Shown here one piece after another: positions 1 through 64,000 of a stretch of DNA of 64,000 bases. The notes beneath the pieces are model-generated. The model ran no database searches, was not told where the DNA came from, and saw only the letters and a program-made list of their open reading frames with translations. Where the stretch lies: positions 821,001-885,000 of the forward strand of contig NZ_JANQDU010000002.1 in the NCBI RefSeq assembly GCF_024723735.1, written 5' to 3'. This DNA is from Frigidibacter sp. ROC022 (GTDB lineage Bacteria > Pseudomonadota > Alphaproteobacteria > Rhodobacterales > Rhodobacteraceae). The translations under genes were made by a program, and so were the position numbers. The stretch's first letter is position 1. Each line of letters opens with the position of its first letter.

Positions 1-1531
1 CCACCTGCTCGGGTATCTGATCGTCGAGATAGAGCAGCGCGATGGCATCGCCGTTCCGTGCCGAGCGGCCCAGCGTGAAGTTGGCGATGTTCACCCCGTT
101 CTCGCCCATCGTCCGGCCCAGGGTGCCGATGATGTTCGGCACGTCCTTGTTGGTCGTGTAGAGCATATGCGCGCCGATCTCGGCGTCGATGGTGATGCCC
201 TTGATCTGGATGAAGCGCGGCTTGCCGTCCGAAAACACCGTCCCGGCGATCGAGCGTTCGCGGGTTCCGGTCACCACGGTCAGCTTGATGTAGGCGTCGA
301 AGACACCGGATTTCTCCTGCGTGGTGGTCGAAATCTTCACCCCGCGTTCCTTGGCCATCACCGGGGCCGAGATCATGTTCACATCCGGGTTCGAGGCCAT
401 CATCACCCCCGCCACCGCCGCGGCGTTCAGCGCCGCCGTGTTCATCTGTGCGACATGGCCGTTGTAGAGGATGTTGATCGCTTCGATCGGCTCGTCGGTC
501 ATCTGCCCGACAAAGGCGCCCAGATGCTGGGCCAGTTTCAGCCACGGCCCCATGACGGCGGCCTCTTCCGCCGTCACGTTGGGCATGTTCAGCGCGTTGG
601 AGACCGCGCCGGTCAGCAGGTAGTCCGACATCTGTTCGGCGACCTGCACCGCGACGTTTTCCTGTGCCTCGCTGGTCGAGGCGCCCAGATGCGGCGTGAC
701 CACCACATTCGGCAGCCCGAACAGCGGCGAGTCGGTGGCAGGTTCGGTCTCGAAGACGTCGAATGCGGCGCCGGCGACATGGCCGGATTTCAGCATCTCG
801 GCCAGCGCCGCCTCGTCCACCAGGCCGCCGCGGGCGCAGTTGATGATCCGGACGCCGGGCTTGGTCTTGGCCAGAGCCTCGGCGTCGAGGATGTTGCGGG
901 TCTTGTCGGTCAGCGGCACGTGCAGGGTGATGAAATCGGCACGGGCCAGCAGTTCGTCCAGCTCGACCTTGGTGACGCCCAGCTGCACGGCGCGCTCCTC
1001 GGACAGGAACGGGTCATAGGCCACGACCTTCATGTGCAGGCCCAGGGCCCGGTCGCAGACGATCCCGCCGATGTTCCCGGCGCCGATCACGCCAAGGGTC
1101 TTGTTGAACAGTTCGACCCCCATGAACTTGGACTTCTCCCATTTCCCGGCATGGGTCGAGGCGCTGGCCTCGGGCAGTTGCCGGGCAACGGCGAACATCA
1201 TCGCGATGGCATGTTCGGCGGTGGTGATCGAGTTGCCGAAGGGCGTGTTCATCACGATCACGCCCTTCTTCGATGCGGCCGGGATATCGACATTGTCGAC
1301 ACCGATCCCGGCCCGGCCGACGACCTTCAGGCTGGTCGCCTTTTCCAGAAGCTTTTCGGTGACCTTGGTGGCCGAACGGATCGCAAGACCGTCATACTGG
1401 TCGATGATCTCGGCCAGCTTTTCCTTGTCCTTGCCAAGTGTCGGCATGTAATCGACCTCGACGCCACGGTCGCGGAAGACCTGGACGGCGGTTTCGCTGA
1501 GCTTGTCGGATACGAGAACTTTCGGGGCCAT
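1..1531 (-). CDS. serA: D-3-phosphoglycerate dehydrogenase (3' end cut by window edge)
   Basis: First step of phosphorylated serine synthesis: oxidises 3-phosphoglycerate to 3-phosphohydroxypyruvate with NAD. 510 codons are visible; the family is about 530 residues in alphaproteobacteria, so only the tail of the ACT domain is missing. The N-terminal substrate-binding part is followed by a Rossmann domain with GVIGAGNIGG, the NCARGG and HLGAST catalytic-region motifs, then a long intervening domain and the start of an ACT domain. An ATG 12 bases upstream is in frame, but GGAGAG lies just ahead of the ATG at 1531, so I use that one. It follows serC on the same strand, with a palindromic repeat pair in the 92-base gap. 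Confidence 0.97.
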   Translation of the reverse strand, partial: MAPKVLVSDKLSETAVQVFRDRGVEVDYMPTLGKDKEKLAEIIDQYDGLAIRSATKVTEKLLEKATSLKVVGRAGIGVDNVDIPAASKKGVIVMNTPFGNSITTAEHAIAMMFAVARQLPEASASTHAGKWEKSKFMGVELFNKTLGVIGAGNIGGIVCDRALGLHMKVVAYDPFLSEERAVQLGVTKVELDELLARADFITLHVPLTDKTRNILDAEALAKTKPGVRIINCARGGLVDEAALAEMLKSGHVAGAAFDVFETEPATDSPLFGLPNVVVTPHLGASTSEAQENVAVQVAEQMSDYLLTGAVSNALNMPNVTAEEAAVMGPWLKLAQHLGAFVGQMTDEPIEAINILYNGHVAQMNTAALNAAAVAGVMMASNPDVNMISAPVMAKERGVKISTTTQEKSGVFDAYIKLTVVTGTRERSIAGTVFSDGKPRFIQIKGITIDAEIGAHMLYTTNKDVPNIIGTLGRTMGENGVNIANFTLGRSARNGDAIALLYLDDQIPEQV

Positions 1532-1558
1532 GTGGCTCTCCATGAGAATGCGGAGCAG

Positions 1559-1620
1559 TGCGTGCAGGCACGCACCCTGCGGGATGGGATGGGGTAGGGT
1601 GCGTGCTTGCACGCACCATC
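1559..1620 (-). repeat. Paired GGTGCGTGC palindromes between serC and serA
   Basis: Two short inverted repeats. One is at 1598-1617 (GGTGCGTGC, 2-base spacer, GCACGCACC, perfect); the other is a shorter copy at 1559-1574. Their centres are 41 bases apart. Together they can fold into one long hairpin: GCACGCACCCT at 1568-1578 is the exact complement of 1596-1606, and the outer arms also pair. Read on the minus strand, the 28-base unit 1620-1593 matches 57745-57772 except in the two spacer bases. The pair lies in the serC-serA intercistronic gap, so it would be transcribed and could affect serA expression or mRNA ends; that role is inference. Confidence 0.8.
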
Positions 1621-1623
1621 TGT

Positions 1624-2781
1624 TCAGGCGGCGGCGGGAAGCGCGGCGATCTCGGCGGCAAAGGCCCAGTCGATCCAGGGCAGCAGCGCCTCGACGTCCG
1701 AGGTCTCGACGGTCGAGCCGCACCAGATTCGCAGGCCCGGAGGCGCATCGCGATAGGCGCCCAGGTCCAGCCCGACGCCTTCGGCTTCAAGCCGCTTGGC
1801 CACGGCCTTGGCGAAGGCGGCGCCATCGGTGATCCGGGGATCGGTGAACTTCAGGCAGACCGAGGTGGTCGAGGCGGTGGCCGGATCGACGGCCAGGTTG
1901 GCGATCCAGTCGCGGCTGGCGCAGAAATCGGCGATGGCCCTGGCATTGGCCTCTGCGCGGGCGATCAGGCCTTTCAGCCCGCCGACGCTTTCGGCCCAGT
2001 CCAGGGCGACAAGGTAATCCTCGACCGCCAGCATCGACGGGGTGTTGATCGTCTCGCCGCGGAAGATGCCCTCGATCAGCTTGCCGCCCTTGGTCAGGCG
2101 GAAGATCTTCGGCAGCGGCCATGCGGGCGTGTAGCTTTCCAGCCGTTCGACGGCGCGCGGGCTGAGGATCAGCATCCCGTGGGCCGCCTCGCCGCCCAGC
2201 ACCTTCTGCCAGGAATAGGTCGCCACGTCGAGCTTGTCCCAGGGCAGGTCCATCGCGAAGGCGGCGCTGGTGGCGTCGCAGATCGTCAGACCCTTGCGGT
2301 CCGCCGGAATGACATCGCCGTTCGGAACCCGGACGCCGCTGGTGGTGCCGTTCCAGGTGAATACGACATCGCTGTCGAAATCGACCTGCGCGAAATCGAC
2401 GATCTCGCCATAGGGCGCCTTGCGGATCGTGGCGTCGAGCTTCAACTGCTTGGCGACATCGGTCACCCAGCCTTCGCCAAAGCTCTCCCAGGCCAGCATC
2501 TCGACCTTGCGGGCGCCGAGAAGCGACCACATCGCCATTTCCATCGCGCCGGTGTCCGAGGCCGGAACGATCCCGATCCTGTAGTCTTCCGGCACGCCCA
2601 GGATCGCGGCGGTGCGGTCGATGGCGGCCTTCAGCTTGGCCTTGCCGACCGCGGCGCGGTGCGAGCGGCCCAGCGGCGCATCGGACAGTTTGTCGAGGGA
2701 GTAGCCGGGCGCTTTCGCACAGGGGCCCGAGGAGAAACGCGGATTGGCCGGCCGCGTGGCCGGGGTCGTGAGGTCGGTCAT
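1624..2781 (-). CDS. serC: Phosphoserine aminotransferase
   Basis: PLP enzyme converting 3-phosphohydroxypyruvate and glutamate to O-phosphoserine (and acting in pyridoxine synthesis in many bacteria). 385 residues, the usual size of the alphaproteobacterial form. The PLP lysine is expected at K193 in [10 protein letters not shown], after the ICDATSAAF segment whose Asp should contact the pyridine nitrogen. The ATG at 2781 is preceded by AAGGA; the frame stays open further upstream, but that part lies in the leader RNA and reads as low-quality protein. First gene of serC-serA, divergent from serB. Confidence 0.97.
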
Positions 2782-2870
2782 GTCTATCCTTGCAGATAAT
2801 CGCCCCTCGTTGGGGAGGGGTGTCCCGCCGCCGGAAATACGGGTGTCCGCGGGGGTCGGCAAGCGGGATA
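2782..2870 (-). ncRNA. serC leader RNA (cis-regulatory candidate)
   Basis: The 5' leader of serC folds into successive hairpins on the minus strand. CCCCTC (2820-2815) pairs with GAGGGG (2808-2803). TATC (2798-2795) pairs with GATA (2788-2785), and this last stem covers the AAGGATA ribosome-binding region. A further C/G-rich stem lies upstream around 2825-2865. A conserved serC leader motif whose final stem overlaps the serC ribosome-binding site has been described upstream of serC-serA in alphaproteobacteria; arrangement and position match. The 5' boundary is approximate. Confidence 0.75.
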
Positions 2871-3010
2871 ATGTCGCATCTCGCCGGAAATCGTCGGAAT
2901 CTGCCGGGACCCTGTAGCCGATCGGAAACTTGCGCGCCGACGGCGAAACTGGCGGCGCGGCGCAAGATGGCTTATGCGACTGCCAGCCGCAGCAGCCTTA
3001 TCGAGGGTCC

Positions 3011-3904
3011 ATGTTCGTCGTCAGCCTGATCGCCCGCCCGCATCACCTGTCACCCGCCAGCGTCGAAGCGGTGCGCCAAGCCTGGGGCGGCGGAGAGATC
3101 CGCTGGCTGGCCGAGGCCGAGGCCGCCGAGTTCGACATGGGGCACGCGCCGGACCGGTTCCGCGATGTCTGGGAGGGCCTGCAGGCGCTGGAGGTCGATC
3201 TGAACCTCCAGCCCGCCGAGGGCCGGCGCAAGCGGATGCTTCTGGCGGACATGGATTCGACCATGATCGGCCAGGAATGCATCGACGAACTGGCCGATGC
3301 GGCCGGGGTCGGCGCCCATGTCGCGGGGATCACCGCGCGGGCGATGAATGGCGAACTGGATTTCGAAGCGGCGCTGACCGAAAGGGTCGGGCTCCTGAAG
3401 GGGCTGGACGTCTCGGTGATCCAGCAGGTGCTCGACAGCCGGATCACCCCGGCGCCGGGCGGCCGGGAGCTGGTCGCCACGATGAAGGCGCACGGGGCCT
3501 ATTGCGCCCTGGTCTCGGGCGGATTCACCGCCTTTACCCGGCGGGTGGCAGGCTGGTTCGGCTTTGACGAGAACCGGGCCAACGAGTTGCTGGAAGCCGA
3601 TGGCAAGCTGACCGGCGCGGTGGCGCGGCCGATCCTGGGCCGGGAGGCCAAGGTCGAGGCGCTGGACGAGATCAGCGCGATGATGGGGCTGGAACTGTCG
3701 CAGGTCATGGCGGTGGGCGACGGGGCCAACGATCTGGGGATGCTGCGCAAGGCCGGGGCCGGCGTCGCGCTGCACGCCAAGCCGGCTGTGGCGGCGGAAT
3801 GCGAGCTGCGGATTAACCACGCCGATCTGACGGCGCTGCTGTATTTGCAGGGCTATCACCGCGACGAGTTCGAAACCGGCGCGGCGCAGCCGATCTTCAG
3901 CTAG
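3011..3904 (+). CDS. serB: Phosphoserine phosphatase
   Basis: Last step of serine synthesis: hydrolyses O-phosphoserine to serine. 297 residues: an N-terminal ACT-like segment of about 70 residues, then a HAD phosphatase core with the nucleophile motif DMDST at 80-84, the SGGF motif, and GDGANDLGML near the C-terminus for magnesium binding. The ATG at 3011 has GAGGG five bases upstream; the frame runs open to 2930, but those codons do not resemble the family. It is divergent from serC, placing all three serine genes in 4 kb. The stop is six bases from the convergent asparaginase stop. Confidence 0.96.
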   Translation: MFVVSLIARPHHLSPASVEAVRQAWGGGEIRWLAEAEAAEFDMGHAPDRFRDVWEGLQALEVDLNLQPAEGRRKRMLLADMDSTMIGQECIDELADAAGVGAHVAGITARAMNGELDFEAALTERVGLLKGLDVSVIQQVLDSRITPAPGGRELVATMKAHGAYCALVSGGFTAFTRRVAGWFGFDENRANELLEADGKLTGAVARPILGREAKVEALDEISAMMGLELSQVMAVGDGANDLGMLRKAGAGVALHAKPAVAAECELRINHADLTALLYLQGYHRDEFETGAAQPIFS

Positions 3905-3910
3905 GAACCT

Positions 3911-4897
3911 TCAGCCTGGAAACCCCTCGGCGGGCCGCACCACCGCCGCCTCGATCCCCCGGCAATTCACCTGCGGCGCCGCCATCCGCCTGAGCGCCGC
4001 CGGATGCGCCGGGTCGAGCACGCCCAGCGAGGTCAGGATCGACGCCATTGCACATTCCGAGGCGCGCGTCGCCCCATCGGCGATCTTCAGGGCCACGCCC
4101 AGCCGCTGTTCGGGCAGGATCGCGACAAAGACGCCTTCGGCGCCGGTCTTGACCACCACCCCGTCCATGGCCCGCATCAACTCGGTGCAGGCCCGGCCTT
4201 CGCCGGCCACCAGATCGGGATGGGTCAGCATCGCCTCGCGCAGGCGCAACATCGCCCGCCCGCGGACCGAGCCTTCGCCGGCCGCGGCAAAGGCCGCCAT
4301 CGCCCGGCCCAGCCCGGCCAGAGAGGTGGCGTGGTTCGGTGCCGAACAGCCGTCGATCCCGTAGCCGGGAGAGGTCTCGCCGGTCACTTCCTCGAAAGCC
4401 GCCTTGACCGTCTTCTGCACCGGATGGTCGATGTCGATGTATTCCGAACCGCCGCCCAGATGCCTGTTCAGGGTCAGAAAGCCGCTGTGCTTGCCCGAGC
4501 AGTTGTTGTGCAGCTGGCAGGGCGCGGCATCGCTGCGGATCAGCGCGTCGCGGGCGGGAAGGTCGGTGGGTGGATGCGCGCCGCAGCGCAGGTCGGATTC
4601 GCCCAGGCCCAGATCGGCCAGCCAGCGCGCCACCCGCTCGGTATGGATCGCGGCGCCCTGGTGCGAGGCGCAGGCCAGTGCCAGATGCTCGGTCCCCAGG
4701 GCATCGGCGCCGCCGCTTTCCACCAGCGGCAGCGCCTGCACCATCTTGCAGGAAGACCGCGGATAGATCACCGCTCCCGGATCTCCCCAGGCCTGCACGA
4801 TCCCGCCATCGGCACCCACCACGACAGCATGCCCAAGGTGCTGCGATTCCGGCATCTTGCCGCGCCACAGGGTGGCCATCGCTACCGGTTGTGCCAT
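3911..4897 (-). CDS. Type II (rhizobial-type) L-asparaginase
   Basis: 328-residue member of the thermolabile asparaginase II family first known from rhizobia, which hydrolyses asparagine to aspartate and ammonia and is unrelated to the E. coli enzymes. Recognisable segments are YPRSSCKMVQALP, CASHQG, HNNCSGKHSG and GYGIDGCSAPNHA, with the Ser/Lys/Cys-rich pattern of the family. There is no signal peptide, so it is probably cytoplasmic. The ATG at 4897 is preceded by GGAGAG. Convergent with serB and divergent from the IalB-like gene; no operon partner. Confidence 0.9.
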   Translation of the reverse strand: MAQPVAMATLWRGKMPESQHLGHAVVVGADGGIVQAWGDPGAVIYPRSSCKMVQALPLVESGGADALGTEHLALACASHQGAAIHTERVARWLADLGLGESDLRCGAHPPTDLPARDALIRSDAAPCQLHNNCSGKHSGFLTLNRHLGGGSEYIDIDHPVQKTVKAAFEEVTGETSPGYGIDGCSAPNHATSLAGLGRAMAAFAAAGEGSVRGRAMLRLREAMLTHPDLVAGEGRACTELMRAMDGVVVKTGAEGVFVAILPEQRLGVALKIADGATRASECAMASILTSLGVLDPAHPAALRRMAAPQVNCRGIEAAVVRPAEGFPG

Positions 4898-5055
4898 TCC
4901 GCTCTCCGCTTCACGGCTGCGCGATTTTCCGCCGCCGACCCTTCCAAAAACCTGCTCGTTCACGTTAGACTGAGCAGGTCGGGAATGGAACGGGCAAGGC
5001 GAAAGGGTCGCGTCAGATCGACCAGAGTCGGCCCGACAGACGAGAGGCAGAGAGT

Positions 5056-5586
5056 TTGACACGGATTTCGATGAAGCTGGGCGGGCTGATCCTGGCATTG
5101 GCGGGTCTGAGCCTTCCGGCCATGGCGCAGGAATCGACGAACCGGGTAGTGTCGGTCACCGACTGGAGTGTCTTTGTCGATGGCGACCCGGCGGATTGCT
5201 GGGGGGTCTCCAGCCCGAAAGAGACCAAGAACACCGATGCCGAAGGTCGCCCCAAGGCGGTGCGGCGCGGTGACATCCTGCTGTTCGTGTCGTTCCACAA
5301 GGGCAAGGGCGGCCCGGGCGAGATTTCCTTTACCGGCGGTTACCCCTTTGCAAAGGGGTCGAAAGTGACGATGGACATTGGCGGAACGGTCTTTGAACTG
5401 TTCCCCGAAGGCGAATGGGCCTGGTCCGGCTCCTCAGAAGACGACGCCAAGATCATTGCGGCGATGAAGGCGGGCGCCACGGCGCTGGTCAAGGCTCGCT
5501 CGTCGCGTGGCACCCATACCCATGACACCTTCAGCCTGCTGGGCTTTACCGCCGCTCTGGAAGAGGCGCAGAAGCGCTGCCAATAG
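5056..5586 (+). CDS. IalB-like periplasmic protein
   Basis: 176 residues resembling the invasion-associated locus B family, small periplasmic proteins widespread in alphaproteobacteria and usually of unknown role outside Bartonella. A signal peptide with cleavage near AMA-QES is followed by WSVFVDGDPADCWG and a late Cys near the end (KRCQ), the two cysteines that may pair. The frame starts at a TTG (5056) with GAGAGGCAGAGAG upstream; the ATG at 5071 would give a shorter n-region but has no clear ribosome-binding site. Stands alone, convergent with the folate gene. Confidence 0.75.
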   Translation: MTRISMKLGGLILALAGLSLPAMAQESTNRVVSVTDWSVFVDGDPADCWGVSSPKETKNTDAEGRPKAVRRGDILLFVSFHKGKGGPGEISFTGGYPFAKGSKVTMDIGGTVFELFPEGEWAWSGSSEDDAKIIAAMKAGATALVKARSSRGTHTHDTFSLLGFTAALEEAQKRCQ

Positions 5587-5667
5587 GCGGCGCCACGCCG
5601 CAGGGCGCGTGTTTGCAGGCATCTTTCCGACCCGTCGCGTGTTGCAGGACGACACGCATCCGGCGGG

Positions 5668-6291
5668 TCAGGCCAGGACCACCCGATCCATCGGCACATC
5701 CCAGACCTGCGGATAGATCGTCGGAATCGCCGCCAGTTCCGGCCCGATGCCGATGACCAGCGGGCGCGGGTCCAGCGCGGCGAGCGTCCGGTCATAGAAC
5801 CCGCCGCCATAGCCCAGCCGATAGTTCTCCCGGTCCACTCCGACGACCGGCGAAACCACCACGGTCGGAGAGACCCGCAGATCCTCGGCCGGGATCGGGA
5901 TGTTCCAGACCCCGCGCGTCATCGCGCAGCCGGGTGTCCAGCGGCGAAAGACCAGCGGTGTCGCCTTGGCCACCACCACCGGCAGCGCCACCGAGAGACC
6001 GCGTTCCACCGCCGCCGCCATCCAGGGCCGCAGGTCCAGTTCGCCGCGAAAAGGCCAATACAGACCCACAATCGCGCCTTCGGGCACCAGCCTGTCCAGG
6101 GTTGCCGCGACCTCTGCCGCCATCCTGGTCCTCGTGTCGATCGGAAGCGCCAGCCGCGACGCGATCAGCCGCTCTCTCGCGGCCTTGCGAAACCGTGCCA
6201 CGTCGCGGGCGGTTGCGGCATCCACAGGCTGGCCATCGACCAGTTCATGCGCAAAGCAGGGCGCGGTTCCGCCCGAGTCGTCATCGTCCAT
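5668..6291 (-). CDS. 5-formyltetrahydrofolate cyclo-ligase
   Basis: ATP-dependent conversion of 5-formyl-THF to 5,10-methenyl-THF, returning this storage folate to one-carbon metabolism. 207 residues. The family signature [12 protein letters not shown] is near the C-terminus, with the [15 protein letters not shown] and [13 protein letters not shown] segments before it. The start at 6291 has AGGAGG 11 bases upstream, a rather long spacing. In many proteobacteria this gene lies directly downstream of 6S RNA; the 168-base structured gap upstream here is listed separately. Confidence 0.93.
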
Positions 6292-6459
6292 TTCGGCTTT
6301 GTCCTCCTGGCCCGAACATGCGCCTTCCGCAAAGGCAGGTGCAAGCGCACCGGCGACCTATCCGGGCCGGAATCGCCCTGCTGCCGGATCACCGCGGGCT
6401 GTTTCCTTTTGCGCGGTGTTCCCATATATGGGCGGACTTCCCGATACTGGACGCCCGCC
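6292..6459 (-). ncRNA. Structured intergenic region, possible 6S RNA locus
   Basis: 168 bases between divergent 5-formyl-THF cyclo-ligase and rlmN. Read toward the folate gene it contains CACCGCG/CGCGGTG, ATCCGG/CCGGAT, GGTGC/GCACC with a 4-base loop and GCCTT/AAGGC with a 5-base loop. A longer alternative pairing joins the outer arms: GAACA with TGTTC, and CCGC..AAAGG with CCTTTGCGG. A perfect CCCATATATGGG palindrome sits at 6421-6432 on the rlmN side. The position matches the known 6S RNA-folate gene linkage, including in Rhodobacter sphaeroides. I cannot confirm the 6S fold, and some of this is also promoter for rlmN. Confidence 0.35.
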
Positions 6460-7641
6460 ATGACCGATGCCGCAACTCCGATCACGCAGGATCTGCTGAC
6501 GATCCCGCGCAAGCTGCCCGAGGGCAAGCCGAACCTGATCGGCATGACCCGCGCCGATCTGGGCGAAGCCCTGCGGGCCGCCGGGACGCCCGAGAAACAG
6601 GTCCGGATGCGGGTCGGGCAGCTCTGGCAGTGGCTCTATCACTGGGGCGTCCGCGATTTCGCCGCGATGACCAACCTTTCCAAGGATTATCGCGCCCTGC
6701 TGGCCGAGAATTTCGTCATCGCTCTTCCCGAGCTGGTGACCCGGCAGATTTCCGACGACGGCACCCGAAAATATCTGGTCCGCATCGCCGGCGGTCACGA
6801 GGTCGAGGTGGTCTATATCCCCGAGTCCGACCGCGGCACGCTCTGCATCTCGTCCCAGGTCGGCTGCACGCTGACCTGTTCCTTCTGCCATACCGGCACC
6901 CAGAAGATGGTCCGCAACCTGACCGCCGGCGAGATCGTCGGCCAGGTCATGCTGGCCCGCGACGATCTGGACGAATGGCCCAGGCCGGGCACCCGCAACC
7001 CCGACGAAGCCCGGCTGCTGTCGAATGTCGTGCTGATGGGCATGGGCGAACCGCTGTACAACTTCGACAATGTCCGCGACGCGATGAAGATCGCCATGGA
7101 CCCCGAAGGCATCGCGCTCAGCCGCCGGCGGATCACCCTGTCCACCTCGGGCGTGGTGCCCGAGATCGCCCGCGCCGCGACCGAGATCGGCTGCCTGCTG
7201 GCGGTCAGCTTCCACGCCACCACCGACGAGGTCCGCAACCGGCTGGTGCCGATCAACAGGAAGTGGAACATCGAGACGCTTCTGGGCGCCCTGCGCGACT
7301 ACCCCAAGGTCTCGAACTCGGAACGGATCACCTTCGAATACGTGATGCTGAAGGATGTGAACGACAGCGACGCCGACGCCAGGCGGCTGGTCAAGCTGAT
7401 CTCGGGGATCCCGGCCAAGATCAACCTGATCCCGTTCAACGAATGGCCCGGCGCACCCTACCAGCGGTCGGACCGGGCCCGGATCAAGGCCTTTGCCGAG
7501 ATCATCCACAATGCCGGCTATGCCTCTCCGATCCGCAAGCCGCGCGGCGAGGACATCATGGCCGCCTGCGGTCAGCTCAAGTCGGCGACCGAGCGGGCCC
7601 GCAAGTCCCGTGCCGCTATCGAAGCCGAGACCCGCGGCTGA
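6460..7641 (+). CDS. rlmN: Dual-specificity rRNA/tRNA adenine-C2 methyltransferase RlmN
   Basis: Radical-SAM enzyme that methylates C2 of A2503 in 23S rRNA and A37 of some tRNAs. 393 residues. The iron-sulfur cysteines are C136, C140 and C143 in [16 protein letters not shown] is the SAM-binding glycine-rich motif; the mechanistic C-terminal cysteine is C370 in MAACGQ. The ATG at 6460 begins MTDAATP; upstream in-frame codons lie in the structured gap and are not protein-like. Transcribed alone, away from the folate gene. Confidence 0.97.
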
Positions 7642-7711
7642 CCCCGCCTGATTCGGCGTTTTCCGGTTTCCGTGCTACGCTGCCCCCGCCGCCTGCATCG
7701 GGAGCCGCGCC

Positions 7712-8452
7712 ATGGACATCACCGTCGGCAGTCTCAGGGTCAATCTCAGCGCGCTGGCGCTGTACCATACCGATGACAACCCGGAACTGTCGCGCTTCAT
7801 CGCCCGGCACAATCTGGCGCGTCGGGTCTATCGCTGGAACTGCACCAGCCAGTCCGGTGTCCCGTCACCTCCCGGCGCCCGGCTGCGGCTGGAAGCCGAG
7901 GTGCTGATCACCGTCACCGACGAGGACGGCATCGGCGATCCGGGGCCCAGTGCGAATTATGCCAACGAGATCATCCAGGCCGCCGGGCTGTCCGGGATGC
8001 CGGCGCTGGTGCGGGCCTTCAACAGCGCCCTGCCGCCTCTGGAAGTGCCGATCGAATATGCCGACCTGCTGGACCCCTACAAGGCAGACTACTCCTTGGA
8101 CATCCTCGCGCGGATCACCTATCTGCAGTGTCTGGCAAGGCCCTATGGCCTGCTGGCCCGGGACACGTTCTATATCCTCGTGCCGCATCTGGTGACCTTC
8201 CATTCGGTCGTCACCGGGCGCTGCGGCGGGACCGAGCCGGCCGGCCGCGCCATCACCGGCTGGTCGCCGCATGTCGAGCCGGGCGCGGTGCTGGGGCCGC
8301 TGGAGCGGCAGATCATGCAGGAAGAGGCCGAGGCCGAAGCCCGCCGGCGACGCCTTGTCGGGCAGCTGCCGAAACCGTCGGAGGACGGCGCCGCGACGCC
8401 CGGCGGATCGGGGCATGCCCTGCCGGACGGGCACAAGCCCGACGGCGACTAG
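7712..8452 (+). CDS. Conserved hypothetical protein
   Basis: 246 residues, soluble-looking, with no signal peptide or membrane segment. I do not recognise the family. Residues 1-175 are a compact, hydrophobic-patterned domain; from about 195 the chain turns into a charged helix (EEAEAEARRRR) and a Gly/Pro/Asp tail ending in KPDGD, likely disordered. It starts 70 bases after rlmN on the same strand and could share its transcript. Its end is convergent with the LOG-family gene. Confidence 0.7.
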   Translation: MDITVGSLRVNLSALALYHTDDNPELSRFIARHNLARRVYRWNCTSQSGVPSPPGARLRLEAEVLITVTDEDGIGDPGPSANYANEIIQAAGLSGMPALVRAFNSALPPLEVPIEYADLLDPYKADYSLDILARITYLQCLARPYGLLARDTFYILVPHLVTFHSVVTGRCGGTEPAGRAITGWSPHVEPGAVLGPLERQIMQEEAEAEARRRRLVGQLPKPSEDGAATPGGSGHALPDGHKPDGD

Positions 8453-8471
8453 GGACCCGTGGCGGCGGACC

Positions 8472-9329
8472 TCAGCCCTCCGAAGGCTGGTCCAGGATGA
8501 TCTCCACCGCCTCCTGTGCCGTATCGACATAGCGGAACAGCTCCAGGTCGCCGGGCGAGATGGTTCCCGCCGCGGCCAGCGCCTTCCAGTCGATCACCGA
8601 ATCCCAGAATTCGCGCCCGAACAGCAGGAAGGGGATCGGCTTCATCCGCCCGGTCTGGATCAGGGTCAGCGACTCGAACATCTCGTCGAAGGTGCCGAAG
8701 CCGCCGGGGAAGATGCAGATCGCCTTGGCGCGCATCAGGAAGTGCATCTTGCGCACCGCGAAATAGTGGAAGTTGAAGCAGAGGTCCGGCGTCACATAGG
8801 GGTTCGGGGCCTGTTCGTGCGGCAGCACGATGTTCAGCCCCACCGAATGGCCGCCGGCATCCATGGCGCCGCGGTTCCCGGCTTCCATGATTCCCGGCCC
8901 GCCGCCGGTCACCACCACGTTTTCGCGGCCATAGCTCTTCAGGCTTTCCTCGGTCATCAGCCGCGAGAATTCGCGGGCCACCCCATACCAGCCCGACAGC
9001 GCATCGACCGGCCGCACCTCCCAGGCTTCCTGCGGTCCGGTGCCGGTCTCGATCGTCGCATGGTCCGATCCCGCCTCGGGGTCCGGAATCCTGGCCGAGC
9101 CCATGACCACCACGGTCGAGGTGATGCCGCGCTCGTCCAGGATCATCTGCGGCTTCAGCAGTTCCAGTTGCAGCCGGACCGGGCGCAGTTCTTCCCGGGT
9201 CATGAACTCGTCGTCCATGAAGGCCAGCCGATAGGCCGGGGCCCGGGTCTGGGGCGTGTCGGGCACCTCCTGTGCGGCCCGCGCATCCTGGTGCGAATGG
9301 CGGAACGGATTGCAGTCGTCGTCTTTCAT
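8472..9329 (-). CDS. LOG-family protein (cytokinin-activating phosphoribohydrolase-like)
   Basis: 285 residues of the Rossmann-fold LOG family. Markers are GGGPGIMEA at about 142-150 and PGGFGT at about 208-213 with the following E, the nucleotide-monophosphate-binding signature. Family members cleave ribose-5'-phosphate from cytokinin nucleotides or AMP-like substrates; the bacterial substrate is often unknown. The N-terminal 70 residues are an extra extension compared with the 190-residue core proteins. The start at 9329 has GAGGGA seven bases upstream. Divergent from dapD with 80 bases between starts. Confidence 0.88.
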
Positions 9330-9409
9330 GGCCGGTCCCTCGGATTGCCTCCCTGGCGGCGGCAGACTATAGCCCAAGTCCGAAGAACGCCATTGCCAGG
9401 GGACAGACG

Positions 9410-10234
<825 letters not shown>

Positions 10235-10239
10235 GGGCG

Positions 10240-10602
10240 ATGTCCGAAGCGCCCAGCGACGATCCCCCGGCGGGCAGGCCCGCGAAGGCCAAGCGCCCGC
10301 AGCAGGTCTACACCCTTCTGGTCGAGGTCGGGCGCAGCCCCGGCGACGGCCTGCCCGAGGGCAGCACCGGCGCGGCGCTGCTGATCTATGCCTCGGGCGT
10401 GGACGAGGCCGAGGCGGTGCGGGAATCGGTGGCGATCCTGAAACAGGCCGAGCTTTCGCCGCTGGATGTCAGCGGCTACGGCACGCTTCAGGAACGGCTC
10501 GAAAGCGGCGAGGAAATCGGCCCCGAAGAGCGCGAGCTGATGGATCGGGCGCTCAGGGAAAACAGCGTCATCGTCGCCCAGATGACCCCCTTCACCAGCT
10601 AG
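10240..10602 (+). CDS. Conserved hypothetical protein downstream of dapD
   Basis: 120 residues, acidic and soluble, starting six bases after the dapD stop and so almost certainly cotranscribed. A disordered N-terminus (about 20 residues) precedes one small alpha/beta domain (VYTLLVEVG ... ALLIYASGVDEAEA ... ENSVIVAQM). I do not recognise a named family. The tight spacing suggests a link to DAP synthesis or simple cotranscription; nothing in the sequence indicates catalysis. Confidence 0.75.
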   Translation: MSEAPSDDPPAGRPAKAKRPQQVYTLLVEVGRSPGDGLPEGSTGAALLIYASGVDEAEAVRESVAILKQAELSPLDVSGYGTLQERLESGEEIGPEERELMDRALRENSVIVAQMTPFTS

Positions 10603-10631
10603 ACCCGCACCCGGTGCCGGTGAGTTCCCGG

Positions 10632-10676
10632 CCCATCTTTGGGTATGAAATACTCCCGCCGGAGGCTCCCGCCCTC
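10632..10676 (-). repeat. GAGTATTT intergenic repeat, divergent copy
   Basis: On the minus strand this stretch reads as a GC-rich arm, then GGCGGGAGTATTT, then CCCAAAGATG. It is a diverged copy of the element found better preserved at 19011-19074, 24998-25048 and 48186-48239. It lies in the 117-base gap between the convergent ends of the dapD operon and the Hint gene, where a transcription-ending role would make sense; no clear U-run follows. Confidence 0.5.
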
Positions 10677-10719
10677 TCGACCCGCGATTGCCCCCGGGGG
10701 CAGGGCGTGCCCGTGCCGT

Positions 10720-12288
10720 TCAGGCCGCCGAACGTCGTGCCGAGTAGAGCCGTGCCTCATAGGCCTTCAGTGACAGCCGCGCGGCGGGCGGGTAGCCATC
10801 GCCGGTGACCGGATCGAACTCGGGGAAGATCGAGCATATCTCGCGCAGCACTTCCGCCTCGTAGGCGTCCGAGGTCTGCGGGCCGGGCAGGAAGCTCTCG
10901 GTCTCGACCCCGTTCGAGATCACGATCTGATGCCGGTCGAAGAGGATGTGGACGTAATCCACCATGCCGCCGGAAATCTGCCGGATCGTCGATCCGTTGA
11001 CCAGGTCGCGCGCCGCGACCAGCACTTCGGCACTGCCGAACAGCATCTCGGCCAGCCCGTCGCGCATCAGCACCCGGTGCAGCGGAGAGACCCGCAGCCG
11101 GCCATGCGCGCCGAAGGTGCCGGGCGCGATCTCGATCGGGGCGTACCGACCCTCGGCCCGCATCCGCCGCTGGCCGATCCAGCGGACCGGCTGCGGCCCG
11201 TCGTCCACCGTCATCACCAGGTCCCCGGTGCTCAGGCCCTCGACCGGCCGCTCGCCTTCGGGGGTCAGGATCATGGTCCCGGCGACAAAGCAGGGCACCG
11301 TGTTCAGGGTCACGATGCCGACGTCGATATCGCCGGTGGTGCTGGCGATCTCGTAGGTGAAGTTCACCGTCTCGGCATCGCTGTCGGCATCGATCGTGAA
11401 GGTGCCGTCGGCGTTCAGCGTGACGGTCTGGCCGGAATTCAGCGTGACGGTCGATCCGGCGGTGACCGGAATGCCGTTGATATGGGTGATCGAAAGGGTG
11501 CCGGTGGTGTGGTTGATGTCGTTGGCCAGCGGGTCGATCGTGGTGGAGCCATCGACATACATGGTCACGTCGTCATGGATCGCCACCAGCGTCGATTGCA
11601 CCGAGTCGCCGGCGATTAGCAGGTTCGAATCGTAGTTCGAGTCCGACACGTCGGCGATGCCGATCCGGATCGAGTTCGTCTCGCCGGCGTTGACCGGGAT
11701 GGTCAGCGTCATCGTGACGGTGAACCCGTCCATCTCGGTGTTGTATTCGTCGTGGGTGTTGGAGACGTAGAGGTTCGAGTTGTCGGTGGCATTGACGCCG
11801 GTGACGCTGGCCTCGGTCACCGGATCGACGTAGTTGCCGTTGATCCAGACCCCGACGAAGTCGTTGTAGATGGAACTGGCGTATTCCGGATATTCCTCGG
11901 ACGAGAAGACGAAGCGGATCGTCAGCGTGTCATGCGTCGGGATGAAATCGACATCCAGATAGGCGGAGTCATAGGTATTCGCGCCGGCGGCCGAGTTGAA
12001 CGACCCGATGTTGTTCGATCCCCAGGTATTGGTGGAGGTGTTGGTGTGCTGGTTCGCGTCGCCCCTGGAGTTGGTGACGTCATAGACGCGACCCGTGGAC
12101 AGGATCACCCCGGTGTCGCCCGGCGTGAACCCGTCCGAGACACTGTCGCCGTCCGACCAGATGCCCGACGAGCGGTAGTCGCCGTTGTAGCTTGCCCCGG
12201 TCACGGTGGTGCCGTCGCCGAAGATCGTGTTCGCCATGCTCATCGCGGAGGCGTTGATGTTGATCGGTAGTTCGGTCGCTGAAACCAT
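10720..12288 (-). CDS. Choice-of-anchor L plus Hint-domain secreted protein
   Basis: 522 residues. Residues about 1-220 are an Asn/Asp/Thr-rich beta region with GVILSTGRV and FVFSSEEYPEY typical of choice-of-anchor L proteins. A VCBS/cadherin-like stretch of about 90 residues follows. From about residue 340 a Hint domain begins at PCFVAGT, continuing with TGDLVMT and SPLHRVLM. The Cys after Pro is the expected nucleophile and SPLHRV the conserved block-like motif, so self-cleavage or thioester chemistry is possible. No classical signal peptide is seen; secretion may be type I. It is antisense between dapD and dapE. The ATG at 12288 follows AAGGG. Confidence 0.85.
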   Translation of the reverse strand: MVSATELPININASAMSMANTIFGDGTTVTGASYNGDYRSSGIWSDGDSVSDGFTPGDTGVILSTGRVYDVTNSRGDANQHTNTSTNTWGSNNIGSFNSAAGANTYDSAYLDVDFIPTHDTLTIRFVFSSEEYPEYASSIYNDFVGVWINGNYVDPVTEASVTGVNATDNSNLYVSNTHDEYNTEMDGFTVTMTLTIPVNAGETNSIRIGIADVSDSNYDSNLLIAGDSVQSTLVAIHDDVTMYVDGSTTIDPLANDINHTTGTLSITHINGIPVTAGSTVTLNSGQTVTLNADGTFTIDADSDAETVNFTYEIASTTGDIDVGIVTLNTVPCFVAGTMILTPEGERPVEGLSTGDLVMTVDDGPQPVRWIGQRRMRAEGRYAPIEIAPGTFGAHGRLRVSPLHRVLMRDGLAEMLFGSAEVLVAARDLVNGSTIRQISGGMVDYVHILFDRHQIVISNGVETESFLPGPQTSDAYEAEVLREICSIFPEFDPVTGDGYPPAARLSLKAYEARLYSARRSAA

Positions 12289-12569
12289 GTCTGCCCTTGC
12301 CCCCCCCGCGCGCCGTGGCCGGCACAGGGACAAGCACCCGCCCCTTGCGAAAGGGGCGAAACCGACGGTCCTGATCCTGCTTCCCGGCTGTTGCGCCGGT
12401 TTCCCTGCCACGGGTCTTTGTTTTGACTTGATTTTGCCATGGATTCGAACGACTTGGCAAAGCCGCTGTAGCAACAGGCGAAAAGGGCGCCGGGGTTGTT
12501 CCCCTTTCGCCACAGCCGGTTGCAGCACCGGGACGCGACCGATAGGCAGGTCGCAGCAGTGAGGATGCC
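12289..12569. other. Divergent gap Hint gene/dapE with two strong hairpins
   Basis: 281 bases with no gene. Two inverted repeats stand out. One is at 12339-12358: CGCCCCTT, a GCGA loop, AAGGGGCG, perfect. The other is at 12478-12510: a 10-base arm GCGAAAAGGG pairs with CCCCTTTCGC with one mismatch. The first would be in the Hint-gene leader, the second in the dapE leader. An AT-richer centre (12415-12450, with TTGACT at 12423) is the likely promoter zone, but I cannot assign convincing -10 boxes. Confidence 0.5.
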
Positions 12570-13712
12570 ATGCCGACCGACCCGATTTCCCTGACCGCCC
12601 GCCTGATCCGCTGCCCCTCGGTCACCCCGGCCGAGGCCGGCGCCCTGGTGCTTCTGCAAGAGCTTCTCGGCGCCGCCGGGTTCGAGTGCCACCGGGTCGA
12701 TCGCGGCGAGACCTCGAACCTATTTGCCCGCTGGGGCCGGGCCGGGCATCCCCGGACCTTCGGCTTCAACGGCCATACCGATGTTGTGCCGGTCGGCGAT
12801 GCCGCAGCCTGGACCCACGATCCCTTCGGCGGCGAGATTCTGGACGGCTGGCTCTGGGGGCGGGGCGCGACCGACATGAAATCGGGCGTGGCCGCCTTTG
12901 TCGCGGCGGCGGTGGACTTCGTCACCGCCACGCCACCCGATGGCGCGGTGATCCTGACCATCACCGGCGACGAGGAAGGCCCCGGCACCGACGGCACGGT
13001 CGCCCTGCTGGACTGGATGCGCGAACGGCAGGAGCGGATGGCGGTCTGTCTGGTGGGAGAGCCGACCTGTCCCGAGACCTTCGGCGAGATGATGAAGATC
13101 GGCCGTCGCGGCTCGATGACCGCGCATATCGAGGCCCGCGGCGTGCAGGGCCATTCCGCCTATCCGCACCGCGCGAAGAACCCGGTCAGCGCCCTGGCGC
13201 GGCTGATCGACCGTCTGGCCAGCCATGAGCTGGACCGGGGCACCGAGCATTTCGATGCCTCGACCCTGGCGCCGGTGACCTTCGACGTCGGCAATCCGGC
13301 GACCAACGTGATTCCGGCGCTGGCCCGGGCCAGCGTGAACATCCGTTTCAACGATGCGCATGACTCGGCCGGGCTGTCCGGCTGGTTGCAGGCCGAGGCC
13401 GACCGGGTGCAGGCCGAAACCGGGGTCGCCTTCGCGATCCGGGTCCAGGTTTCGGGCGAGAGCTTCCTGACCCCGCCTGGCGAGCTTTCGGATCTGATCG
13501 GCCGGGCGGTGCAGGCCGAGACCGGCATCGCACCGGTGCTGTCCACGACCGGCGGCACCTCGGACGCGCGTTTCGTCAAGGATCACTGCCCGGTGGTCGA
13601 GTTCGGGCTGGTCGGCCAGACCATGCATCAGGTCGATGAGCGGGTCGAGGTTGCGCAGATCGCGGCTCTGAAAAGGGTCTATGAACGGGTTTTGCGCGAC
13701 TATTTCGCCTGA
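12570..13712 (+). CDS. dapE: Succinyl-diaminopimelate desuccinylase
   Basis: Di-zinc M20-family hydrolase releasing succinate from N-succinyl-LL-DAP on the way to lysine and peptidoglycan. 380 residues. Expected metal and catalytic residues are visible: H69 (GHTD), D102 (ATDMKSG), E135/E136 ([10 protein letters not shown]), E164 (GEPT) and a late His in [18 protein letters not shown] near the C-terminus is the substrate-binding loop. The ATG at 12570 follows GAGGA. Same strand as dapD but separated from it by the antisense Hint gene. Confidence 0.97.
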
Positions 13713-13790
13713 ACCGTGGCGCCGCCCGGCCCTGCGTCGGACCCGGCCAAGTGTCATGGCGCCGTCGCGCGCGGCGTGGTAAATCAGGGC

Positions 13791-16040
13791 ATGAACAGCA
13801 TTCCGACCAAAGCCCAGATCCTTGAATGGATCGCCGACCATCCCGGCCTGACCGCCAAGCGCGACATCGCCAAGGCCTTCGGGATCAAGGGTGCGGCCCG
13901 GATCGACCTGAAACGCCTCCTCAAGGAGCTGGAAGGCGAGGGCCAGCTGGAGCGCAAGCGCCACAGCTACCGCGACCCCGACAAGCTGCCGCCGGTGTCG
14001 ATTCTCCAGATCAAGGCGCCGGACAGAGATGGCGACATCTTCGCCAAGCCGCTGGAGTGGCAGGGCGAGGGGCCGGAACCGAAAGTGCTGATGGTCCTGC
14101 GCGCCAGCGATCCGGCGATCGGCGAGGGCGACCGGGTCCTGGCCCGGCTGGCCGAGGTCAAGGGCGAGGCGCATCACTACGAGGGCCGGGTGATCCGGCG
14201 CATCGGGGTGGCCGCGCACAAGGTGGTGGGGATTTTCCGCAAGGGCGCCGAGGGCGGGCGGATCGTTCCGATCGACAAGAAGTCGGACCGCGAATGGGCC
14301 GTGCCGCCGGGGGTCATGCACGGAGCCAGGGACGGCGAACTGGTCGAGGCCGAGCAGACCGGCCCGAAGGGCCGCATGGGCCTGCCGCAGGCGCGGATCA
14401 CCGAACGGCTCGGCGACCCTTCGGCACCCAAGGCCGTCAGCCTGATCGCCATCCATCAGCATGGCATCCCCGACGACTTTCCCGACGATGTGATCGCCGA
14501 GGCCGATGCCGCCAAGCCTGCCGGGCTGAAGGGCCGCGAGGACCTGCGCGACCTGCCGCTGATCACCATCGATCCCGCGGATGCCCGCGACCGCGACGAC
14601 GCGGTGCTCGCGCAGCCCGACGACGACCCGAAGAACAAGGGCGGGCATGTGATCTGGGTCGCGATTGCCGATGTGGCGCATTACGTCACCCCCGGTTCGG
14701 CGCTGGACCGCGAGGCCCGCAAACGCGGCAACTCGACGTATTTCCCCGACCGGGTGGTGCCGATGCTGCCGGACCGGCTGTCGGGCGATCTCTGCTCGCT
14801 GCACGAAGCGGTGCCGCGCGCGGTGCTGGCGGTGCGGATGCAGATCGACTCCAAGGGCCGCAAGCTGAGCCACAAGTTCGTGCGCGGCCTGATGCGCTCG
14901 GCGGCCTCGCTGAACTATGTCGAGGTGCAGGAGGCCCGCGACGGCAACCCGAACGACAAGTGCCGCCCCCTGCTGGAGACGGTCATCAACCCGCTCTACG
15001 AGGCCTACAACGCCCTGGCGGCGGCGCGGGCGGTGCGCCAGCCGCTGGAACTGGACCTGCCCGAGCGGCGGATCGTCCTGTCCGAGGACGGCCGCGTGAC
15101 CTCGGTCGATTTCAAGGATCGGCTCGACGCCCACAAGCTGATCGAGGAATTCATGGTGCTGGCCAATGTCGCCGCCGCCGAAGAGCTGGTCCGACTGAAG
15201 CAGCCGCTGCTGTTCCGGGTCCACGAGGAACCCTCGCCGGAGAAGCTCGAGGCGCTGCGCGAGGTCGCCCATGCCAGCGGCCTGGTGCTGGCCAAGGGCC
15301 AGGTTCTGCACACCAGCCATCTGAACCGGTTGCTGGCCCAGGCCGAAGGCACCGACCAGGACGAGCTGATCAACATCTCCACCCTGCGTTCGATGCAGCA
15401 GGCCTATTACGCGCCGCAGAACTTCGGCCATTTCGGGCTGGCCCTGAAGAACTATGCCCATTTCACCTCGCCGATCCGCCGCTATTCCGACCTGATCGTG
15501 CATCGGGCGCTGATCGCCGGGCATGGCTGGGGCAAGGATGGCCTGACCGCCGCCGACGAGGCGACGCTGGACGAGATCGGGCAGCATATCTCGGAAACCG
15601 AGCGGCGCAGCATGATGGCCGAGCGCGACACGACCGATCGCTATCTGGCGGCCTATCTGTCCGAGAGGGTGGGCACCGAGATGACCGGGCGGCTGTCCGG
15701 GGTGCAGCGGTTCGGCGCCTTCGTGCGGCTGGACGAGAGCGGCGCCGACGGATTGATCCCGGTGCGCTCGATCGGGCGCGAGTTCTTTCACTACGATGCC
15801 GACAGTCAGACCCTGATGGGGTCCGAGACCGGGCTGACGCTTGGCCTTGGTCAGCCGGTGACGGTGCGGCTGGTCGAAGCCTCGCCGGTGACAGGCGGGC
15901 TGATCCTGGAGCTTGTCGAGGTTGGCGGCAAGACGCTGCCGCGCGGCCCGCAGAGCAGCAAGCGCAGCGTTCGGCGCAAGGCGGCGGTGGCGCGGGGCAA
16001 GGCCGCCAAGACCAAGCGCAAGGTGACCCGCAAACGCTAG
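13791..16040 (+). CDS. rnr: Ribonuclease R
   Basis: Processive 3'-5' exoribonuclease that degrades structured RNA and takes part in rRNA and tmRNA quality control. 749 residues. An N-terminal winged-helix segment (about 1-65) and cold-shock domains precede the RNB catalytic domain with D261, D267, D269 and D270 in IDPADARDRDDAV. The S1 domain (about 620-700) is followed by a very basic Lys/Arg tail ending KRKVTRKR. The start at 13791 is preceded by CAGGG; upstream in-frame codons are not family-like. 78 bases after dapE. Confidence 0.97.
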   Translation: MNSIPTKAQILEWIADHPGLTAKRDIAKAFGIKGAARIDLKRLLKELEGEGQLERKRHSYRDPDKLPPVSILQIKAPDRDGDIFAKPLEWQGEGPEPKVLMVLRASDPAIGEGDRVLARLAEVKGEAHHYEGRVIRRIGVAAHKVVGIFRKGAEGGRIVPIDKKSDREWAVPPGVMHGARDGELVEAEQTGPKGRMGLPQARITERLGDPSAPKAVSLIAIHQHGIPDDFPDDVIAEADAAKPAGLKGREDLRDLPLITIDPADARDRDDAVLAQPDDDPKNKGGHVIWVAIADVAHYVTPGSALDREARKRGNSTYFPDRVVPMLPDRLSGDLCSLHEAVPRAVLAVRMQIDSKGRKLSHKFVRGLMRSAASLNYVEVQEARDGNPNDKCRPLLETVINPLYEAYNALAAARAVRQPLELDLPERRIVLSEDGRVTSVDFKDRLDAHKLIEEFMVLANVAAAEELVRLKQPLLFRVHEEPSPEKLEALREVAHASGLVLAKGQVLHTSHLNRLLAQAEGTDQDELINISTLRSMQQAYYAPQNFGHFGLALKNYAHFTSPIRRYSDLIVHRALIAGHGWGKDGLTAADEATLDEIGQHISETERRSMMAERDTTDRYLAAYLSERVGTEMTGRLSGVQRFGAFVRLDESGADGLIPVRSIGREFFHYDADSQTLMGSETGLTLGLGQPVTVRLVEASPVTGGLILELVEVGGKTLPRGPQSSKRSVRRKAAVARGKAAKTKRKVTRKR

Positions 16041-16133
16041 AGCCGGGCGGAGGATTGCCGGGGGCCGGAGGGCGGTTCTTTCGGGCGCATCGGTTTTTCG
16101 GTACTCTGCCGGAAGGACAGGCGGGCAGGTGTG

Positions 16134-17372
16134 ATGCGTGGCGCGAAATTCGGTGTCTATCTTGGGATTCTTGCGGGTCTGGCCGGCGGTGCCGGGGCCG
16201 AGAACCTGCCCCCGGCGGGGCCGGAAGTGAGCGGCGTGGAAGAGCCGACCGAGGCCGGGTTCCGGGCCTGGCTTGCTGCCTTCGAACCGCGCGCCCTGGC
16301 CGCCGGGATTTCGCAGGATACGCTGGATGCCGCCTTCGCCGATGTCTCGCTGAACCTGTCGGTGATCGACAAGGACCGCAACCAGAACGAATTCACCAAG
16401 CAGATCTGGGACTATCTCGACACCGCGGTGTCCGAGGCGCGGGTGCAGAACGGGCGCGCGGCGATGGAACGGCGGCGCGCGCTGCTGGACGAGATCGAAG
16501 CCCGCTACGGGGTCGAGGCCGAGGTCGTCGCGGCGATCTGGGGGCTGGAAAGCGCCTATGGCACCTTCCGCGGCAACATCCCGATCATCGAGGCGCTGGG
16601 CTCGCTGGCCTATGAGGGGCGCCGGGCCGGGTTCTTCGAGGCCGAACTGATCGCGGCGCTGAAAATCCTTCAGGCCGGGCATGTCCGGCTGGCGGACTTC
16701 AAGGGCTCCTGGGCGGGGGCGATGGGCCATACCCAGTTCATGCCGAGCTCGTTCTGGAAATTCGCCGAGGATCTGCGCGGCGACGGCAAGCGCGACATCT
16801 GGACCGACGACCCGACCGACGCCCTGGCCTCGGCCGCCGCCTATCTGGCGAAACATGGCTGGAAGAAGGGTCTGCCTTGGGGAATCGAGGTTACTCTGCC
16901 CATGGATTTCCCCTACGAGCAGTCGGGTGAGCGGATCAAGAAACCGGTCTCGGAATGGATGGCCCTGGGGGTGCGGGATGTCGATGGCCGGAAGATCCCG
17001 ATCGATGCGCCGGCCTCGGTCCTGCTGCCGGCGGGCTGGCAGGGCGCGGCCTTCCTGATCTTCGACAATTTCCACGTGATCGAGCGCTACAACACCGCCG
17101 ACGCCTATGTGATCGCTGTCGGCAGCCTCTCGGACCGGCTGCGCGGGGGGCCCCCGATCCGGCACGGCTGGCCGCGTCAGGACCGGGCGCTGAGCTTCGA
17201 GGAAAAGCGCGAGCTGCAGGCACTGCTGCTGGCCCGGGGCTTCGATCCGCAGGGGGTTGACGGGATCATGGGGCCGAACACCATCCAGGCGGTGCGCCTG
17301 TTCCAGAAATCCAAGGGGCTGGTGCCGGACGGCTATGCCTCGGTCGCGGTGCTGGAACTGCTGCGGCAATAG
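16134..17372 (+). CDS. MltB-type lytic murein transglycosylase (first copy)
   Basis: Cleaves the glycan strand of peptidoglycan with 1,6-anhydro product formation, in the periplasm. 412 residues: a signal peptide (cleavage near AGA-EN), an MltB-type SLT_2 domain with catalytic E139 in WGLESAYG and GAMGHTQFMPSSFW, and a C-terminal peptidoglycan-binding domain (about 345-412, GVDGIMGPNTIQAVRLFQ). A GTG three bases upstream is an alternative start. A second, diverged MltB-like gene is at 25089-26258. Lies between rnr and gpmI, same strand. Confidence 0.93.
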   Translation: MRGAKFGVYLGILAGLAGGAGAENLPPAGPEVSGVEEPTEAGFRAWLAAFEPRALAAGISQDTLDAAFADVSLNLSVIDKDRNQNEFTKQIWDYLDTAVSEARVQNGRAAMERRRALLDEIEARYGVEAEVVAAIWGLESAYGTFRGNIPIIEALGSLAYEGRRAGFFEAELIAALKILQAGHVRLADFKGSWAGAMGHTQFMPSSFWKFAEDLRGDGKRDIWTDDPTDALASAAAYLAKHGWKKGLPWGIEVTLPMDFPYEQSGERIKKPVSEWMALGVRDVDGRKIPIDAPASVLLPAGWQGAAFLIFDNFHVIERYNTADAYVIAVGSLSDRLRGGPPIRHGWPRQDRALSFEEKRELQALLLARGFDPQGVDGIMGPNTIQAVRLFQKSKGLVPDGYASVAVLELLRQ

Positions 17373-17441
17373 CATCCACCGGACCCGGTTCCATCGCGGC
17401 CGAGATGGGTCTAGAAGGGCGCGGTCTGGCAGGAGGACCCG

Positions 17442-18965
17442 ATGAGCGCTCCGAAACCCGTTGTCTTGTGCATTCTCGATGGTTGGGGGCTGCGCGAAGA
17501 CCGCACCGCCAATGCGCCGGCGCTGGCCGATACGCCGACCTTCGACCGAATCATGGCAACCTGCCCGCATGCGCAGCTGATCACCCATGGCCCCGATGTC
17601 GGGCTGCCGTCCGGGCAGATGGGCAATTCCGAGGTCGGCCACACCAATATCGGCGCCGGGCGGGTGGTGGCGATGGACCTCGGCCAGATCGACCTGGCGA
17701 TCGAGGACGGCAGCTTCTACCGCAACGAGGCGATCCGCGCCTTCGGAGACAAGGTCAAGGCGGCCGGGGGGCGGGCGCATCTGATGGGGGTGGTCTCGGA
17801 TGGCGGGGTGCACGGGCATTTCGTCCATATCGTCGCCGCCGCCCGGCTGCTTGCCGAGATGGGCGTGCCGCTGGTCGTCCATGCGATCACCGATGGCCGC
17901 GACGTGCCGCCGGGAACGGCAACCGGGTTCATGCGGCGGCTGATGCTCGAACTGCCGGTGGGGGCGGTGATCGGCAGCGTCACCGGGCGCTACTATGCGA
18001 TGGACCGCGATAACCGGTGGGAGCGGGTCCAGACCGCCTATGACGCGATGATCCGCGGCCAGAGCCCGCACCGGGCGCAGCAACCGGTCGAGGCGATCGA
18101 GGCCGCCTCCGCGCGTGGCGAAACCGACGAGTTCATCGCCGCCACGGTGATCGGCGACTATTCCGGGGCGCGGGATGGCGACGGGCTGTTCTGTCTCAAC
18201 TTCCGTGCCGACCGGGCCCGGGAAATCCTGCGTGCGGTGGGCGAGCCCGGCTTTGCCGAATTCGACACCGGAACGCGCCCGAAGTGGTCGGCGCTGCTGG
18301 GCATGGTCGATTATTCCGAGGCCCACAATGCCTATATGCAGGTCGCCTATCCCAAGCAGGTTCTGGTCAACACGATCGGCGAATGGGTGTCCAGGAAGGG
18401 GCTGCGCCAGTTCCGCCTGGCCGAGACCGAGAAATACCCCCATGTCACCTTCTTCCTCAACGGCGGCCGGGAAGAGCCCTATCCGGGCGAGGACCGGGCG
18501 ATGCCGAAATCGCCCAAGGTGGCGACCTACGACCTGCAACCGGAAATGTCGGCCGCCGAGGTCAGCGACCGCTTTGTCGAGGCGATCGAGGCCGGCTATG
18601 ACCTGATCGTGGTCAATTTCGCCAACCCCGACATGGTCGGCCACACCGGCGACCTCGAGGCCGCGATTGCCGCCTGCGAGGCGGTGGACAAGGGGCTGGG
18701 CCGGGCGGTGGCCGCGCTGGAAAAGGCCGGCGGCGCGCTGGTGCTGACCGCCGATCACGGCAATTGCGAAACCATGGTCGATCCCGAAACCGGCAAGCCG
18801 CATACCTCGCACACCACCAATCCGGTGCCGGTGGCGGTTCTGGGCGGACCGCCTGGCTGCAGCCTGCGCAACGGGCGCCTGGCCGATCTTGCGCCGACGC
18901 TTCTGGACCTGATGGGGCTGGACCTGCCGCCCGAGATGACCGGCCGGAGCCTGATCGTGCGATGA
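17442..18965 (+). CDS. gpmI: 2,3-bisphosphoglycerate-independent phosphoglycerate mutase
   Basis: Glycolytic/gluconeogenic interconversion of 3- and 2-phosphoglycerate, manganese-dependent, alkaline-phosphatase superfamily. 507 residues. D13 in ILDGWG and the catalytic S63 in GQMGNSEVGH are present, as are SDGGVHGH, TDGRDVPP and the C-terminal TADHGNCE metal ligands. The start at 17442 follows GGCAGGAGGACCCG. First gene of a gpmI-envC-ctpA-rppH run, an arrangement found in many alphaproteobacteria. Confidence 0.97.
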   Translation: MSAPKPVVLCILDGWGLREDRTANAPALADTPTFDRIMATCPHAQLITHGPDVGLPSGQMGNSEVGHTNIGAGRVVAMDLGQIDLAIEDGSFYRNEAIRAFGDKVKAAGGRAHLMGVVSDGGVHGHFVHIVAAARLLAEMGVPLVVHAITDGRDVPPGTATGFMRRLMLELPVGAVIGSVTGRYYAMDRDNRWERVQTAYDAMIRGQSPHRAQQPVEAIEAASARGETDEFIAATVIGDYSGARDGDGLFCLNFRADRAREILRAVGEPGFAEFDTGTRPKWSALLGMVDYSEAHNAYMQVAYPKQVLVNTIGEWVSRKGLRQFRLAETEKYPHVTFFLNGGREEPYPGEDRAMPKSPKVATYDLQPEMSAAEVSDRFVEAIEAGYDLIVVNFANPDMVGHTGDLEAAIAACEAVDKGLGRAVAALEKAGGALVLTADHGNCETMVDPETGKPHTSHTTNPVPVAVLGGPPGCSLRNGRLADLAPTLLDLMGLDLPPEMTGRSLIVR

Positions 18966-18984
18966 CTCGTCCGGGCCGATGATC

Positions 18985-20208
18985 ATGCGACGCGGGCCTG
19001 AGGCAGGATCGGGCAGGGGGGCCCCCCCCTCGGCCTGCGGCCTCACCCCCCGGAGTATTTTCAAGGCAAAGAAGACCGGTCGGCGGCTCGTGCTGGCGCT
19101 TGTCCTGGGGCTGGGCCTGGCGCCGCTGGCGCGGGCCCAGGGCGCGGTGGAGGTGGCGCAGGAAGCCCTGGCCGAACTGGAAGGCGCGGCGGCGGAACTG
19201 ACCCGGGCCGAGGGCGCGCATGACCGGGTGGCGGCGCTGACCCGGGTGATCGGCGCCTATGAGACCGGGCTTGCGGCGCTGCGCGAGGGGCTGCGCCAGG
19301 CCGCGATCCGCGAGGCGGCGCTGACCGGCTATCTGGACCGTGAGAGCGCCCAGGTGGCGCGGCTGCTCGGGGCGCTGGAATCGCTCGAATCGACGCCCGA
19401 AACGCTGTTGCTGCTACATCCTATGGGCCCTCTGGGCGCGGTGCGTTCGGGCATGCTGCTGTCCGAGGCGGCTCCGGCGGTGCAGGCGCGGGTGACCGAA
19501 TTGCGGAGCCGGCTGGATGAAATCCGGCTGATCCGGACCCTGCAGGAAAGCGCGCTGGAAAGCCTGGAGGCCGGGCTGCGCGGCGTGCAGGAGGCGCGGA
19601 CCGAACTGTCGGCGGCCATCTCGAACCGCACCGACCTGCCGCGCCGCTTCACCGATGACAAGGAGTCGATCGCCCGGCTTCTGGAAAATACCGACACCCT
19701 GGCCGCCTTTGCCGAAGGGCTGGTCGGGATCGAGGCCATGGCGCCGGACGAAACGGCGCGGATACCGCAACTGCCGCTGCCGCTGCCGGTCAACGGGCGG
19801 GTGATCCGGCGCTATGGCGAGACCGACGCGGCCGGGATCGAACGGCCCGGCTGGCTGATCGCCACGGCGCCCCTGGCGCTGGTCACCAGCCCCGTCGCCG
19901 CAACGATCCGTTACCTCGGGCCGCTCCTCGACTACGGAAATGTGATGATTCTCGAGCCCGAACCGGGCAGGTTGCTGGTTCTTGCCGGGCTCGACCGGGT
20001 CTATGGTAGCGTCGGCCAGGTCATCCCGGTCGGCACGCCGGTCGGGCTGATGGGTGGCACGGCGCCCACAGGCGCCGAGTTCGTGGCACGAAGTGTCGAA
20101 GGCGGTGGCACCGGGCTGTCGGAAACGCTTTACTTGGAATTGAGACAGGGCAATGACCCCGTGGATCCCGCGGTTTGGTTTGCCGGCACAAAGGACGAAG
20201 CGGAATGA
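18985..20208 (+). CDS. EnvC-like murein hydrolase activator (degenerate LytM), start uncertain
   Basis: Coiled-coil protein with a C-terminal LytM/M23-type domain, expected to activate a periplasmic N-acetylmuramyl-L-alanine amidase at division rather than cut by itself. The membrane-targeting segment LVLALVLGLGLAPLARA precedes about 220 residues of Glu/Arg/Leu-rich coiled coil; the LytM domain follows (NGRVIRRYG ... LDYGNVMILE ... TLYLELRQG). The metal-binding His pattern of active LytM enzymes is absent, as in EnvC. Start is doubtful: the ATG at 18985 has no ribosome-binding site and its reading runs through an intergenic repeat, while a GTG at 19090 fits the signal segment but leaves it with no basic n-region. 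The stop overlaps the ctpA start (ATGA). Confidence 0.85.
   Translation: MRRGPEAGSGRGAPPSACGLTPRSIFKAKKTGRRLVLALVLGLGLAPLARAQGAVEVAQEALAELEGAAAELTRAEGAHDRVAALTRVIGAYETGLAALREGLRQAAIREAALTGYLDRESAQVARLLGALESLESTPETLLLLHPMGPLGAVRSGMLLSEAAPAVQARVTELRSRLDEIRLIRTLQESALESLEAGLRGVQEARTELSAAISNRTDLPRRFTDDKESIARLLENTDTLAAFAEGLVGIEAMAPDETARIPQLPLPLPVNGRVIRRYGETDAAGIERPGWLIATAPLALVTSPVAATIRYLGPLLDYGNVMILEPEPGRLLVLAGLDRVYGSVGQVIPVGTPVGLMGGTAPTGAEFVARSVEGGGTGLSETLYLELRQGNDPVDPAVWFAGTKDEAE
19011..19074 (+). repeat. Hairpin plus CCGGAGTATTT repeat, copy between gpmI and envC
   Basis: A GC palindrome (GGGGGG/CCCCCC at 19016-19027) and a small GGCC/GGCC stem lead into CCCCCCGGAGTATTT at 19046-19060 and CAAGGCAAAGAAG at 19062-19074. 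The layout matches the copies at 24998-25048 and 48186-48239. Here the element lies inside the annotated 5' part of the EnvC frame, which makes that part of the frame suspect. Its AAAGAAGA end could act as a weak ribosome-binding site for the GTG at 19090 (inference). Confidence 0.7.
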
Positions 20209-21548
20209 GAAAATTCGTACTGGCCGCATTGGGCGGCACCATCCTCGGTTCGATCGTGACGACCCAGATCGCGGGGCCACTGGTGGCGCAGGAAGCTGCC
20301 AAGAATGTTTCGGTCTACGAGCAGCTGGACCTGTTCGGCGACATTTTCGAGCGTATCCGCGCGCAATATGTCGAACCGGTGGACGAGAAGAAGCTGATCG
20401 AGGCCGCGATCAACGGCATGCTGACCAGTCTCGACCCGCATTCCAGCTACATGCCGCCGGAACAGGCCGCCGAGATGCGCGAGCAGACCAAGGGCGAGTT
20501 CGGCGGGCTCGGGATCGAGGTCACCCAGGAAGAAGGCTTCATCAAGGTCGTGTCCCCGATGGAGGGCACCCCCGCCGACGAGGCCGGGATGCAGACCGGC
20601 GATTTCATCACCCATGTGAACGGCGAGAGCCTGCTGGGCCTGACCATGAACGCCTCGCTTGACCTGATGCGCGGGCCGGTCGGATCGGAAGTGGTGCTGA
20701 CCGTGGTGCGCGAAGGGGTCGAGAAGCCCTTCGACGTGAAGATCGTCCGCGACACGATCAAGATGACCGCGGTGCGGGTCCGGACCGAGGGCAATACGGT
20801 GATCCTGCGGATCTCCACCTTCAACGAACAGACCTTCCCGAACCTTGCGGACGGGTTGAAGAAGGCCGTCGCCGAGCTGGGCGGGATCGACAAGGTCAAC
20901 GGCTTCGTCGTCGATCTGCGCAACAACCCCGGCGGCCTGCTGACCCAGGCGATCAAGGTTTCGGACGCCTTCCTCAGCAAAGGCGAGATCGTTTCCACCC
21001 GGGGCCGCGAGCCTTCGGACGGCGAAAGGTTCAATGCCGAAAGCATGGTTCCGGGCGACCTGGCCGAGGGCAAGCCGGTGGTGGTGCTGATCAACGGCGG
21101 CTCGGCCTCGGCCTCGGAAATCGTCGCCGGCGCTCTGCAGGACCATCACCGGGCCGTCGTCATCGGCACCAAGAGCTTCGGCAAGGGCTCGGTCCAGACC
21201 GTGATGCCGCTGCGCGGCGAGGGCGCGATGCGCCTGACCACGGCCCGCTACTACACGCCGTCGGGCCGCTCGATCCAGGCCCTGGGCGTGTCGCCCGACA
21301 TCGTCGTGCATCAGCCGAAGATCGACCCGAACGCCGAACCGGCCGAGGAAGATTCGCGCCCGCCGCGCACCGAGGCCGATCTGCGGGGCAGCCTGGACAA
21401 CGACAGCCTGACCGAGGACGAGCGCAAGAAGATCCTCGAAGAGCAGGCGGCGGCGGACGAAGCCTCGAAACTGCGCGACGAGGACTATCAACTGGCCTAT
21501 GCGATCGACATCCTGCGCGGGCTGTCGGTGCTGGCGCCGAAGGACTGA
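20205..21548 (+). CDS. ctpA: C-terminal processing peptidase (S41A)
   Basis: Periplasmic serine protease that trims protein C-termini; partners in other bacteria control peptidoglycan hydrolases. 447 residues: an uncleaved or signal anchor segment (about 3-35), a PDZ domain (about 95-175) and the S41 catalytic domain. The Ser region [14 protein letters not shown] is at about 298-311 and the Lys region [11 protein letters not shown] at about 321-331. An acidic, Glu/Asp-rich C-terminal tail follows. The ATG overlaps the envC stop by four bases, so translation is probably coupled, in line with a murein-hydrolase control role. Confidence 0.95.
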
Positions 21549-21556
21549 GGACGCAG

Positions 21557-21579
21557 GCCGCCCCGCTGGGCGGGGCGGC
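21557..21579 (+). terminator. GC hairpin between ctpA and rppH (no U-run)
   Basis: Perfect 9-base stem GCCGCCCCG (21557-21565) and CGGGGCGGC (21571-21579) with a 5-base loop, nine bases after the ctpA stop. No T-run follows, so it is more likely an mRNA-stabilising or partial terminator structure than a full intrinsic terminator. Confidence 0.5.
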
Positions 21580-21591
21580 GGCCCGGAGCAG

Positions 21592-22065
21592 ATGGCAGAG
21601 AGCAAACTCCCCTACCGGCCCTGCGTCGGCGTGATGATGGTCAACCCGGACGGTCTGGTCTTTGTCGGCCAGCGCAGGGACAGCGAGGTTCCCGCCTGGC
21701 AGATGCCGCAGGGCGGGATCGACAAGGGCGAGACGGTGCGCGACGCCGGGCTGCGCGAACTGCGGGAAGAGACCGGGGTGACGGCCGACCTGGTGCGGGT
21801 CGAGGCCGAGACGGCGGATTGGGTGACCTATGATCTGCCCGCCGAGCTTCTGGGCAAGGTCTGGAAAGGCAAGTATCGGGGCCAGAAACAGAAATGGTTG
21901 CTGGTCCGTTTCCTGGGCCGCGACGACCAGATCGACATCGCCACCGAGCATCCCGAGTTCTCGGAATGGCGCTGGCTCGACCCCGCCGACCTGCCCGGCG
22001 CCATCGTGCCCTTCAAGCGCGCCGTCTACGAGGCCGTGCTGGCCGAGTTCGCGGCCCATCTCTGA
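21592..22065 (+). CDS. rppH: RNA pyrophosphohydrolase (Nudix)
   Basis: Removes pyrophosphate from the 5' end of mRNA, starting decay; also acts on dinucleoside polyphosphates. 157 residues, the normal RppH size. The Nudix box is [20 protein letters not shown] continuing TGV, at about 38-60. The PAWQMPQGG segment before it and KWLLVRFLG after it are typical. The ATG at 21592 has a CGGAGCAG site. Last gene of the gpmI-envC-ctpA-rppH run. Confidence 0.93.
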
Positions 22066-22195
22066 GATGCCCGGGCCGGCAAGGTAACGCCACCGGCAGG
22101 GTGGACGCCGGGCAAGCCGATCCCTACCTTTGGCCGGACGAGTCGTGCCACCGCCGATCCCGAAAGCGACCCCCTTTGATGGACCCGATGCCCGC

Positions 22196-23932
22196 ATGAG
22201 TGATCCAGACGCCAAGCCCTATCAGGTGCTGGCCCGCAAATACCGGCCCGAGACCTTTGCCGACCTGGTCGGGCAGGATGCGATGGTGCGCACCCTGAAG
22301 AATGCCTTTGCCGCCGACAGGATCGCACAGGCCTTCATCATGACCGGCATCCGCGGCACCGGAAAGACCACCACCGCCCGGATCATCGCCAAGGGGATGA
22401 ACTGCGTCGGCCCGGACGGCACCGGCGGCCCGACGACCGAACCCTGCGGCCAATGCGAGCATTGCAAGGCGATCATGGAAGGTCGCCATGTCGATGTGAT
22501 GGAGATGGATGCCGCCTCGCAGTCGGGCGTTGCCAATATCCGCGAGATCATCGACTCGGTTCACTATCGGGCCGCCTCGGCGCGCTACAAGGTCTATATC
22601 ATCGACGAGGTGCACATGCTCTCGACCGGGGCCTTCAACGCCCTGCTGAAGACCCTGGAAGAGCCGCCGGCGCATGTGAAGTTCATCTTTGCCACCACCG
22701 AGATCCGCAAGGTTCCGGTCACGGTGCTGTCGCGCTGCCAGCGCTTCGATCTGCGCCGGATCGAACCCGAAGTGATGCTGGCGCTGCTGCGCAAGATCGC
22801 CGACAGCGAGAAGGGCCAGATCTCCGACGCCGCGCTGGCGCTGATCACCCGCGCCGCCGAAGGCTCGGCCCGCGACGCGACCTCGCTTCTGGATCAGGCG
22901 CTGAGCCATGGCGCCGGAGAGGTCTCGGCCGATCAGGTCCGCGCCATGCTGGGGCTGGCCGACCGGGGCCGGGTCATGGACCTGTTCGACATGATCCTGA
23001 AGGGCGACGCGGCGGCGGCGCTGGCCGAGCTTGGCGCCCAATATGCCGATGGTGCCGATCCGATGGCGGTGCTGCGCGACCTGGCCGAGCTGACGCATTG
23101 GGTCTCGGTGGTGAAGATCACCCCCGAGGCGGCGGAAGACCCGACCGTCGCCCCCGAGGAACGCAGCCGCGGCCAGGCCATGGCCGAGGCGCTGCCGATC
23201 CCGGTGCTGACCCGGATGTGGCAGATGCTGCTGAAGGCGCTGGAAGAGGTGGCGATCGCCCCGAATGCGATGATGGCGGCCGAGATGGCGGTGATCCGGC
23301 TGACCTATGTGGCGGATCTTCCGACGCCCGAATCCCTGGTTCGCAAGCTGAAGGATGCGCCGGCCCCGGCGCCGGCCGGACCGTCAGGCAATGGCGGCGG
23401 CCGGAGCACGGCGCCCGTCGCCCGGGCGGCGCAGGGCGTCACTTCCCAGGCCGGGACGAACGGCGGCCAGGCGACGGCGCTGGCGCTCGATCCGGAACAG
23501 GCGTTGGCCCGGTTTTCCACTTTCGCCCAGGTGATGGACCTGATCACCGCCAATCGCGACATGGTCCTGAAGGTGCAGATCGAGGACGGCCTGCGCCTGG
23601 CCCGCTATGCGCCGGGCCGGATCGAATTCACCCCGACCGAGGATGCCCCGCGCGACCTTGCGGCGCGGCTCGGCCAGCGCCTGCAGGCCTGGACCGGGGT
23701 TCGCTGGGTCGTCTCGGTGGTCTCGGGCTGCACCGAGCCGACGATTTCCGAAGTCCGCGACGCCGAACGGCTGGAGGCCGAGAAACAGGCCCGCGCCAAC
23801 CCTCTGGTGCAGGCGGTACTCGAGGCCTTCCCCGGCGCTTCGGTGAAGGTGGCCCCGCCGCCCGAGGCCCAGGCCGCCGAGGCGGCGCTGCCGGTGGTCG
23901 AGGACGAATGGGACCCGTTCGAGGAAGATTGA
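22196..23932 (+). CDS. dnaX: DNA polymerase III subunit tau (gamma/tau)
   Basis: Clamp-loader ATPase that also tethers polymerase core and helicase. 578 residues. Walker A GIRGTGKTT at 51-59; zinc cysteines C70, C84, C87 and C90; Walker B IIDEVH at 135-140; sensor-1 region FATTE and the SRCQRF arginine finger. After an Ala/Pro/Gly linker (about 395-445), the tau-specific C-terminal part ends in an acidic DEWDPFEED tail. I see no A-rich slippery site of the E. coli gamma frameshift type. The start MSDPDAKPYQ at 22196 is chosen by family start. Precedes ybaB-recR, the usual order. Confidence 0.96.
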   Translation: MSDPDAKPYQVLARKYRPETFADLVGQDAMVRTLKNAFAADRIAQAFIMTGIRGTGKTTTARIIAKGMNCVGPDGTGGPTTEPCGQCEHCKAIMEGRHVDVMEMDAASQSGVANIREIIDSVHYRAASARYKVYIIDEVHMLSTGAFNALLKTLEEPPAHVKFIFATTEIRKVPVTVLSRCQRFDLRRIEPEVMLALLRKIADSEKGQISDAALALITRAAEGSARDATSLLDQALSHGAGEVSADQVRAMLGLADRGRVMDLFDMILKGDAAAALAELGAQYADGADPMAVLRDLAELTHWVSVVKITPEAAEDPTVAPEERSRGQAMAEALPIPVLTRMWQMLLKALEEVAIAPNAMMAAEMAVIRLTYVADLPTPESLVRKLKDAPAPAPAGPSGNGGGRSTAPVARAAQGVTSQAGTNGGQATALALDPEQALARFSTFAQVMDLITANRDMVLKVQIEDGLRLARYAPGRIEFTPTEDAPRDLAARLGQRLQAWTGVRWVVSVVSGCTEPTISEVRDAERLEAEKQARANPLVQAVLEAFPGASVKVAPPPEAQAAEAALPVVEDEWDPFEED

Positions 23933-24001
23933 ACGGCGCCGAGGCGCCATGCAACGGAACATCCGCGGGACAGCCCGCTGCTTTGAAAGGACGACAGAAA
24001 G

Positions 24002-24346
24002 ATGCTGAAGGGACTCGGCCAACTGGGCGACATGACCAAGATGATGAAGGCGGCCCAGGAAATGCAGGGCAAGATGGCCGCGCTGCAGGAAGAGCTGGAA
24101 ACCATCACCGTCACCGGCGAAAGCGGCGCCGGGCTGGTCCGCGCCACCGCCACCGCCAAGGGCGTGCTGACCGGGCTGGAGATCGACCCGTCGATCTTTC
24201 AGCCGACGGAAAAGGAAGTCGTCGAGGACCTGATCCTGGCGGCGATCAAGGATGCGCAGAGCAAGGCCGCCGAGCGGCACCAGGCCGAGATGGCCAAGCT
24301 CACCGAAGGTCTGGGCCTGCCGCCGGGCATGAAGCTGCCGTTCTGA
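24002..24346 (+). CDS. YbaB/EbfC family nucleoid-associated protein
   Basis: 114 residues. Small dimeric DNA-binding protein, tweezer-shaped in known structures, encoded between dnaX and recR in most bacteria. The methionine/lysine-rich N-terminal helix ([15 protein letters not shown]) and [15 protein letters not shown] beta region are typical. The ATG at 24002 is 69 bases after dnaX, and recR starts ten bases after its stop, so the three probably share a transcript. Confidence 0.95.
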
Positions 24347-24356
24347 AGCTGCCCGG

Positions 24357-24953
24357 ATGAGCGACGCCACCCAGTCGATCGAAACGCTGATCGCGATGAT
24401 GGCCAAGCTGCCGGGGCTTGGGCCGCGTTCGGCCCGGCGCGCGGTGCTGCATCTGATCAAGAAACGCAGTACCCAGCTTGCCCCGCTGGCCCGGATGATG
24501 GACGAGGTGGCGCGCAGCGCCCGCGAATGCGCCACCTGCGGCAATATCGGCACTTCGGATATCTGCGATATCTGCGCCTCTCCGAAGCGGGCCAACGGAG
24601 AGATCTGCGTGGTCGAGGATGTCTCGGACCTCTGGGCAATGGAACGGGCGCAGGTCTTCAAGGGCCGCTATCACGTGCTGGGCGGCACGCTTTCGGCGCT
24701 GGACGCGGTCGGGCCGGACGAGTTGAGAATCCCCAGGCTGATCGAGCGGGTCGATGCCGAGGGGATCACCGAGGTCATCCTGGCCCTGAATGCCACCGTC
24801 GACGGCCAGACCACGGCGCATTACATCGCCGACCGGCTGGATGGCCGGGTCTCGGTCACTTCGCTGGCGCAGGGCGTGCCGATCGGCGGCGAGCTGGATT
24901 ACCTGGACGACGGCACCATCACCGCGGCCCTGCGGGCGCGCAAGCGGTTGTAG
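24357..24953 (+). CDS. recR: Recombination mediator RecR
   Basis: Works with RecF and RecO to load RecA at gaps. 198 residues, normal length. The N-terminal helix-hairpin-helix has [11 protein letters not shown]; the zinc cysteines are C58, C61, C70 and C73; a TOPRIM domain follows ([14 protein letters not shown] ... [15 protein letters not shown]). Third gene of dnaX-ybaB-recR. Its end faces the minus-strand transglycosylase across a repeat-bearing gap. Confidence 0.97.
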
Positions 24954-24997
24954 CCGGCGCGGCGGGCCGGTTTCGCCGCGCTGCGCGCGCCGACCGG

Positions 24998-25048
24998 GCG
25001 AGGGGCTCTGCCCCTCGCGCTCCCCGGGATATTTGCAAGGTAAAGCAG
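24998..25048 (+). repeat. Hairpin plus CCCCGGGATATTT repeat after recR
   Basis: Perfect stem GCGAGGGGC (24998-25006), loop TCT, GCCCCTCGC (25010-25018), then CCCCGGGATATTT (25022-25034) and CAAGGTAAAGCAG. It lies between the convergent stops of recR and the second MltB-like gene, a natural place for a terminator. Same architecture as the copies near 19.0 and 48.2 kb. Confidence 0.75.
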
Positions 25049-25088
25049 GTGGCCCGCGCGGGTCGGTCGGCCTCGCGCCCGGGGGCGG

Positions 25089-26258
25089 TCAGCCCAGTTT
25101 GGCCAGCAGGGTCCGCGTCGGCCAGCCGTCGGCCGGAAGGCCCAACCGTTCCTGTTCGGCCTGGACCGCGGCACGGGTGCGGGCCCCGAGGATGCCGTCC
25201 ACCTCGCCCACGTCATGGCCCAGGGCCACCAGCCGGCGCTGCAGCTGCTTCATTTGGGTGCCGTTCAGCCCCGGATCGGGATTGCCCGCCGCATAGACCT
25301 GCGCGCCTTCCAGCCGGGTCGCAAAATAGGCGGCGGTGGTGACATAGGTGAAGCTCTGGTTCCACTCGAAGAACACGTTGAAATTCGGATAGGCCAGAAA
25401 GGCCGGGCCGTCCTTGCCCATCGGCAGCAGAACCGAGGCCGGAAGCCCGGGATCGCCCAGCGACCCGGCCCGCGCCCGGACCCCCATGGCCTGCCATTCG
25501 GCGACGGTCCGGCTGTGCGCGGTGCCGGTCAGCCGCCAGTCGAGCCCCGCCGGGACGGTGATTTCCTGCAACCAGGGCTCCCCGGCCCGCCAGCCGAGGT
25601 CGGTCAGCATCCTGGCGCCCGACATCAGCGCGTCGGGAACCGAGGTCTTCAGGCGCACATGACCGTCGCCGTCGCCATCCATGCCGTTGCGCAGGATGTC
25701 GGCGGGCAGCATCTGCACCATGCCGACCTCGCCCGCCCAGGCGCCCTTGGTCGTCGCCGGATCGAAATCGCCGCGTTCGTACAGGGTTTCGGCGGCCAGA
25801 AGCTGGGGCTGGAACAACTCGGGCCGGCGGCAGTCATGCGCCAGGGTGGCCAGCGCGTTGGCGGTGTTGAAATCGCCCCGCACCTGTCCGTAGTCGGTTT
25901 CCAGCGCCCAGAAGGCGGTCAGCACCCCGCGCGAGACGCCGAATTCGGACTCGATCCTGTCGAAGATCGCCGCGTATTTCTTCAGGTTCCGGCGCCCGTT
26001 GTCGAGCCGGTTCCGCGAAATGACCCGCCGCGAGAAGGTGATGAAGTCGAGCTGAAAGACCCCCTGCGCCTTGTCGGCCCGCAGGACTTTCGGGTCTTGT
26101 CTTATGCCCTTGAAGAAGGCGGCGGCGCGCTCGGGGTCGGCGCCGTTGGCCACGGCCTCGGCCTGCATCTGGTCAAGAAAGCCCCGGAACGATCCGCCGC
26201 AGGGGGCGGCGGCGGCAGGGCTGGCGAAGAGGGCGGCAAGGATCAGATATCTCAACAT
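25089..26258 (-). CDS. MltB-type lytic murein transglycosylase (second copy)
   Basis: 389 residues: signal peptide (cleavage near AAA-APCGG), an MltB-type SLT_2 domain with catalytic E120 in WALETDYGQVRG and GEVGMVQMLPADILRNG, and a C-terminal peptidoglycan-binding domain (about 330-389, GEVDGILGARTRAAVQ). Same domain order as the gene at 16134 but clearly diverged, so the two probably act at different places or times. A DGDGDGH stretch around 190 could bind calcium. The gene starts 9 bases from the cobD stop, same strand. Confidence 0.92.
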   Translation of the reverse strand: MLRYLILAALFASPAAAAPCGGSFRGFLDQMQAEAVANGADPERAAAFFKGIRQDPKVLRADKAQGVFQLDFITFSRRVISRNRLDNGRRNLKKYAAIFDRIESEFGVSRGVLTAFWALETDYGQVRGDFNTANALATLAHDCRRPELFQPQLLAAETLYERGDFDPATTKGAWAGEVGMVQMLPADILRNGMDGDGDGHVRLKTSVPDALMSGARMLTDLGWRAGEPWLQEITVPAGLDWRLTGTAHSRTVAEWQAMGVRARAGSLGDPGLPASVLLPMGKDGPAFLAYPNFNVFFEWNQSFTYVTTAAYFATRLEGAQVYAAGNPDPGLNGTQMKQLQRRLVALGHDVGEVDGILGARTRAAVQAEQERLGLPADGWPTRTLLAKLG

Positions 26259-26267
26259 GGCGCGACC

Positions 26268-27191
26268 CTAGCAAAGCCGGGTCGCAAGTGCGAGCAGCAG
26301 CACAAGCCCCAGCATCAGCGCCCAGGCCCGCCAGAGCAGGGACACCGCCCGGTCGATGGTCTCGGGTCCCGGGTCGCGGGCGCCTTCGGGATGGACATGG
26401 GGAAAATCCCGCATCCGGCCGCCATAGCTGCGCGGTCCGGACAGCGCGACGTCCAGCGCCACCGCCATCGCCGCCTCGGGCCAGCCGGCATTGGGCGAAC
26501 GGTGCAGCGGCGCGTCGCGCCGGATCACCGTCCAGGCCCCGGCAACCGGGCGGGCGAGCCACAGCAGCAGCGCCGTCAGCCGGGCCGGGATCAGGTTCAG
26601 CAGATCGTCCAGCCGCGCCGCCGCCCAGCCGAAGGCCTCGTGCCGCGCGGTCCGGTGGCCGATCATCGAATCGGCGGTGTTGATCAGCTTGTAGACCAGG
26701 ATCCCCGGCAGTCCGGCGACCAGGAACCAGAAGGCGGGGGCGATCACCCCGTCGGACAGGTTCTCGGCGGCGCTCTCGATGGCGGCGCGGGCAATCGCCG
26801 GATCGTCCAGGGCCGAGGTGTCGCGCCCGACGATCCGGGCCACCGCCCGCCGCCCCTCGCCGGTGGACAGGCGCAGGGCCGCCGCGACATTGGCGACATG
26901 GTCGCAAAGGCTGCGCTGCGCCAGCAGGATCGCCGCGATCAGCACCTGCCAGAGCGGCGCCAGGGGCAGCTGCCGGATGCCGAGGCCCAGGGCTGCGGCA
27001 CCCACCACCAGCACGGCGACCACGGCGGCCCCCTTGGCCCGGCGCCCGCCGCCACGGTTGAAGCGCCGGTCCGCAAGGTCGATGATCCGCCCGGCCAGCA
27101 CCGCCGGATGCGGCAGTCGCGACCAGAGCCAGCGCGGCTCGCCGAACACCGCGTCCAGCAGCAGCGCGGCGGCCAGCAGCAGGGCTGTCAC
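26268..27191 (-). CDS. cobD: Adenosylcobinamide-phosphate synthase (CobD/CbiB)
   Basis: Integral membrane enzyme joining adenosylcobyric acid with aminopropanol (phosphate) to form (phospho)cobinamide. 307 residues starting at a GTG that overlaps the cobC stop by four bases (GTGA). Hydrophobic segments lie at the start ([16 protein letters not shown]), around 55-90, 150-170 and at the C-terminus. [23 protein letters not shown] and [13 protein letters not shown] are family motifs. Its neighbour cobC supplies the aminopropanol phosphate substrate. Confidence 0.93.
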
Positions 27192-28117
27192 AGCGCCGCC
27201 TCGAGCTGCGCCCAGCCGTCCGGCGCCGGCAGGCCCAGCCGCAAGAGCGTGTCGGACCAGGGGAAGACGCGCGACCAGACATGCCCGCGGGCCAGCCGTT
27301 CCTGCATCGCGCCGGCATCCGCGACCCGGTAGAGCCGGAACAGAGGCGTGCCGCCTTCCAGAACCGCCCCGGCGCCCAGCATCAACCCGTCCAGACGCGC
27401 CGCATCGGCGCGCAGCCGGTCCCGCGTGGCCTCGGCCCAGGCGCCGTCCTGCAAGGCCGCCGCACCAATCGCCAATGCCGGTCCCGAGACCGGCCAGGGG
27501 CCAAGCGCCTCGGCCAGGGCGCCGACGATGCCCGGATCGCCGATGGCAAAGCCCAGCCGCAGCCCGGCCAGACCCCAGAACTTGCCGAAACTCTTCAGCA
27601 CCAGCCGCCCGGGCCGCGTTGCCTCGGCGATCAGGCTGCGCTCCGGCATCACGTCGCAGAAACTCTCGTCGATCACGACCAGCGGCAGCGACAATTCCGA
27701 CGTGCGCCACAGCCGGCCATCGGGATTGTTCGGATGCACCACCACCATGGCGTCGCTGCCCTCGAAACTCCAGCCGGCGGCCCGGAACGCGGCCTCATGC
27801 TCGTTGTAGGTCGGGCCGGGAATGGCGACCGAGCCGCGCGGCAGCAGATGCGGCAGCCGCGCGATCAGGGCCGAGGCGCCGGGCGCCGCCAGAACCGCGG
27901 CGCCATCGGGCACTCGCCAGAAGCGTCGCGCGGCGGCCTCCAGCGCCTGCCGGGCCCCCTGATCGGGCAGTGCGGTCCATGTTTCTGCGGCCAGTTCCGG
28001 CAGCGGATAGGGCACCGGGTTGATCCCCGTGGACAGGTCGAGCCAGTCGGCCCGCTGGCCGCCGAACCTGGCGACGGCGGCATCCAGCCCGCCCCCATGA
28101 TCCCGGCCGGAACTCAT
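27188..28117 (-). CDS. cobC: L-threonine-O-3-phosphate decarboxylase
   Basis: PLP-dependent decarboxylase making (R)-1-amino-2-propanol phosphate for the nucleotide-loop arm of cobalamin. 309 residues, class I aminotransferase fold. The PLP lysine is expected in [14 protein letters not shown], and HPNNPDGR is the cofactor-contacting motif. The start [10 protein letters not shown] at 28117 overlaps the DUF1636 stop (ATGA); its stop overlaps the cobD start. The 'CobC' name follows Pseudomonas denitrificans usage. Confidence 0.92.
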
Positions 28118-28482
28118 TCCGCCCCGGGCCCGGGCAGCGGCGGGTGGCGGGTGACGAAATGGCCCTTGATCGCCTCCGGCCACTGCCGATAGGGCACCTG
28201 GCCGGTCTCGCTTGCGGCATGCAGCAGGGCCCAGTCACGGATCGCCTCGGCAGCCTCCTGCGTCGGTTCGAACCGGCCGATGGTGTAGCAGAGCTTGCCC
28301 GCCGCCTGCACCGTGACATTGCAGCCGTGGGTGCAGCCCATCAGGCAGGAATGGCGGCGCAGTTTCAGCGGTCCGGGGTCGAGCGCCTCGATCAGCCCGG
28401 CCAGCCGCGCGCCATCGGTCGGCGCTCCGGCCTCCCATCCCTCGCGTTTGCAGGTCTCGCAGATCGTGATCCAGGTGGTCAT
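28114..28482 (-). CDS. DUF1636 metal-binding protein
   Basis: 122 residues of the DUF1636 family, small thioredoxin-like ferredoxin proteins often encoded with cobalamin genes. Cysteines C10 and C13 (CETCKRE) and the pair in SCLMGCTHGCNV are placed as for a 2Fe-2S site. The ATG at 28482 starts MTTWITICETC. First gene of DUF1636-cobC-cobD, all joined by four-base overlaps, so a role in B12 synthesis or cobalt handling is likely but unproven. Confidence 0.85.
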   Translation of the reverse strand: MTTWITICETCKREGWEAGAPTDGARLAGLIEALDPGPLKLRRHSCLMGCTHGCNVTVQAAGKLCYTIGRFEPTQEAAEAIRDWALLHAASETGQVPYRQWPEAIKGHFVTRHPPLPGPGAE

Positions 28483-28588
28483 GGCGCCTCTGCCAGCTTC
28501 TGCGGCACCTTGAACCGCAATTCCCCGCAATGCGCAATTCCGTGCCGGGCATTAACCTTCGTTTCGGAACCTGGGACGACAAATCTCT

Positions 28589-28617
28589 TTGACAGTGTTA
28601 ATTATCCGTAGCGGTAA
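28589..28617 (+). promoter_or_regulatory. Candidate promoter of the receiver gene
   Basis: TTGACA at 28589-28594 followed after 17 bases by CGGTAA, about 35 bases ahead of the receiver-protein ATG. The -35 is perfect for sigma-70; the -10 is poor. The surrounding 28550-28620 is AT-richer than average and holds a TTAACC half site at 28552. Confidence 0.35.
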
Positions 28618-28652
28618 AGAACGGATGGGCCCGCCTCGGGCCCCGGTGTGTG

Positions 28653-29045
28653 ATGCAGGTCCTGATCGTCGAGAGCGATGCCGAACTGGGAAGCCTTTGG
28701 GCGCGGCATATGGAACGGCGGGGCCACCGGGTGCTGCTGACCTGTGATCAGGACGAAGCGATTGCGGCGCTGATGCAGGACAGCTTCGGGGTCTTGTTGC
28801 TGGACCTGGTGCTGGGCACGGGGTCGGCCTTCGCGGTGGCGGATTATGCCTCTTTCCGGCAGCCCGAGGCCAGGGTGATCTTCGTCACCGACACCGCTTT
28901 CTTCTCGGACGGATCGATTTTCCGGCATCTGCAGAATGCCGCGGCCTTCCTGCCCAGCGGCACGCCGCCCGAGGACCTGGTGGCCCTGGTCGATCACTAT
29001 GGCGCCCGTGGGAGTGTCTCGCCCTGTCGGCCGGATGACGGATGA
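28653..29045 (+). CDS. Single-domain response regulator (receiver)
   Basis: 130 residues, one CheY-like receiver domain with no output domain. The acidic pocket is E7/D9, the phospho-acceptor D51 (LLLDLVLG), and the switch Thr is in FVTDTAFF. The Lys that normally follows strand 5 is replaced in AAFLPSG, so phosphorylation-driven switching may be altered. No kinase is next to it. A GTG three bases upstream is an alternative start. Confidence 0.83.
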   Translation: MQVLIVESDAELGSLWARHMERRGHRVLLTCDQDEAIAALMQDSFGVLLLDLVLGTGSAFAVADYASFRQPEARVIFVTDTAFFSDGSIFRHLQNAAAFLPSGTPPEDLVALVDHYGARGSVSPCRPDDG

Positions 29046-29074
29046 GCGCCCGCCGGCCGGGCCCCAGACATGCC

Positions 29075-29107
29075 AACGGGCCGCCGGAAGCGATCCGACG
29101 GCCCGTT
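29075..29107. terminator. Bidirectional hairpin between receiver gene and rpmJ
   Basis: AACGGGCCG (29075-29083) and CGGCCCGTT (29099-29107) form a perfect 9-base outer stem, extended inside by CGG/CCG across one mismatch. It sits between two convergent stops (29045 and 29129). No strong T-run on either side. Confidence 0.55.
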
Positions 29108-29128
29108 CGGCAGTTTCCGACCGGTCGT

Positions 29129-29254
29129 TCAGCCCTGGCGGGCCTTGAACCGCGGCTGGGTCTTGTTGATGACGTAGACGCGGCCCTTGCGGCGCACCAC
29201 ACGGCAATCGCGATGCCGGCTCTTCAGCGAGCGGAGCGAATTCCTGACCTTCAT
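29129..29254 (-). CDS. rpmJ: 50S ribosomal protein L36 (C-minus type)
   Basis: 41 residues, very basic: [20 protein letters not shown] at the N-terminus and RFKARQG at the end. It keeps one Cys (C17) of the zinc set of the classical form, with the 41-residue length of the zinc-independent type. Stands alone, followed by the bidirectional hairpin, and downstream of tRNA-Val on the same strand. Confidence 0.95.
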
Positions 29255-29340
29255 GGTCGTCTCCTCAAATCCCCGACGCCCAGGCGCCGTCACAACTCGG
29301 TGCCCCGAACCGGGGCTCTCAATGGTTCCCCCGGAGGGGA

Positions 29341-29415
<75 letters not shown>

Positions 29416-29590
29416 GAATGCGACTGGCCCTGGTCCTGCAATCCGGACGATCCTGATTCGGCGCCCAAACAACAAGACGCGGGAGCCTCCCGCGTCGGTC
29501 CGGCAGCGTATAAAAGGAGTCGAAGGCGGGATCAAGGGCTTTTGGAACGACCCGTTGTCGGGCATAGTCGAAGACGTTCAAGGGTCCGAT

Positions 29591-30454
29591 ATGAGCCGTA
29601 AACCATATGAGCTTCGTGAACCAGCGGAGCGTTCGACCAGTGTGATCTTTGCCTCGCCGCATTCGGGGCGCGATTATGCGTGGTCGTTCCTGCGCCGCAC
29701 CGTTCTGGACGAACGGTCGATCCGGTCCTCGGAAGACGCCTTTGTCGATCATCTGTTCGATCATGCGACGGTCTGCGGCGCGCCCCTGCTGGCGGCCCGT
29801 TCGCCGCGTGCCTTTGTCGATCTCAACCGCGCCCCGGATGAGCTTGACCCGGCCCTGATCGAGGATGTGACCCGATCCGGCCACAATCCGCGGATCGGCT
29901 CGGGGCTCGGGGTGATTCCCCGTGTGGTCTCGAACGGGCGGGCGATCTACAGCGGCAAGCTGACCCGGCGCGAGGCCGATCAGCGTCTGGCCGATGTCTG
30001 GCATCCCTATCACAAGGCACTGGGCGCGCTGCTGGAGCAGAACCATGCCAAGTTCGGCCAGGCGATCCTGATCGACTGCCATTCGATGCCGCACGAGGCG
30101 ATCGACAACTTCGCCAATGCCGGATTGCCGCGGCCCGAGGTGGTGCTGGGCGACCGCTACGGCGCATCGGCCGCGCCGTCGATCGTCGAAGGGATCGAGG
30201 TTGCCTTCCGCCGTGTCGGCTTCCGGGTGACGCGCAACGCGCCTTTCGCCGGCGCCTATACGGCACAGAACTATGGCCGGCCGTCGCGCAAGCAGCATGT
30301 GATCCAGGTCGAGATCGACCGCTCGCTCTACATGAACGAACAGTTGATCCGCCCGAATTCCGCCTTTGACGGATTCCAGAAGGCATTGCGGGAAGTGATC
30401 GCCGAGATCGCCTCGCTGGGCCGTGCGATGCCGGAAAGCCTGGCCGCCGAATAG
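29591..30454 (+). CDS. N-formylglutamate amidohydrolase family protein
   Basis: 287 residues of the FGase family, zinc-dependent amidases that release formate from N-formylglutamate in one histidine-degradation route. Markers are [10 protein letters not shown] near the start, [25 protein letters not shown] and IDCHSMP. No hut genes are near, so the natural substrate could differ. The ATG at 29591 has AAGGG upstream; a TTG at 29555 would add 12 residues. Convergent with the glutathionyl-hydroquinone reductase. Confidence 0.87.
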
Positions 30455-30463
30455 CGGCGCCGG

Positions 30464-31438
30464 TCACCTTCGCCGGGTCGGCGCCGTCCAGTCGATATCC
30501 GGGCCGGTGGGCACGATCCTGTGCGGATTGATCGTGTCGTGGCTGTAGTAATAGTGCCGGGTGATATGGTCGAAATCGATCGTCCCGGCCACGCCCGGAT
30601 GCTGATAGAGCGCCCGGGCATAGTCCCAGAGTGCCGGGTAATCGACGATCCGGCGCCGGTTGCATTTGAAATGGCCGTGATAGACGGCATCGAAGCGCAC
30701 CAATGTGGTGAACAGCCGCCAGTCGGCCTCGGTCAGCCGATCTCCCAGCAGCCAGCGCCGTTCCGTCAGGCGCGCTTCCAGCCAGTCGAGCGTCGCGAAG
30801 AGAGGCGCGACCGCGGCGTCATAGGCGGCCTGCGTTGTGGCGAAACCACATTTGTAGACACCGTTGTTGAGCGTGTCATAGATGCGCCCGTTGATCTCGG
30901 CGATCTCGTCGCGCAGTTCTTCGGGCCAGTAATCGTCGCGGTTGCCGGTCAGTCCGTCGAAGGCGCTGTTGAACATCCGGATGATTTCGGCGCTCTCGTT
31001 CGACACGATGGTTTCGCCGGCCCTGTCCCAGAGCACCGGCACCGTGACCCGGGTCGTGGCATGCGGGTCGGCCCTGACATAGAGGTCGCGCAGGAAGGGC
31101 AGGCCATAAAGCCGATCGCCGGTGGCACCGGGATAATCGGTCGAGAAACTCCAGCCGTCGCCCAGCATGTCGGGATGCACGACCGAGACCCCGATCATCT
31201 CTTCCAGCCCCTTGATCTTGCGGAAGATCAGCGTCCGGTGCGCCCAGGGGCAGGCCAGGGAGACATAGAGGTGATAGCGTCCCGGTTCCGCCCTGAACCC
31301 GGACCTGCCGCTGGGCCCGGCGCTGCCGTCCGCCGTGACCCAGTTGCGGAAGGCCGCGGCGCTGCGCCTGAAAGCGCCGCCCGTAGACCCGGTGTCATAC
31401 CAGCCGTCATTCCATTTACCGTCGATCAGCTGGCCCAT
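30464..31438 (-). CDS. Glutathionyl-hydroquinone reductase (Xi-class GST)
   Basis: 324 residues. Reduces glutathionyl-hydroquinones to hydroquinones with glutathione. The catalytic cysteine is C63 in LACPWAHR; SNESAEIIRMFN is the glutathione-contacting segment, and NNGVYKCGFATTQ and RLFTTLVRFDAVY are C-terminal-domain family motifs. The ATG at 31438 has AGGAG six bases upstream; the TTG two codons earlier is less likely. Downstream of a MarR regulator on the same strand, consistent with a quinone- or phenol-responsive pair. Confidence 0.93.
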   Translation of the reverse strand: MGQLIDGKWNDGWYDTGSTGGAFRRSAAAFRNWVTADGSAGPSGRSGFRAEPGRYHLYVSLACPWAHRTLIFRKIKGLEEMIGVSVVHPDMLGDGWSFSTDYPGATGDRLYGLPFLRDLYVRADPHATTRVTVPVLWDRAGETIVSNESAEIIRMFNSAFDGLTGNRDDYWPEELRDEIAEINGRIYDTLNNGVYKCGFATTQAAYDAAVAPLFATLDWLEARLTERRWLLGDRLTEADWRLFTTLVRFDAVYHGHFKCNRRRIVDYPALWDYARALYQHPGVAGTIDFDHITRHYYYSHDTINPHRIVPTGPDIDWTAPTRRR

Positions 31439-31520
31439 GTTCAACTCCTGTTCGCTGGCCGATCAGTTAGGGCGGGCAGCGGGCCTCTGCCATTCCCCAG
31501 CCGGGCACAAGACCTTTGCG

Positions 31521-31991
31521 TCAGCGCGCAGCCAGGGCCTCGGCGCGGGTCGCGCAACCGTTGAGCGCCTTGATCAGCGACCGTCTCTCGGCCTTGCCGA
31601 TATCGGCACCGACCTCGGCATCGACCTTGGCGGCAATGCCAAGCGCGGTGCCCAGGGCCAGGGTGCCCTGATCGGTGATCCGGGTCTCGATCACCCGGCG
31701 ATGCATCGGATGCGCGTTGCGCACCACCCAGCCGCGCGATTCGAAAAGGCTCAGCATGGCGCCGGTGCTTTGCGGCGTCAGTCCGGTCTGGCGTGCCAGT
31801 TCGGCCCCGGACATCCCCGGCGCGGCCTCGATCAGAGCAAGCGCGGCCATCTGCGTCGGCGTCATCTCCAGCGGTGCAAGGGCCTGTGTCATCGCCCGCT
31901 CCAGTGCATGTTGCGCCCGCCAGAGCGCCATGCCGAACCGGCGGCGGGAACCTAACTTCCTGGAAGATTTCGGAATTTTCTCGGCTGCCAT
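31521..31991 (-). CDS. MarR-family transcriptional regulator
   Basis: 156 residues. Winged helix-turn-helix: MTPTQMAALALIEAAPGMSG, then ELARQTGLTPQSTGAMLSLF as the recognition region and a basic wing with HRRVIETRITDQG. Probably senses a small phenolic or quinone-like ligand, judging from the reductase gene 82 bases downstream (inference). The start at 31991 follows AGGAC; a TTG at 32015 would add eight residues. Two direct repeats upstream at 32024-32047 are likely operator half-sites. Confidence 0.88.
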   Translation of the reverse strand: MAAEKIPKSSRKLGSRRRFGMALWRAQHALERAMTQALAPLEMTPTQMAALALIEAAPGMSGAELARQTGLTPQSTGAMLSLFESRGWVVRNAHPMHRRVIETRITDQGTLALGTALGIAAKVDAEVGADIGKAERRSLIKALNGCATRAEALAAR

Positions 31992-32023
31992 TTGTCCTGA
32001 TCGCTCCTGAACCAATTATGTCT

Positions 32024-32047
32024 GGTAAATGATATAAGGTAATTGAT
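32024..32047. promoter_or_regulatory. Tandem GGTAAWTGAT repeats upstream of marR
   Basis: GGTAAATGAT at 32024-32033 and GGTAATTGAT at 32038-32047, nine of ten bases identical, 14 bases apart, in an AT-rich patch 33 bases ahead of the marR start. Likely promoter/operator of marR and possibly of the divergent cobalamin operon. Confidence 0.45.
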
Positions 32048-32312
32048 GATCTGGACCAACCGACAAACCGGTCTTCAGGCAGGGACCCTTCGCGCAAACG
32101 GCCTTCTGTCGGTTTCCGCACTGCGATGCCGCGAATGCCGTTGCATCGGCGCCGGGTGCCGGGCATACCGGGTAGCAGACGAAGCCCCGCGCGGGGCCAG
32201 AAAGGTTGGCGGCCATATCCCGACCCGCACCGGGGGGAGAAAGCCGCGTCGTCGGGGGGCGTTGCCCCTTTGGCTCTGGCCGATCCGCGCCCGAATGCCG
32301 AAGGATTGACCG
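32048..32312 (+). other. Long leader region of the cobalamin operon, no gene seen
   Basis: 265 bases between the marR operator region and the first gene of the cbiX operon. Contains possible RNA structure: CGATGC/GCATCG arms around 32130-32155, CCCCGCG/CGCGGGG-type pairing near 32190-32205, and a G-run/CCCC arm near 32252-32272. I looked for cobalamin-riboswitch blocks (CCACTG, GGGAAGG, CCAGGAGACC) on both strands and found none. Confidence 0.4.
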
Positions 32313-32546
32313 ATGCGCCTGTTTTCCGCCCTGACTTCTGCCCTGGCCCTGCTGCCGATCTCCGCCCATGCCCACGCCGGCCATATCGTCGAGGCCGCCG
32401 GGCATGATCATTGGCTGGCCGCCGGGGCCGTTGCGGCCGCTGCCGCGGTGACGGCTTGGGCCGTGCTTGCGGGCCGGAAGGGGAAACCTGAAACCGGGGC
32501 CGAGCCCGAAACGGACGAGACCGAATCCGAAACCGAAAGCGCCTGA
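32313..32546 (+). CDS. Small His-containing membrane protein of the cobalamin operon
   Basis: 77 residues: signal-like segment ending AHA, the His-rich stretch HAHAGHIVEAAGHDHW, one membrane segment (about 33-53) and an acidic tail (ETDETESETESA). It resembles a small Rhodobacteraceae family I believe is catalogued as DUF6732. The next gene, cbiX, begins one base after its stop, so the two are probably translated together. The His cluster facing the periplasm suggests metal binding, perhaps cobalt or nickel; this is inference. Confidence 0.7.
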   Translation: MRLFSALTSALALLPISAHAHAGHIVEAAGHDHWLAAGAVAAAAAVTAWAVLAGRKGKPETGAEPETDETESETESA

Positions 32547-32547
32547 G

Positions 32548-33705
32548 GTGAAGGTCGGGGTCATGATCTGCGGCCACGGCTCGCGCAGCCAGTCGGCGGT
32601 GGACGAATTCGCCACGCTGGCACAGGCGCTGCCCGCCTGGCTGCCACCCGATTGGGAAACCGATTACGGCTATCTGGAATTCGCCAATCCGGTGATCCGG
32701 GTCGGGCTCGACCGGCTGCGCAAAAAGGGCTGTGACCGGATCGTCGCCGTGCCCGGGATGCTCTTCGCGGCGATGCACGCCAAGAACGACATCCCGACGG
32801 TGCTGAACGCCTATGCCGCCGAAAAGGGCATCACGGTCAGCTATGGCCGCGAACTGGGCGTCGATCCCAAGATGATCGCCGCCGCCGGGTCAAGGATCAT
32901 GGAGACCGTCGAGGCCGCCAACGCGACCGATCCGGTGCCGCTGGAAGAAACCTGCCTGGTGGTCATCGGCCGTGGCGCCTCGGACCCCGACGCCAATGGC
33001 AATGTCTCGAAAGTTGCCCGGATGCTCTGGGAAGGCCTGGGTTTCGGCTGGTGCGAGGTGGGCTATTCCGGCGTCACCTTCCCGCTGGTCGAACCCTGCC
33101 TGACCCATGTGACCAGGCTGGGTTATCGCCGGGTCGTGGTCTTTCCCTATTTTCTCTTCTCCGGCATCCTGATCGACCGGATCTACGGTTTCACCGATCA
33201 GGTGGCCGCAGCCCATCCCGAGATCCAGTTCCTCAAGGCGCCCTATCTGGGCGACCATCCGCAGGTGCTGGAGACCTTTGCCGAGAGGGTGACCGAGCAA
33301 CTGGGCGAGGTGCCGCCGCCGAACTGTGCGATGTGCAAATACCGGGTGCAGGTGCTGGGCTTCGAGGCCGAGGTCGGCACGCCGCAGGAAAGCCATCACC
33401 ACCACGTCGAGGGGCAGGGCGCCAGTGCGCCCGGTTCCAACGTGGCCGATTGCAGGCTTTGCGATGATTTCTGCACCGGAGAATGCCGGCTGGAACCGGA
33501 GGAGCCGCATGGCCATGCAAGCCACGCCGGCCCGTCGATCTTCCACGATCACGGCGACGGCAAGGCGCACTGGCACCCGCCAGCCGAGGCTTCCGGCCAC
33601 GCGCCGCAGCACGGACATATGCATGGCCACGGGCATCAGCACGGCAGCTATCCGCATGCGAAACACCCGTTGGGGCCGGAATCCGCGCGAAAGCCGAAGC
33701 CGTGA
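32548..33705 (+). CDS. cbiX: CbiX-type sirohydrochlorin cobaltochelatase with His-rich tail
   Basis: 385 residues from a GTG (ATG at 32563 is the alternative). Two chelatase repeats: the first with catalytic H10 in ICGHGSR and H77 in FAAMHAKND, the second about 135-255. After it come C260/C263 (CAMC) and C302, C305, C309, C313 (CRLCDDFCTGEC), placed for an iron-sulfur cluster. From 283 to 373 there are about 20 histidines (HHHH, HGHMHGHGHQH). The long CbiX forms with a cluster and a His region are known from Bacillus megaterium and Rhodobacter. Expected role: cobalt insertion into sirohydrochlorin or cobalt storage and delivery. Confidence 0.9.
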   Translation: MKVGVMICGHGSRSQSAVDEFATLAQALPAWLPPDWETDYGYLEFANPVIRVGLDRLRKKGCDRIVAVPGMLFAAMHAKNDIPTVLNAYAAEKGITVSYGRELGVDPKMIAAAGSRIMETVEAANATDPVPLEETCLVVIGRGASDPDANGNVSKVARMLWEGLGFGWCEVGYSGVTFPLVEPCLTHVTRLGYRRVVVFPYFLFSGILIDRIYGFTDQVAAAHPEIQFLKAPYLGDHPQVLETFAERVTEQLGEVPPPNCAMCKYRVQVLGFEAEVGTPQESHHHHVEGQGASAPGSNVADCRLCDDFCTGECRLEPEEPHGHASHAGPSIFHDHGDGKAHWHPPAEASGHAPQHGHMHGHGHQHGSYPHAKHPLGPESARKPKP

Positions 33706-33757
33706 GCAGGGGCGCGGGGGCAAGACGATCGGTCGCGCCCGGCAAGGGGGTAGCCGC

Positions 33758-34417
33758 ATGCGCCCCTATCTGAAGGACCCGGCCGCGATCTATGCCGCCT
33801 CTTTCGCGACGGTGCGGGCCGAGGCGCGGCTCGATCGGTTTCCGGGCCGGATGGAGGCCATGGCCGTGCGGCTGATCCATGCCTGCGGCGAGGTCGGCAT
33901 CGCCGACCGGCTGGCCTTCTCGGAAGGGGCGGTCGAGGCCGGGGCGGCGGCGCTGGCCTCGGGGGCGCCGGTGCTCTGCGATTGCCGGATGGTTGCCGCC
34001 GGGGTGATCGCGCGCAGCCTGCCCGCGGCAAATGAACTGCTGGTGACGCTGAACGATCCCGCGGTGCCCGATCTTGCGGCGCAGCTCGGGACGACGCGCT
34101 CGGCGGCGGCGGTGGACCTGTGGCGCGACCGGATCGAGGGCGCCATCGTGGCGATCGGCAACGCCCCCACGGCGCTGTTCCATCTGCTCGGCCGGCTGGA
34201 CGAGGGCTGGCCCCGCCCGGCGCTGATCCTCGGATTCCCGGTCGGCTTCGTCGGGGCGGCGGAATCGAAGGCCGAACTGGCCACCAATCCGCGCGGCTGC
34301 AACTATGTCGCCCTGAAGGGGCGGCGCGGCGGCTCGGCCCTGGCGGCGGCGGCGGTGAATGCCCTGGCCGCCGGTCTGCCGGGCGAATCCTCCCAAACGG
34401 ATCGGACAGACGCATGA
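33758..34417 (+). CDS. cobH: Precorrin-8X methylmutase
   Basis: Moves the C11 methyl group to C12, turning precorrin-8X into hydrogenobyrinic acid. 219 residues. The catalytic His is H41 in RLIHACGEVG. Other markers are CDCRMVAAGV, IGNAPTALF and GFPVGFVGAAESK. The start at 33758 is 52 bases after cbiX; the stop overlaps the cobL start (ATGA). Confidence 0.96.
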   Translation: MRPYLKDPAAIYAASFATVRAEARLDRFPGRMEAMAVRLIHACGEVGIADRLAFSEGAVEAGAAALASGAPVLCDCRMVAAGVIARSLPAANELLVTLNDPAVPDLAAQLGTTRSAAAVDLWRDRIEGAIVAIGNAPTALFHLLGRLDEGWPRPALILGFPVGFVGAAESKAELATNPRGCNYVALKGRRGGSALAAAAVNALAAGLPGESSQTDRTDA

Positions 34418-35616
34418 GCACCCCCTGGCTGCATATCGTCGGCATTGGCGAAGACGGCATGGACGGCCTTTCCCCGACCGCCCGCGCCGTGGTCGAAAGC
34501 GCCGAGGTGATCGTCGGCGGCGACCGGCATCATCGGCTGTCCGACAACGTCCGGGCCGAGCGTATCGCCTGGCCCTCGCCCTTCGATGCGGTGATCCACC
34601 TGTTGGAACGGCACCGCGGCAAGCGGCTGGTGGTGCTGGCCACCGGCGATCCGCTCTGGTTCTCGGTCGGCGCGAAGATCGTGCGGGCCCTGGGCGAGGA
34701 CGCCATCACCTTCCACCCGCAGCTTTCGGCCTTTCAGCTGGCGGCGGCGCGGATGGGCTGGTCTCTGGCCGATCTCGAGACCCTGACCGTGCATGGCCGG
34801 CCGGTGGCGCAGATGATCCCCTATATCCAGCCCGACGCCCGGCTGCTGATCCTGACTACCGGCGCCGAGACCCCGGCCGAGATTGCCTGTTTCCTGACCG
34901 AGCGGGGCTATGGCGACAGCCGCATGGTGGTGTTCTCGGCGATGGGCGGTCCGGACGAGGCGCGGGCCGAGGCGCGGGCGAAGGACTGGAAGGCGCAGGT
35001 CTCTTCCTTCAACACGCTGGCGGTCGAATGCATCGCCGGTCCCGGGGCGCAGGTCTTTTCGCGGGTGCCCGGCCTGCCGGATGCGGCCTATGCCCATGAC
35101 GGCAAGATGACCAAGCAGGAGGTCCGCGCGATCACCCTGGCGCGGCTGATGCCGATGCGCGGCGCATTGCTGTGGGATATCGGCGCCGGCTGCGGTTCGG
35201 TCGGGGTCGAGTGGATGCGTGCTGCCCCGGATGCCCGCGCCATCGGGCTGGAACCGGACCCGGGCCGCCGGGCTCTGGCGGCGCAGAATGCGGCGCAGCT
35301 GGGGACGCCCCGCTTCGACCTGCGCGACGCCACCGCGCCCGAGGGCCTGGCCAACCTGCCCGCGCCGGATGCCGTCTTCATCGGAGGCGGGCTGAGCACC
35401 GAGACCGCCGAAGCCGCCCTTGCCGCGCTGCGACCGCATGGCCGCCTGGTTGCCAATGCGGTGACGCTGGAAAGCGAATCCCTGCTGCTGGCCCTGCAGG
35501 CCCGGCTGGGCGGCGACCTCACCCGCCTCGCGATCACCCGCGCCGCCCCGGTCGGCAGCCTCACAGGCTGGCGGCCGATGATGCCGGTGACGCAATGGAG
35601 CCTGACAAAGCGATGA
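34414..35616 (+). CDS. cobL: Precorrin-6Y C5,15-methyltransferase (decarboxylating)
   Basis: Bifunctional: methylates C5 and C15 and decarboxylates the acetate chain at C12. 400 residues. The N-terminal CbiE-type half starts VGIGEDGMDGLSP and carries ATGDPLWFS; the C-terminal CbiT-type half begins after TKQEVRAITLA and has the SAM motif WDIGAGCGSVGVEW. Both junctions are four-base overlaps, with cobH upstream and cobI downstream. Confidence 0.96.
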   Translation: MSTPWLHIVGIGEDGMDGLSPTARAVVESAEVIVGGDRHHRLSDNVRAERIAWPSPFDAVIHLLERHRGKRLVVLATGDPLWFSVGAKIVRALGEDAITFHPQLSAFQLAAARMGWSLADLETLTVHGRPVAQMIPYIQPDARLLILTTGAETPAEIACFLTERGYGDSRMVVFSAMGGPDEARAEARAKDWKAQVSSFNTLAVECIAGPGAQVFSRVPGLPDAAYAHDGKMTKQEVRAITLARLMPMRGALLWDIGAGCGSVGVEWMRAAPDARAIGLEPDPGRRALAAQNAAQLGTPRFDLRDATAPEGLANLPAPDAVFIGGGLSTETAEAALAALRPHGRLVANAVTLESESLLLALQARLGGDLTRLAITRAAPVGSLTGWRPMMPVTQWSLTKR

Positions 35617-36314
35617 GCGGCACGCTCTATGGTGTCGGCCTCGGCCCGGGTGATCCCGAGTTGATGACGCTGAAGGCGGCCCGGCTGATCGAGACGGCGC
35701 GGGTCGTCGCCTATCCGATGCTGGAGGGCACGCCCAGCTTTGCCCGGCAGATCGCGGCGGGGCGGATCGCCCCCGATGCCCGGGAAATCGCGATGCCGGT
35801 GCCGATGCGGCTCGAACGCGGCCCGGCGCAGGCGGCCTATGACGCCGGGGCTCAGGCCATCGCCCAGGTGCTGGACACCGGTCAGGACGTAACCTGCCTC
35901 TGCGAAGGCGACCCGTTCTTCTATGGCTCCTTCATGTATCTCTACGCCCGTCTTGCACCCCGCTACCGGGTCGAGGTGGTGCCCGGCGTCACCTCGCTGA
36001 CCGCCGCCGCCACGCGGGCCGGGCGGCCGCTGGCGGCGCGGAACGAGGTGGTCACGGTGCTTCCCGGCCCGCTTCCGGACGCCGAACTGGAGGCCAGGAT
36101 CGACATGGCCGAAACCGTCGCGGTGCTGAAGCTCGGTCGCCATGCCGGCCGGGTCCGCGATCTGGCGGCGCGCAGGGGCTGGCTGGACCAATCGGTCTAT
36201 ATCGGCCACGCGACGCTGCCGAAAGAACATCTCTGCCCGCTGAGACAGGCCCCGGATCGGGCGCCCTACTTCTCGCTGGCCCTGATCTGCAAGGTAACCG
36301 ATCCGTGGCTGTAA
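35613..36314 (+). CDS. cobI: Precorrin-2 C20-methyltransferase
   Basis: SAM-dependent methylation of precorrin-2 at C20. 233 residues, uroporphyrin-III methylase fold: GVGLGPGDPELMTLKA at the N-terminus, CEGDPFFYGSFMYL, VPGVTSLTAAA and a C-terminal SLALICKV. The start overlaps the cobL stop; the next gene starts ten bases inside its 3' end. Slightly shorter than the 240-245 residues common in the family, with no visible loss of motif. Confidence 0.95.
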   Translation: MSGTLYGVGLGPGDPELMTLKAARLIETARVVAYPMLEGTPSFARQIAAGRIAPDAREIAMPVPMRLERGPAQAAYDAGAQAIAQVLDTGQDVTCLCEGDPFFYGSFMYLYARLAPRYRVEVVPGVTSLTAAATRAGRPLAARNEVVTVLPGPLPDAELEARIDMAETVAVLKLGRHAGRVRDLAARRGWLDQSVYIGHATLPKEHLCPLRQAPDRAPYFSLALICKVTDPWL

Positions 36315-38125
36315 ACCCCGTTGTCATTGCGCTGTCACAAGGCAGAGAAGCCACCGCGCAGGCCGTCGCCACGGCCATCGGCGGCATCGTGCATGGCCGC
36401 GAAGGCAGGGTAGACCAATCGGTCTACACCTTCCCGGATGCCCTGGCGCATATCCGCGATCTCTTCGCCGCCGGGGTGCCGGTGGTGGGGGTCTGCGCCT
36501 CGGGCATCCTGATCCGTGCGGTGGCGCCTCTGCTTTCGGACAAGCGCAGTGAACCGCCCGTGGTCTCGGTCTCGGAGGACGGGCGCATGGTGGTGCCGCT
36601 GCTGGGCGGGCATCGCGGCGCCAACCGGCTGGCGACGCGAATCGCCGAGGCTCTGGGCGGCACCGCGGCGCTGACCACGGCGGGTGAGGTCAGCCTCGGA
36701 CTGGCGCTGGACGAACCGCCCGAAGGCTGGGTGCTGGAGAACCCCGACAATGCCAAGGCGGCGATGGCGGGGGTGCTGGCGAGTGGCGGCGCCCATGTCG
36801 ATGGTGACGAGGCGGCCAAGGCCGGATGGCTCGCCGATCTGCCCTCGGTGGAAGGCGTCGATCTGATCTGCACCACTGAACCCTGGTCGGTCAGCAAGCC
36901 GACCACGCTGGTCTTCCGCCCGCAACGCGCTGCCCTTGGCGTCGGCTGTTCGCGCGACTGCCCGGCCGACGAGTTGATTGCGCTGGTCGATGGGCTGCTG
37001 GCCGAGGCCGAACTGGCCCCCAAGGCCCTGAAGGGCATCTACACGCTTGATCTCAAGGGCGACGAACCGGCGATGCTGGCGCTGGCCCGGCACCTGGACC
37101 TACCCCTGCGGCTGTTCACCGCCGATGAGCTCGAAGCCGAGACCCCGCGGCTGGAAACCCCGTCCGAAGTGGTCTTTGCCGAGGTCGGTTGCCATGGTGT
37201 CAGCGAAGCGGCGGCTCTGGCCGGAGCAGGGCCGGACGCGATCCTGGGCCATCCCAAGATCAAGACGGCCCATGCCACGGCGGCGCTGGCCATGGCGCCG
37301 CAGCCGATCACCGAGCTCAGGGGCCGGTCGCGCGGGCGGCTCTCGATCGTCGGGATCGGACCGGGGCAGGCCTCGTGGCGCACCCCGGAGGTCTCGCAAC
37401 TGGTTGCGGCGGCCGAGGAACTGGTCGGCTACTCGCTCTATCTCGACCTGCTGGGCCCCCTCGCCGCCGGCAAGCCCCGCGCGGACTTTCCGCTGGGCGG
37501 CGAAGAGGATCGCTGCCGTTACGCGCTGGAACGCGCCGCCGAGGGGCGCGAGGTGGCGCTGGTGTGCTCGGGCGACGCGGGCATCTACGCCATGGCGGCG
37601 CTGGTCTTCGAACTGCTGGACCGCGCCCCCGACAAGGGCGGGGTCAGCCGCGCCGCGCGGCCGGTGGAGATCGTCTGCTCGCCCGGCGTATCGGCCCTGC
37701 AGGGCGCCGCGGCGCGGGCCGGGGCGCCGTTGGGGCATGACTTCTGCACCATTTCGCTGTCGGACCTGCTGACCCCGCGTGACGACATCCTGCGTCGGGT
37801 CCGCGCGGCGGCCGAGGGCGATTTCGTCATCGCCTTCTACAATCCGGTGTCCAGGACCCGCCGCACCCTGCTGGCAGAGGCACGCGACATTCTGGCCGGG
37901 GCCCGACCCGGCGCCCCGGTGATGCTGGCGAGCAACCTGGGACGGCCGAAGGAGGCCGTCCGATACCTTCGGATCGAGGAGTTGCAGGTGGATGACGTGG
38001 ACATGCTGACGGTGGTTCTGGTCGGCTCCAGCGCCTCGCGCCTGATCCGGCTGCCGGATGGCGACCGTATCTATACCCCGCGCGGCTACGCGAAGAAGCT
38101 GGCGACAGGGGAGGCAGGCACATGA
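36305..38125 (+). CDS. cobJ: CbiG-CobJ fusion: precorrin-3B C17-methyltransferase
   Basis: 606 residues from a GTG overlapping cobI by ten bases. Residues 1-200 are the CbiG N-terminal and central parts (VCASGILIRAVAPLL, GGHRGANRLA); 209-330 the CbiG/CobE C-terminal domain (LGVGCSRDCPADEL, GHPKIKTAHAT); 344-606 a CobJ methyltransferase (VGIGPGQASWRTPEV, CSGDAGIYAMAAL, PGVSALQGAAARAG, ASNLGRPKEAVRYL). CobJ performs C17 methylation and ring contraction; CbiG opens the delta-lactone in the cobalt-early route. No separate cobE or cobG is in the window. Confidence 0.93.
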   Translation: MAVNPVVIALSQGREATAQAVATAIGGIVHGREGRVDQSVYTFPDALAHIRDLFAAGVPVVGVCASGILIRAVAPLLSDKRSEPPVVSVSEDGRMVVPLLGGHRGANRLATRIAEALGGTAALTTAGEVSLGLALDEPPEGWVLENPDNAKAAMAGVLASGGAHVDGDEAAKAGWLADLPSVEGVDLICTTEPWSVSKPTTLVFRPQRAALGVGCSRDCPADELIALVDGLLAEAELAPKALKGIYTLDLKGDEPAMLALARHLDLPLRLFTADELEAETPRLETPSEVVFAEVGCHGVSEAAALAGAGPDAILGHPKIKTAHATAALAMAPQPITELRGRSRGRLSIVGIGPGQASWRTPEVSQLVAAAEELVGYSLYLDLLGPLAAGKPRADFPLGGEEDRCRYALERAAEGREVALVCSGDAGIYAMAALVFELLDRAPDKGGVSRAARPVEIVCSPGVSALQGAAARAGAPLGHDFCTISLSDLLTPRDDILRRVRAAAEGDFVIAFYNPVSRTRRTLLAEARDILAGARPGAPVMLASNLGRPKEAVRYLRIEELQVDDVDMLTVVLVGSSASRLIRLPDGDRIYTPRGYAKKLATGEAGT

Positions 38126-38892
38126 CCGTCTGGTTTGTCGGCGCCGGTCCGGGCGACCCCGAGCTTCTGACCCGCAAGGCGGAACGGATCATCAGTTCTT
38201 GTCCGGTCTGCCTCTATGCCGGCTCGCTGGTGCCGCCGGAAGTGGTCGCCATCGCCCCCGAAGGCGCAAGGGTGCTGGACACCGCGCCGATGACGCTGGA
38301 TCAGACCCATGCCGAGATCGTCGCCGCCCATGCCAGGGGGCAGGACGTGGCGCGGGTGCATTCCGGCGATCCCTCGCTCTATGGCGCGATTGCCGAGCAG
38401 ATCCGGCGGCTGCGTGCCGAGGGCATCGACTATCGGATCGTGCCCGGCGTGCCCGCCTATGCGGCAGCGGCGGCGGCCCTGGGGCAGGAGCTGACGATCC
38501 CCGAGATCGCCCAGAGCATCGTCCTGACCCGGGTGGCGATGAAATCCTCGTCGATGCCGCCCGGCGAGACGCTGGAGAATTTCGCCCGCACCGGCGCCAC
38601 GCTGGCGATCCATCTTGGCGTCCGGGCGCTGCTCGAGATCGAGCGGCAACTGGTGCCCTTCTACGGCCCGACCTGCCCGGTGGTGATCGCCTATCGGGTC
38701 GGCTGGCCGGATCAGAAGCTGATTCGCACCGATCTGACCGAGATGCGGGCCGCGGCGCGGGCCGAGAAGATCACCCGCACCGCCCTGATCCTGGTCGGCC
38801 CGGCCCTGGGCGAGGTGACGGAGTTCCGCGATTCGGCGCTCTATGACGCCAGCATCCCGCATGTGCTGCGGCCCAAGGTGGCCAAGGGCTGA
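38122..38892 (+). CDS. cobM: Precorrin-4 C11-methyltransferase
   Basis: Methylates precorrin-4 at C11. 256 residues: WFVGAGPGDPELLTRKA at the start, CPVCLYAGSLVPPEV, RVHSGDPSLYGAI, PGVPAYAAAAAALGQELT and a C-terminal ALILVGPAL. The start overlaps the cobJ stop (ATGA). Last gene of the plus-strand cobalamin operon; cobK, often next, is not here. Confidence 0.96.
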   Translation: MTVWFVGAGPGDPELLTRKAERIISSCPVCLYAGSLVPPEVVAIAPEGARVLDTAPMTLDQTHAEIVAAHARGQDVARVHSGDPSLYGAIAEQIRRLRAEGIDYRIVPGVPAYAAAAAALGQELTIPEIAQSIVLTRVAMKSSSMPPGETLENFARTGATLAIHLGVRALLEIERQLVPFYGPTCPVVIAYRVGWPDQKLIRTDLTEMRAAARAEKITRTALILVGPALGEVTEFRDSALYDASIPHVLRPKVAKG

Positions 38893-39055
38893 GACGGCTG
38901 CGCGGCCCGGTTCCGACCGGCCTCCGGCCCCGGGCTTGCGGACAGATGGCCCGTGCGTCGGAAAACTGTTTCCGAATCTTCACTTGACGGAAGCGCGCCA
39001 TGCTTCATCTTGGTCCCCCGGGAGCAATGGCGGAAATTCAGGGGGACGCGGGCCG

Positions 39056-39406
39056 ATGTCCGACTTCTTGCCAAGAGAAGTGCGTGAGGGGCTGGAGATG
39101 GCGCGCAAGCGTGATCTGGCCAGAAAGAGCCGCCTGCGGGTGGTGGTGGACGATCAGATCTATCCGGTCCGCCGGTTCTGGGACGACGGGTTTTCGCTGG
39201 ATGCTGATGGCGCCCCCTATCTGCGCGGGCTGGTGGATCTCTATGACGGATCGCGGCATCTCTACACCTGCCTGATCGTTGCTTCGGAAGAGGCGTCCGG
39301 CGAGATGATCTATGAGTTCAAGCGCCACACCGCCGCGGTGGACAAGCCGCCGCGCGATTTCTATGTCGAGGAAGACGCACCGGTCGCACTGATCGGACGG
39401 CGCTGA
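39056..39406 (+). CDS. Conserved hypothetical protein
   Basis: 116 residues, soluble, family not recognised. Basic N-terminal helix (REVREGLEMARKRDLARKSR), then a beta-rich domain (LRVVVDDQIYPVRRFWDDGF ... LVDLYDGSRHLYTCLIV) and an acidic end. The strand pattern recalls small PilZ-like barrels, but I do not see the PilZ RxxxR and D/NxSxxG pair. GGGGGA precedes the start. A possible promoter (TTGACG at 38984) lies in the 163-base gap after cobM. Confidence 0.7.
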   Translation: MSDFLPREVREGLEMARKRDLARKSRLRVVVDDQIYPVRRFWDDGFSLDADGAPYLRGLVDLYDGSRHLYTCLIVASEEASGEMIYEFKRHTAAVDKPPRDFYVEEDAPVALIGRR

Positions 39407-39467
39407 CCCGGCACCGGAAGCAACCGGTCTCATCCTTCTTGCCCGGCCCCGGGCCGGTGGCTGCCCG

Positions 39468-39842
39468 TCAGGCCGGTGGCGCTACCGCCTGCCAGATCTG
39501 GATCGGGTTGCCCTCCGGGTCCTCGAACCTTGCGAAGGTCCCGTTCGGATGTGTCCCTTCATCCGTCACCCGGGTTCCCGCCGCTTCGACCTGCGCCACC
39601 ATGGCGGCCAGGTCGCGGACCCGGAGATTCACCATCCATTGCTGTTCGGGGCGGCCGAAATACCCGGTATCCGCCGCAAAGGGCGCATAGACGGTCTCGC
39701 CTGCCTCCTGCGTCCAGCAGGGCTGGTCATAGTCGGACGGTACCGGGTTGATGCCCAGAACGGCCTCGTACCATTCGGACAGGGCCTTCGGGTCGCGGGC
39801 GCGGAAGAACAGACCCCCGATCCCCAATACACGTTCGGTCAT
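39468..39842 (-). CDS. VOC/glyoxalase-family protein
   Basis: 124 residues, one vicinal-oxygen-chelate unit with paired beta-alpha-beta-beta-beta modules: GIGGLFFRARDPKALSEWYE, then NLRVRDLAAMVAQVEAAG and ARFEDPEGNPIQIWQ. The C-terminal Glu/Gln set resembles glyoxalase-like dioxygenase relatives, but the substrate is unknown. Translated with the L,D-transpeptidase gene through a four-base overlap. Confidence 0.85.
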   Translation of the reverse strand: MTERVLGIGGLFFRARDPKALSEWYEAVLGINPVPSDYDQPCWTQEAGETVYAPFAADTGYFGRPEQQWMVNLRVRDLAAMVAQVEAAGTRVTDEGTHPNGTFARFEDPEGNPIQIWQAVAPPA

Positions 39843-40327
39843 GGTCTGATCTCCACGGTCGTGCCGATGGGCGTGACGCGCCACAGCGTTTCGATCCTGT
39901 CATTCGTGAGCGCGATGCAACCCGCTGTCCAGTCCCCCGGCAGCATGAAGCCCGGCGGCATCGCGTTCGGCTGGCCATGAAAGAAGATGTCGCCACCGGG
40001 CGAGACCCCGGCCGCCTGCGCCGCCGCGCGGTCCTCGGGCCGGGGATAGTCGATGCCCAGCGACAGGTGAAATGCCGAGCCCGGGTTGCGCCGGTCGATC
40101 CGGAATCGCCCCTCGGGCGTCTTGCCGTCGCCTTCGCGTTCCTTGCTCCCCTCGGGCGCAAAGCCAAGGGCGACGGGCCAGACCGCCACCGGCCGGCCCT
40201 TCTGATAGAGCACCATCAGCCGCGCGCTCTTGTCGACCACGATCCGGTCGATCTGCCCCTCGATCGGCGGCTGCGGCGGAAGCGGGATGCTGCCGAAGCT
40301 CAGCCAGAGGAGCAGGATCAGGATCAT
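39839..40327 (-). CDS. L,D-transpeptidase (YkuD) family protein
   Basis: 162 residues. Active-site H117 (FFHGQP) and C137 (WTAGCIALTN) of the YkuD fold are present. The first 15 residues are hydrophobic, acting as a signal or anchor, and the catalytic domain follows almost directly, so this is a minimal form without LysM or peptidoglycan-binding modules. It may crosslink peptidoglycan or attach proteins. Overlaps patB upstream and the VOC gene downstream by four bases each. Confidence 0.9.
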   Translation of the reverse strand: MILILLLWLSFGSIPLPPQPPIEGQIDRIVVDKSARLMVLYQKGRPVAVWPVALGFAPEGSKEREGDGKTPEGRFRIDRRNPGSAFHLSLGIDYPRPEDRAAAQAAGVSPGGDIFFHGQPNAMPPGFMLPGDWTAGCIALTNDRIETLWRVTPIGTTVEIRP

Positions 40328-41496
40328 TGCAGGTCGGCAAACGCCTTTTGCAGGCGCTCGACAGCCTCGATCACGCGCGACCGCTGGGTCGCGAAGTTGA
40401 AGCGCAGGAAGGTCTCGCCGCCGGCCCCGAAGGGTTCGCCGTAGTTGACGGCGATCCTTGCCTGCTTCTCGACCCGTGCCAGAACCTCGTCGCGCGACAT
40501 GCCGGTGCCCGAGTAATCGACCCAGGACAGGTAGGTGGCCTCCAGCGGCATCGAGGCCAGCCCGGGAATCGCGTTGATCCCGTCATCCATAATGCGCCGG
40601 TTGCCGTCGAGATAGGTCACCAGTTCATCGACCCAGGCCGCGCCCTCGGGCGAATAGGCGGCGGTCGCCATGTGCATTCCGAAGGAGTTCGGCGAAATGC
40701 CCAGGGCATTCAGCCTGGCGCTGAACGCCTCGCGCAGGGTCTCGTCCGGCACGATGACATTGCCGATATGGCTGCCGGCGATATTGAAGGTCTTGGTGGT
40801 CGCGCTCATCATCACGATCCGGTCCAGCGCCTCGGGGGCGGCGACGGTCATCGGGATGTGCTTCTGCCCCGGATAGACCAGGTCGTGATGGATTTCGTCC
40901 GAGACCAGGATCAGGTCGTGCCGCTTGCAGAAGGCGGCGATGCCCTTCAACTCCCCGGCCGTCCAGACCCTGCCGCCAGGGTTGTGCGGCGAGCAGAGGA
41001 TGAACATCCGCTCATGGCCCTTCATCTGAGCGTCCCAGGCGCTGAAATCGGGGACATAGCGGTTGCCCTCGCGGGCGAGCTGGCATTCGACCACCTCGCG
41101 CCCACAGCCGCGGATGATCCGCGAAAAGGCGTGATAGACCGGGGTCATCAGGATCACCCCGTCGCCCGGTTTGCTCCAGGTCTCGACACAGACCGCGGTG
41201 CCGTTGACCAGCCCGTGCGTGGTGAAGATCGCGTCGGTGTCCAGGGTCCAGCCGTGACGGGTCTTCATCCACCAGGCGATGGCGGCGCGATTGTCCGAGT
41301 CATCGCCGTAATAGCCATAGATTCCATGATCGAGCATCTTCTTCAGCGCGTTCTGAACGCAGGCCGGCGGCCGGAAGTCCATGTCGGCGACCCACATCGG
41401 AATGCCATCGACGGGCGACACGCCGTAGAGCGCTTCCATCTTGTCCCATTTCGCCGAATGGGTTCCGCGGCGGTCGATGATCTCGTCGAAATTCAT
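40324..41496 (-). CDS. MalY/PatB-type aminotransferase class I (C-S lyase)
   Basis: 390 residues, PLP fold type I. The PLP lysine is K235 in SATTKTFNIAGSH; SPHNPGGRVW and VSDEIHHDLVYPG are the cofactor-binding motifs of the MalY/PatB group, which cleaves cystathionine or cysteine conjugates to thiol, pyruvate and ammonia. The start MNFDEIIDRRGTHSAKWD is typical of this group. First gene of a three-gene overlapping operon with the L,D-transpeptidase and VOC genes. Confidence 0.92.
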   Translation of the reverse strand: MNFDEIIDRRGTHSAKWDKMEALYGVSPVDGIPMWVADMDFRPPACVQNALKKMLDHGIYGYYGDDSDNRAAIAWWMKTRHGWTLDTDAIFTTHGLVNGTAVCVETWSKPGDGVILMTPVYHAFSRIIRGCGREVVECQLAREGNRYVPDFSAWDAQMKGHERMFILCSPHNPGGRVWTAGELKGIAAFCKRHDLILVSDEIHHDLVYPGQKHIPMTVAAPEALDRIVMMSATTKTFNIAGSHIGNVIVPDETLREAFSARLNALGISPNSFGMHMATAAYSPEGAAWVDELVTYLDGNRRIMDDGINAIPGLASMPLEATYLSWVDYSGTGMSRDEVLARVEKQARIAVNYGEPFGAGGETFLRFNFATQRSRVIEAVERLQKAFADLQ

Positions 41497-41685
41497 GGGC
41501 TATGTCCTTGATTCTGCGCCCGGCACGCTACTAGGGATTCCGGCGGGGTGCAAAGGTCCCGGCTCGTCGGATTCGCGCTGGCCCGCTTGCGGGAAGACCA
41601 CGGATCACGGGCTGCGGGCGGCGCCGATTGACAGTGCGTGGCGCGCACGGGAAGGTTGTATCGGGGGCAGGTTCGGGGACGACGC

Positions 41686-42459
41686 ATGGAAATCACGATG
41701 ACATACGAGCGGCCCGAAGAGGGCCCCGGAAGCGGTCCGATCACCATCGGCTGGTTCCGCGACAGCGACAAGGGCGGGGTGATCTACGACCCGCCCGAAC
41801 GCCTGAGCTTCCGTCAGACCAACAAGGCCCATGCCAAGAGCGCCAGCCGCTGCCCGGCGGTGATCCAGATGGAAAGCCGCTATTTCGTCATCAAATGCCC
41901 CTTCGACATCCACCTGGGCTTCACCCGCGACGACAAGGGCCAACCGGTGCTGATCAACAGGGCCGGGATCCGGTCGTCGGTTCGCGGCTCGAAACTGGGC
42001 GAAAAGCTCAAGCTGGTGTCCGAGGCCGAGTGGCGCTATCCCGACCGGCCGACGATCCAGCTGATGCTGCCCTATGTCTTCATCGCCGACGAGCCGGTCT
42101 ATGTGACTCAGCTCGGCGCCTTCGCGCATTACCGCCCCGACCCGCTGCCCGGCACGATCTTTGGCGGCCGCTTCCCGATCAACCTCTGGCCACGGCCGCT
42201 GATGTGGGCCTTCGAATGGCACGAGCCCGACAAGGACATCGTCCTGAAACGGGGCGAACCGCTGTTCTACTGCCAGTTCGAAGGCGACCGGCCCGAACGT
42301 CCGGTCACGCTGGTCGAGGCCGAGAAGACGCCCGAGCTGCTGGCCTACATGGACCATATCTCGGGCGCGGTGAACTATGTGAACCAGACCTTCAGCCTGT
42401 TCCAGAAGGCCGAAGAGGCGCGGCCCGCGGTGCTGTTGAAGCCGAAGGTGAAGGGGTAG
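41686..42459 (+). CDS. Conserved hypothetical protein
   Basis: 257 residues, beta-rich, no membrane segment, family not recognised. Features are CPAVIQMESRYFVIKCPFDIHL near 50-75, WRYPDRPTIQLMLPYVFIAD in the middle, and PINLWPRPLMWAFEWHEPDK. The Cys/His/Trp content and strand pattern resemble a jelly-roll or cupin-like domain, but I see no clear metal set. The ATG at 41686 has GGGGA upstream; the ATG four codons on is an alternative. A perfect -35 TTGACA is at 41628. Convergent with cobO. Confidence 0.75.
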   Translation: MEITMTYERPEEGPGSGPITIGWFRDSDKGGVIYDPPERLSFRQTNKAHAKSASRCPAVIQMESRYFVIKCPFDIHLGFTRDDKGQPVLINRAGIRSSVRGSKLGEKLKLVSEAEWRYPDRPTIQLMLPYVFIADEPVYVTQLGAFAHYRPDPLPGTIFGGRFPINLWPRPLMWAFEWHEPDKDIVLKRGEPLFYCQFEGDRPERPVTLVEAEKTPELLAYMDHISGAVNYVNQTFSLFQKAEEARPAVLLKPKVKG

Positions 42460-42498
42460 CGGCGGACCGGCAGCCCCTCTGCCCGCGTCCCCTGGCGT

Positions 42499-43104
42499 TC
42501 AGAACTCCACCCCGGCCTGCGCCTTCACGCCCGAGCGGAACGGATGCTTGATCAGCTCCATCTCGGTCACCAGGTCGGCGGCCTCGATCAGCGCCTCGGC
42601 GGCATTGCGGCCGGTCAGCACCACATGGGTGGTCGGCGGCTTCTCGGCCTGCAGGAAGGCGACCACATCCGCCACCGACACGTAGTCATAACGCATCGCG
42701 ATGTTGATCTCGTCCAGCAGCACCATGCGGTTCGCCGGGTCGCGGATCAGTTCCTTGGCCTTTTCCCAGGCCTTGCCCGCCATCTCGATGTCACGGGCCT
42801 TGTCCTGGGTCTCCCAGGTAAAGCCTTCGCCCATGGTGTGAAACTCGCAGAGGTCCGAGAAGTTCTCGGTGATCAGCGTCCGCTCGCCGGTCTCCATCCC
42901 GCCCTTGATGAACTGTACCACGGCGCAATGCATCCCGTGCGCGATGGTGCGGAAGATCATCCCGAAGGCGGCCGAGGACTTGCCCTTGCCCTTGCCGGTG
43001 TGAACGATGATCAGCCCCTTCTCGGCCGTCTTGGTGGCCATGATCTTGTCGCGGGCGGCCTTCTTCTTGGCCATCTTCTCGGCATGTCGGGTATCGTCGG
43101 TCAT
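42499..43104 (-). CDS. cobO: Cob(I)yrinic acid a,c-diamide adenosyltransferase
   Basis: Attaches the 5'-deoxyadenosyl group to the reduced corrin cobalt. 201 residues, CobA/CobO type P-loop fold: Walker A HTGKGKGKSSAAFG, VVQFIKGG, VLLDEINIA as Walker B and VVLTGRNA. A basic N-terminal helix (about 8-25) is typical. The ATG at 43104 has GAGGACAGG upstream. It lies apart from both other cobalamin operons, with a possible small gene just upstream. Confidence 0.95.
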   Translation of the reverse strand: MTDDTRHAEKMAKKKAARDKIMATKTAEKGLIIVHTGKGKGKSSAAFGMIFRTIAHGMHCAVVQFIKGGMETGERTLITENFSDLCEFHTMGEGFTWETQDKARDIEMAGKAWEKAKELIRDPANRMVLLDEINIAMRYDYVSVADVVAFLQAEKPPTTHVVLTGRNAAEALIEAADLVTEMELIKHPFRSGVKAQAGVEF

Positions 43105-43111
43105 CCTGTCC

Positions 43112-43270
43112 TCACATCTGCCAGTGGATCGCCAGCGGCGCCAAAGTGGCGGTGGCCGGAGCGTTCCGCCCCATGCCGATGCCCGCAAGGGCCCCGGCGG
43201 TTTCTTGTTCCCGAAGAGCCCGCGCCAGGCCGACCACCGGCCCGGGCACGCTCTGGTGGCGGGCAATCAC
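43112..43270 (-). CDS. Possible 52-residue gene upstream of cobO
   Basis: A GTG-started frame that ends seven bases before the cobO start. The product starts VIARHQSVPGPVVGLARALR and ends APLAIHWQM, with a Gly-rich centre (LAGIGMGRNAP). GGGAAAG lies directly ahead of the GTG, too close for a normal site. Composition matches the neighbouring genes and the frame fits cobO coupling, but it is short and I recognise no family. It could be a random open frame in GC-rich DNA. Confidence 0.35.
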   Translation of the reverse strand: MIARHQSVPGPVVGLARALREQETAGALAGIGMGRNAPATATLAPLAIHWQM

Positions 43271-43374
43271 CTTTCCCGGCAAGGGGAACGCCGGAAGGGT
43301 CGTCGATCCGGGATCATGCAGCCTCCGCCGCCGACCCTACAGCGGCAGCAAGGCACTGCAAGACCTCGCGTCGA

Positions 43375-43390
43375 TTAAGGTCTCGTTAAC
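43375..43390 (+). promoter_or_regulatory. CtrA-type box ahead of the lipoprotein gene
   Basis: TTAA, seven bases (GGTCTCG), TTAAC: an exact match to the full CtrA binding consensus TTAA-N7-TTAAC of alphaproteobacteria. It lies 23 bases upstream of the lipoprotein ATG, in an otherwise GC-rich stretch. Confidence 0.5.
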
Positions 43391-43412
43391 CTTGCTGGAG
43401 TGATGCTGCGCC

Positions 43413-43733
43413 ATGCATCGACTCATCCGCCTCCTGCCCCTCGCGCTGCTGCTGAACGCCTGCGACAGCCCCTCGCCCGCCGTCGCTCGCTGGGACCGCG
43501 CCACGATCCGGGCCGGCGGCATGACCTTCGGCGTGCATTGGAACGGTCGCCGGGCCGAGGCCTACCGGACCTCGAAACATCTCTATCCGCATCTGTCCGA
43601 GGTCATGGCCAATGCCGTGGTGGCGATCGAGCAGGTCTCGGGCTGCAGGGTCCGGCCGGGCTCGCTGGGCGGCGATGCGGCGATCGTCACCGCTGCGCTT
43701 GTCTGTCCTGCTGCTGTCGCGGCGGCGGGCTGA
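43413..43733 (+). CDS. Small lipoprotein, function unknown
   Basis: 106 residues. Lipoprotein signal MHRLIRLLPLALLLNAC with the lipobox LLNAC, so the mature N-terminus is C17 and the protein is membrane-anchored. The mature part (ARWDRATIRAGGMTFGVHWN ... VAIEQVSGCRVRPGSLGGDA) is not a family I know; the late Cys in GCRV might be structural. Behind a CtrA-type box. Its last 47 bases overlap the end of the convergent acetyltransferase gene. Confidence 0.75.
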   Translation: MHRLIRLLPLALLLNACDSPSPAVARWDRATIRAGGMTFGVHWNGRRAEAYRTSKHLYPHLSEVMANAVVAIEQVSGCRVRPGSLGGDAAIVTAALVCPAAVAAAG

Positions 43734-44184
43734 CCGGCCGCCGGAAGGTCAGGCTGGTCGGCTGGGCATAGCCCGGATGGGCGGTTTCGCCGATCACCGA
43801 AAACCCCAGGGCCACGAATGTGGCATGGTTGTCGATCAGCTCGATCCGGGTCTGCAATTCCAGCCAGGGCAGGTTCAGTGCCCGTGCCCGTTCCTCGGCC
43901 AGGTCGGTCAGCCGCCGCGCCAGGCCCTTGCCACGGGCCGAGGTCGCCACGGCTAGCTTGCCGATGTAGAGGCTGTCCGGTCCCGGCGTCAGGATGAAGG
44001 CCGCGACCGGGGGCGTCCCGATGGCCCAGATCTCGCCTTCCGCCGCATGGCGGCTCAATGTCTCGGCGGTCATCCGGTGGATCGACGACGGCGGGTCCAC
44101 CCGGCCGTCCATATAGGCGAAGGCCCCCTGCATCAGCACCAGCACCGACCCCAGATCGGGATCGCCGGGCATCAGGCGCCGCAC
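43687..44184 (-). CDS. GNAT-family N-acetyltransferase
   Basis: 165 residues. GNAT fold with the acetyl-CoA loop in LAVATSARGKGLARRLTD (Q/RxxGxG/A type) and a C-terminal NHATFVALGFSVIGE. The substrate cannot be read from the sequence. Starts at a GTG (44184); the ATG at 44172 is an alternative. The 3' end overlaps the convergent lipoprotein gene by 47 bases, unusual for this compact but mostly non-overlapping region. Confidence 0.87.
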   Translation of the reverse strand: MRRLMPGDPDLGSVLVLMQGAFAYMDGRVDPPSSIHRMTAETLSRHAAEGEIWAIGTPPVAAFILTPGPDSLYIGKLAVATSARGKGLARRLTDLAEERARALNLPWLELQTRIELIDNHATFVALGFSVIGETAHPGYAQPTSLTFRRPVSPPPRQQQDRQAQR

Positions 44185-44468
44185 CGGATCCGTCGCGGCA
44201 GATGATTGGCGGTGGTCGGCCAGGTCAGACGCTCCTCGGGATCAAGATGGATTGTCGGGATGCCACCGGGGAACGCTCTTTCGATGGCATGATGCCGACA
44301 ACTGCGCGTCGCCGTCCCCGGCCAAGCGCACCACAGCCGCCCAGGCAATGGCCCGTTGTCTCCATCACCGTCCCCCGATTCGCATCGAATGGTCGCGTCA
44401 CGAAAGCGTGACGTCAATCAGACTCTGGTCGGAACACCGGCTTCGGCCACCTGACGCCTGCGCCGGGC
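44185..44468. other. Gap between acetyltransferase and cobN
   Basis: 284 bases without a convincing gene. A perfect hairpin GTCACG/CGTGAC with a 4-base loop sits near 44396-44412, downstream of cobN, and could end or protect its transcript, though no T-run follows. The acetyltransferase promoter should lie in the part near 44200-44300; I cannot place it. Confidence 0.4.
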
Positions 44469-48152
<3,684 letters not shown>

Positions 48153-48185
48153 CAGCCTCGCCTTGCCTGCGGCAAGCCGACCGAG

Positions 48186-48239
48186 GCGGGGGGGCGCTGC
48201 CCCCCCGCACCCCCCCGGGATATTTCCGAGGTAAAGACC
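48186..48239 (+). repeat. Hairpin plus CCCCGGGATATTT repeat between cobW and cobN
   Basis: Perfect 10-base stem GCGGGGGGGC (48186-48195), loop GCT, GCCCCCCCGC (48199-48208), then CCCCCCGGGATATTT at 48211-48225 and CCGAGGTAAAGACC. Lies in the 108-base gap upstream of cobN, inside the operon but in the opposite orientation to it. Same architecture as the copies at 19.0 and 25.0 kb. Confidence 0.75.
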
Positions 48240-48260
48240 ATCCTGCGGATCATCCCGGGC

Positions 48261-49289
48261 CTAGCGGCTCAACGCCGCTTCGATCGCGGCCCGGTCGAGA
48301 CCGGTCTCGCCGATCACCACCAGCCGGGTCTCGCGCGGTTCCGAGGCGGCCAGCGGCCGGTCGAAATAGGTCTCGACCCGGGGCCCGACCGCCTGGATGG
48401 TCAGCCGCATCGGCTTGCCCGCGACCGATCCGAAGCCCTTCAGGCGCAGGATGTCATGGCTGCGGATGGTGTCGGCGATCCGGGCCGCGAAGGCGGAGGG
48501 GTCGGTGATCTCGGGGCGGGTGATGATGAAGCTCTCGAATTCGTCGTGGTCGTGATCCTCGCCCTCGGCATCGTGATGCGGCGCCTTGCGGTCATCGGAT
48601 TCGGCGGCGGCCTTGTGCCCCAGCAGCACTTCGCAGGGCAGGGCGCCCATGGTGCTGCGCAGGACCTGCACCGAGGGCCGGGTCCCGGCCTTGAGCCGGG
48701 CGATCAGCGCTTCGGTCTCGGCCTCGGTCAGAAGGTCGGCCTTGTTGACGACCACCAGGTCGGCGCAGGCCAGCTGATCGTCGAACAGCTCCGACAGCGG
48801 CGTTTCGTGATCGAGATTGTCGTCTTCGGCGCGGGCGGCATCGACGGCGGCCTCGTCATGGGCGAAGCGGCCTTCCGAGACCGCTTTTCCATCCACCACC
48901 GTCACCACGCCATCCACCGTGACGCGGGTCGAGATGCCGGGCCAGTTGAAGGCCCGGACCAGCGGCTGCGGCAGGGCCAGGCCGGACGTCTCGATCAGGA
49001 TGTGATCGGGCGGTTCGGGCCGGGCCAGCAGCTTTTCCAGCGCCGGGATGAAGTCATCGGCGACGGTGCAGCAGATGCAGCCGTTCGAAAGCTCGACGAC
49101 GTCCTCGTCGGTGCAGGTCTCGTCGCCGCAGCCCTTCAGGATGTCGCCATCGACGCCGAGATCGCCGAATTCGTTGATGATGAGGGCGATGCGGCGCCCC
49201 CCGGCATTGGCCAGGAGGTGGCGGATCAGGGTGGTCTTTCCGGCGCCGAGAAAGCCGGTGACGATGGTGGCGGGGGTCTTTGCGGGCAT
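48261..49289 (-). CDS. cobW: CobW-family cobalt chaperone GTPase
   Basis: G3E GTPase thought to deliver cobalt to the CobN chelatase. 342 residues: Walker A GFLGAGKTT, the metal-binding CxCC motif in NGCICCTV, the NKAD guanine motif (VVVNKADLL), a His/Asp-rich loop (HHDAEGEDHDHDE) that could hold metal, and a C-terminal CobW_C domain with RLKGF. Lies between cbiM and cobN, as expected for a cobalt handover operon. Confidence 0.96.
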   Translation of the reverse strand: MPAKTPATIVTGFLGAGKTTLIRHLLANAGGRRIALIINEFGDLGVDGDILKGCGDETCTDEDVVELSNGCICCTVADDFIPALEKLLARPEPPDHILIETSGLALPQPLVRAFNWPGISTRVTVDGVVTVVDGKAVSEGRFAHDEAAVDAARAEDDNLDHETPLSELFDDQLACADLVVVNKADLLTEAETEALIARLKAGTRPSVQVLRSTMGALPCEVLLGHKAAAESDDRKAPHHDAEGEDHDHDEFESFIITRPEITDPSAFAARIADTIRSHDILRLKGFGSVAGKPMRLTIQAVGPRVETYFDRPLAASEPRETRLVVIGETGLDRAAIEAALSR

Positions 49290-49363
49290 GGGGTCTGGTC
49301 CCTGGGCAAAAGGAAAGACGGCCCCCGGCGAGGGGGGCCGTGGTCAGGCAGCTTCGGGGCGGG

Positions 49364-50041
49364 TCAGTCAGCGGCGTAGAGCCGCGGTGTCACCAGTCCG
49401 CTTTGCGCAAGGCCGCGGGTGCCTTTGGCCAGGCCCAGTATCGCAAGGTCGACCAGCGGTTCGAGCAGGACCACAAGCATATAGGCGCCGCCGAAGGTCG
49501 AGATCGCGGCGAGGTTGGCCGGGGCGAAGCCGTGACCGTAGAGCGCCCAGAAGGCGACCCAGGCGACGACGCCGCCCTGGAATGCGGTGGAAAGCGCAAG
49601 CGCCTGGCCGTAACCGACATCGACATAGGCGGTGTCGCGCGGGATGATCCGGCCTGCGACGGCCTGCAATGCGAAGAGCGGCACCAGCAGGGTGGTGATG
49701 TTCATTCCGTATTGCGGCAGGTCGAAGGGCGCGAACAACAGCCCCTGCAACAACAGGCCGAAGGCCAGCGCGAAGGCGGCGGGGGCGGCGCCGAGGATCA
49801 GGAACAGCGTCGAGCCGAGGATCAGGTGCACTTCCGACACGCCGACCGGGTAATGCGGCAGCACTTCGAAGAAGGTGAAGACGGCGGCGGTGCCGATGGC
49901 GCTGCGCGCGACGAGCGACGGCAGGCCGCGCTCTTTCGCCGCCGACCAGCCGAGTTTCAGCGCATAGGCGCCGGCACCCGCTGCGGTGGCGTAGCTGAGC
50001 AGAAGTTTCGCGCCGGTGACGACGCCGGGTTCGATATGCAT
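49364..50041 (-). CDS. CbiM-like cobalt ECF transporter component
   Basis: 225 residues, about six membrane segments, CbiM family of energy-coupling-factor cobalt/nickel transporters. The N-terminal MHIEPGVV carries His2, the metal ligand of CbiM proteins; HYPVGVSEVHLILGS and QYGMNITTLLVPL are family segments. CbiN, CbiQ and CbiO partners are not adjacent; cobW follows instead. The start at 50041 is set by the conserved MHI. Directly downstream of a cobalamin riboswitch. Confidence 0.87.
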   Translation of the reverse strand: MHIEPGVVTGAKLLLSYATAAGAGAYALKLGWSAAKERGLPSLVARSAIGTAAVFTFFEVLPHYPVGVSEVHLILGSTLFLILGAAPAAFALAFGLLLQGLLFAPFDLPQYGMNITTLLVPLFALQAVAGRIIPRDTAYVDVGYGQALALSTAFQGGVVAWVAFWALYGHGFAPANLAAISTFGGAYMLVVLLEPLVDLAILGLAKGTRGLAQSGLVTPRLYAAD

Positions 50042-50094
50042 CTTCGGTCTCCTTGGCCTGTCACACCCGACAGGCGGTTGAGGTTTCACGACGC

Positions 50095-50282
50095 ATGGCT
50101 GGTCTCCTGGCTCGCGGGTCGCGGCGCCTGTCCACCTTCCCGGAATGGTTTCCAGTGGTCATTGGACGGACGCTCGCCGCTTACAGTCGCGGGGGCGGCT
50201 GCGGCTTCCGGTTCCTGATTGGATCCCCGGTTCCGCATTCCCAGTTCGTCCCCTGAGGCTGAGCCTCAATCGGGGAACCATG
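50095..50282 (-). promoter_or_regulatory. Cobalamin riboswitch of cbiM-cobW-cobN
   Basis: The minus strand carries the conserved blocks in order: GGTTCCCC near 50280, CCCCCGCGACTGTAA at 50195-50181, CCACTGG at 50158-50152, GGGAAGG at 50141-50135 and the B12 box GCCAGGAGACC at 50111-50101. It ends about 55 bases ahead of cbiM. Adenosylcobalamin binding should lower expression of the cobalt uptake and insertion genes. The best-supported regulatory element in the window. Confidence 0.93.
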
Positions 50283-50615
50283 CCGGGTGAGTGTGAGCCC
50301 GGGCCGGAGCCGGGTCAAGGGGCCTTTGCGACCGCCCGAAGCGGGGGAGCGACAGGCGTCCCCATGGGGACGGGGGGTCAAGTTGTTGAAAATGCGGCAA
50401 AAGCCGTGGGGACGGTGGTTATGGTTAATCAGGGGTTAGCGGAAGTCGGGGTGAAACTGCCCGTTCGCCTTCAGGGACGGCTGATACAAGGGGAGGGGAG
50501 TGGACTTTCGCTGCACGGAACATCGATGTCTACAATGTGGGACGAAGCGGACATTCAATAGTGGCGACGGCTCCGACAAATCATGGATTTCGAAGTTTCA
50601 CCGGATGCTCTTGCG
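50283..50615. other. Gap with falling GC, no gene seen
   Basis: 333 bases between the riboswitch and the SRPBCC gene. GC drops from typical values near 50350 to about half by 50500. I find no gene, hairpin terminator or repeat I trust. The riboswitch promoter should lie in the first part. The right part, including GTGGACTTTCGCTGC at about 50501, may be a decayed gene remnant. Confidence 0.4.
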
Positions 50616-51059
50616 TCATGCGGGCCCGGCCGGACTACGCGCTTCGCACATAGCGATGAAGTTCTTGTGCTCCTTTGCTATCTGTCGCCCTATGAGCGGA
50701 CTCAGAACCGGGAGCATGAATCTCAACCAGCCCGATCCATTTGCGTTGAACTTCCCAACCATTGTCGTGGCCTTGCCGTCGTGCTCAATGTCAAAATCTA
50801 TGTCGACATCCATGTCTTTGCCTTTGACCAGAAAACCCAGTCTTTTGGGCCGGTGATAGGTCGTAATCTCCACCTCATGCTCGCCGCGCGTGTCTTTGAT
50901 CCGAAATCTGGACCCCTTTCCGATAGGCCCCTCCGTCATAAGTTCGGCCTCCGAAACACCGCTGTTCCACTCCAGTTCGTTGCGCGGATCGGCCATGAGA
51001 TCGAAAGCGGTTTCCGCCTGACATTCGATTTGCATGACGTCTTTTATGTAGCTGGCCAT
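50616..51059 (-). CDS. SRPBCC (START-like) family protein
   Basis: 147 residues, polyketide-cyclase/START-like fold that binds hydrophobic ligands: MASYIKDVMQIECQAETAFD, MADPRNELEWNSGVSEAELM, GSRFRIKDTRGEHEVEITTY and a C-terminal helix. The function cannot be read from the sequence. GC is near 50% over much of the gene, against 65-70% in neighbours, with more A/T-ending codons, suggesting recent transfer. Flanked by gene-poor DNA on both sides. Confidence 0.83.
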   Translation of the reverse strand: MASYIKDVMQIECQAETAFDLMADPRNELEWNSGVSEAELMTEGPIGKGSRFRIKDTRGEHEVEITTYHRPKRLGFLVKGKDMDVDIDFDIEHDGKATTMVGKFNANGSGWLRFMLPVLSPLIGRQIAKEHKNFIAMCEARSPAGPA

Positions 51060-51333
51060 CCTTGGAGTTTACCACAAGGCACATGGCGAGTCTCAGGCAA
51101 TCGATGCCCGCACCGCCATCGCGTTTTGCCAAGTCGATTTGCGGTAAGGTGGGCTCAAACCTGCTGTTCGCCGCGTGATGTACGGAAGTTCGCTCAGTGC
51201 CGGATGCCACGCCATTGTCCAACCTGCATGTCGCAGATTGCGCGAAGCCTGGCCGTCGCCGGGCTCCCCCCCTCGACCCCACCCCGCGCGTCTGCCAAAC
51301 CTGCTCCTGACTCAGCCTCGAAGGAGCTCGCCC

Positions 51334-52599
51334 ATGTCCACCCAATCCCGCCGAGACCCGGTGCTCGATCCCAAGCTGGAGGCGCGGCTGGTGCGCTATG
51401 CCGCCGTCGATACCCAGAGCGACGCCCTGGCCGAGGGCGCGCCCAGCACCGCGATCCAGCTCGACCTGCTCAACATGCTGGTCGAGGAGCTGAAGGAGAT
51501 CGGCGCCGAGGAGGTGACGCTGACCGACTATGGCGCGGTGCTGGCCACGATCCCGGCAACCGAGGGCCGCGAGGACGGGCCTGTGATGGGCTGGATGGCG
51601 CATGTCGATACCGCGCCGCAGTTCAACGCGACCGGGGTCAAGCCGCTGGTGCGGCGGGCCTATAACGGCGGCACGCTGAGCTTTCCCGACGCGCCGGGGC
51701 TGCTGCTGTCGCCCGAGGTCTCTCCGGCGCTGGCCGACAAGCAGGGCGACGACATCGTGACCGCCAGCGGAACGACCCTGCTGGGCGCCGACGACAAGGC
51801 GGGGGTGGCGATCATCATGACGGCGGCCGAGCGGCTGCTGGGCGACCCCTCGATCCCGCACGGCAGGATCCGCATCGCCTTCACGCCCGACGAGGAGATC
51901 GGCCGCGGCGTCGATCCCCGGCTGCCTGCCGATCTGGGCGCCGCCTTCGCCTATACGTTCGACGGCGCCCTGCCGGGCGAGATCGAATACGAGAGCTTCT
52001 CGGCCGACGGGGCGGTGGTTACGGTCACCGGCGTCTCGGCGCATCCGGGCACCGCCAAGGGCAAGATGGTCAATGCGCTGCATCTGGTGGCCAAGATCGT
52101 CCAGACCCTGCCGCAGCAGAGCATGGTGCCGGAACTGACCGAGGGCCGCGAGGGATTCATCCATGTCACCGAGATCGAGGGCGGCGCCTCCGAGGCGGTG
52201 ATCCGGCTGATCCTGCGCGATTTCGAGCGTGACGGGCTGGCCGCCAAGGGCGCGCTGCTGCGCCAGGTCTGCGAGGCGGTGCAGGCCGGCGAGCCGCGGG
52301 CGCGGATCGAGGTCGAGATCAAGCCGCAGTATCGCAACATGCGCTATTGGCTGGAAGAGGACATGACCCCGGTCGAGCTGGCGCGCGAGGCGATGCGGGC
52401 CACCGGGCTGGAACCGCGCTCGCAGCCGATCCGGGGCGGGACCGACGGCTCGCGGCTGACCGAGATGGGGGTGCCGACACCGAATGTCTTCACCGGGATG
52501 CAGGAAATCCACGGGCCGCTGGAATGGGTCTCGGTGCAGGACATGGCCAGCGCGACGCGGGTCTGCCTGGAACTGGCCAGACGGGCCGGGGCGGGCTGA
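51334..52599 (+). CDS. pepT: Peptidase T (tripeptide aminopeptidase)
   Basis: Zinc M20B aminopeptidase releasing the N-terminal residue of tripeptides. 421 residues. Metal and catalytic motifs: MAHVDTAP, GADDKAGVA, TPDEEIGRG and, near the end, RGGTDGSRLTEMG; the internal dimerisation domain has VTGVSAHPGTAKGKM. AAGGAG lies eight bases before the ATG at 51334. The 274 bases upstream hold no gene I can support. Convergent with the EamA transporter. Confidence 0.95.
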   Translation: MSTQSRRDPVLDPKLEARLVRYAAVDTQSDALAEGAPSTAIQLDLLNMLVEELKEIGAEEVTLTDYGAVLATIPATEGREDGPVMGWMAHVDTAPQFNATGVKPLVRRAYNGGTLSFPDAPGLLLSPEVSPALADKQGDDIVTASGTTLLGADDKAGVAIIMTAAERLLGDPSIPHGRIRIAFTPDEEIGRGVDPRLPADLGAAFAYTFDGALPGEIEYESFSADGAVVTVTGVSAHPGTAKGKMVNALHLVAKIVQTLPQQSMVPELTEGREGFIHVTEIEGGASEAVIRLILRDFERDGLAAKGALLRQVCEAVQAGEPRARIEVEIKPQYRNMRYWLEEDMTPVELAREAMRATGLEPRSQPIRGGTDGSRLTEMGVPTPNVFTGMQEIHGPLEWVSVQDMASATRVCLELARRAGAG

Positions 52600-52626
52600 G
52601 CCGCGGGCCGGGGCGCGGCGGGCCGG

Positions 52627-53598
52627 CTACTTGCCGCCGCTGCGCAGCCGGGCCCAGATATTGGCCGAGGGCCGGGTGCCCTTGTCGCGGGCCAGGTCCA
52701 TCGAGCTGAGCACCGGCGTATGTTCCGAGGCCCGGCCCCGGCCTTCGCGGAACAGGATGTAGAGCCCCGAGCCGATGATGACCGCGGCGCCGATCAGCAC
52801 GTTGGGCTTCAGCGTCTCGCCGAAGAAGACATAGCCGTAGAAGCTGGCCCAGAGGATCTGCGAATACTGCATCGGCGCCACCACCGTCGCCTCGGCGCGC
52901 TTGTAGGCGGCGATGAACAGCAGCCCGGCGCAGGTGCCCAGCACCGCCATGGCGGCGAAGCTGCCGATATGTTCGACCGGCATCGGCTTGTAGACGAAGG
53001 CCAGCAGGGCGCCCATGACGAGGAAGTTCGACACCATCGGATAGAGCATCAGCACCGCCGAGCGTTCGTCCTGGCCGATCTTGCGCACGATCACGTTGCT
53101 GAGCGACGAGAACATCGCGGCGCCGAGGGCCGCCAGATGCCCGAGCCCGAGATGCGAATGGCCGGGCTGCAGCACGATCATCACCCCGGCCAGCCCGACC
53201 ACCACCGCCGCCCAGCGGCGCAGGCGCACCGTCTCGCCCAGCAGCGGGATCGACAGCACGGTGATCAGCAGCGGCGTGATGAAGAGGATCGAATAGGTTT
53301 CGGCCAGCGGCAGGTTCGAGAAGGCGTAGAAGGCGCAGAAGCCGACGATGGTCGAGGAGATGGTACGGATCAGCACCCACCAGGGATGGGTCGGGCGCAG
53401 GTTGGCCACGGTGGTGTCATGCAGGATGACGATGGTGACCAGCGGGAACGAGAACAGCACCGCGAAGAACAGGGTCTGGAACGGGGCGTAATGGCCGCCG
53501 AGGAACTTGATGAACACGTCGTGGGTCGCGTAGATGCCCATCGCCGCCAGCGCCAGAAGCGCGCCCTGCAGGTTCGATTTGCTCTGTCCTTCGGCCAT
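52627..53598 (-). CDS. EamA/DMT-family transporter
   Basis: 323 residues, ten membrane segments in two EamA repeats (about 15-145 and 160-290), as in drug/metabolite exporters. The first repeat has MGIYATHDVFIKFLGG and FYAFSNLPLAETYSI, the second GAAMFSSLSNVIVRKIG and APMQYSQILWASFYGYVFFGE. The substrate is not evident. The start MAEGQSKSN is set by family length, with GAAGGG upstream. A basic, Ser/Arg-rich cytoplasmic tail ends RLRSGGK. Confidence 0.9.
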   Translation of the reverse strand: MAEGQSKSNLQGALLALAAMGIYATHDVFIKFLGGHYAPFQTLFFAVLFSFPLVTIVILHDTTVANLRPTHPWWVLIRTISSTIVGFCAFYAFSNLPLAETYSILFITPLLITVLSIPLLGETVRLRRWAAVVVGLAGVMIVLQPGHSHLGLGHLAALGAAMFSSLSNVIVRKIGQDERSAVLMLYPMVSNFLVMGALLAFVYKPMPVEHIGSFAAMAVLGTCAGLLFIAAYKRAEATVVAPMQYSQILWASFYGYVFFGETLKPNVLIGAAVIIGSGLYILFREGRGRASEHTPVLSSMDLARDKGTRPSANIWARLRSGGK

Positions 53599-53810
53599 GC
53601 GCGCCGGCCCTTCGATCAGGGTGTTTCGATCTTCATGACCGGAAAACCGCGCATCGTCCAGTCGAGCCGTGCCTGAACTCCGGGCCGGGCGGCGGCGCCC
53701 TGGCCGGCAGGGTCGGGAATTCCGGACCGCTTCCGGCGCCTTTTGTCGTTGACGTTGCGGCATGGTGTTTCATCCTGTGGAAACATCCCGCAGCAGACAG
53801 GTGAAAAGGC

Positions 53811-54563
53811 ATGGCTGGCATCAAGATCGGATACATCGATTATCCCGTGGAGCTGACCGACAAGGACTGGCAGAAGAAGAAGGGCCTGATCGGAAAGATG
53901 ACCAAGACCGGCATCGGCGCGACCTTGAAGAAGGCCCAGGCCCTGCATGGCAAGATCGACTTTGCCAAGCTCGATCCCGCCGCCGAGAACCCCAGGAACA
54001 AGGCCGATCTGGCCAAGGGCAAGAAGGCGGCGGAAGCCTATTACAAGAAGTATGTGGTCCCGTTCTCGGCCAGTCTGAAGACGGTGGAGGAGACCGCCAA
54101 GAAGGCGATCAAGCAAAATGCGAAAATGCCGAAGAAGTCGCTGAAGGCGATGGAGGACATCGCCAAGATCGCCTCGACCCTTCAGGTCACGATGAAGAGC
54201 TTTGATCTGGAGGCGGCGGTCAACGAGGCGCTGGAGCGGATCGAGCGGCGGCAGAAGCTGGCCGCGAAATACCTGAATGACTCGCTGAAGAAATTCGTCA
54301 CCGGCGCGGCGGCCTTCATGAAGGATCCGACGCCGGAGAGCTGGCTCACCAACATCAAGCAGCAGGGCCGCAGCGTGTCGAACTCGGTCAAGGAGCTGAC
54401 CGACTACAATGCCAGGTTCTGGAAGGATTTCGAGAAGTTCAAGGGCTTCGACCTGGGGACGCTGAAGCTGGAGACCAAGGACCCGAAATTCGCCCAGAAA
54501 TCCACCGCGATCGTGAAGCTGGCGCTGGCGCAGGTCAAGCAGATCGCCGCATTCAAGCCCTAG
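53811..54563 (+). CDS. Lysine-rich helical protein, function unknown
   Basis: 250 residues, mostly helical, about one residue in six lysine (AAG-rich codons), without signal peptide or membrane segment. Segments such as GKKAAEAYYKKYVVPFSASLKTVEE and a heptad-like ALERIERRQKLAAKYLNDSLKK suggest a helical bundle. The net positive charge would allow nucleic-acid or membrane binding. I do not recognise a family. A TTGACG -35-like box is near 53750. A strong hairpin follows the stop. Confidence 0.75.
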   Translation: MAGIKIGYIDYPVELTDKDWQKKKGLIGKMTKTGIGATLKKAQALHGKIDFAKLDPAAENPRNKADLAKGKKAAEAYYKKYVVPFSASLKTVEETAKKAIKQNAKMPKKSLKAMEDIAKIASTLQVTMKSFDLEAAVNEALERIERRQKLAAKYLNDSLKKFVTGAAAFMKDPTPESWLTNIKQQGRSVSNSVKELTDYNARFWKDFEKFKGFDLGTLKLETKDPKFAQKSTAIVKLALAQVKQIAAFKP

Positions 54564-54571
54564 GGTGCCGG

Positions 54572-54600
54572 GCGGCGCGGGGCATGGGGCCCCGCGCCGC
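54572..54600. terminator. Bidirectional GC hairpin between the Lys-rich gene and leuB
   Basis: Perfect 12-base stem GCGGCGCGGGGC (54572-54583) and GCCCCGCGCCGC (54589-54600), 5-base loop, in the 45-base gap between convergent stops. No T-run, but the stem strength and position fit a shared terminator. Confidence 0.6.
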
Positions 54601-54608
54601 GGCCGCGT

Positions 54609-55715
54609 TCAGAGGCTGGCGTCGAGCGCCGCCAGAATCGCGTCGCCGACCTGGCTGGTGGTTGCAGGGGTGCCGTCCCCGGACTGCATCAGGTCGGCGG
54701 TGCGCACGCCGTCGGCCAGAACCTTTTCCACCGCCTTCTCGACCCGGGTCGCCTCGTCGCCCTTGTCGAAGGAATAGCGCAGCGCCATCGCGAAGCTGAG
54801 GATGCAGGCGATCGGGTTGGCGATGCCCTTGCCGGCGATGTCGGGGGCCGAGCCGTGGACCGGCTCGTACAGCGCCTTGGGCCGGCCGTTGGCCATCGGC
54901 GCGCCGAGGCTGGCCGAGGGCAGCATCCCGAGGCTGCCGGTCAGCATCGCGGCGAGGTCGGACAGGATGTCGCCGAACAGGTTGTCGGTCACGATCACGT
55001 CGAACTGCTTGGGCCAGCGGGTCAGCTGCATGGCGCCGGCGTCGGCATACATGTGCGACAGCTCGACATCCGGATATTCGGCGTCATGGACCTCTTGTAC
55101 GACATCGCGCCAGAGGATGCCCGATTCCATGACGTTGGCCTTCTCCATCGAGCAGAGCCGGTTGTCGCGCTTGCGGGCCAGTTCGAAGGCCGAGCGGGCG
55201 ACGCGGGCGATCTCGGATTCGGTGTAACGCTGGGTGTTGATGCCGACCCGTTCGTTGCCTTCCTTGAAGACGCCGCGCGGCTCGCCGAAATAGATGCCCG
55301 AGGTCAGTTCGCGGACGATCATGATGTCGAGACCGGCGACCACGTCGCGTTTCATCGACGAGAAATCCGCCAGCGCGTCGAAGCATTGCGCCGGGCGCAG
55401 GTTCGAGAACAGATCCATTTCCTTGCGCAGCCGCAGCAGGCCGCGCTCGGGCTTCACCGAGAAGTCGAGCTTGTCGTATTTCGGTCCGCCGACGGCGCCG
55501 AGCAGCACCGCGTCGGCCTCTTGTGCCTGGGCCATCACCGCGTCGGTCAGCGGCGTGCCGTGGGCGTCATAGGAGCAGCCGCCGACGAGTCCCTCGGTGA
55601 CGTCGAATGTCAGGTCGCGCCTGGCGCCGAACCAGTCGATGATCCGCTTCACCTCGGCCATGACCTCGGGGCCGATGCCGTCTCCGGCAAGGATCAGAAG
55701 CGACGGATTGGACAT
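54609..55715 (-). CDS. leuB: 3-isopropylmalate dehydrogenase
   Basis: NAD-dependent oxidative decarboxylation in leucine synthesis. 368 residues. Markers are [19 protein letters not shown], the [14 protein letters not shown] substrate loop, the catalytic Lys region [26 protein letters not shown] for the divalent metal, and [13 protein letters not shown] for NAD. The ATG at 55715 follows AAGGAGGCTCCT. Stands alone; leuC and leuD are not in the window. Confidence 0.97.
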
Positions 55716-55768
55716 AGGAGCCTCCTTGGCGTGAACGAGGCACCGCGTAGCGCGGCGCTGTCACAGGG

Positions 55769-56656
55769 TCAAGCAGGCGGGCGGTCGAAGGCGGCCACCA
55801 GGGCGTCCCAGACCCGGCGAATCCGGGCCGTCGTGCGCAATGCCTGCGGCGCCACGATCCACAGCGGCAGGCCGGGCAGCGGCAGGTCGGGCAGCAGCCG
55901 TTCCACCTCCGGCTCGGCTTCGATCAGCCTCAGCTGCGCCACGCCGATGCCGCAGCCGGCGCGGATCAGGTGCCAGCCCAGGGGCTGGTCGTCGGTGCGC
56001 AGCGGAAAGCTGTCGCGGGTCGCCGCAACGCCCATGGCGCGCATCGAGCGCAGCATCAGCTCCGAGCGGTCGAAGCCGATCAGCCCGATCTGCAGCGCCT
56101 CGTCGAAATCTGCGGGCCGGCCCACCCGGTCGAGAAAGCTGCGGGCGGCACAGAGGCCGAGCGCCAGATCGGGCAGGCGGCGGGCGATCAGATCCTCCTG
56201 CTGCGGGGCGTGCATCCGCAGGGCGATGTCGGCCTCGCGGAACAGCAGGTTCTCGGTGCTGTCGGAAGCCACCAGGTCGATCTGGATCTCGGGCGCGTCG
56301 CGGCGCAGCCCTGCAATGACCGGCGGCAGCAGGAAATGCGAGACCACGACCGAAGCGGTGATCCGCACCGTGCCGGCCAGCCCGCTGTCCTGGCCCGCGG
56401 CGGCGAGCGAGAGCCGCGCCGCCGCCTCGGCCATGGCGCGGGCCGGGGCGATCAGGGCCAGCCCGGCCTCGGTCGGTTCCAGCCCCTTCGGCACCCGGCG
56501 GAAGAGATCGCTGCGCAGCGCCGTTTCCAGCGCCCTGATCTGCCGGCCCAGTGTCGGCTGGCTGAGCCCCAGCCGACGCGCCGCGGCCGACAGCGAACCG
56601 GTCTCGGCCACCGCCAGAAAGCTTTGCGCGAGGCTCCAGTCGAAGCGTTTATCCAT
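55769..56656 (-). CDS. LysR-family transcriptional regulator
   Basis: 295 residues. The N-terminal winged helix-turn-helix is FDWSLAQSFLAVAETGSLSA followed by AARRLGLSQPTLGRQIRALE; the effector-binding domain starts near 90. Divergent from the epimerase gene, the usual layout for a LysR regulator and its target. One of the two ATTCA-N4-TGAAT palindromes lies over its own start codon, which fits autorepression. The effector is unknown. Confidence 0.93.
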   Translation of the reverse strand: MDKRFDWSLAQSFLAVAETGSLSAAARRLGLSQPTLGRQIRALETALRSDLFRRVPKGLEPTEAGLALIAPARAMAEAAARLSLAAAGQDSGLAGTVRITASVVVSHFLLPPVIAGLRRDAPEIQIDLVASDSTENLLFREADIALRMHAPQQEDLIARRLPDLALGLCAARSFLDRVGRPADFDEALQIGLIGFDRSELMLRSMRAMGVAATRDSFPLRTDDQPLGWHLIRAGCGIGVAQLRLIEAEPEVERLLPDLPLPGLPLWIVAPQALRTTARIRRVWDALVAAFDRPPA

Positions 56657-56711
56657 TCAAAGGTGAATAGCATATCTGCGCAACTGGGCAATTCCTAATT
56701 CAGGGATGAAT
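56655..56711. promoter_or_regulatory. Two identical ATTCA-N4-TGAAT palindromes (LysR operator candidates)
   Basis: ATTCA-AAGG-TGAAT at 56655-56668 and ATTCA-GGGA-TGAAT at 56698-56711, both perfect. Their centres are 43 bases apart, about four helical turns, so a tetrameric LysR protein could bind both on one DNA face. They span the divergent lysR/epimerase promoter gap. Confidence 0.65.
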
Positions 56712-56744
56712 GGGTATCTTCACCGCATCAGAAGGAGAGTCGAG

Positions 56745-57692
56745 ATGTCCAAGAGCACGGAAATCCAGAACAGCGATCCTCGCGGCACCATCGTGGTTGC
56801 CGGGGCTTCGGGCGGCGCCGGGCGGCGCGTGGTCGAGGCGTTCCGCGCCGCCGGATGGGAGGTGCGGGTCTACAGGCGCGGCACCGACCTGGGCGAATTT
56901 GCCCGGGGCGCCGACGTGATCTTCAACGGAATGAACCCGCCCATGTATCACAACTGGCGCGAGCTGATCCCGGCGATCACCCGCCAGGTCATCGCGGCCG
57001 CCAGGGTCAGCGGCGCCACGATCCTGATGCCGGGCAATCTCTATGTCTATGGCGACCAGCCCGGGCCATGGGCCGACGACACGCCGCACCGGCCGTGCAG
57101 CCGCAAGGGCGAAATCCGTGCCGAGATGGAACGCAGCTACCGGGCGGCGGCCGACGAAGGGGTTCGGACGATCATCTTGCGCGGCGGCGATTTCATCGAC
57201 CCGGCGAACCCTGACACCCTGCTGAACATGCTGGTGCTGAAGAAGCTGAAGGCCGGGAAGATCACCGCGATGGGCCGGGCCGAGGCGCGGCGCAGCTATG
57301 CCTATCTGCCGGACATGGCGCGGGCCTTCGTGGCCCTGGCCGAGCGGCGCGACAGCCTGCCGGCCTTCACCGCGCTGAACATGGCCGGGCCGCGGTTCTC
57401 CTACACCGAACTGGCCGCGATGCTGTCGGCCCGGCTGGGACGTCGGATCCGGATCGGGCGGTTCCCCTGGTGGCTGATGCGGCTGGCGTCACCGGTCTGG
57501 GAACTGGCGCGGGAGCTATGCGAGATGCGCTATCTGCACGACCTGGATCACGAGATCGACGGATCGGGCTTCGAACGGCTGGTGCCGGGCTTCGAGGCGA
57601 CCCCGCTGGACGCGGTGATCGAGGCGCATTTGCCCGAGGAGGTCAGGGCCACGATGCTTGCAGGCGGGCACCCGGCCCAAGCCGCGTCGTAG
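56745..57692 (+). CDS. NAD-dependent epimerase/dehydratase (atypical SDR)
   Basis: 315 residues. Rossmann NAD(P) motif VVAGASGGAGRRVVEAF (GxSGxxGR type of atypical SDRs), then NLYVYG in place of the classical YxxxK site and PDMARAFVALAE as in NAD-dependent epimerase relatives. The extended end (PWWLMRLASPVWELARELCEM) is typical of short-chain oxidoreductases acting on hydrophobic or sugar substrates. The ATG at 56745 has GAAGGAG upstream. Probably controlled by the divergent LysR protein. Confidence 0.85.
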   Translation: MSKSTEIQNSDPRGTIVVAGASGGAGRRVVEAFRAAGWEVRVYRRGTDLGEFARGADVIFNGMNPPMYHNWRELIPAITRQVIAAARVSGATILMPGNLYVYGDQPGPWADDTPHRPCSRKGEIRAEMERSYRAAADEGVRTIILRGGDFIDPANPDTLLNMLVLKKLKAGKITAMGRAEARRSYAYLPDMARAFVALAERRDSLPAFTALNMAGPRFSYTELAAMLSARLGRRIRIGRFPWWLMRLASPVWELARELCEMRYLHDLDHEIDGSGFERLVPGFEATPLDAVIEAHLPEEVRATMLAGGHPAQAAS

Positions 57693-57744
57693 CGGCGCAG
57701 GTGGTGGGTTCGGGGGCGTGCCACCCGTGCCGTTGGGGGGCGGA

Positions 57745-57810
57745 GATGGTGCGTGCGAGCACGCACCCTACCGGTGTTTCGGGGAAGAATGGTGCGTGCG
57801 GGCACGCGCC
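57745..57810 (+). repeat. Paired GGTGCGTGC palindromes, second locus
   Basis: GGTGCGTGC-GA-GCACGCACC at 57748-57767 and GGTGCGTGC-GG-GCACGCGCC at 57791-57810 (one mismatch), centres 43 bases apart. The 28-base unit 57745-57772 equals the minus strand of 1620-1593 except at its two centre bases. Lies between the epimerase and pseudo-caspase stops. Both loci are near the ends of genes and are paired with the same spacing. Confidence 0.8.
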
Positions 57811-57844
57811 GCCCCGACCCGGAGCTCGCCGCCGGCCGCCCGCC

Positions 57845-59524
57845 TCAGCGTCCGATCACGGCGCCGAAACTGTCGGCCAGAAGCCGGACCACGGTGGCCT
57901 CGGTCATGTAGCCGGTCGGCGGCAGGCCCCGGGCGTCCTGATAGCGGCGCAGGGCGCGGCGGGTGTCCTCGTCGAAATTGCCGTCGATCCGGCCGGGGTC
58001 GAGCTTGAGCTCGGCGAGGCGCCGCTCGATCAGCAGCCTGGTGGCGGCGTTCAGGTTCAGCGCATCCTCGGTGGCCTGGGCCCTGGCGCGGTCGGCCTCG
58101 CCCTCGGCATCCTGGGTCAGTTCGCGAATCCGCGCCTGCGCCTCTTCGGCGAAGCTGCCCTGCGGATAGCGGTCCAGATAATCGCGATAGGCCGGAACCG
58201 TGTTGGCGGCGCGGGCCTGATCCCACACGCCGCGCTCCTGGGCGGCGGCGCGGGCCCGGTTGGCCTCTTCGATGGCCTTCAGCCGTTCGCGGGCCAGGGC
58301 GCCGTAGATTCCGTCGGGATACTTGTCGAGATAGGAGCGCAGCCCGGCCTCGTCGCCGACCTCGCCGGTGGCGGCCCAGTAGGCACGGTCCTGGCGTTCC
58401 TGCTCCAGCCGCCGTTTCTCGGCCTCGGCTTCGAGTTCGGCTGCGCGGACCTCGGCCTGGCGGGACAGGGTGGCGATCTGGTCGCGGGTCAGATAGCCGG
58501 TGCGGTCGAAGCCGTTGACGGTCTGCCATTCGGTGATCGCGGCGCGGCTGCCGCCGCCGAAGATGCCGTCGATGCCGCGCGGGTCATGGCCGAGGATCGA
58601 CAGCGCCCGCTGGATCTCGCGGCGCTGGTCGCGGCTCAGCCCGAGGGCCTCTTCGGCCAGGCGCGCCGGGCGGTTCGGTTCGGTGCGGATTTCGTTTGCC
58701 AGCCGCTTGGCATCGGCGGCATGGGGGCCGGCCGGGTAGCGGCGCAGATAGGCCTCGTAGGCGGCCAGGGTGTCGGCATTACGGGTGGCGTCCCAGAACA
58801 CCGCCTCGGTCTGCGGATCGGGATCGGGCAGCGGCACCGGATCGGTCACCGGGCCGGGCGTCGCGGCGCCGAGCAGCACGAAGTTGCCGGGCAGGTAGCC
58901 GCCGGCCTCGACGCCTTTCAGCCTTGCCGCGGCATCGGTCAGGTTGATGCCCTTGCGCGACAGGGCCGTGGTGGCGAACCACGAGATCGCGGCGGCGGTG
59001 CCGGTGAAGCTGGTGACGCCCTGCGGCAGATCGCCGAGCCGGGCGCCATAGGTCAGGAAGGGCGCGGCCGGGCCGCTGCGCCCGTCGTCGCCGACCGCCA
59101 GCGCCACCCGGCCGGGATGGTCGGCAAGGATCGGATAGAGCGTGCGCAGGGACAGGGCGCTGCGCGGCAGGGCGGTCAGCGCCAGCGCCTCGGGCGTGTC
59201 GGTGGGCAGCAGCCAGCTGTCCCAGCCGCTGTGCACGAAGCTGCCGTTCAGCACCACGATCAGCCGGTCGGCGTCACGCGCGGCGATCGCGAAACGCGAG
59301 ACGGCAACGGCCATGGCCTGCGAGTCGGCATCGGTCACCGAGATCACCTGGAAACCGGCGTCGCGCAGCGTGGCGGCGGCATCCGCGGCATCGGTGGCGC
59401 TCTTGACCGGGTCGAGGTTGCGATACTTGCCGTTGGCCAGGATCAGCGCCACGTCCCCGGCCTGCGCCGCCAGTCCGGTCAGGCCCATCCCCGCCAGCAC
59501 GAGAACCTTCAGAATCATACGCAT
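57845..59524 (-). CDS. Secreted pseudo-caspase with peptidoglycan-binding domains
   Basis: 559 residues. Signal peptide (cleavage near AQA-GD); a caspase-like p20 domain (about 22-220: VALILANGKYRNLDPVKSATDA and SWLLPTD); three 33-residue W/YxxYLxRYPxG repeats (about 243, 383 and 434); and two peptidoglycan-binding domains (about 298-355 and 490-550). The p20 His motif YxGHG reads LNGSF and the DAC(R) Cys site reads VGDDG, so both catalytic residues look lost. The start at 59524 has GGAAGG at good spacing; the ATG at 59533 is too close to it. Likely cell-wall associated. Confidence 0.83.
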   Translation of the reverse strand: MRMILKVLVLAGMGLTGLAAQAGDVALILANGKYRNLDPVKSATDAADAAATLRDAGFQVISVTDADSQAMAVAVSRFAIAARDADRLIVVLNGSFVHSGWDSWLLPTDTPEALALTALPRSALSLRTLYPILADHPGRVALAVGDDGRSGPAAPFLTYGARLGDLPQGVTSFTGTAAAISWFATTALSRKGINLTDAAARLKGVEAGGYLPGNFVLLGAATPGPVTDPVPLPDPDPQTEAVFWDATRNADTLAAYEAYLRRYPAGPHAADAKRLANEIRTEPNRPARLAEEALGLSRDQRREIQRALSILGHDPRGIDGIFGGGSRAAITEWQTVNGFDRTGYLTRDQIATLSRQAEVRAAELEAEAEKRRLEQERQDRAYWAATGEVGDEAGLRSYLDKYPDGIYGALARERLKAIEEANRARAAAQERGVWDQARAANTVPAYRDYLDRYPQGSFAEEAQARIRELTQDAEGEADRARAQATEDALNLNAATRLLIERRLAELKLDPGRIDGNFDEDTRRALRRYQDARGLPPTGYMTEATVVRLLADSFGAVIGR

Positions 59525-59571
59525 CGGCGCCATCCTTCCCTTTCTGGGTCGCAGTCTGCCCGAGGGCCCTG

Positions 59572-60786
59572 TCAGGTCTCGTAGCTGCGGCGATCCTCGA
59601 TCACCTTGCCGTCATTCGGCAGGGTTCCCACCGGGACAATCTCGACCGAACCCTTCAGTTTCAACACATCCGCGGCGCTGGCGGCATAGACCGCCGGATC
59701 CTGCGCGTCGCTGCCGGCTTCGACCTGGACCAGCATGACATCCATAGCGCCTTCGCGCATCGCAATCACCCGGGCACGGCGCAGCTCGGGGTGGCGTCGG
59801 AGAAAATCCGCCACCTGTTCGGGGCGCACGAACATGCCCTTGATCTTGGTGGTCTGGTCGGCGCGGCCCATCCAGCCCTTGATCCGCATGTTGGTCCGGC
59901 CGCAGGGGCTGATCCCCGGCAGCACCGCCGAGAGGTCGCCGGTGGCGAAGCGGATCAGCGGGTAGTCCGGGTTCAGCGTCGTCACCACGACCTCGCCCAC
60001 CTCGCCCTCGGGCAGCGGGTCGCCGGTGCCGGGGCGGACGATTTCGACGATCACGCCCTCATCGACGATCATCCCCTCCATGGCCGGGCTTTCATAGGCG
60101 ATGTTGCCGAGGTCGGCGGTAGCATAGCATTGCAGGCAGGCGATGCCGCGATCCGCGTATTCGGCCCGCATCGCCGGGAACAGGGCGCCGCCGCCGACCG
60201 CGGCGCGGGTGATCTTCAGCGGCAGGCCCAGCTCGTCGGCCTTGTCGAGGATCACCTTCAGGAAATCCGGGGTTCCGGCATAGGCGGTGACGCCCAGGTC
60301 ATGCGCGGCGCGGGCCTGGAGTTCGGTCTGGCCGGTGCCGGCGGGGACGACCGCGGCGCCGACCGCCCGGGCGCCATTCTCGAAGATCATCCCGGCCGGG
60401 GTCAGGTGGTAGGAAAAGCAGTTCTGCACGATGTCGTCGGGGCCGATGCCGCAGGCATGCAGGAACCGGCCGAGGCGCCACCAGTCGGGGCCGGTGCCGC
60501 CGGGTTCGTAGATCGGGCCGGGAGACTGGAAATACTGTGCGGCGCCGGCGGGCGCATAGCCGCCGAGCGGCGGGGCGCGGCGTTGGGCCGCGACGAGGTC
60601 GCTCTTGCGCAGCACCGGCAGCGCCGCGAGATCGGCGGCAGAGCGGATGGCCGCGGGGTCGATCCCGGCGAGGCTTTCGGCATAGCCGGGCAGGGCGCGG
60701 GCCCGGGCGATCTGCGCCGGCAGGGCGCGGGCGAGGTCTTCGGCGCGTTGCTCGGGGCTGCGGGTTTCCAGGCTGTCGAAGCCCAT
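59572..60786 (-). CDS. PaaK-like phenylacetate-CoA ligase family protein
   Basis: 404 residues, ANL adenylating fold. The A8 hinge region GRADQTTKIKGMFVRPEQV and the C-terminal NDGKVIEDRR lysine are present, as are GALFPAMRAEY and CYATADLGNIAYES. The usual Ser/Thr/Gly P-loop (SSGTTGxP) is replaced by YEPGGTGPDWWR, a variant I associate with ligases encoded beside branched-chain-type ABC transporters. The substrate is probably an aryl or acyl acid taken up by that transporter. Confidence 0.85.
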   Translation of the reverse strand: MGFDSLETRSPEQRAEDLARALPAQIARARALPGYAESLAGIDPAAIRSAADLAALPVLRKSDLVAAQRRAPPLGGYAPAGAAQYFQSPGPIYEPGGTGPDWWRLGRFLHACGIGPDDIVQNCFSYHLTPAGMIFENGARAVGAAVVPAGTGQTELQARAAHDLGVTAYAGTPDFLKVILDKADELGLPLKITRAAVGGGALFPAMRAEYADRGIACLQCYATADLGNIAYESPAMEGMIVDEGVIVEIVRPGTGDPLPEGEVGEVVVTTLNPDYPLIRFATGDLSAVLPGISPCGRTNMRIKGWMGRADQTTKIKGMFVRPEQVADFLRRHPELRRARVIAMREGAMDVMLVQVEAGSDAQDPAVYAASAADVLKLKGSVEIVPVGTLPNDGKVIEDRRSYET

Positions 60787-60906
60787 GGCGGTCTCTCCTG
60801 TCCCGGTGTGCTTGTTCAGAGATAGTCGGCGCGGGGGTCGAGGTCGAGGGGCGGGGCGGCGGACCCCGGCGCGGAGCAGGGGCGCGCAGCGCCACCGGGC
60901 GGCGTC

Positions 60907-61761
60907 CTAGGCCAGCCAGCGTTTGCGGCGCCGGTAGCTGCGCACGTCGCGGAACGACTTGCGGCCCTCGTCCGACATGCCGAGGTAGAATTCCTTCACG
61001 TCGGCATTCTCGCGCAGCGCGGCGGCGGGGCCGTCCATCACCACCCTTCCGCTTTCAAGAATGTAGCCGTGATGGGCAAAGCGCAGCGCCACGTTGGTGT
61101 TCTGCTCGGCCAGAAGGAAGGACACGCCCTCGTTCTCGTTCAGCCCCTTCACGATGCCGAAAATCTCTTCGACCAGCTGCGGCGCGAGGCCCATCGACGG
61201 CTCGTCCAGCAGGATCGTCTCGGGCCGGGACATCAGCGCCCGGCCGATCGCCACCATCTGCTGCTCGCCGCCCGAGGTGTAGCCGGCCTGGCTCTTGCGG
61301 CGCAGCTTCAGGCGCGGGAAATAACTGTAGACCATCTCGAGATCGGCGGCGATGGCGGCCTTGCCGTCGCGCCGCGTATAGGCGCCGGTCAGCAGGTTTT
61401 CCTCGACCGTCAGATGGCCGAAGCAATGCCGTCCCTCCATCACCAGGATCACGCCCAGCTTCACCATCGCGGTCGGGTTCAGGTCCTTCACCTCGCGGTC
61501 GCGATAGAGGATCGAGCCCTTGGTGACCTCGCCGCGTTCCGAGCGCAGAAGGTTCGAGATTGCCTTCAGCGTCGTCGTCTTGCCGGCGCCGTTGCCGCCC
61601 AGAAGCGCGGTGATGCCGCCCCTGGCGACTTTCAGGCTGACGCCCTTGAGCACCAGAATGACGTGGTTGTAGATCACCTCGATATTCTGGACCTCGAGCA
61701 GGGTCTCGGCCCCGGCTGGGCCGGTCGTGGCGGGATCGGGGGCGGTCTGGCTCTGGGTCAC
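60907..61761 (-). CDS. Branched-chain/aromatic-type ABC transporter ATPase (LivF-like)
   Basis: 284 residues starting at a GTG with AAGGAG six bases upstream. Walker A LLGGNGAGKTT, Q-loop region VILVMEGRHCF, signature SGGEQQM, Walker B ETILLDEPSMGL and switch His in LAEQNTN(V) context. The EGRHCFGHLTVEENLLTG stretch is the LivF pattern. An unusual basic C-terminal tail ends RRRKRWLA. Between the binding-protein gene and the ligase gene on the same strand. Confidence 0.93.
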   Translation of the reverse strand: MTQSQTAPDPATTGPAGAETLLEVQNIEVIYNHVILVLKGVSLKVARGGITALLGGNGAGKTTTLKAISNLLRSERGEVTKGSILYRDREVKDLNPTAMVKLGVILVMEGRHCFGHLTVEENLLTGAYTRRDGKAAIAADLEMVYSYFPRLKLRRKSQAGYTSGGEQQMVAIGRALMSRPETILLDEPSMGLAPQLVEEIFGIVKGLNENEGVSFLLAEQNTNVALRFAHHGYILESGRVVMDGPAAALRENADVKEFYLGMSDEGRKSFRDVRSYRRRKRWLA

Positions 61762-61781
61762 CCTGGTCTCCTTGCTCGTCC

Positions 61782-61838
61782 GGCGCCATCGTGGCGCCTT
61801 CGGGCAGAATGCGGGCGGCCCCGTCGCGGGGGCCGCCC
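61782..61838 (-). other. Two tandem hairpins between binding-protein and ATPase genes
   Basis: GGGCGGCCCC (61813-61822) pairs with GGGGCCGCCC (61829-61838), 6-base loop; GGCGCCA (61782-61788) pairs with TGGCGCC (61792-61798), 3-base loop. They begin nine bases after the binding-protein stop. No U-run. Such structures often protect the abundant binding-protein mRNA and lower downstream expression. Confidence 0.6.
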
Positions 61839-61846
61839 TGTCATGG

Positions 61847-63139
61847 TCAGTTGCAGCGCTCTTCGATGCCGGCCTCGGCGGCATAGGCCGCGCTGTCGGC
61901 GTCGATCAGCGGCTGGATCACCTCGGTGTCCGGCGCGATGAAATCGGTCAGGACGTTCCAGGTCTTGCTGGCGGCGTCCCATTGCTGGACGATCGCCTGG
62001 CCGCCGCCGCCGTGGTTGGCGCAGGAGACCGAGAACTCGGGACCGAAGCCCGGCACCCCGAGCGCCTCCATGTCGGCATCGGTGATCTCCAGCGCCTCCA
62101 TGCCGTCGCGCATCATCGCCGCGGTGATCTGCGCCACGCCGTGGATTTCCTGCGCCTTCTTGGCCGCTTCCACCGCCAGGATCGCCGCATACATGCCGCG
62201 GTTGTAGAGCACCGTACCGCCCTGATCGCCGGCGCCGGCCGCCAGACCCTTGTCATAGACATAGGTCTTCAGGTCGTCGTAGATCGGAAGGTCCTTGCCC
62301 GGCAGGTTCATGTTCAGCGCCTTGTAGCCATCGGCGCCGTCACCGACCGGAAGGGTGTCGTTCTCGGACCCCGACCACCAGATGCCGATGAAATGATCCA
62401 TCGGGAAGCGGATGTTGGCGGCCTCCTGGATCGCGACCTGGTTCTGCACGCCCCAGCCCCACATCAGCACATAGTCGGGCTTCTGCTGGCGGATCTGCAG
62501 CCACTGGCTCTTTTGCTCCTGGCCCGGCGGATCGACCGGGATCTGCAGGAACTCGAAGCCGTGTTTCTTGGACAGTTCCTCGAGCGTGCGGATCGGTTCC
62601 TTGCCATAGGCCGAGTTGTGATAGATCAGCGCGATCTTCTTGTCGCTGATGTCGCCGCCTTCCTGATCGAGAATGTACTTGATCGCGATCGAGGCCCCGT
62701 TCCAGTAGTTGGTCGGGTAGTTGAAGATCCATTCGAAGACCTTGCCGTTCGAGGCCGAGGTGCGGCCGTAGCCCATCGAGTGGACCGGGATGCCGTCGGC
62801 GCTGGCCTTGGGGATCAACTGATAGGTGATGCCGGTGGACAGCGGTTGATAGAGCAGCGCGCCGGTTCCGACATCCTTGGTCGATTCATAGCACTCGACG
62901 CCCTTCTCGGTGTTGTAGCCGGTTTCGCATTCGGGCATCGCGATCTTGATTCCGCCGATGCCGCCGTCCCGCTCGTTGATGAGGGTGAAATAGTCGGCAT
63001 AGCCATCTGCGAAGGGGATGCCGTTCGGCGCATAGGGCCCGGTGCGATAACTGAGCGACGGGAATACCAGGTCGGCCAGGGCCGGTCCGGCAGCCAGGGC
63101 GCCGACCAGCGCCAGTGTTGCAAGTTTCAGCTTCTTCAT
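61847..63139 (-). CDS. Branched-chain amino acid-type ABC transporter substrate-binding protein
   Basis: 430 residues, periplasmic type I binding fold. Signal peptide with cleavage near ALA-DLV; LSYRTGPYAPNGIPFADGYAD is the N-terminal ligand-lobe motif; ALIYHNSAYGKEPIRTLEELS follows; paired Cys in PECETGYNTEKGVECYE may form a disulfide, and a late pair SCANHGG/EERCN another. Aromatic content near the ligand cleft (WGWGVQNQV, IGIWWSG) suggests an aryl or fatty-acid ligand rather than leucine (inference). Confidence 0.93.
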   Translation of the reverse strand: MKKLKLATLALVGALAAGPALADLVFPSLSYRTGPYAPNGIPFADGYADYFTLINERDGGIGGIKIAMPECETGYNTEKGVECYESTKDVGTGALLYQPLSTGITYQLIPKASADGIPVHSMGYGRTSASNGKVFEWIFNYPTNYWNGASIAIKYILDQEGGDISDKKIALIYHNSAYGKEPIRTLEELSKKHGFEFLQIPVDPPGQEQKSQWLQIRQQKPDYVLMWGWGVQNQVAIQEAANIRFPMDHFIGIWWSGSENDTLPVGDGADGYKALNMNLPGKDLPIYDDLKTYVYDKGLAAGAGDQGGTVLYNRGMYAAILAVEAAKKAQEIHGVAQITAAMMRDGMEALEITDADMEALGVPGFGPEFSVSCANHGGGGQAIVQQWDAASKTWNVLTDFIAPDTEVIQPLIDADSAAYAAEAGIEERCN

Positions 63140-63179
63140 TGTTTTCCTCCCTAAGTGGTCGTCGTCGGTGGCCGCCCGT

Positions 63180-64000
63180 CTAGTGCGGGAACGGCCAGAG
63201 TCTCAGTTTCTCCTTCGTGACCCGCCACAGGGCGGCAATTCCGTGCGGTTCCAGGATCAGGAACATGATGATCATCGCCCCGACGATCATGACTTCCAGG
63301 TGAGTCGCGACATCGGTGGGCCAGCCGAGGTGGAGCACCAGCACGTTCTTCAGGAACACCGGCAGCAGGACCATGAAGGCCGCGCCGGCCAGCGAGCCGA
63401 AGATCGAGCCGAGCCCACCGATGATGATCATGAAGAGGACCAGGAAGCTCTTGTTGATGCCGAAGGCCTCGCCGACCTCGACCGCGCCGAGATAGACCGA
63501 GAAGAACAGCGCCCCGGCGACCCCGACGAAGAAGGACGAGACGGCAAAGGCGGTCAGCTTTGCGGCCAGCGGGTTCACCCCGATGATCTCGGCGGCGATG
63601 TCCATGTCGCGGATCGCCATCCATTTGCGCCCCGAGGCGCCGCGCGTCAGGTTGCGGGCCAGCCAGCCCAGGACCAGCAGGAAGCTCAGGCAGGTGAGGT
63701 ATTTCGCCGGAGCCGAGGTCAGGGGCCCCGAGACGATGATGCCGAAGACCGAGCGTTCCGGAACCGTGATCTGACCGGAGGCGGAATAGTTGTAGAACCA
63801 GGGCATCTTGTTGAACAGCCAGACCAGGAAGAACTGTGCCGCCAGGGTCGCCACCGCCAGGTAGAAGCCCTTGATCCGCAGCGAGGGCAGGCCGAAGAGA
63901 ACGCCGACCGCCGCCGTCACCAGCCCGGCCAGGATCACCGCGATGGGCAACGGCAGCCAGGGCATCGCGGTCAGCAGCTTGTAGCTGGCATAGGCGCCCA
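63180..64000 (-). CDS. Branched-chain-type ABC transporter permease (LivM-like), 5' end outside the window
   Basis: The C-terminal 273 codons of a membrane permease. The frame is open to the window edge (GAYASYKLLTAMPWLPLPIA), so the true start lies outside. Five or more membrane segments are visible; GLPSLRIKGFYLAVATLA is the LivM coupling motif and INKSFLVLFMIIIGGLGSIF and LEPHGIAALWR are C-terminal markers. 40 bases ahead of the binding-protein gene. Confidence 0.92.
   Translation of the reverse strand, partial: GAYASYKLLTAMPWLPLPIAVILAGLVTAAVGVLFGLPSLRIKGFYLAVATLAAQFFLVWLFNKMPWFYNYSASGQITVPERSVFGIIVSGPLTSAPAKYLTCLSFLLVLGWLARNLTRGASGRKWMAIRDMDIAAEIIGVNPLAAKLTAFAVSSFFVGVAGALFFSVYLGAVEVGEAFGINKSFLVLFMIIIGGLGSIFGSLAGAAFMVLLPVFLKNVLVLHLGWPTDVATHLEVMIVGAMIIMFLILEPHGIAALWRVTKEKLRLWPFPH

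Follow-up and report, generated by a model that had tools for sequence, protein, structure and literature searches.

A CbiX(L)-type protein as a candidate replacement for CobG in Rhodobacteraceae, encoded behind a structured RNA leader

Results

The cbiX operon and the B12 region of Frigidibacter sp. ROC022

The window, that is the whole stretch of DNA analysed here, comprises 64,000 nucleotides of the Frigidibacter sp. ROC022 genome (contig NZ_JANQDU010000002.1, positions 821,001 to 885,000). The gene cbiX (32548-33705, + strand) has a GTG start and encodes a CbiX-L type protein of 385 amino acids, in which a profile search identified the CbiX domain PF01903 twice (164 bits). It is the only gene of this genome with a PF01903 match. 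Downstream on the same strand follow cobH (33758-34417; PF02570, NF006136 above cut-off), cobL of the CbiE-CbiT type (34414-35616; TIGR02467 and TIGR02469 above cut-off), cobI (35613-36314; TIGR01467 above cut-off), a gene for a CbiG(N+C)-CobJ fusion (36305-38125; PF11760, PF01890 and TIGR01466 above cut-off) and cobM (38122-38892; TIGR01465 above cut-off). An earlier note on this DNA had described cbiX as heading a cobHLIJM operon. This gene order was confirmed, but the cobJ gene codes for the CbiG-CobJ fusion, and cbiX is itself preceded by an open reading frame (ORF) with a DUF6732 domain and by an RNA leader.

The leader, a riboswitch candidate detected with a covariance model (32175-32256, + strand), has a helix P1 (GACGA/TCGTC) that closes three further helices. 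The DUF6732 ORF (32313-32546, + strand; PF20506, E 5.9e-19) encodes a small membrane-protein-like product with an HxGH..GHDHW motif and an acidic tail, and cbiX begins one base after it. For comparison, we used 90 CbiX loci (80 named loci and 10 from the family set), several of which end at contig edges. The named loci were 80 of 415 relatives, with titles giving Rhodobacteraceae, Rhodobacterales, genera of the group or, in a few cases, plain alphaproteobacterium; the carriers include Planktomarina, Roseovarius and Jannaschia. At least 53 of the 90 loci have an ORF with the same motif directly 5′ of cbiX (random-position control: 1/450), and DUF6732 is a possible metal hand-off partner of CbiX. 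Another ORF, which we take to be glutathionyl-hydroquinone-reductase-like, is found near cbiX in 55/90 loci and is less constant than CbiX.

The genes for late cobalt insertion, a CbiM-like gene and a cobalamin riboswitch are located on the opposite strand, 11-17 kb from cbiX. The late genes are cobN of the long type (44469-48152, - strand; TIGR02257, 1574 bits) and cobW (48261-49289, - strand; TIGR02475, 508 bits), and the order CbiM-like-cobW-cobN is headed by the riboswitch (50080-50297, - strand; RF00174, 120 bits). This agrees with the earlier note, which placed CobN and CobW 11 kb away under such a riboswitch. A DUF1636 protein is encoded next to cobC (28114-28530, - strand); in Bradyrhizobium, Phaeobacter and Novosphingobium, DUF1636 is likewise part of CobG clusters, where it adjoins cobW or cobT.

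Anatomy of the CbiX protein

Two catalytic-type histidines, His10 (32575-32577, + strand) and His77 (32776-32778, + strand), are located in the N-terminal CbiX domain, which is the CbiX(L) layout. The C-terminal CbiX domain carries a GRG motif with R142 in place of the His pair in 91/91 sequences. Altogether, the protein contains 11 cysteines, of which six are clustered in the tail (residues 260, 263, 302, 305, 309 and 313). The first two form the motif CAMC (residues 260-263; 33325-33336, + strand), the counterpart of the CbiX-L CxxC site, and the other four form a second cluster, CX2CX3CX3C (residues 302-313; 33451-33486, + strand). Beyond residue 280 there are 20 histidines, 16 of which are part of a variable His-rich tail (33508-33666, + strand). 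Thus, both the CxxC motif and the His-rich tail of the CbiX(L) type are present, as the first reading of this stretch had it with six clustered cysteines and about 20 C-terminal histidines. Conservation puts this anatomy beyond chance: the H10/H77 pair is kept in 91/91 sequences and each of the six tail cysteines in 90/91. The linker QESHHHHVEGQGASAPGSNV is likewise near-invariant; within the family, the number of histidines after residue 250 ranges from 4 to 41 (median 23).

Comparison with eight CbiX proteins from other lineages showed that CxxC occurs in seven of them; the second cluster was not seen in any of the eight. These eight were called cobalt-early, Manganitrophus being so labelled without a cluster that proves it. 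The best Foldseek matches of CbiX are to B. subtilis SirB. The AlphaFold model has a pLDDT below 50 for residues 255-299 and 320-363, and therefore we make no claim on the geometry of the Cys clusters.

One family member differs. In genome G111 (locus L157, cbiX from position ~9465) CbiX is 48% identical and the tail Cys clusters are absent; CobN and the RNA leader are present and CobG was not found in this genome. The CbiX proteins of Halorubrum (locus L167, 9953-11179) and Thermus (locus L182, 11933-13039) have a different C-terminal Cys-bearing extension, and from these sequences different Cys domains seem to have been added to CbiX in separate lineages. On a Deinococcus taeanensis plasmid (locus L166, 11953-13569) CbiX is fused to CobH in a single protein of 538 amino acids.

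CbiX and CobG are not found in the same genome

The distribution of both proteins was determined in 150 genomes of the Rhodobacteraceae family, one per genus and with a completeness of at least 95% each. CbiX relatives occur in 53 genomes, CobG in 51 and neither in 46; no genome contains both (0/150; Fisher p 3e-13 with genomes treated as independent). CbiX was counted as BLAST relatives of the Frigidibacter protein, a count that does not include SirB-type CbiX; identities are 62-100% in 52 genomes, G111 being the remaining one. The CobG count comprises 27 genomes above the curated cut-off and 24 below it, the latter with 174-233 bits and nearly the whole profile covered. It is backed by synteny in 20 of the 51 regions, each of which has CobN, CobG and CobH in a row, and the least certain call is that in G114. 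CysI-like matches in three genomes (G021, G074 and G087), which start at profile position 17, were left out.

The long type of CobN is present in 53/53 CbiX genomes, and CbiX is missing from none of the 53 long-CobN genomes. At the strict threshold, the remaining CobN matches belong to 10 CobG genomes, in which a shorter CobN adjoins CobG. The pairing of CbiX and CobN does not depend on neighbourhood throughout: the two are more than 100 kb apart on one contig in 6/53 genomes and on separate contigs in 13/53, some of these assemblies being fragmented. A CobT match was found in 52/53 CbiX genomes. Thus, early- and late-type chelatases in one B12 region, which the earlier note had singled out, are a general feature of the CbiX class. 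CobT was rejected as a marker of B12 capacity, since 148/150 genomes carry a match, including genomes without CbiX and CobG; CobT may serve a function other than B12 synthesis.

We also considered CobZ as the missing enzyme. Matches to TIGR02485 (CobZ-N-type) above cut-off occur in 13/53 CbiX genomes, 12/51 CobG genomes and 15/46 genomes of the neither class, and therefore they do not discriminate. CobZ was rejected; the matches are mostly in open frames of ~460-530 amino acids, which are presumably TcuA-like. Precorrin-2 dehydrogenase was found more often in the CbiX class (48/53) than in the CobG class (29/51; p 1e-4), which would favour sirohydrochlorin as a substrate.

A CobT tree was used as a proxy for the species tree. 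It holds 119 of 120 rows (G012 was dropped because of stops), and 30 of the 150 genomes are outside it. It requires 18 changes of the class label, at least 9 of which are forced by supported branches, and therefore the CbiX and CobG solutions seem to have taken turns more than once. The Frigidibacter genome is placed among CobG and neither-class genera. An independent-pair sign test of the exclusion on the same tree is borderline (median p 0.0625), and since operons move as cassettes, the exclusion may partly reflect inheritance.

B12 pathway genes of the Frigidibacter genome

Altogether, eight tetrapyrrole-methylase matches were identified in the genome. Four are located in the window; CobA, CysG, an RsmI-like protein and CobF are encoded outside, CobA and the RsmI-like protein being named from their translations. 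CysG has a dehydrogenase domain, which is borne out by TIGR01470, and CobF is 51-54% identical to annotated CobF proteins. CobN and CobT are present as well. A profile search of this genome with TIGR00312 gave no CbiD match. No CobG match was above cut-off; the single match below it lies beside cysG and was read as a sulfite reductase. The CobZ C-terminal model had no match in the genome, and matches to the N-terminal model were short, weak and below cut-off. Of the cobalt-late markers, CobF, CobN and CobT are thus present in this genome, and neither CobG nor CobZ was found.

Two cassettes with related enzymes

All 20 CobG regions inspected (of 51) contain cobW, cobN, cobG, cobH, cobI, cobJ, cobL, cobM and cobF. 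In the CbiX loci, cobH, cobL, cobI, the CbiG-CobJ fusion and cobM are each found in 80 to 88 of 90. The B12-named parts of the CbiX cassette to which nothing was seen to correspond in the CobG cassette are CbiX and the full-length CbiG domain; a search with the CbiG N-domain gave no match in the 20 CobG regions. Apparent CobF matches inside CbiX loci (27-32% identity, at the position of cobI) were not counted.

When the proteins were compared with seven reference species, CobH, CobL, CobI and CobN matched best to Azotobacter, a CobG user, and CobM and CobF to other CobG users. The best match of the CobJ domain was the cobalt-early Methylomonas, with 179 vs 157 bits for Azotobacter. Among plasmids the CobJ domain matched best to Kovacikia, whose fusion has a CobG-like ORF in its vicinity. 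In quick trees of CobI and CobJ, the CbiX class, including the CobI of Frigidibacter, groups with CobG users, and the cobalt-early rows (seven and eight, respectively) split off with support values of 96 and 99. The trees of CobH and CobM have very long branches; one cobalt-early row falls within the CbiX class in the CobH tree, and the cobalt-early rows are united only at 66 in the CobM tree.

In Azotobacter, cobG lies directly before cobH, which is the slot of cbiX in Frigidibacter. CbiG was rejected as proof of a cobalt-early route, since in Azotobacter a CbiG(N)-CobJ fusion is accompanied by CobG, and in Kovacikia the fusion has the CobG-like ORF nearby. A plasmid of Azospirillum sp. B510 (locus L178) carries cobG, a cbiD-type gene and cobN in one cluster; by its gene content, aerobic and anaerobic steps are combined here as well.

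A covarying RNA leader ahead of the cbiX operon

A profile built from 44 seeds of the same loci detected the leader 126-446 nucleotides 5′ of cbiX in 85/91 loci, and a covariance model recovered it in 4 of the 6 remaining ones. Altogether, a covarying RNA leader of ~80 nucleotides precedes the operon in 89/91 CbiX loci. The Frigidibacter leader scores 74.7 bits with the model, its sequence being part of the training set. In the 20 CobG regions, in 17 B12 regions of other kinds and in two more stretches of the Frigidibacter genome, the model gave no match better than E 0.14; one further weak match (E 0.55) is located in the window.

The alignment contains 57 of the 85 sequences, after removal of near-copies, then of 13 rows that misfit the pattern and of two mis-trimmed rows. 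RNAalifold predicted 15 pairs, 9 of them with compensatory changes, and a further helix, in which 76.8% of the cells pair, was taken from the alignment. Across the 57 sequences, 20 leader pairs form in 91.9% of the cells, and 14 pairs show changes on both sides. Two-sided changes number 116, compared with 39.7 in shuffled alignments (0/500) and 24-56 in slid controls. The full pairing of P1 is partly by choice, since rows were trimmed by patterns at both P1 ends; the inner helices are outside this choice.

Searches with Rfam 15 showed no family at the window leader at E≤10 beyond two sX6 matches of 11 bits (gathering threshold 40), and no family above its gathering threshold at the leader in 7 loci. 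In 6 more loci, searched at E up to 5, the sole overlap was a sub-threshold sRNA match in locus L101 (26.7 bits, gathering threshold 48). When plasmids were searched with a single leader sequence, the only matches were two weak ones in Streptomyces. The leader core pairs with the following 75 nucleotides more strongly than shuffled sequences do (mean z -1.34; 34/57 below -1, one above +1), a property that would be in keeping with a switching platform. As a conserved structure that covaries and precedes an operon, the leader is a riboswitch candidate. It resembles the cobalamin riboswitch RF00174 in being a cis-regulatory RNA before B12 genes, but the cbiX leader gives no match to the RF00174 model.

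Discussion

CbiX as a putative pathway enzyme

Since CbiX is present where the other B12-producing members of the family have CobG, an O2-using enzyme, a key step of B12 synthesis may be carried out by an unrecognised enzyme. We propose that CbiX acts as an enzyme of the B12 pathway in place of CobG, and give this reading a probability of roughly one half. It probably stands in for CobG at ring contraction rather than acting only as a buffer, because it is not found with CobG in the genomes searched, occurs constantly with CobN, is accompanied by CobI and CobJ that group with those of CobG users, and occupies the slot of cobG. The earlier note had suggested that CbiX may be a buffer or delivery protein rather than a pathway enzyme. 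The second half of this suggestion was not supported: CbiX occurs with CobG in 0/150 genomes, is missing from 0/53 long-CobN genomes, keeps the His pair and sits in the cobG slot, all of which would indicate that the pathway needs it.

In the proposed pathway the cobalt-late set (CobI, CobJ, CobM, CobF, CobL, CobH, CobN, CobT and CobW) would be kept, a known precorrin-3B synthase would be missing, and CbiX would take its operon slot. The chelatase cleft would bind a ring similar to sirohydrochlorin, either precorrin-3A or this compound in oxidised form, and a metal at H10/H77 would enable ring contraction. There are two options for this step. CbiX might act as a metal-dependent oxygenase whose O2 chemistry draws on an Fe-S cluster of the Cys domain; alternatively, the metal that it inserts might permit an O2-independent contraction. 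For an oxidation of precorrin-3A would speak that CobF, CobN, CobT and a CobI of the CobG-user type are kept and that the near-invariant Cys domain is not seen in the eight CbiX proteins of other lineages. For metal insertion would speak the invariant His pair of the chelatase and the higher frequency of precorrin-2 dehydrogenase compared with the CobG class. The His tail would buffer the metal of CbiX, DUF6732 may hand metal in, and the operon may be tuned by its own RNA leader.

The most specific form of this proposal remains tentative: a cobalt-late, chelatase-fold third precorrin-3B synthase, after CobG and CobZ, which would oxidise precorrin-3A with a His-bound metal and a six-Cys Fe-S domain and whose operon would be controlled by an undescribed riboswitch class. 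Against a replacement speaks G111, in which CbiX has no Cys clusters and CobG was not found; the invariant His pair would also fit an ordinary cobaltochelatase, and a strongly diverged CobG or CobZ could have escaped the models.

Other readings of the same data

The pathway might be classical and cobalt-early, with CbiX(L) putting cobalt into sirohydrochlorin, cobalt intermediates throughout, CbiG opening the lactone and CobNST serving for salvage or as a backup. The CbiX(L) anatomy with its N-terminal His pair, the complete CbiG domain beside CobJ and the precorrin-2 dehydrogenase in 48/53 genomes would agree with this. CbiX and CobN also coexist in haloarchaea, and for the late chelatase there the part consulted of PMC8305020 says that it "may be a salvage reaction". 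However, CbiD was not detected and CobF is present in the Frigidibacter genome, CobI and CobJ fall with those of CobG users, Azotobacter combines CobG with a CbiG(N)-CobJ fusion, and CobN is kept in 53/53 genomes. We consider this reading doubtful.

It is quite unlikely that CbiX is solely a cobalt (or iron) buffer or delivery protein for CobW/CobNST, with the CobG step left to another enzyme. Such a function would be in line with the 20 tail histidines, the variable His tail across the family and the His-rich DUF6732 partner. The suggestion of a metal store is reasonable, and storage and delivery were previously proposed for the CbiX(L) tail of B. megaterium, as far as the sections seen of PMC7689651 go. 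A buffer role alone would fit poorly with the co-occurrence with CobN and the exclusion of CobG, and the catalytic-type His pair is kept in 91/91 sequences. Moreover, the 20 CobG regions have CobN and CobW, yet their genomes contain no CbiX match. CbiX could still be a buffer in addition to its role in the pathway.

A Paracoccus-like function as sirohydrochlorin ferrochelatase for siroheme is highly improbable: alphaproteobacterial CbiX proteins with a siroheme role exist (PMC4063343, seen in part) and SirB is the nearest fold, but the His pair is N-terminal here and C-terminal in the Paracoccus enzyme, the Frigidibacter CysG has a dehydrogenase domain whose model matches 48/53 CbiX genomes, and CbiX is found only in genomes with CobN.

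Implications

CbiX or CobG is present in 104 genera. Of these, 53 are without CobG, and 40 of the 53 are also without a CobZ-N-type match. Among Roseobacter members, the potential to make B12 is described as widespread (PMC9426536, as far as consulted). Should the 53 genera produce B12, the way in which they contract the ring calls for an explanation, and pathway assignments that take cobG as a sign of the aerobic route and cbiX as a sign of the anaerobic one would classify them wrongly. The RNA leader opens a second and independent line of inquiry: its ligand should tell to which signal the operon responds. Within the parts of the open literature that we searched, we found neither a statement that CbiX replaces CobG nor a description of the leader. 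The observation from which this work started, a tailed CbiX and both chelatases together, was already in print; new is the distribution.

Comparison with known systems

The closest described protein is CbiX(L) of Bacillus (Priestia) megaterium. According to the parts seen of PMC7689651, it consists of two fused CbiX domains with an N-terminal His pair, and it has a 4Fe-4S site and a His-rich tail, which can be deleted with cobalt insertion kept. The two domains, the N-terminal His pair, the Cys site and the His-rich tail are shared with the Frigidibacter protein. As far as that description goes, the second cluster CX2CX3CX3C and the near-invariant linker set the Frigidibacter protein apart. 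The setting differs as well: cbiX is found here among CobF and CobN, and CbiD was not found in this genome.

CobG employs an Fe-S cluster plus iron. It belongs to a family unrelated to CbiX and shares a genome with it in 0/150 cases, but it has the same operon slot before cobH and, if our reading is correct, the same pathway step. The gene cobG is part of the set cobAIGJFMKLHB, which has served for making hydrogenobyrinic acid a,c-diamide (PMC10206600). A precedent for a distinct enzyme at the CobG step is CobZ of Rhodobacter capsulatus, a quite distinct enzyme for the CobG reaction and, by the title of the paper, a flavin/haem/Fe-S protein (PMC7242693, seen in part); its models found no counterpart above cut-off in the Frigidibacter genome. 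The CbiX-SirB proteins of Paracoccus and Rhodobacter have the chelatase fold and the CbiX annotation in common with the protein described here, but differ in their C-terminal His pair and siroheme role (PMC4063343, same parts), whereas the pair of the Frigidibacter protein is N-terminal, as in CbiX(L).
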